From: Oscillospiraceae bacterium
Lineage (GTDB): Bacteria; Bacillota; Clostridia; Oscillospirales; Ruminococcaceae
Assembly: GCA_017848155.1 (NCBI GenBank)
Contig: JAGAKC010000386.1
Span: 1-16,959, forward strand
DNA length: 16,959 nucleotides
Reading direction: 5' to 3'
How positions within the stretch are numbered: the stretch's first letter is position 1; every line of letters starts with the position of its first letter. Below are positions 1-16,959 of the stretch, piece after piece. A model generated the notes under the pieces. The model searched no databases, had not been told where the DNA came from, and saw nothing but the letters and a program-made list of their open reading frames with translations. The position numbers were made by a program, and so were the translations under genes.

Positions 1-992
1 TCCGCCACGATACAGCGATCCTTCTGCTTTCGCATGGAGCGCTCCATCTTTCGCATCTGCTGCTGCGCTTCGTAAGCGGTGTAGCGCCTGCCCTCGTATG
101 TAAAGGGCGGCGGGTCTATGTTCTTCAGTTCCTCCTCGGTGTAAACAGGCTTGCTTATACCGAGTATTATCGGGTAAACATCGTGACGGCAGTTCGGCTC
201 ATCCAGCAGCAGCTTTATCTTCTGCTCATATTCCTTTTGCGTATACTGCCTGCCCTGATACACCGCATGCGAGGGACGTGCGCCGCTGTGTGCGGACATC
301 TCCCAGCCGTCAGCGCCGAACTCCGCACCGTTCTGCTCGGATATCCGATGCGCCACATGAGATACCGATGTCATCAGCGCTGTGCGCACAGCAGCTTCCA
401 CGCTGCGAGAGGTACCGCTCTCATAGTCTATCGTTCTGATGCCCGAAGCGGCAAGCTTGTTCACCGCCTGCCTGATAGCGGTCATGTAGTCGGTCGTGCC
501 TGTAACCACCTTCATGTGAGCGGCGTCCAGCTCTCGGCGGTACATATCCGTCATGGAGAGGTAGTACACATGCCCCATGAGATCATGATCGGCAAAGCCG
601 AGAGTGTTGGTCAGGTTCTCGCATTTGCCGCAGGTCTCCTCTATCTGCGCAGATATCAGCTTCTGCAGCTGTTCATTCTCGTCAAGAGGTACCGTGTCGC
701 TGTCATCACCGAGCCTTTCACGGTCGTATCCGTCCGAGCTTTCGGCGGCGGTGCGGATGATGTCCTCCACAACCTCGGCTGCAACGCCGTTTATCTCGGC
801 GATCTTCGCCGCTATATCCTTAGCGGACAGACCCAGCGACCGTGCACGGTACAGCTGGTACTCCGCAGTATCGGTGAGCTTCGCACCGTCGGCGATGCGC
901 CGTGCGATATCCTGCAGGATAAACTCCGTAAGCTCCGCATACAGATCGGTAAGCTCCGTCGGGATGTTTCGCTTCTGTTCAGGGGTAAGCAT
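1..992 (-). CDS. Phage minor capsid protein 2 (SPP1/A118-type head protein), 3' end cut by window
   Basis: About 330 residues are visible from the ATG at 992; the reading frame stays open to base 1, so the C-terminus lies outside the window. The protein resembles the Phage minor capsid protein 2 family, usually encoded directly after A118/SPP1-type portals and thought to be a minor head or portal-associated component. Family hallmarks seen are a HSGARPSHAVYQG segment (the H-G-R-P-x-H-A-x-(W/Y)-Q-G pattern) followed by a PNCRHDVYPI segment, both in the last third of what is visible. The N-terminal half is helical and charged. The start overlaps the portal stop as TAATG, so the two are translationally coupled. 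Family assignment is from motif and neighbourhood; a specific enzymatic role is not supported. Confidence 0.8.
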   Translation of the reverse strand, partial: MLTPEQKRNIPTELTDLYAELTEFILQDIARRIADGAKLTDTAEYQLYRARSLGLSAKDIAAKIAEINGVAAEVVEDIIRTAAESSDGYDRERLGDDSDTVPLDENEQLQKLISAQIEETCGKCENLTNTLGFADHDLMGHVYYLSMTDMYRRELDAAHMKVVTGTTDYMTAIRQAVNKLAASGIRTIDYESGTSRSVEAAVRTALMTSVSHVAHRISEQNGAEFGADGWEMSAHSGARPSHAVYQGRQYTQKEYEQKIKLLLDEPNCRHDVYPIILGISKPVYTEEELKNIDPPPFTYEGRRYTAYEAQQQMRKMERSMRKQKDRCIVA

Positions 993-2359
993 TACTCATC
1001 GCCTCCGAAGGTCTGCGACATAGGCGCCATCATCTCGCGCGCCGTTTCTTCGGGTACTCCGAAATACCATGTCAGCATATATTCAGGCTTCAGCAGTCCT
1101 GCCTGCACCATCTGCATGCGGCGGTTGAACTCGGTGCCTGTATCCTCGAAAACGCTGTCGCCGAACTCGATGCCTGGTTCTCCGTCAGTGACCTCAAAGC
1201 CGTAGAACCTTGCGAGGTTTGCGGTGATCTGCGCAAGCGATTCGAGCACAGGCTTAAGCTGCCGCTGGAGCTGACACACCGTGTTGTAGGTGGTCTTGTC
1301 CTCGGACAGCACCTGCGTTGCGGTGACAAGTCCTTTCTGGCTGTCGAACGTGAATGTTCCGTTTGATACTCCGATCTGCACCTCATACAGGCGCAGCTCC
1401 GTGTTGATGGCAGCCTTGTGCGCATCCTCCCGTATCTGCGGAGCATAGGTCATGATCTGCTGCTCCATGGTCTTGACGCCGTCGCCGTCTACCGAAACAA
1501 AATAGTCATCGGTGATCTTACCGTAACGCGCGTCGAAAACACCACCGTCAGCAAAGACCTTTGCACGCATCTTTCGGAACTCTGCAAGGTACTCGCTGTG
1601 AGCTGCGTCAATTTCATGCAGCGTATCAAGGCTGTTTGCATACATGGATATGGGCAGCTCGCTGTCAAGGTCTATGTTATTTGCGTAGGGAGTGCGGAAG
1701 GTGGCTATCATCGGAATATCCGACGGTATCTCGCCCTGCGGCATGAGCGCCGCCCAGCGAGGTATCTCGTTAAGCTCTATCCGCCGATGCGTATCGCATA
1801 TCCACGCTGTGTTCGTGACACGGTGCACGCCATTTGCAAAGCAGTGATGCTCACGGCGCTCGTATACCTTATTGCGGTACCTGATGCGCTCGAAAAATGT
1901 GCCCTCGGTAATATGCCCGTTCTCATCCAGTGCGATCGGCAGGAAGTCACGGGATGTGCCGAAATCGAAAAACACCTCGCCCGATGCTGTAATGTACGGC
2001 TTTATCGCCGTGTATCCGCCTGCCAGGGTGAGCTGCGTTATCCTGTCCAGATTCGGCAGAAGATTCTTCTGCACAAATCCGTTCAGCCGCTCATCAGGAA
2101 GCTGGAACTTGATCTCGCCCGTGACCAGCTGCGCAAGATACGCTGTCGATACATAGGCTATCGGCAGCGGCTTGAAGTTCTTGTGAGTAGGCTCCTGCGG
2201 AAGTATCCGCCGAAATGCGTCCCACCACAGCTTTGTTGCTGTCTGCATCGTGCCGCTGACTGCCGTTGCGATCTTAGCGATATCCGCTGTGTCGTCCATG
2301 CTCTCACCACCCTTTTTTAAGCCATTAAAAAGGCTTTTAAACATATCCTTAAAGCTCAT
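992..2359 (-). CDS. Phage portal protein, SPP1 gp6 / A118-like family
   Basis: This 455-residue protein matches the length and layout of SPP1/A118-type portals, which form the dodecameric DNA-entry vertex of the head. Visible signs are an amphipathic N-terminus, a W-D-A-F-R region near residue 48, a central beta-rich core, a SNGTFTFDSQKG segment typical of A118-like portals (about residue 334), and a C-terminal helical region ending in acidic residues. It lies directly between the large terminase and the minor capsid gene, the classic order. The ATG at 2359 overlaps the terminase stop as ATGA, with AAGGAG 11 nt upstream. An alternative start lies at the ATG near 2299 (MDDTAD), preceded by GGGTGGTGAGAGC; I prefer the longer form. 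Confidence 0.85.
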   Translation of the reverse strand: MSFKDMFKSLFNGLKKGGESMDDTADIAKIATAVSGTMQTATKLWWDAFRRILPQEPTHKNFKPLPIAYVSTAYLAQLVTGEIKFQLPDERLNGFVQKNLLPNLDRITQLTLAGGYTAIKPYITASGEVFFDFGTSRDFLPIALDENGHITEGTFFERIRYRNKVYERREHHCFANGVHRVTNTAWICDTHRRIELNEIPRWAALMPQGEIPSDIPMIATFRTPYANNIDLDSELPISMYANSLDTLHEIDAAHSEYLAEFRKMRAKVFADGGVFDARYGKITDDYFVSVDGDGVKTMEQQIMTYAPQIREDAHKAAINTELRLYEVQIGVSNGTFTFDSQKGLVTATQVLSEDKTTYNTVCQLQRQLKPVLESLAQITANLARFYGFEVTDGEPGIEFGDSVFEDTGTEFNRRMQMVQAGLLKPEYMLTWYFGVPEETAREMMAPMSQTFGGDE

Positions 2360-3612
2360 GTGTACTCAAACTCCTTTATTATCCGATGGATATATCGCTC
2401 GAAGCTGTACTCGAATGCGTCAAGTGTGTCTATGTCCGAAGTGCCGTCGTCAAGTCTTATCTCGGTGTTAGGCTCATCCATATCCCACACTGCGCCCTTA
2501 AGCGCATTGGTTAGGCTCTCGCACTCCGAACTGATATAGCGGAATTTATCTCCTGCCATCATCATCGTGGTGGCACGAATACGGTCGTTGATCTTACGCT
2601 TCAGGGCATTTTTCACGATTATTCCCGTCGGCTTCATAGCTACCCTTAATCCTGCGATAAGCGTCTGCTCGGCGCTGTCGGCATAGAGGTTTGTTATCCT
2701 GCCGTAACGTGTCTGTACCTCCGCACAGAAGTCCTTTACCTTTGTATACAGCGCAACGGGAGTTACGTCCTTTGCAGGGATGCGCTCGCTCTTAAGCACA
2801 TACAGCTGTCGGAAGTCATGGGTCAGGGCGCTTGCCACCAGAGCATGGGCGGAGCCGTTGCCGCCGAAGTCAAGTCCCACATTGATATAATCAAAATGCG
2901 GCAGCTTCGCAGCGTCTGCGTAATAAGCGGCTGTATTGTCCGAAAACACCCTGTATATCGCACCTGCCGCCACTACCCAGAGTCCGAGGATAAAGCGGTC
3001 GAAATATACGCCTGTGTACTCCTTTTTAAGGCTCTCCACATACGCAGGATCCAGGGTCGTGTTATCGTCTATTCCGAAGAACATACGCATAAGATCATCC
3101 GCAAGCTCACCGTTTTCGAGATACTCCCTCAGCAGCCAGTGCGTAGGCACATCGGGGTTTGTGGTCGCGATCAGCTTTGCTCCTGCCGTTGACAGACGGG
3201 ACAGCAGCATCGTGAAGAAGTCCTTCGGGAACAGCGTCAGCTCGTCACAGTATGCTCCGCCAAGAGTGATACCTCTGATCTTGCTTTCACTGCGGTTGTC
3301 GTTGGCGCCCTCCAGCATGATCTTACGACCAAACAAAACGCCCTCCTTTGTGGAGAGCGAAAATGTGAAGTTGTTTTCTCCGATAAGCTCCTGCAGCGGA
3401 AGCAGACAGTTTCGTTTCAGCGTCTGCAGCGACTTTGCACACATCATGTACATATACTCCTTGGGACGGGAAGCCACCCACGCCGCCCAGATGATGAGCG
3501 ATATCCAGGTCTTGCCCGATCGGACAGACCCCTCGAGTATATTCAGGCGCTTGAGCTGCCCTGATTTCATCAGCCGTATCAGCTGCTTCTGTTTTTCTGT
3601 AAACTCAAGCAT
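2356..3612 (-). CDS. terL: Terminase large subunit, PBSX/Terminase_3 family
   Basis: The 418-residue protein is the ATP-driven packaging motor and headful nuclease. The Walker A motif is GSVRSGKT at residues 28-35. Walker B ends in D123-E124 (AYCDEL), followed by the coupling segment IATTNPD around 148-154. The C-terminal RNase H-like nuclease carries candidate metal ligands D248 (GLDFGG), D312 (LYADSAEQ) and D398 (DTLDAFEY). This is the siphophage PBSX-type terminase, not the Mu gp28 type. The ATG at 3612 has GGAGG 9 nt upstream inside the end of the preceding terminase-small-like gene, which it overlaps by 8 bp. Order TerS-TerL-portal-minor capsid supports the call. Confidence 0.93.
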   Translation of the reverse strand: MLEFTEKQKQLIRLMKSGQLKRLNILEGSVRSGKTWISLIIWAAWVASRPKEYMYMMCAKSLQTLKRNCLLPLQELIGENNFTFSLSTKEGVLFGRKIMLEGANDNRSESKIRGITLGGAYCDELTLFPKDFFTMLLSRLSTAGAKLIATTNPDVPTHWLLREYLENGELADDLMRMFFGIDDNTTLDPAYVESLKKEYTGVYFDRFILGLWVVAAGAIYRVFSDNTAAYYADAAKLPHFDYINVGLDFGGNGSAHALVASALTHDFRQLYVLKSERIPAKDVTPVALYTKVKDFCAEVQTRYGRITNLYADSAEQTLIAGLRVAMKPTGIIVKNALKRKINDRIRATTMMMAGDKFRYISSECESLTNALKGAVWDMDEPNTEIRLDDGTSDIDTLDAFEYSFERYIHRIIKEFEYT

Positions 3613-4063
3613 TTTTCAGCGCCTCCAGTATCTCGGATATCTTACCGTCACCATCCCCTTGCTTGCCGCCTGTTCGGGAATAATCCTCAGGCTTCTTGTT
3701 GATAAGAAAGAACTCTATTGCTGCCTGTGAGGGCAGAATGTGCTTCTCGGCGACTTCAACGCTCCGCCGACCGTTTACGATCTTCTCCTTACGTTCGGTG
3801 ACAGTGTAGCCTGTTGCCGCTCTGTAAAGCGCCTGCTCCACCTCGGAAGCGATCAGCCCGGAGTTTTCTTCGAGCATTTCAGCCATGCCCTCATGCTTTG
3901 CCTTGATCTCAGCTATCCGTTTCTGCCTTTTCGCAGGGTTATTGGTAGATAAAAATGCCTCGACCAGCTGCTGTACAGCCGAGGTCGGGGCATTGCCGCT
4001 GTGTTTTTCATAATCCGCAATAGCAGTACCGAGTGCCGCTATGCTCTTCTTTTTCTTGCTCAC
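3605..4063 (-). CDS. Terminase small subunit-like protein (second candidate TerS)
   Basis: This 152-residue protein starts at a GTG (4063) with AAAGGAAGTG about 5-9 nt upstream. It has a basic N-terminus (MSKKKKS), a helical region, and a C-terminal half with the pattern common in small terminases of PBSX-like phages: EQALYRAATGYTVTE, then a basic/E-rich strand, P-S-Q-A-A-I-E-F-F-L-I-N-K-K-P-E-D-Y. It probably recognises the phage packaging site and feeds DNA to the adjacent large terminase, whose start it overlaps. A DUF3486 (Mu gp27-type) protein is encoded upstream at 4766-5317, so the phage has two small-subunit-like genes. Adjacency to TerL favours this one as the working TerS; that is inference. 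Confidence 0.7.
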   Translation of the reverse strand: MSKKKKSIAALGTAIADYEKHSGNAPTSAVQQLVEAFLSTNNPAKRQKRIAEIKAKHEGMAEMLEENSGLIASEVEQALYRAATGYTVTERKEKIVNGRRSVEVAEKHILPSQAAIEFFLINKKPEDYSRTGGKQGDGDGKISEILEALKNA

Positions 4064-4229
4064 GCTGTCACTTCCTTTCGATATGTACCTTTAAAAGCGT
4101 TAAAAATGCTTTTAAAACGAATTTCAGCGGCAAAACAGGGAAGTTACCCTATACCGCCGCCAAAAACGTTTCTGTGCGCATTTTACGCGTTTTTTTAAAA
4201 GGGCATGCTGCGCCATATCCGATCGGACA
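4064..4229 (-). promoter_or_regulatory. 166-nt structured non-coding gap downstream of the NusG-like gene
   Basis: No credible gene lies here. On the minus-strand transcript there are two clear stem-loops. The first, at 4160-4127, has GCGGC/GCCGC outer and AGGG/CCCU inner stems around a UAACUU loop. The second is the 9-bp dyad at 4116-4090. A long uninterrupted gap is unusual in this otherwise tightly packed late operon. It could be a leader recognised by the NusG-like protein, an RNA-processing site, or a scar of module exchange. No convincing -35/-10 pair was seen. Confidence 0.5.
4090..4116. repeat. Perfect 9-bp inverted repeat before the TerS-like gene
   Basis: TTTAAAAGC (4090-4098) and GCTTTTAAA (4108-4116) are perfect reverse complements separated by 9 bp (GTTAAAAAT). 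The dyad ends about 27 bp upstream of the GTG start at 4063. It could form an AU-rich hairpin in mRNA or be a protein-binding site. There is no following T-run, so it is not a standard terminator. Confidence 0.7.
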
Positions 4230-4766
4230 TCAGCTGTCCGCAGATACGGGAGTATTCTTCGCAGCATCGGAGCTTATCAACGATACTGCAGGCGGAGGAT
4301 CGAACTCTACCGTAAGCGTCACACGGTAATGCATACCGTACATCGTTACGTCCGCCGTGGCGCGTCTGCCGCGCCTGTTGTATTTTACGATCTTGTGTTC
4401 CAGCGCCCTCAGGAATCCCTCGGTAATATGAAGAGCGCCGTCTTTAATGTAGCCTCTGGATATTCCGATGCACTCTCCGCTGTTGCAGAGGGTACGGATG
4501 TACTCCTCCTCGGTATCGGACAGCTGCGATCGGCTCACGAAGCGGATAGCTCCGATACAGCTCTTAGCTGTGTAGTAGAGATCCGCTGTAAGTTCCGTGC
4601 GGTCGATGAATACATATCCGTCGAAAAGTGTGTCCTCACGGCTGCACCACATTCCACGCCTGCGCTCGGTCACGAGCTTTTTCGGGGAATAAGCGGTAAT
4701 GCCCTCTTGTCGAAGCTGCTCCACAACATATGCTTCTCTGCCGCACTGACAGTAAAGAACGAACAT
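4230..4766 (-). CDS. NusG-paralogue transcription antitermination factor (LoaP-like)
   Basis: The 178-residue protein has an N-terminal NGN-type domain (about residues 1-98). It begins with the FVLYCQCGREAYVVEQL pattern of NusG proteins and carries the LFDGYVFID segment (47-55), equivalent to the PGYVFV hallmark. A KOW-like region follows (about 115-155: ITEGFLRALEHKIVKYNRR, then RRATADVTMYG). NusG paralogues bind RNA polymerase and make it processive; LoaP in Firmicutes acts on specific long operons through an RNA hairpin. Placement inside the late operon, ahead of packaging and head genes, suggests a phage-dedicated antiterminator. The ATG overlaps the preceding stop (TGATG) with AGGAGG 7-8 nt upstream. 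Specificity for the phage transcript is inference. Confidence 0.85.
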   Translation of the reverse strand: MFVLYCQCGREAYVVEQLRQEGITAYSPKKLVTERRRGMWCSREDTLFDGYVFIDRTELTADLYYTAKSCIGAIRFVSRSQLSDTEEEYIRTLCNSGECIGISRGYIKDGALHITEGFLRALEHKIVKYNRRGRRATADVTMYGMHYRVTLTVEFDPPPAVSLISSDAAKNTPVSADS

Positions 4767-5317
4767 CAGCTGTCCTCCTCACGCTTGGAATTAATGAACT
4801 GCACCATCTCACGGTACAGCTCTGGAGCTTCTTTTGCCATAGCCTCGAAGATCTCCTCCTTGAAGCTCTCAAAAGCCACGTCTTTAAGATTCTTAACCTG
4901 AACGTCGCTCTTACTTTTGTGAGCCACAGCTCTGATCAGCGCCGTGCATCGGTCGATCAGCTTCAGCGGATCGGAATCCTTAAGAGCAGCGTCGTCCATC
5001 TCACGGACAGCCTCCAGCACCCTGTGAGATACCAGACGTGCAATGCCCTCGGTGGTGTCCAGCTGCGGATACTTAGCCATCTCCTCGGTAAGCACTCGCA
5101 TATTCTCGCTTGCAAGTCTAAGCTCCTGCACAGATGCATTGAGCCTCTGTGCGTATCTGCACACAGCAGCCTCCGACAGCGTGATATTGGCAGTGTCACG
5201 GACGAACTCGCACACCTCTCGATAGGTAAAGTTGCCATACAGCATCTGCTCCACAGCTTCCTTGATATCTCCGGGAAGTGCGTCTATCTTGCTGTGCTTG
5301 CGGTTTTTGAATGCCAT
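4766..5317 (-). CDS. Mu gp27-like protein, DUF3486 (putative terminase small subunit)
   Basis: This 183-residue protein has the DUF3486 signature: basic N-terminus, SKIDALPGDIKE, then FTYREVCEFV, then a helix-turn-helix-like L-S-E-A-A-V-C-R-Y-A-Q-R-L segment. In Mu, gp27 belongs to this family and is the presumed small terminase. I chose the ATG at 5317, which has AGGCGG 8 nt upstream, over the GTG at 5326, which overlaps the previous stop but lacks a spaced Shine-Dalgarno. It is followed by a NusG-like gene and a second TerS-like gene rather than by a Mu-type large terminase. Its exact role here is therefore uncertain: it could be a retained Mu-type subunit or a DNA-binding regulator. Confidence 0.78.
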   Translation of the reverse strand: MAFKNRKHSKIDALPGDIKEAVEQMLYGNFTYREVCEFVRDTANITLSEAAVCRYAQRLNASVQELRLASENMRVLTEEMAKYPQLDTTEGIARLVSHRVLEAVREMDDAALKDSDPLKLIDRCTALIRAVAHKSKSDVQVKNLKDVAFESFKEEIFEAMAKEAPELYREMVQFINSKREEDS

Positions 5318-5322
5318 GCACT

Positions 5323-5643
5323 TCACCGCCTTATGCAGTCGTCGGTGATCTTGCCGTTCAGGAACTGAATGCCCTTCTGGGTGAGCTTCGCTTCCAGTGT
5401 GGTTATCTCTGCGTCCGCAAGATCGGTCACAGGCTTGTGGTATTCGATATCACGCAAATGGATATATCCGCCCTCAAGCAGGTAGTTTACGCTGTCGGTG
5501 ATCTCGGCTGAGGTGATATCGGGCGCAAGACCGTATTCCAGATCCTTGATCTTTATATATCCTGTACGGAGTACATTGATCGCACGCAGGACACGTGCAT
5601 TATTATCAACGAACTTTTCACGCTTAACTCTCTCGAAGTCCAC
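5323..5643 (-). CDS. Mu gp26-like winged-helix phage protein
   Basis: This 106-residue protein begins at GTG 5643, preceded by AGGAGGGGATAAC, just after the stop of the DUF2730-like gene. The sequence reads as a small winged helix: RVLRAINVLR, a recognition-helix-like SAEITDSVNYLLEGGYI segment, a beta wing with IEYHKPVTDL, and the ending LTQKGIQFLNG, a pattern common in winged-helix phage proteins. Its place between the gp25-like and gp27-like genes matches the Mu gp25-26-27 order, where gp26-type proteins are small wHTH-like proteins of unknown role. Similarity is by pattern and synteny only. Confidence 0.65.
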   Translation of the reverse strand: MDFERVKREKFVDNNARVLRAINVLRTGYIKIKDLEYGLAPDITSAEITDSVNYLLEGGYIHLRDIEYHKPVTDLADAEITTLEAKLTQKGIQFLNGKITDDCIRR

Positions 5644-5644
5644 G

Positions 5645-5953
5645 TTATCCCCTCCTCATATCGTCCAGCTTGGTCTCGAGCCTTGTCATAGTCCGCACAA
5701 AGTCATTGCTGCGGACTGTGTTCTCTTTCAGAAAGTCGATATTGGATTCCATCTTTTCGATGGATTTCTTAAGCTCATCAAGCTCCGACTTGCTCGCATA
5801 CTTGTCGTCGGCACGGTCGAGCTTCGCCTGAAGCTCCTGCACCTGCTGCTTTGACGCGCAGCTGTTCAGCTTATCAAAAAAATGCTTCAGAAAGAAGCCG
5901 ATAACGCCCATTCCACCTGTTAATATCCAGTTGTATACTGCGTCAAAATCCAT
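5645..5953 (-). CDS. Mu gp25-like membrane-anchored coiled-coil protein (DUF2730-type)
   Basis: The 102-residue protein has one hydrophobic N-terminal segment (about residues 7-24: YNWILTGGMGVIGFFLKH), then a long charged heptad region (about 35-100) that should be a coiled coil. This layout, and the position as first gene of the late operon ahead of gp26- and gp27-like genes, fits Mu gp25/DUF2730 proteins, whose function is unknown. A haemolysin XhlA-like or holin-accessory role is an alternative because that family has a similar length but usually the opposite topology. The ATG at 5953 is preceded by AAAGGGGTGACGGT, and the late promoter lies about 30 bp upstream of it. Confidence 0.65.
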   Translation of the reverse strand: MDFDAVYNWILTGGMGVIGFFLKHFFDKLNSCASKQQVQELQAKLDRADDKYASKSELDELKKSIEKMESNIDFLKENTVRSNDFVRTMTRLETKLDDMRRG

Positions 5954-5985
5954 ACCGTCACCCCTTTGATGTTTCCTTTAACAGG

Positions 5986-6028
5986 ATTATACTATTAAAA
6001 TGTATTTTTGTAAAAAGTCGATTTACAA
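5986..6028 (-). promoter_or_regulatory. Late-operon promoter with overlapping dyad (candidate Mor target)
   Basis: On the minus strand, TTTACA (6014-6009) and TATAAT (5991-5986) are separated by 17 bp. A 7-bp dyad, TTGTAAA (6008-6014) and TTTACAA (6022-6028) with a 7-bp spacer, covers the -35 and extends upstream. Its centre lies near -39 relative to the expected start. Mu Mor and C activators bind dyads just upstream of or over the -35 of their promoters. The mor-like gene is immediately upstream, so this is the natural candidate for a Mor-type site. The promoter could also work without an activator, because its -35 matches five of six consensus bases. Confidence 0.65.
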
Positions 6029-6031
6029 GTG

Positions 6032-6053
6032 AAATCACAAAGAAAATCACAAA
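6032..6053. repeat. Two direct copies of AAATCACAAA
   Basis: AAATCACAAA occurs at 6032-6041 and again at 6044-6053, a 12-bp period. The copies lie between the late promoter dyad and the early terminator, about -53 to -74 of the late promoter. The spacing suggests a same-face binding site such as an upstream activator or UP-like element, but AT-rich sequence makes chance likely. Confidence 0.35.
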
Positions 6054-6078
6054 CAAAAAAAGCCGCTCACACAGCGGC
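6054..6078 (-). terminator. Rho-independent terminator of the early operon
   Basis: Read on the minus strand, GCCGCT (6078-6073), a GTGTG loop and AGCGGC (6067-6062) are followed by a run of seven or more T. This is a canonical intrinsic terminator 40 bp after the mor-like stop. It separates early from late transcription. Confidence 0.88.
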
Positions 6079-6085
6079 AAAAGGA

Positions 6086-6113
6086 AATAGTGTGCCGATA
6101 CCGACACACTATT
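6086..6113. repeat. 9-bp inverted repeat directly after the mor-like gene
   Basis: AATAGTGTG (6086-6094) and CACACTATT (6105-6113) are perfect reverse complements around a 10-bp loop. It starts 5 bp past the mor-like stop and lies just upstream of the terminator. It may protect the mRNA 3' end or act as a first, weaker terminator stem; there is no T-run directly after it. Confidence 0.7.
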
Positions 6114-6118
6114 CGTTC

Positions 6119-6385
6119 CTATGTTTTAGATAGCCTGCGCACGTCAGCAAGAGGAAGCTCAAGATCGCGTGCGATCTGCTCAAGAGTATCTCCGTTCTGA
6201 CGGCGGCAGCGGATGTGATGCGTGATCTCTGAAATGGGCACAAGAGATTTTGCTTTTGGGATCCACAGCTGAGATCCGCCATATTCATCCATCAGCGCCC
6301 TATAGTTGTCTATTCCGATAACATCGACTACTGCCTGCTGTTCTTCATTAAGGTGGCGCAGCTCCACCAGATCCGACATTGCCAT
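6119..6385 (-). CDS. mor: Mor-like transcription activator of the late operon
   Basis: The 88-residue protein matches the Mor/C activator family of Mu-like phages. It has a dimerisation-type segment with VIGIDNYRALMDEYGGSQLWIPK (family pattern G-x-x-x-Y-x-x-L-x-x-x-Y-G-G-x-x-x-x-I-P), then a C-terminal helix-turn-helix (about residues 62-88, RRQNGDTLEQIARDLELP). Mor normally switches on the middle promoter, which leads to late genes. Here it is the last early gene and a dyad-bearing promoter follows. The start is the ATG at 6385, with AAAAGGAGTG 6 nt upstream; the in-frame GTG at 6394 lies inside that ribosome binding site. It overlaps the end of the gemA-like gene by 38 bp. Confidence 0.85.
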   Translation of the reverse strand: MAMSDLVELRHLNEEQQAVVDVIGIDNYRALMDEYGGSQLWIPKAKSLVPISEITHHIRCRRQNGDTLEQIARDLELPLADVRRLSKT

Positions 6386-6845
6386 TTTTGTCACTCCTTT
6401 TCTTGCGCTGCTCGGTAGTAATATACCGCTTCAGTGTTTCGATGATATTGCGCCCATCCTCGGCACTGCACCCTGCGAATATTCCGCCGTTCGTGCGCAC
6501 CTTTCTTCCTGTCGCATTTGCAATGACTCCTGCAAGTCTGTCACGCACGGACACTGACGACGGGGATATCTCGGCAAGCTGATACATCAGGTGGAAGGAA
6601 AGGTTCTTCTGCGCCTCGGACATCCTGGTCGCCGCTTTCAGGTCTTTGAGATGCTTTGAGTAGTCCTTCAGACGTTCAATGATAAAATCAGCCTGCTCGT
6701 CGGACAGATCGGAGATATGCTCCTTATCGGGCGCATACTGTCTTATCCACAGGTGCAGATCATCTTCAATGCCGCGTGAGCTGTCCAGCAGCTCACAGAT
6801 CGCACCCAGCGCATAAATCTTCTTTTTCTGTTCCTTAGTTGCCAT
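6348..6845 (-). CDS. gemA: GemA-like protein (Mu gp16, DUF1018-type)
   Basis: This 165-residue protein has the GemA start pattern, M-A-T-x-E-Q-K-K-K-I-Y-A-L-G, then an acidic helical region with HISDLSDEQADFIIERLK, and a basic C-terminal part. It sits immediately before the mor-like gene as in Mu. GemA/gp16 proteins are described as modulators of host DNA supercoiling or gene expression; the biochemical role is not firmly known. The gene starts at ATG 6845, overlapping the TGA region of the preceding gene and preceded by the weak GGTGAACTGAC. The last 20 residues are polar and glycine-rich (DKNGNVGSGGAAPP) and probably disordered. Confidence 0.8.
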   Translation of the reverse strand: MATKEQKKKIYALGAICELLDSSRGIEDDLHLWIRQYAPDKEHISDLSDEQADFIIERLKDYSKHLKDLKAATRMSEAQKNLSFHLMYQLAEISPSSVSVRDRLAGVIANATGRKVRTNGGIFAGCSAEDGRNIIETLKRYITTEQRKKRSDKNGNVGSGGAAPP

Positions 6846-6846
6846 G

Positions 6847-7491
6847 TCAGTTCACCGCTATCTTTGTGGAGCTGCTCACTGATACGCCAAGGTTGATGCT
6901 GTGCAGGAGCTTAGCCTTGTCTGCACCGGTCATCTCGGCAATGCGGCAGAATGTCTGCCATACCACCGCCTCCGCATACAGATATGCATAATCGCTGGCT
7001 TCCTCCTGCGAAAAACCGCCTATCTCCATAAGACTATCCCTGTCCTTTTCAAAGGTGATACCTTTCAGCTTACGTGTAAGAGCCGCTTTTTTGCTCTCGT
7101 CGCAGGGAAGCTGCCCGATCACCTCCGAGGGCAGCATCTGTACATAGCCGCCCGTGTAGATGCCTATCAGCATACGCTCAATATTCTTGTTGACAGGGGA
7201 GATGGTGACAGACTTTTTCTCCTCAAACAGATCAGGAAATACCTCTCCAAGACTGTCCCGAAGATAGTTCGGTGCGTCGATGGAGAGCGACTGTGCTTCA
7301 GTGTATGTAACAGCCGCCTGACTGTTGGGATCCACATATGTAGCGGATTTGTACTTGGTATCGGCTACATTCTCGCCACCGAGCTTCAGAAAGAACGCTT
7401 CCAGCTTCTTCTTATCTTCATTGAGCGCAGCGATCTTAGCCTTGATATCGGCGAGCTGCCTGACTTTTTCGATGATGCCGGTGTTATCCAT
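6847..7491 (-). CDS. Unknown early phage protein with N-terminal coiled coil
   Basis: I do not recognise a named family. The 214 residues begin with a heptad-rich helix (about residues 5-42: VRQLADIKAKIAALNEDKKK). A basic and aromatic patch with KYKSATYVDP follows, then a helical C-terminal half containing GGFSQEEASDYAYLYAEAV. The ATG at 7491 has GGAGG 9 nt upstream and overlaps the end of the AbrB-like gene by 8 bp, which rules out the longer open frame from 7548. Position before gemA and mor recalls the early semi-essential region of Mu, which includes the Gam DNA-end-protecting protein. No Gam motif was seen, so I do not assign that role. Confidence 0.6.
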   Translation of the reverse strand: MDNTGIIEKVRQLADIKAKIAALNEDKKKLEAFFLKLGGENVADTKYKSATYVDPNSQAAVTYTEAQSLSIDAPNYLRDSLGEVFPDLFEEKKSVTISPVNKNIERMLIGIYTGGYVQMLPSEVIGQLPCDESKKAALTRKLKGITFEKDRDSLMEIGGFSQEEASDYAYLYAEAVVWQTFCRIAEMTGADKAKLLHSINLGVSVSSSTKIAVN

Positions 7492-7735
7492 TGCCGCACA
7501 CCTCCCTGTACAGCTCTGTAGCGCACAGCGGGCAGAGCATGATATCACGGTAGTGTTTTACATTCTCGGCACCGCCGCAGAAGCGGCAAGTGGGAGCATG
7601 TCGGCGGATGATCAGATCGCCGTTCTTGGCAGCTGTAAGATCGACCGCTGTTCCGGGAGCAAGATCCAGATGCGCCGCCATATCCTTAGGGATAGAGATG
7701 CTGCGTGCCTTGCTAAGTTTTTTGTACTTGATCAT
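7484..7735 (-). CDS. AbrB/MazE-like DNA-binding protein with zinc knuckle
   Basis: The 83-residue protein joins a SpoVT-AbrB swapped-hairpin domain to a CxxC...CxxC zinc knuckle. The N-terminal pattern is K-L-S-K-A-R-S-I-S-I-P-K-D, about residues 6-18, continuing to G-D-L-I-I-R-R at 45-51. The cysteine pairs are FCGG about residues 57-60 and LCPLC about 71-75. AbrB domains are dimeric DNA-binding folds found in transition-state regulators and antitoxins. No toxin partner is adjacent, so a phage regulator is more likely than an antitoxin. The ATG at 7735 has AGGAGG 6 nt upstream; longer open frames upstream run through the repeated RNA-like element and are rejected. Confidence 0.75.
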   Translation of the reverse strand: MIKYKKLSKARSISIPKDMAAHLDLAPGTAVDLTAAKNGDLIIRRHAPTCRFCGGAENVKHYRDIMLCPLCATELYREVCGNG

Positions 7736-7757
7736 AATATTCCTCCTATATAGTATT

Positions 7758-7833
7758 CCCACTCTGCGTTTGCACGGGCTTGTGACCGTTCTCCTGTTGA
7801 GAGCCGCATTAGGACGGGCGCAGGAGCACCCGT
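7758..7833 (-). ncRNA. Candidate structured RNA element, copy B
   Basis: This is the second copy of a 75-nt intergenic element also found at 10560-10634. On the minus-strand RNA it starts with the hairpin ACGGGUGC-UCCU-GCGCCCGU (7833-7814). A block almost identical to copy A follows, with CCUAAUGCGGCUCU, GGAGAACGGUCACAAGCC and AACGCAGAGUGGG. It ends 22 nt before the ATG of the AbrB-like gene and begins 8 nt after the ASCH gene stop. The hairpin keeps pairing relative to copy A by a U-G wobble while the loop changes completely, which points to RNA structure. It may be a leader or a small RNA; no matching Rfam family could be named. Confidence 0.5.
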
Positions 7834-7841
7834 ATAGTTTA

Positions 7842-8138
7842 TTACGCCCTTCGCAGTGCAAGAGCGACATACCCCGGCGACAGAAACTGCCTGTCGTCCA
7901 GGATATATGTGATCTCGAACAGCAGATGCCTGCCCGAATAGCTGCCGTTTGTTGCACTGCGAGAAAAAGGCTTATCTCCGCTGGGAGGTGCATAAGGATC
8001 CTCGTCAGGTCGGAACTCGTTCAGTGCGACCAGATCGCCGACCCGAAAATCTCTGTCGTTTTTACGTATCTCAAAGGTCTTTTTGCCCAAGATCAAAGCA
8101 TCAAAGTATTCAGGGTGGCATTTCAGTTCATGTATCAT
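7842..8138 (-). CDS. DUF3850/ASCH-domain protein
   Basis: This 98-residue protein carries the DUF3850 pattern: HELKCHPEYFDALILGKKTF, EIRKNDRDFRVGDLVAL and a late YILDD then GYVALAL strand. ASCH/PUA-like domains bind RNA or modified nucleotides, and DUF3850 proteins are common small phage genes of unproven function. An insertion rich in D, P, S and G (about residues 43-68) separates the two halves. The ATG overlaps the preceding stop as ATGA, with GAAAGGA 8 nt upstream. The next region downstream is the repeated RNA-like element. Confidence 0.85.
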   Translation of the reverse strand: MIHELKCHPEYFDALILGKKTFEIRKNDRDFRVGDLVALNEFRPDEDPYAPPSGDKPFSRSATNGSYSGRHLLFEITYILDDRQFLSPGYVALALRRA

Positions 8139-8311
8139 TGATTTTTTCCTTTCAACTTCTTACCTTTACAACAGCAAATATCCTCAAACTGTGGCATGAT
8201 GATCCTGCCGTCGACACTGCAATATAATATCTTACCTATGCGCTTTGATTTAGGACATTCCGCACAGGGTGGATACTTCTGTTTCTGTTCGGCTTTTTCC
8301 AGTGGTGTCAA
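8135..8311 (-). CDS. Small Cys-rich (zinc-binding) phage protein
   Basis: The protein is about 58 residues long, with CAECP near the centre and a C-terminal C-C-C cluster (DICCCKGKK) that could bind zinc, and a lysine-rich tail. I chose the TTG at 8311 because AGGAGG lies 8 nt upstream of it. The in-frame ATG codons at 8338 and 8332 have no ribosome binding site and would place that Shine-Dalgarno inside the gene. It overlaps the ASCH gene by 4 bp (ATGA), so the pair is probably co-translated. No family was recognised. Confidence 0.6.
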   Translation of the reverse strand: MTPLEKAEQKQKYPPCAECPKSKRIGKILYCSVDGRIIMPQFEDICCCKGKKLKGKNQ

Positions 8312-8373
8312 CCATCCCACCTCCTGCTGCATATCCATAGGACTATCGGAAATTTCAGTTCATGTACCAAAAA

Positions 8374-9072
8374 TTAATCCTCCACACGGTATTCTGTATT
8401 GTAATACAAAGCATCATAACCCTGGTCGAATTTTATAACCGCACGGCTGATCTGCATATGAAACAACTTGCGCACAAAACAATCAGCATCAGCAAGCTCT
8501 TCACCAAAGCAACAGAATTTTCCTGTTTTTACGCTGCATATTTCGCCCTTGTAAACATATATTCGGATTGCGCATTCATGAGCTTGCTTATCAGACAACT
8601 CATCAAAGTAGACGAAATAGCCGCCATAACTGCCTTCCTTGATTATGAGAGTGATACTTTCACCATCACCATAATGCTCATCGGCATGATAATCTATATA
8701 CTCGCCGATAAGTTCAGATAAAGTATACTCTGTTTTGGACTCTCTGGTGAGCATAGCAGTAAGCATATCCTTAAAGCTCTCAACGCCATGTTCTTTCACA
8801 AAAGTGTCAGTCAATTCCTCTGCTGTTTTAAGCAGATATGCGTTATATAGCGGCACATCAATTTTGCTAAAATCAACTGACAGCTTTTCTTTGATAGCCT
8901 CTTTAAAGCTATTTGCAAAGCTGCTATTCCAATTAAGCTGTTGTTTTATAATATTGGATATTGTATCTTCAAGCGTACTCTTTATCTTCTCCTCAATAAT
9001 TCCGCTAGAAACAATATCTTCCATTGCCTTTTGGGCAATTTCGCTCAGGTTGATAGTGGTCTTATCACTCAT
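8374..9072 (-). CDS. Unknown AT-rich phage protein
   Basis: The 232-residue protein has a helical acidic N-terminal half, with NLSEIAQKAMEDIVSSG then a long helix to about residue 90. A compact beta-rich C-terminal half follows: YGGYFVYFDELSD, ECAIRIYVYKGEI, KTGKFCCFGEEL. No named family was recognised. The ATG at 9072 has GGAG 6 nt upstream and overlaps the stop of the preceding broken gene (ATGAGTGA). Codon use is visibly more AT-rich than in the flanking replication genes, suggesting later acquisition. It sits between the helicase loader region and the zinc protein, the usual place for phage accessory genes. Confidence 0.6.
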   Translation of the reverse strand: MSDKTTINLSEIAQKAMEDIVSSGIIEEKIKSTLEDTISNIIKQQLNWNSSFANSFKEAIKEKLSVDFSKIDVPLYNAYLLKTAEELTDTFVKEHGVESFKDMLTAMLTRESKTEYTLSELIGEYIDYHADEHYGDGESITLIIKEGSYGGYFVYFDELSDKQAHECAIRIYVYKGEICSVKTGKFCCFGEELADADCFVRKLFHMQISRAVIKFDQGYDALYYNTEYRVED

Positions 9073-9262
9073 TGGCATCTCCAAACCTTTCTGCATACTT
9101 TCTCTCCGCTCTGTTCAGCTTCTGCTTTAGCTTCTTAAGCTCCTTACTGACCTCGTTGCGGCGTATCCTTGCGCTTGTGATCCTGTCCTTAAGGTATTAG
9201 ATCCTGTTCAGTGCCTCCCTCTGCTCGGAGGGAGGGTCGATGTTGTTCTTAACGATAAACAT
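9065..9262 (-). pseudogene. Small basic coiled-coil gene interrupted by an in-frame TAA
   Basis: From the ATG at 9262 (AAAGGAG, 6 nt spacing) the frame reads 21 codons, MFIVKNNIDPPSEQREALNR-I, then TAA at 9199-9197. It then continues open for 43 codons of well-formed helical coding sequence (YLKDRITSARIRRNEVSKEL, then a Lys/Arg-rich heptad) to a TGA that overlaps the next gene start. No good start codon or ribosome binding site follows the TAA. This looks like a single-base nonsense change in a roughly 64-residue phage gene. Sequencing error or stop readthrough are alternatives. No function was recognised. Confidence 0.6.
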
Positions 9263-9274
9263 ATTGTACTCCTT

Positions 9275-10111
9275 TCAATCTTCATTCAACAGCCTGTTCA
9301 TTGCTTCAAAGCCGCTCCATGCACCTCGTTTTCTTCGTGATATACCTCGAAACTCAACAGGGTAACAGCGTTCAAGCACTCTGTCATATATCCGCTGGTA
9401 ACGAATATCAACAGGATGCTTCAGCTCCTCAAGGGATAGATTAGTAGTATAGATCACAGGCTTATTGCTTCGATAACGCCCATCTACGATACTGTATACT
9501 CGCTCCAGTGCGTAATCCGTTGATCGTTCCGCACCCAGATCATCCAGTATCAGCAGGTCAATGCTGTTCAGGCGAGATAAAACATCATTTGTTCCTGATT
9601 CGATCAGCGTGACCAGGGAAGTCATTATAACGCTGCGTCCCTGTGACAGCAGTGCATTTGCGATGCAAGCAGCAGAATAGGTCTTACCCGTTCCGACATC
9701 GCCGAACAAAAGCAGTCCTCGCCCATCGGAGAGCATTGCACCGAATTTCTCCGCAAATCTTCTGCATTTAACGAAGCTGTCACGATTGTCCCCGTCACGA
9801 TCCGCATTCTCAAAGGTACAGTTTTCAAGTGACTGCCCCATAAGTGAAAATCCCCGAAGCTCCGTTGACCGCATCTGTGTAAGGATCATCTCATTACGAT
9901 GACGTTCCTCATCATCAGCGCGTATCATACACTCGCACCACACAGGAACTATGAGCTCCTCACCGCCGATATCGATACGGCTGCGCTTGGCAGTATGGCA
10001 TTGTCCACAGTACAGGAGTCCGGCTTCGGTGTAATCTCCCTCCAGTGGAGGATTTGTGCTCTCATGAGCTTTTGCCAGTGCTTTTACAAATCCAACACCG
10101 TCAACGCCCAT
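9275..10111 (-). CDS. dnaC: DnaC/IstB-like replicative helicase loader (AAA+)
   Basis: With the ATG at 10111 the protein is 278 residues. An N-terminal zinc module has C35, C38 (YCGQC) and C59, C61 (WCEC). The AAA+ core follows: Walker A GDVGTGKT (137-144), Walker B LLILDD (186-191), and a sensor-like YTTNLS segment. This is the phage DnaC family that loads the host DnaB-type helicase. The start is uncertain: the ATG at 10132 is also possible and neither has a clean Shine-Dalgarno. Both overlap the preceding DnaD-like gene, implying translational coupling. Upstream DnaD-like and MuA/MuB genes suggest it brings the replisome to transposition forks. Confidence 0.88.
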   Translation of the reverse strand: MGVDGVGFVKALAKAHESTNPPLEGDYTEAGLLYCGQCHTAKRSRIDIGGEELIVPVWCECMIRADDEERHRNEMILTQMRSTELRGFSLMGQSLENCTFENADRDGDNRDSFVKCRRFAEKFGAMLSDGRGLLLFGDVGTGKTYSAACIANALLSQGRSVIMTSLVTLIESGTNDVLSRLNSIDLLILDDLGAERSTDYALERVYSIVDGRYRSNKPVIYTTNLSLEELKHPVDIRYQRIYDRVLERCYPVEFRGISRRKRGAWSGFEAMNRLLNED

Positions 10112-10532
10112 ATTCCGCAAACGGATTGCCATGCATCGCAGGTGCTGATGGCGCTGTCTGCGATGGAGTGAAATTTCCTTCTGCAACCTTAATAAGATTA
10201 TCAGGCTGCATGATCCAATCGAACGATGCCTTCCATTGGTGGTCGTTTTTGCCGCACAGAAACGGACTGGCGGCAGCTGTGCGAAACACATCATCCATGT
10301 TGTATCCATCCTTCAGTGCACGTGCGATAGCTCTTCGGCGTTTGTTGGTGAGCTTTGTAGCAGGCGGCATTGCCGAGCATATCATGTTATAGCTGTCAAG
10401 CACCGCTCTGTAATTGATATTCGGCGGATCTTTAAGCTCTTTTAAAAACGCTTTAAGCTCTGCAAATTGTGAGGGAGTCAGATCATGTTCAGTAGCATGA
10501 TCGTGTTTGACGTCGTAGATCCTGATCTTCAT
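10101..10532 (-). CDS. DnaD-like phage replication (primosome) protein
   Basis: This 143-residue protein shows the C-terminal pattern seen in phage replisome organisers: LDSYNMICSAMPPATKLTNK, R-R-R-A-I-A-R-A-L-K-D-G-Y, then HQWKASFDWIMQPDNLIKVAEGN (shown here by its W-K-A-S-F-D-W core). A Ser/Pro/Ala-rich tail follows. Such proteins bind DNA and recruit the helicase-loader pair. The ATG at 10532 has AAAGGAGG about 8 nt upstream and is preceded by copy A of the repeated element. The gene overlaps the DnaC-like start. The classical N-terminal DnaD winged helix is not present, so this is a short form. Confidence 0.75.
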   Translation of the reverse strand: MKIRIYDVKHDHATEHDLTPSQFAELKAFLKELKDPPNINYRAVLDSYNMICSAMPPATKLTNKRRRAIARALKDGYNMDDVFRTAAASPFLCGKNDHQWKASFDWIMQPDNLIKVAEGNFTPSQTAPSAPAMHGNPFAEYGR

Positions 10533-10559
10533 GCAATCGCTCCTCCTTTCTGTCAAAAT

Positions 10560-10634
10560 CCCACTCTGCGTTCACACGGGCTTGTGACCGTTCTCCTGTC
10601 AGAGAGCCGCATTAGGACGGGCGCTGATGCGCCC
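10560..10634 (-). ncRNA. Candidate structured RNA element, copy A
   Basis: The minus-strand RNA starts with the hairpin GGGCGC-AUCA-GCGCCC (10634-10619), directly after the stop of the HTH/zinc gene. It continues through a block about 94% identical to copy B at 7758-7833: CCUAAUGCGGCUCU, then CAGGAGAACGGUCACAAGCC, then AACGCAGAGUGGG. It ends 27 nt before the ATG of the DnaD-like gene. Differences between copies include a one-base length change that breaks any shared short reading frame, which argues for RNA or DNA function rather than a conserved leader peptide. No U-run follows the hairpin, so it is not a plain terminator. Confidence 0.5.
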
Positions 10635-10641
10635 TTTAAGA

Positions 10642-10908
10642 TCAGCCGCTGAAGCTGTTAATGAAATCGACCACTGCTCCGCATGCAGCGCAGAGATTGA
10701 TGTCGGTACCGTCGGGCATCTCATATGCGGCAGCATACTTCAGCGGTGTGTTTCTGCGGCAGCATTCACAGGGAATGAAATCATGCTCTCGTATCTTATC
10801 CACAACATCCTGTGTACGCTTGTGCAGCCTGCGTGCGATCTCCTCGTGTCCCACACCCTGACCCTTGAGATAGCGCAGCTGCTCCTCCTCAAAAAATGTC
10901 CATGCCAT
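10642..10908 (-). CDS. Small HTH plus zinc-binding protein
   Basis: The 88-residue protein has an N-terminal helical DNA-binding-like segment (residues 1-41, with EEQLRYLKGQGVGHEEIARR resembling a SANT/Myb or sigma-like HTH). A CECC...CAAC cysteine set follows (about residues 47-50 and 73-76) that could hold zinc. No named family was recognised. The ATG at 10908 has AGGAGG 9 nt upstream and follows the membrane-protein gene by one base. A regulator of early transcription is plausible but not shown. Confidence 0.65.
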   Translation of the reverse strand: MAWTFFEEEQLRYLKGQGVGHEEIARRLHKRTQDVVDKIREHDFIPCECCRRNTPLKYAAAYEMPDGTDINLCAACGAVVDFINSFSG

Positions 10909-10909
10909 G

Positions 10910-11194
10910 TTATTTGTCCTCCTCTAAAAAATTCTGTATCTCGGACTGTTTTTCTGCACGTCCGAGCCGACGTCCATAAGTTACTCCACGATGATAAGCA
11001 ACAAGGTTTGATTGCTTTTCGTGCCTGCGCCCGAAGCAGTAAGCTGCGATCGCTGTCACCGCCACACCGACGCTCATAAATGCAATTATCATCAGAAGCG
11101 TCGGGGAATTTGCCGCCAGTGATACCGAGCTTATAAGACCCATAAGCACAAAACCCAGAAAAAAAGCCAGTAAATAATCGAAAACACCTTTCAT
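10910..11194 (-). CDS. Small membrane protein with two transmembrane helices
   Basis: With the ATG at 11194 the product is 94 residues. Two strongly hydrophobic stretches are separated by a short AANSPT turn: about residues 5-27 (YLLAFFLGFVLMGLISS) and 33-57 (LMIIAFMSVGVAVTAIAAY). A basic, charged tail with RRHEKQ and RRLGRAEKQ follows. The start overlaps the preceding stop as ATGA and has AAAGGA 9 nt upstream. The longer frame from 11284 would overlap the DUF6906-like gene and is rejected. The layout resembles a small holin, but early-operon position argues against lysis; function is unknown. Confidence 0.65.
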   Translation of the reverse strand: MKGVFDYLLAFFLGFVLMGLISSVSLAANSPTLLMIIAFMSVGVAVTAIAAYCFGRRHEKQSNLVAYHRGVTYGRRLGRAEKQSEIQNFLEEDK

Positions 11195-11355
11195 TTTAGC
11201 CATTCCTTTCTGATAACCCTTTTTGATCCCGTAATTCTGTGGGTAAGCTCCAGAGTATCGGTCGTGTCCTTGCAGACGAGCCATTTCAGCGGCTGCAGAC
11301 CTGCTGCCTTGATCAGCAGCATCTGCTTCCTGGTGGGATTTTTGCCATGCTTCAT
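11191..11355 (-). CDS. DUF6906-like small phage protein
   Basis: A 54-residue gene starts at ATG 11355 and ends at TGA 11193-11191. The sequence matches the DUF6906 pattern: MKHGKNPTRKQMLLIKAAGL, then Q-P-L-K-W-L-V-x-K-D-T, then H-R-x-T-G-x-x-R-V-I-R-K. This family is widespread in Firmicutes phages and has no known function; its basic charge suggests nucleic-acid or protein binding. It overlaps the mu-B-like stop (ATGA) upstream and the membrane-protein start (ATGA) downstream, so it lies in a tightly coupled chain. Confidence 0.8.
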   Translation of the reverse strand: MKHGKNPTRKQMLLIKAAGLQPLKWLVCKDTTDTLELTHRITGSKRVIRKEWLK

Positions 11356-12314
11356 CTCTTCACCGCCTTATCCGCCCCCTTCAGATCGAGCCTCATTATC
11401 TTAGCCATGCTGATAAGACCGTTCCAGCTGTAGTCGCCTGCATCAAAAGCATTGCCGAAAAGCCTTACAGCGCCACGAACACCCTCGTGTGTCTGTGCGA
11501 TCTTATGCAGGAGCGCAAGCTCGTTCTCCTGCCCCTGGAGGAGAGGGAACAGCATCTTGATATCATCAAGTTTGGTATCTGTTGTGGACAGCCTGTGGCG
11601 CTGCCACGCACGGTTGTTGACCTGACGGTACTGCTCACGGCTCCTGCCCTCGATCTTCTCACGTATGCCCTCGTTGCCTATAAGAGCCACGCCCATGGTC
11701 TGACCACGCTCGGCGAAGAAGTCGGTGAAAGCACGGAGCGTTTCGATGCTGCCATAGGTCAGCAGCTGCGCTTCATCGACCACGATGACCATGCCATCGT
11801 GGAGCTTAGCGGCAATGGACATCCATAGATCATCTCTGGATTGGGATATCGTAAGTCCCAGCTCCAGTGCAAGCAGCTTGAGCACCGCTTTAGTGGATTT
11901 AAGGCAAGGGTTGATGGTGATCATTATACTGCTCTGCGGATGATCTGCTATGTAGCGGCGTATAGCCTTTGTTTTACCTACGCCTGCGTCACCTGTCACG
12001 ATCGCAAAGCCGCCTTTCAGCTGGACATTGCGGATAGTTTTATACACAAGAGTGCTGGTCGAGGTGGGTGCATAATCCACCTCGGAATAGTTCTCCGCAG
12101 CTGCGTCCTTGTTTTCGAAGTAGACGATCAGCTTGTTGAACTGCTTCTCCGTATCGCCCTCATACTTGCCTGATCTCAGCTGTGAAACTATAGCGGAAGA
12201 TACTCCGCATATCTCTCCTGCACGTTTTGCGGAGGGAGTGCCTTTGTAGGCATTGGCAGCGGCAAGCTCGTCGAACTTCTCCAGCGCCCATTTCTGTTTT
12301 TCTGTTAATGACAT
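11352..12314 (-). CDS. MuB-like AAA ATPase (transposition target capture)
   Basis: The 320-residue protein (Mu B is 312) has an N-terminal HTH (about residues 28-52: KRAGEICGVSSAIVSQLRSG), then the AAA core with Walker A GDAGVGKT (108-115) and Walker B VIVVDEAQLL (D180-E181). A helical C-terminal part follows, like the MuB C-domain. MuB binds target DNA in an ATP-dependent way and delivers it to the transposase while giving target immunity. I chose the ATG at 12314 with AAAGGA 6-7 nt upstream; the ATG at 12329 overlaps the transposase stop but has only a weak site. Directly downstream of the MuA-like gene, as in Mu. Confidence 0.93.
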   Translation of the reverse strand: MSLTEKQKWALEKFDELAAANAYKGTPSAKRAGEICGVSSAIVSQLRSGKYEGDTEKQFNKLIVYFENKDAAAENYSEVDYAPTSTSTLVYKTIRNVQLKGGFAIVTGDAGVGKTKAIRRYIADHPQSSIMITINPCLKSTKAVLKLLALELGLTISQSRDDLWMSIAAKLHDGMVIVVDEAQLLTYGSIETLRAFTDFFAERGQTMGVALIGNEGIREKIEGRSREQYRQVNNRAWQRHRLSTTDTKLDDIKMLFPLLQGQENELALLHKIAQTHEGVRGAVRLFGNAFDAGDYSWNGLISMAKIMRLDLKGADKAVKR

Positions 12315-12325
12315 AATATATCCTT

Positions 12326-14311
12326 TCATTTTCTGCCTTCGACGGCAGCATTCATCCTTTCCAATATAATGGAGATCTCTGTAATACTTGTAAGCTCGGG
12401 ATGCTCTTCCATCTGCTCTTCGGAGAACACGGGAGTAAATTTTGCAGGCTTGACGATGTTGAAATCCCGTCTGCCCTCAATACCCTTGCGCACCATTGAA
12501 GCGAATATGTCGATCTGCTTGTCGGGGTCTACTGCGTCAAGTATTCCTTGTGCAAACTGCTTGATCACACGCTTGTTCTCACGGATGACCTTTTCTGCAT
12601 CCGCAATATCCTCGTTATTCGCAGTGAGATAATCCACCATCAGATCATCGGCAAGCTGCCATGTCCACAGATACTTATCGTCTGACATGCTGTATATTCG
12701 CACTGCTGTCGGATCCGCAGGGTCATAGCGCACATACACCTGCTCTCCGATGTGGAGTATGGTCTCCTTGCCGTAGTACCACAGCTTTTCGCCTGCGATC
12801 CGTACAAATACTCCGTTTCTGCTGATCTTCTGCGGTCTGGACACACGCTTCAGAAGCATGTCCAGATTACGAGCGTCAGCCATGCGGAACTCTCTGTTGC
12901 GTATGCTTGCATTCCATACATCGATCCTGCGCTTACCTTTTAGCCGCTGCTCCTTGCCGCCGTATGGCGCTACATTATAATCGCCGTCAATAAAGATGTC
13001 CAGCGCTGTTTTGATCTCAAGATCGGTAGGTATCCTGCCGTGCTTCAGGATCCATTTCAGTGATTCCTTCTGCTCGACAACGGTACCACCGCAGAACGTT
13101 TCTATTGCCCTCGAAAAATGGTTTTTAAAGGTGCAGAAAGTCCTTTCGATTGGCTTAGCCTTTGCATTGCGGACGATGGCATTATGCATCTCCACACCGA
13201 GAAGGTCCAGTATAGTCGGCGGTAGCGGATCCTTGTTCCAGTCCTTTTTCTTTCTGTGTCCTCGTCCGCCGATATCCGACACCAGGAACTCCGAACCATT
13301 GTCCACGTAGATAGATCTCGGTACTCCGCAGCGAAGTATCCCGTGCCTTAGCGCAAGCAGCGTGCTGTCCGATGACGGATTCTCTGTCAGATTCCAGCCG
13401 ACCATCATGCCTGATTTCGCATCGGTAAACGCAGTAAGATACAGACGATGTGGCTTGCCGTTCTCACCCTGCGTGAAGAAGTCGAACGTATGGTTATCTG
13501 CGATCCAGACATCGTTCGCCTCAAGATCATCGTATAATCGCTCTATGTAGGGCAGACAGTGATCGGCAAAAGCCTTATCACCCTTGCGCATGTACATGAC
13601 CACCGCAAACGGCAGTGACTCTGCTTTTCGGCGGAACGTCCGCTCCGACGGGATCTCCGCAGCTGCTTCAGGGTACCATTCGCGCACCCAGACCTTAAGC
13701 AGTTCGTAGCAGCGGCTGATCGGAAGCTCGTTGTCATGGAGATAGAAGCTGTAAAATGCGTCCAGCATATATTGCGGAATACATGTCTTACCCTTGTTGT
13801 GTCCGCCTCGGTGGTCGATAAGTCCGCCGATATCTCCGTTTTTGTATGCCTTGTACTTGCGGTACAGGATGTCAGGGGAGATGTTGATCTCCGGATATCT
13901 TAGCTTGACAGCGGCGCAATACAGCTCGTCATACTTGCATTTTCCGCCGAGCTTCTCCGCTCCGCCTTCACGGGCAGCCTGCCACTCTGCCATGATCCTG
14001 CACCATAACGCTGCATCATTACGTTGCTCTCCCGTCAAGTCCTGCAGCGTGATCTGCCGCGGATCAGGCTTCGGCACAGGCTTAGCAGGTACGGGCACAG
14101 GCTCTAGACCTAACTTGTTGCGCTGCTGATTCTCCCAGCGGAGCTGCAGCTTTTCAGGCAAGTCTGATATTGCGATTGCATATTCAGTACGGTTGTTGGC
14201 AGCACTCTCTTTTACAGAGGCTCTGATTTTTCCGTCTTTAATACACTTTTGCACATACTGTATGCTACAACATTTAAGCTCCGCAACCTGCGCAGTTGTA
14301 AGAAAATTCAA
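12326..14311 (-). CDS. MuA-like DDE transposase
   Basis: With the TTG start at 14311 (AAAGGAG, 7 nt spacing) the protein is 661 residues, next to 663 for MuA. An N-terminal MerR/excisionase-like HTH begins FLTTAQVAELKCCS (about 3-16), followed by a Pro-rich linker (71-84), HTH regions to about 230, and the RNase H-like core. Catalytic residues fit D272 (VWIADNH), D337 (IYVDNGSEF) and E389 (KPIERTF), close to MuA D269, D336 and E392. A Mu-type C-terminal beta-barrel and tail follow (about 480 on), the region that in MuA contacts MuB. It catalyses strand transfer for integration and replicative transposition. A longer frame to 14395 lacks a ribosome binding site. Confidence 0.96.
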   Translation of the reverse strand: MNFLTTAQVAELKCCSIQYVQKCIKDGKIRASVKESAANNRTEYAIAISDLPEKLQLRWENQQRNKLGLEPVPVPAKPVPKPDPRQITLQDLTGEQRNDAALWCRIMAEWQAAREGGAEKLGGKCKYDELYCAAVKLRYPEINISPDILYRKYKAYKNGDIGGLIDHRGGHNKGKTCIPQYMLDAFYSFYLHDNELPISRCYELLKVWVREWYPEAAAEIPSERTFRRKAESLPFAVVMYMRKGDKAFADHCLPYIERLYDDLEANDVWIADNHTFDFFTQGENGKPHRLYLTAFTDAKSGMMVGWNLTENPSSDSTLLALRHGILRCGVPRSIYVDNGSEFLVSDIGGRGHRKKKDWNKDPLPPTILDLLGVEMHNAIVRNAKAKPIERTFCTFKNHFSRAIETFCGGTVVEQKESLKWILKHGRIPTDLEIKTALDIFIDGDYNVAPYGGKEQRLKGKRRIDVWNASIRNREFRMADARNLDMLLKRVSRPQKISRNGVFVRIAGEKLWYYGKETILHIGEQVYVRYDPADPTAVRIYSMSDDKYLWTWQLADDLMVDYLTANNEDIADAEKVIRENKRVIKQFAQGILDAVDPDKQIDIFASMVRKGIEGRRDFNIVKPAKFTPVFSEEQMEEHPELTSITEISIILERMNAAVEGRK

Positions 14312-14333
14312 ATCTATTCTCCTTTCTGTAAAA

Positions 14334-14349
14334 ATTTGTCTTGACAAAT
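14334..14349. promoter_or_regulatory. Perfect 7-bp dyad just upstream of the transposase gene
   Basis: ATTTGTC (14334-14340) and GACAAAT (14343-14349) form a perfect dyad with a 2-bp centre, 22 bp before the TTG start and just ahead of the Shine-Dalgarno. It may be an operator controlling transposase level or, in RNA, a stem that would not mask the ribosome binding site. Binding factor unknown. Confidence 0.55.
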
Positions 14350-14356
14350 AGCCATT

Positions 14357-14382
14357 GGCTCTGATATACTTTAATCGGAGCC
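14357..14382. repeat. 9-bp imperfect stem-loop at the 3' end of a small early gene
   Basis: GGCTCTGAT (14357-14365) pairs with ATCGGAGCC (14374-14382) with one wobble on the plus-strand RNA and one mismatch on the minus-strand RNA, around an 8-nt loop. It spans the stop of the 65-residue gene. No T-run follows on the minus strand, so termination is unlikely to be strong; attenuation ahead of the transposase is possible. Confidence 0.45.
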
Positions 14383-14568
14383 TTCCAGTTCGCATTCCAG
14401 TGCGTCCTGTATGTCGTGCAGAAGCGATTGAGCTGTGGCAATTAGCTGTCGCTTCTGCAGGGGCTCTATTTTTTGTGCCTCTCGGTCATCCTTGAGGAGC
14501 AAATAGAGCTCGTCAAACCATGCTACCACATGGTCAAGGGATCTCTCCCTGAACTCGATGACGGTCAT
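14371..14568 (-). CDS. Small acidic helical early protein, unknown
   Basis: The 65-residue product is almost wholly helical and acidic (MTVIEFRERSLDHVVAWFDE, then KIEPLQKRQLIATAQSLL, ending LECELEGSD). It could be a small regulator or an adaptor, but no family was recognised. The ATG at 14568 is preceded by AAAGGCGGTGAAACA, an acceptable ribosome binding site. It is the last gene before the transposase and is separated from it by 59 bp holding two dyads. Confidence 0.6.
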   Translation of the reverse strand: MTVIEFRERSLDHVVAWFDELYLLLKDDREAQKIEPLQKRQLIATAQSLLHDIQDALECELEGSD

Positions 14569-14625
14569 TGTTTCACCGCCTTTCCTGACCTGCCATCATC
14601 AGCGCAGGGTGGTCATTCCCTGCGG

Positions 14626-14656
14626 ACAGGCAGCCACCTATACAGTGGTTGCCTGT
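14626..14656. repeat. 12-bp near-perfect inverted repeat over a plus-strand promoter
   Basis: ACAGGCAGCCAC (14626-14637) and GTGGTTGCCTGT (14645-14656) pair with one G-T step around a 7-bp loop. The right arm contains the -35 of the promoter at 14649-14677. It reads naturally as an operator; as RNA it could also be a weak terminator stem. The symmetry is too long to ignore. Confidence 0.65.
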
Positions 14657-14677
14657 TTCGGCATTTTGTGGTATAAT
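14649..14677 (+). promoter_or_regulatory. Strong plus-strand promoter for the counter-oriented small gene
   Basis: TTGCCT (14649-14654), a 17-bp spacer and TATAAT (14672-14677), with TGG before the -10 giving an extended -10 (TGGTATAAT). Transcription would start near 14684, only about 18 nt before the ATG at 14702, leaving just the ribosome binding site as leader. Confidence 0.8.
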
Positions 14678-14701
14678 TATTTCTCGAAGGGGGGTATAAA
14701 A

Positions 14702-14890
14702 ATGAGATTACCCAATGATTATGTTGAGAAAATTTTCAACGATTTACAGGTGGCTGGTCTATCCTGTTCCGAAGAAATTAAAAAAATCGCCATTATTACT
14801 TCGTATAGTGTCTTGTTAGAATATCACCAAGTGTTAAGAGAAGAACTTTTAAAGTCTGGGATAGACATCGGTATCCTCGGTCGTGAATAA
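14702..14890 (+). CDS. Counter-oriented 62-residue gene, unknown (possible moron or lysogeny gene)
   Basis: A 62-residue protein (MRLPNDYVEKIFNDLQVAGL, then SEEIKKIAIITSYSVLLEYH and a short Ile-rich end) is encoded on the plus strand, against the whole early operon. The start has AAGGGGGG about 7 nt upstream and its own near-consensus extended -10 promoter, so it is likely expressed from the prophage when the early operon is silent. It is AT-rich compared with its neighbours. It ends base-to-base with the stop of the 216-residue gene on the other strand. It looks helical and soluble; no family was recognised. Phage-conversion (moron) or lysogeny-support roles are inference. Confidence 0.7.
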   Translation: MRLPNDYVEKIFNDLQVAGLSCSEEIKKIAIITSYSVLLEYHQVLREELLKSGIDIGILGRE

Positions 14891-15541
14891 TCAATGTTCT
14901 GAATCTGAGTGGTATGCGTTAGATGCTTTTTCCATTTTAGCCATAAGCGTTTTTATTATCTTTATTTGTTCTGCGTCTTGTCCCTGCGGAGCATTGCTTT
15001 TTGTTGCCTGATTAAGGTCGTGAAGCATTTCCTTTCTCTGCATCTGACTTGCTTTCAGACCATCCAAGATAGCAATTGCCTCGTCAAAAGAGTCGCGCTT
15101 TTTCTTTCTGCCTAATATATCCTCCGCAAACTCCCTGGCTACCTTCTCAATAGGCTCATCCGTGATCCTGTCGTCCTGGTGACAAAGCTGCTCATGTTCT
15201 AAGACGAGTGCCTCCACAAGATCTATAGCTGCCGCAAGCGATCTGTGCGCTGCAGAAAGGCAGTCCTCCAACACTTTCGCACGCGCCTTGGCGGAGCGGC
15301 ACTCGCTTTCTTCATCGCAGACCAGCACATTATCCTGAAACCACTCGAAGGCGAGAGAGCAGAACTCCCATTCTGCATCCATGCGGTCTGTGAAGTATCT
15401 TCCGTTATGTACACCATCGCCGTCGCTATCCAGTGTCCACACCGCATAAGGCGACGGCGCAGCTCCGTTGGCAGCCAGTACGTAGCTTCCTGCGACAGCT
15501 ACCACGACGTAATTGCTGATAAGTGATCCGATATTGATCAT
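14891..15541 (-). CDS. Unknown early phage protein
   Basis: The 216-residue protein opens with a beta-rich region: VVVAVAGSYVLAANGAAPSP, then Y-A-V-W and DSDGDGVHNGRYFTD around residues 32-52. A helical acidic middle (about 75-130) and a polar, Lys-rich C-terminus follow. The early part could form a small beta domain; the D-x-D-x-D-G-V loop resembles a calcium-type loop but is not proof of one. The ATG at 15541 has AAGGAGG 7 nt upstream, right after the previous gene. No named family was recognised. Confidence 0.65.
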   Translation of the reverse strand: MINIGSLISNYVVVAVAGSYVLAANGAAPSPYAVWTLDSDGDGVHNGRYFTDRMDAEWEFCSLAFEWFQDNVLVCDEESECRSAKARAKVLEDCLSAAHRSLAAAIDLVEALVLEHEQLCHQDDRITDEPIEKVAREFAEDILGRKKKRDSFDEAIAILDGLKASQMQRKEMLHDLNQATKSNAPQGQDAEQIKIIKTLMAKMEKASNAYHSDSEH

Positions 15542-15553
15542 TGTAAATCCTCC

Positions 15554-15724
15554 TTAGTCAATAAATGTTCTTCTTGTAAAGTCGTATACTCCGAAATATT
15601 CGTCATTAACGTATACATTTGTTATTTCGGAAAAAATGTTATCTATGCGCACATTTCGTACCTTGTCATAGCCTAGGTTGCGAAGCGCCTGCATAATGAT
15701 GTCGGATTTCTCATTCAAACACAT
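15554..15724 (-). CDS. Small conserved-looking phage protein, 56 residues
   Basis: A short gene starts at ATG 15724 with GAGGTG 8 nt upstream, overlapping the preceding gene by 10 bp and ending at TAA 15556-15554, two bases before the next Shine-Dalgarno. The product begins MCLNEKSDIIMQALRNLGYD and ends with N-V-Y-V-N-D-E-Y-F-G-V-Y-D-F-x-R-R-T-F. That beta-strand ending is a shape seen in small Clostridia phage proteins of unknown role. Gapless fit between neighbours makes it convincing despite its size. Confidence 0.7.
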   Translation of the reverse strand: MCLNEKSDIIMQALRNLGYDKVRNVRIDNIFSEITNVYVNDEYFGVYDFTRRTFID

Positions 15725-15933
15725 GATTTATTCACCTCTTTTATGATTTCAGGGTTATTTATACCCTTATATACTGCTTCATGAGATAGTTTTAAATACT
15801 CATCCTTCGTAACTGCTCCCAGCTGATATGCCATCTTTACAGCTCCGCATGCTTCATGAAGAAGATCCATATTAAAACTCTTTCTTGCATATTCAATATC
15901 TGCCATCAGATTTTCATATACATATCGCCTCAC
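15715..15933 (-). CDS. Small unknown early protein, 72 residues
   Basis: I chose the GTG at 15933, which overlaps the stop of the Cro-like gene as GTGA and has GGGGAGG 8 nt upstream. The open frame from 15969 would place that site inside the gene. The product (VRRYVYENLMADIEYARKS, then MDLLHEACGAVKMAYQLGAV and a charged end) is helical. In Ner/Cro-proximal position it may be a small regulator, but no family was recognised. Confidence 0.65.
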   Translation of the reverse strand: MRRYVYENLMADIEYARKSFNMDLLHEACGAVKMAYQLGAVTKDEYLKLSHEAVYKGINNPEIIKEVNKSCV

Positions 15934-16133
15934 GAAACATCCCTCCCCAGCAGTCTGTCCGTTGTACAATGGAGCGCATCCGCAAGAGCGGCAAGTTTCT
16001 CTACCGTCGGAATCTTAACGCCGCGCTCATACGCACTCACATTCTGCTTCTGCAGCTGTATTTTCTCGGCTAGCTCTGACTGCGACAATCCACGGCTCTC
16101 GCGAATTGTCTTGATATTTTCTGCTAACGACAT
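15930..16133 (-). CDS. Cro/Ner-like XRE-family HTH regulator
   Basis: The 67-residue protein is a single XRE helix-turn-helix: IKTIRESRGLSQSELAEKIQ (recognition region Q-S-E-L-A-E-K-I) then QNVSAYERGVKIPTVEKLAA and a short tail. It is the first gene of the leftward early operon, divergent from the repressor, so it takes the Cro or Ner position. It likely binds the intergenic operators to turn down repressor or early transcription. I chose the ATG at 16133 with AAAGGAA 9 nt upstream; the GTG at 16142 abuts the Shine-Dalgarno. It shares a GTGA overlap with the next gene. Confidence 0.88.
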   Translation of the reverse strand: MSLAENIKTIRESRGLSQSELAEKIQLQKQNVSAYERGVKIPTVEKLAALADALHCTTDRLLGRDVS

Positions 16134-16176
16134 ATTTTGCACTTCCTTTCAGTTGATTTTTGCATGGTTTTATGTT

Positions 16177-16225
16177 ACAATATTGTTGGATAACTGTGCC
16201 CTGTGGGTAATCCCAAGGTTACAAT
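16177..16225. repeat. Palindrome and repeated GTTACAAT in the early leader
   Basis: ACAATATTGT (16177-16186) is a perfect 10-bp palindrome. GTTACAAT occurs at 16174-16181 and again at 16218-16225, between the early promoter and the Cro-like start. These could be Cro/Ner-like sites separate from the repressor sites, but the evidence is weak. Confidence 0.35.
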
Positions 16226-16228
16226 GAT

Positions 16229-16257
16229 ATTATAGTGCTTTTAATATTACTTGTCAA
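16229..16257 (-). promoter_or_regulatory. Early (lytic) promoter, consensus sigma-70 type
   Basis: On the minus strand TTGACA (16257-16252), a 17-bp spacer and TATAAT (16234-16229) give a perfect consensus promoter driving the Cro-like gene and the transposition operon. The spacer contains an ATTACTT operator half-site, so a bound repressor would block polymerase directly. Confidence 0.92.
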
Positions 16258-16284
16258 TAGAAAAGTAATATTAAAATTACTTTT
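16239..16284. promoter_or_regulatory. Repressor operator cluster
   Basis: A perfect 9-bp dyad, AAAAGTAAT (16261-16269) and ATTACTTTT (16276-16284) with a 6-bp centre, stands next to a third, inverted unit, TTTTAATATTACTT (16239-16252), which is the exact reverse complement of AAGTAATATTAAAA (16263-16276). The shared half-site is AAGTAAT. The cluster overlaps the early promoter on one side and lies upstream of the repressor -10 on the other, the expected arrangement for a genetic switch. Confidence 0.8.
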
Positions 16285-16300
16285 CTGCATTTTGTACAAT
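16271..16300 (+). promoter_or_regulatory. Weak repressor promoter
   Basis: TACAAT (16295-16300) is a fair -10, with TTAAAA (16271-16276) as a poor -35 at 18 bp. The -35 lies inside the operator dyad, so repressor binding could autoregulate it. The start would be near 16307, giving a very short leader with AGAGAGG before the ATG. Confidence 0.55.
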
Positions 16301-16318
16301 TTGAGAGAGGGTAATTTT

Positions 16319-16959
16319 ATGTTTTATGACAATTTAAAAGCAGAATGTGAAAAGCAAGGATTAAAAGTAACTCCTATTGTATTGGAATGTGGAGGAACAA
16401 AAGGTGTTATAGGTGGTTGGAAAAACGGCGCAGCGCCACGTAGCGATATAGTTATGAAACTGGCAGTAAGATTAAACGTACCTACTGACTACTTGCTTTT
16501 TGGAGAAACACAAAACTCTAGTCTTTCTGCTACCGAAAATGAACTTATAAACCTTTTTAAAGACCTTTCTGACACTGATAAAATCAGAATAATTGAACGC
16601 GCTCAGACTCTCGCAGAAATAGCAACCCAGAAGGCAGCAGAAGAAGCAACTATGAAAAATAGAAAAGCGCCTAAACGGCGCACGATGGAACTGTTTGACT
16701 TGCCTGCCAGCGCCGGAACAGGAGTATATCTGTCCTCAAATCGCTCTGCTCCCATATCTGTACTCAGCACACCAGAATCTGAACAGGCTGACTACGCCGT
16801 GCGGATCAGCGGCGACAGTATGGAACCACGCTTTCGGGATGGTGATATTGTGCTTGTTGAAACCTGCCAATCAATTGAAGATGGTGAAATAGGTATTTTC
16901 ATAGTTAATGGAGAAGGATACATCAAGCAATACGGTGGTCACTGCCTTATCTCTCTTAA
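16319..16959 (+). CDS. LexA/CI-type repressor with S24 autopeptidase, 3' end cut by window
   Basis: 213 residues are visible from the ATG at 16319 (AGAGAGG, 8-9 nt upstream); the frame is still open at the last base, probably only a few codons from its end. Residues 1-62 form a divergent XRE-type HTH, 63-125 a helical linker, and the rest is an S24 peptidase domain. Cleavage site is A132-G133 (LPASAGTG), nucleophile S167 (SGDSMEPRF) and general base K203 (YIKQYGG). The spacings match LexA (35 and 36 residues against 35 and 37). It should repress the early promoter and cleave itself with RecA during DNA damage. The HTH is AT-rich with no close relation to Mu repressor. Confidence 0.93.
   Translation, partial: MFYDNLKAECEKQGLKVTPIVLECGGTKGVIGGWKNGAAPRSDIVMKLAVRLNVPTDYLLFGETQNSSLSATENELINLFKDLSDTDKIRIIERAQTLAEIATQKAAEEATMKNRKAPKRRTMELFDLPASAGTGVYLSSNRSAPISVLSTPESEQADYAVRISGDSMEPRFRDGDIVLVETCQSIEDGEIGIFIVNGEGYIKQYGGHCLISL

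Follow-up and report, generated by a model that had tools for sequence, protein, structure and literature searches.

Type-P1 twister ribozymes between gene blocks of a Mu-like prophage operon and their predicted role in cutting a phage early RNA

Prophage genes and ribozymes of the window

The window (the whole stretch of DNA analysed, 16,959 nt of an Oscillospiraceae genome) carries an operon assigned to a Mu-like phage on the presence of Mu-transpos_C, AAA_22, GemA, Mor-like (below the Pfam cut-off) and Gp27 proteins. The features considered here are the following, given in the direction of the operon.

14584..14663, minus strand: type II hammerhead ribozyme before the operon (RF02276, 42.0 bits, gathering cut-off 37)
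14371..14568, minus strand: first gene downstream of the hammerhead, 65 aa, without family assignment (homologues in loci L217 and L241, cluster c21)
12326..14395, minus strand: MuA-like transposase (Pfam Mu-transpos_C and HTH_Tnp_Mu_2 over cut-off; rve and DDE_2 below)
11352..12329, minus strand: MuB-like ATPase (Pfam AAA_22; position after MuA)
10642..10908, minus strand: 88-aa gene with its stop codon just before twister A
10619..10634, minus strand: hairpin abutting twister A on the 5' side (6 bp, gap 0, loop AUCA; -11.9 kcal/mol)
10558..10618, minus strand: twister A, type-P1 twister ribozyme (RF03160, 56.2 bits, E 1.7e-10, model positions 1-68; pairs and pseudoknots backed by covariation)
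10101..10532, minus strand: DnaD-like or replication-initiation-like gene after twister A (PHROG 10469, 345 and 19658; no Pfam match)
9275..10165, minus strand: DnaC-like helicase loader, IstB-type ATPase (PHROG 50, E 5.9e-57; PF01695)
7842..8138, minus strand: DUF3850/ASCH gene with its stop just before twister B (PF12961, E 4.7e-24)
7816..7831, minus strand: hairpin abutting twister B on the 5' side (6 bp including one G-U, loop UCCU; -10.7 kcal/mol)
7756..7815, minus strand: twister B, type-P1 twister ribozyme (RF03160, 56.7 bits, E 1.2e-10)
7484..7735, minus strand: AbrB/MazE-like gene after twister B (PF04014; PHROG 4681)
6348..6845, minus strand: GemA-like gene (PF06252 at its cut-off, 27.0 bits)
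6119..6394, minus strand: Mor-like late transcription activator (PHROG 836; PF08765 22.2 bits, below the cut-off of 24.9)

The first-pass annotation had reported a near-identical block lying twice on the minus strand, each time after a stop codon and shortly before a start codon. This repeat is real: the two ribozyme bodies (61 and 60 nt) align with 56/61 identical columns (92%), four mismatches and one 1-nt gap, each with an Rfam E-value of about 1e-10, and the next start codon lies 25 nt (twister A) or 20 nt (twister B) past the last ribozyme base. Both copies match the whole Rfam model and lie on the strand of the surrounding operon. Together with the E-values, the absence of any match to this family in 14 control genomes shows the repeat to be more than chance. 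The repeated blocks are type-P1 twister ribozymes, a class already known, and are predicted to self-cleave between 10614 (U) and 10613 (A) in twister A and between 7811 (U) and 7810 (A) in twister B. The earlier view of a structured RNA holds insofar as a conserved cis-acting RNA precedes the DnaD-like and AbrB-like genes; the undefined leader or small RNA is replaced by a known self-cleaving ribozyme class. A mobile intergenic repeat, also suggested at first, is extremely improbable: two similar copies between unrelated genes would fit it, but the genome (76.9% complete) holds only these two twister copies, both in one operon, and in relatives the copies recur at operon positions, on a single strand and beside prophage-type genes. 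A comparison of positions 7700-10700 with GenBank phage records gave no match.

Type II hammerheads are marked by GAAAC, CUGAUGA, a GUC cleavage triplet, closed stems I and III and an open stem II, and the alignment of 14584-14663 shows all of them; a site assigned in it by hand places the predicted cut behind the GUC, between 14625 and 14624. The best RNAfold structure formed stems I and III and not stem II, part of CUGAUGA being paired with downstream bases instead. The hammerhead differs from the twisters in fold and in scoring above its cut-off, and lies upstream of them in the same operon; its one site in the window is ahead of the transposase genes. This third ribozyme, on the strand common to both twisters, had been missed in the first reading of the sequence.

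Ribozyme core, covariation and the 5' hairpin

The features shared with the type-P1 twister class (RF03160) are P1, P2, P4, an optional P3, the T1 and T2 pseudoknots and the U-A cleavage step, the comparison being made with the twister structure in the available part of PMC5408937. Alignment and folding placed stems P1, P2 and P4 in the P1-open order in both copies, the outermost P1 pair of twister B being G-A, which leaves 3 of 4 P1 pairs. T1 (L4 with L1) is formed by C-A-C with G-U-G in both copies and is 99.1% paired, with two covarying pairs, across 37 aligned copies, where A-U, U-A or G-C often replace the C-G of the Rfam consensus. T2 (GC of L2 with L4) is 100% paired in these 37 copies, as GC/GC or AC/GU. 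The cleavage step next to P1 reads UAA in 37/37 copies, and its U is found in 142 of 148 broader copies. The latter derive from a pattern search with 153 distinct hits, of which 4 were unparsable and 1 was clipped by a contig end, so that a few of the hits may be due to chance.

Covariation, which the first-pass annotation had proposed as a check, is present. In the 37-copy alignment, 95.7% of cells were paired and 113 double changes were counted against 30.5 in shuffles, while a T1 pair that the search pattern did not constrain was Watson-Crick in 151/153 distinct sequences (79.6 expected), all these counts being inflated by copies that share descent. The compensatory changes are located in the ribozyme stems and pseudoknot, and also in the 5' hairpin. 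Folding energy alone is weaker evidence, shuffles being as good as the sequence with its hairpin in 2/200 cases for copy A and 17/200 for copy B. The 37 copies were also used to build a covariance model, whose match lists served solely to note further copies; it gave 101 matches in 80 loci and 109 in 89 loci (both at E 0.001), and 38 matches (E 0.01) in 28 loci that include its training set. Among the further copies are two twisters in L143, a locus from an isolate record.

Neither twister reaches the RF03160 gathering score of 67.2 bits, and all 37 copies fell under it when scored with this model; this value is a database annotation threshold and not a structural feature. At 67.2 bits or more, RF03160 was found in 0/43 genomes of the genus and 0/297 genomes drawn from the family. 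The cut-off misses this group, and annotation relying on it will therefore not list these ribozymes. The low scores could also suit inactive remnants, or a leader that binds without being cleaved, but this is highly unlikely: no core element is lost and compensatory changes preserve the pairing, where remnants would decay.

Each twister is directly preceded by a hairpin that RNAfold draws in both copies (shuffles as good in 0/200 each). As described at first, the two hairpins differ chiefly in their loops (AUCA and UCCU), one pair being kept by a C-G to U-G change. An abutting 5' hairpin of at least 5 bp occurs in 33/37 copies and 91/148 broader copies (absent in 57/148), compared with 10-13.5% in controls. 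A 5' stem of at least 4 bp touches P1 with zero gap in 30/37 copies, and a 4-bp hairpin is absent in only 2/37 (G021 and copy A of G029). This hairpin presumably corresponds to the stem P0 of twisters. Its frequency here (33/37 at 5 bp or more) contrasts with the 21% of twisters given for P0 in the available part of PMC6154101. An intrinsic terminator was rejected, as no T run follows either hairpin and the terminator scan lists none there. A leader peptide was likewise rejected, in agreement with the earlier remark that any shared short frame is broken: no reading frame runs through the element, because the middle loop (P3) varies in length among relatives.

Operon layout in relatives

Twister copies were found in 12 further genomes of the genus among 42 searched. 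In 11 of these 12 they are flanked on both sides by genes clustering with those of the window prophage, and in the remaining one (G021) such neighbours occur on the upstream side only. The order in relatives is hammerhead, MuA/MuB, twister, a few genes (usually including the DnaC-like loader), twister, then GemA/Mor. A strong homologue of the MuB-like ATPase is present in 10/43 genus genomes, and two twisters were found in 10/10 genus genomes with a close MuB. Across 142 loci, not all independent, MuB was found in 38, on the twister strand in 38/38 and upstream in 37/38, while GemA (16/16), Mor (15/15) and AbrB (24/24) lay downstream. Ten pairs of twisters on the same contig were found in the genus, with a DnaC-like gene between the copies in seven and after twister B in two (L218 and L219); none was recognised in L217. 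As the loader genes of L218 and L219 sit after twister B, the border of the second cut is not fixed. Only 41/142 loci had a Mu-type gene by tblastn with the window proteins, which implies that numerous twisters belong to short loci or are not in detectable relatives.

The Rfam scan covered 17 of the 28 loci of the set (the window and 16 of 27 fetched stretches). RAGATH-28 scored above its cut-off in six relatives and L232 carried six type II hammerheads; in L222, MuA was present and the hammerhead was not found at E 0.5.

A stop codon of a frame of at least 50 codons was present within 200 nt upstream in 36/37 copies, and a start with a Shine-Dalgarno-like sequence within 60 nt downstream in 33/37. 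Both were present for 76/125 broader copies, compared with 10.4% of 740 random positions, under criteria slightly unlike those of the 37-copy count and with 23 of 148 rows dropped as duplicates or near an end. An open frame of 100 codons, on one strand or the other, enclosed 75/148 twisters, compared with 1173/1480 random 60-mers.

Among the 125 broader copies, the 5' hairpin was associated with the upstream stop codon (69/77 copies with the hairpin vs 28/48 without; p = 1e-4), also when one copy per cluster was kept (median p = 3e-4). The link is confined to loci without a Mu match (36/5 vs 21/20, with/without the stop), and Mu loci show none (33/3 vs 7/0). This dependence bears on whether the hairpin only aids ribozyme folding, by shielding P1 from upstream RNA, and plays no part after cleavage. 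The gapless contact with P1 noted above favours such a role, as a 5' stem can insulate the fold, but the hairpin should then be independent of an upstream gene end, and dependence was seen, to which stray copies lacking both features could contribute. A pure folding aid is on balance unlikely, though it keeps a substantial minority of the probability, and is compatible with the cuts proposed below.

Proposed cutting of the early RNA

The sequence match, fold, covariation, strand, position and recurrence of the twisters are direct observations. The reading considered most probable, at roughly 0.78, is that the Mu-like prophage makes a polycistronic early RNA which its ribozymes divide between gene blocks, at the two twister sites and at the leader hammerhead. 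That this RNA is a single long transcript is an assumption, since promoters inside the operon are possible (13 promoter-like sites vs 10.5 in shuffles). The two twister cuts would separate gene blocks, and the hammerhead would make a third one in the leader, ahead of the transposase genes. The transposition genes A and B would then be carried by an mRNA of about 4.0 kb (14624-10614) and the helicase-loader genes by one of 2.8 kb (10613-7811); a third mRNA, downstream of these, would start ahead of the genes for the AbrB-like, GemA-like and Mor-like proteins. Cutting by a twister would give the upstream mRNA a 3' end made up of the GC hairpin, five bases and a 2',3'-cyclic phosphate. The mRNA on the other side of the cut would carry a 5'-OH and, as a folded leader, the remainder of the ribozyme, with the start codon 20-25 nt further on. 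We infer that cleavage takes place in the cell and that its benefit would be separate mRNAs with protected ends, hence separate amounts and lifetimes.

The cuts might instead lower expression, the ribozymes acting as fixed negative regulators by destabilising the upstream or downstream mRNA. Self-cleavage does strip the downstream RNA of its natural 5' end, and the glmS ribozyme works via cleavage followed by decay (PMC6154101, available part). Such regulation is nevertheless rather improbable: protection fits better than decay because a stable hairpin would remain close to the newly formed 3' end, and such hairpins are more frequent at copies with a gene ending upstream.

The twister pair could also free the middle RNA, with the helicase-loader genes, for closure into a circular mRNA by an RNA ligase or the reversed ribozyme. 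Two cuts yield 5'-OH and cyclic-phosphate ends, and RtcB joins such ends. The middle RNA of the window could pair 4/4 through its 3' end with the P1 strand of twister A, and mean cross-pairing in 14 two-copy genomes (2.79) exceeds that of any two copies (2.20), a comparison that includes the pair of G159, whose copies sit on separate contigs, both with a MuA/MuB set, and thus probably belong to two prophages. The authors of PMC3088659 proposed circular products for hammerheads in clusters but, in the part available, did not detect circles. Circular mRNA is very unlikely here: cross-pairing is not conserved (mean 2.79 of 4 vs 3.54 within a copy), falling to 1 in G025 and G026 and 2 in G007, G014, G028 and G035, and RtcB was not found in 4/13 twister genomes, including that of the window (77% complete) and G007 (92%). 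Self-circularisation as a general purpose was rejected on this lack of conserved cross-copy P1 pairing. RtcB was found in 18/43 genus genomes, in 9/13 with twisters and 9/30 others (Fisher p = 0.023), a post hoc figure uncontrolled for size and kinship on which no conclusion is based.

The cutting of the early RNA may tentatively be extended, at somewhat less than even odds, to Mu-like phages mostly of Clostridia, in which ribozymes of interchangeable classes would be mRNA end-formers. Cuts would fall between gene blocks, one regularly after MuA/MuB, and after each of them the upstream mRNA would retain a hairpin close to its new 3' end (for type II hammerheads stem III, for type-P1 twisters the added 5' hairpin), which selection would keep because a gene ends upstream. 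If true, this would give phage self-cleaving ribozymes a purpose, namely protected 3' ends and uniform 5'-OH leaders formed with no terminator or RNase. The regular placement, with cuts between early-operon gene blocks and a 3'-end hairpin tied to the upstream gene, makes a definite role testable. Thousands of bacterial and phage ribozymes have been described, their purpose being called unknown or speculative in the available parts of PMC10085705, PMC5408937 and PMC6155905.

That such ribozymes are enriched in the vicinity of Mu-like genes has already been published, and the clusters reported in Mu-like prophages (hammerhead, twister, RAGATH) share with the present loci the Mu-like genes and neighbouring ribozymes of several classes (PMC10085705, PMC3088659, available parts). 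The present loci differ from them in the recurring order, the one cut after MuA/MuB and the link of the 5' hairpin to the upstream gene; neither the fixed position after MuB nor the link of the hairpin to the upstream stop was found in the literature covered, which excluded Roth 2014 and Weinberg 2015. For hammerhead clusters of prophage transcripts, the accessible part of PMC3088659 describes co-transcriptional cleavage in vitro and, for one triple arrangement, also in E. coli. The theta (HDV-like) ribozymes of gut phages are likewise self-cleaving with a proposed processing role, but many are tied to tRNAs, with proposed processing of tRNA 3' trailers (PMC10879173, available part), whereas the twisters described here stand between protein genes.

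Two twisters and a hammerhead in the early region of a Mu-like prophage

The minus-strand genes of the window make up the early region of a Mu-like prophage. They include genes encoding a MuA-like transposase, a MuB-like ATPase, DnaD-like and DnaC-like replication proteins and a DUF3850/ASCH protein, as well as AbrB/MazE-like, GemA-like, Mor-like, Mu Gp27-like and terminase proteins. The two repeated blocks that the first-pass annotation had proposed as structured RNAs are real, and both matched the type-P1 twister over all 68 model positions in a comparison with all Rfam families, which also identified a type II hammerhead:

7815-7756, minus strand: twister B, type-P1 twister (56.7 bits, E = 1.2e-10), between the DUF3850 gene and the AbrB-like gene
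10618-10558, minus strand: twister A, type-P1 twister (56.2 bits, E = 1.7e-10), flanked by an 88-aa gene and the DnaD-like gene
14663-14584, minus strand: type II hammerhead (42.0 bits, cut-off 37), ending 15 nt ahead of the first gene of the twister operon

Both twister scores lie below the Rfam gathering score (67.2), and the remaining two Rfam matches listed for the window were weak (E = 0.35 and 1.9). A search of the whole genome (498 contigs, 76.9% complete; the window is contig C326) recovered only these two twisters and one type II hammerhead. The best RNAfold structure of the hammerhead contained stems I and III and lacked stem II, making its activity less certain. The hammerhead's 5' end is overlapped by a promoter-like site and a short reading frame on the plus strand (14649-14890), both directed away from the ribozyme. 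Between the twisters, a 240-aa gene (8374-9096, minus strand) had no Pfam match and no homologue among the other clustered loci.

Fold and covariation of the twisters

The features defining twisters, listed in an excerpt of PMC5408937 as stems P1, P2 and P4, pseudoknots T1 and T2 and a U-A step, were each checked separately in 37 aligned copies from 23 genomes (24 copies from the genus and 13 from ten other family genomes). With both pseudoknots included, 95.7% of 622 cells were paired, compared to 79.1% in shuffles; shifting the partners by one to three columns reduced the proportion to 15.9-43.4%. The compensatory changes that the first-pass annotation had proposed to count were abundant, with 113 double-change cells where shuffles gave 30.5. 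Within T1, one pair was C-G in 17 copies, U-A in 14 and G-C in 5, and another was A-U in 19, G-C in 16 and C-G in 2.

A second set was collected with an exact DNA pattern in which a single T1 base and the base opposite it were left unspecified. It matched 113 times in viral contigs and 56 times in genome contigs, giving 153 distinct contexts. The unspecified pair was Watson-Crick in 151 of the 153 (79.6 expected), with all four pair types represented; it is A-U in both window copies, whereas the Rfam consensus has C-G. By their titles, the 56 genome contigs were mostly from Clostridia or without a named taxon, and at least 11 bore the name of another phylum.

The minimum-energy structures (RNAfold) of both window copies contained the 5' hairpin, P1, P2, P3 and P4. 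As 2 and 17 of 200 shuffles, respectively, folded equally well, the twister assignment rests on family match and covariation. The predicted cut sites are 10614/10613 and 7811/7810. A short version without P3 and with T2 = AC/GU was present in three loci (L221, L222 and L227); L227 carried it at site A and the longer version at B, as would result from replacement of individual sites.

Recurrence of the layout

Twisters were present in 13 of the 43 genus genomes (24 copies, none above the Rfam cut-off). Eleven of these 13 had exactly two, which shared contig and strand in 10 of the 11 and were separated by 1.5-2.8 kb; the spacing in the window (2.8 kb) exceeded that of the other nine same-contig pairs. 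All 10 genus genomes with a close MuB (E < 1e-90) possessed two twisters (on two contigs in G035); a further two, G006 and G028, had distant MuB-like matches only. Six genus genomes (G000, which holds the window, G007, G014, G020, G026 and G029) carried hammerhead, twister and twister in this order on a single contig, as did G038 with a weak hammerhead (30.5 bits).

Among the 17 twister loci run against Rfam, all 50 twister and hammerhead matches shared one strand (one twister per locus by construction), MuA was preceded by a hammerhead in 15 of 16 MuA-bearing loci (one hammerhead being weak), all twisters were positioned after MuA, and they preceded GemA in 14 of the 14 loci where it was recognised. 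Across 142 broader loci, some representing one prophage present in two collections, MuB was detected in 38, on the twister strand in 38/38 and upstream of the twister in 37/38, while GemA (16/16), Mor (15/15), Gp27 (25/25) and AbrB (24/24) lay downstream on the same strand.

A DnaC-like gene was located between the twisters in 7 of the 10 same-contig genus pairs and after the second twister in two (L218, L219), and was not recognised in one (L217). Three family loci (L235, L236 and L237) had a single good twister after MuB, with few or no genes before GemA, and L231 had three hammerheads and two twisters. Given this recurring layout with variable content between twisters, the regular predicted cut is the one that follows the transposition genes; the position of the second is variable, as are ribozyme class and number.

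RAGATH-28 RNA was found above cut-off downstream of the twister in 6 of the 17 scanned loci (L230, L231, L232, L234, L235 and L240) and as a weak match in L233, with none in the window in the Rfam comparison. In L232 (genome G050), one strand of one Mu-like operon carried RAGATH-28 and a twister together with six type II hammerheads. In L235, a weak second twister (5943-6006; 27.4 bits with Rfam, 28.1 with our own model) directly upstream of the good one is perhaps a decaying duplicate.

The 5' hairpin and a proposed processing role

The GC hairpin noted in the first-pass annotation is present and abuts P1; we take it to be stem P0 of twisters. A stem of at least 5 bp within 2 nt of P1 occurred in 33 of the 37 aligned copies and 91 of 148 broader copies (10% and 9.9% in shuffles, respectively, and 13.5% at random positions for both), with 61 different 5' arms in the broader set. 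According to an excerpt of a review (PMC6154101), P0 occurs in 21% of twisters. A terminator function was rejected, as a terminator scan listed no site at either window hairpin. Among 125 copies with enough flank, a stop codon lay within 150 nt upstream in 69 of 77 copies with the hairpin and 28 of 48 without (p = 1e-4), and the link held when clusters of similar upstream DNA (n = 104) were each represented by a single copy (median p = 3e-4 over 200 draws). It was carried by loci without a Mu match; Mu loci cannot show it because nearly all have an upstream stop. A purely structural hairpin, which would be compatible with cleavage, seems rather unlikely.

Match, fold, covariation, strand, place and recurrence are shown by the analysis. 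By analogy with prophage hammerhead clusters, whose co-transcriptional self-cleavage has been shown (excerpt of PMC3088659), the ribozymes would cleave themselves during transcription and release separate mRNAs from one operon. Each upstream piece would end in the hairpin and a P1 strand, and each downstream piece would carry the folded body of the ribozyme at its 5' end, 20-25 nt ahead of a start codon. A type II hammerhead, too, would leave a hairpin (stem III) at the end of its upstream product, giving the two classes a common type of 3' end. The gain is likely to be separate amounts and lifetimes for gene blocks; down-regulation of expression through decay of the cleaved RNA appears improbable.

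Circular mRNA formed from the RNA between the two window twisters is possible: cross pairs are present at 4/4 in the window, but the cross-pairing is not conserved and no RtcB RNA ligase was found in the incomplete own genome. RtcB was present in 9 of 13 twister-bearing genus genomes compared to 9 of 30 without twisters (p = 0.023, post hoc). Processing or circles have been suggested for hammerheads flanking prophage gene blocks (excerpt of PMC3088659), and hammerheads and twisters are described, in an excerpt of PMC10085705, as over-represented around Mu-like phage genes and around one another for unknown reasons. The ribozyme class and its Mu-like enrichment were already known; the post-MuB position and the hairpin link to an upstream stop seem undescribed in the literature searched, which covered excerpts of papers among the matches listed. 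The layout of the window twisters makes the purpose of such ribozymes testable.

The window also encodes a phage-borne NusG-like protein (4230-4766, minus strand; PF02357, 39.7 bits), possibly an antiterminator for a long late RNA; in each of the 20 loci with a NusG-like match, the gene lay on the twister strand and downstream of the twister.
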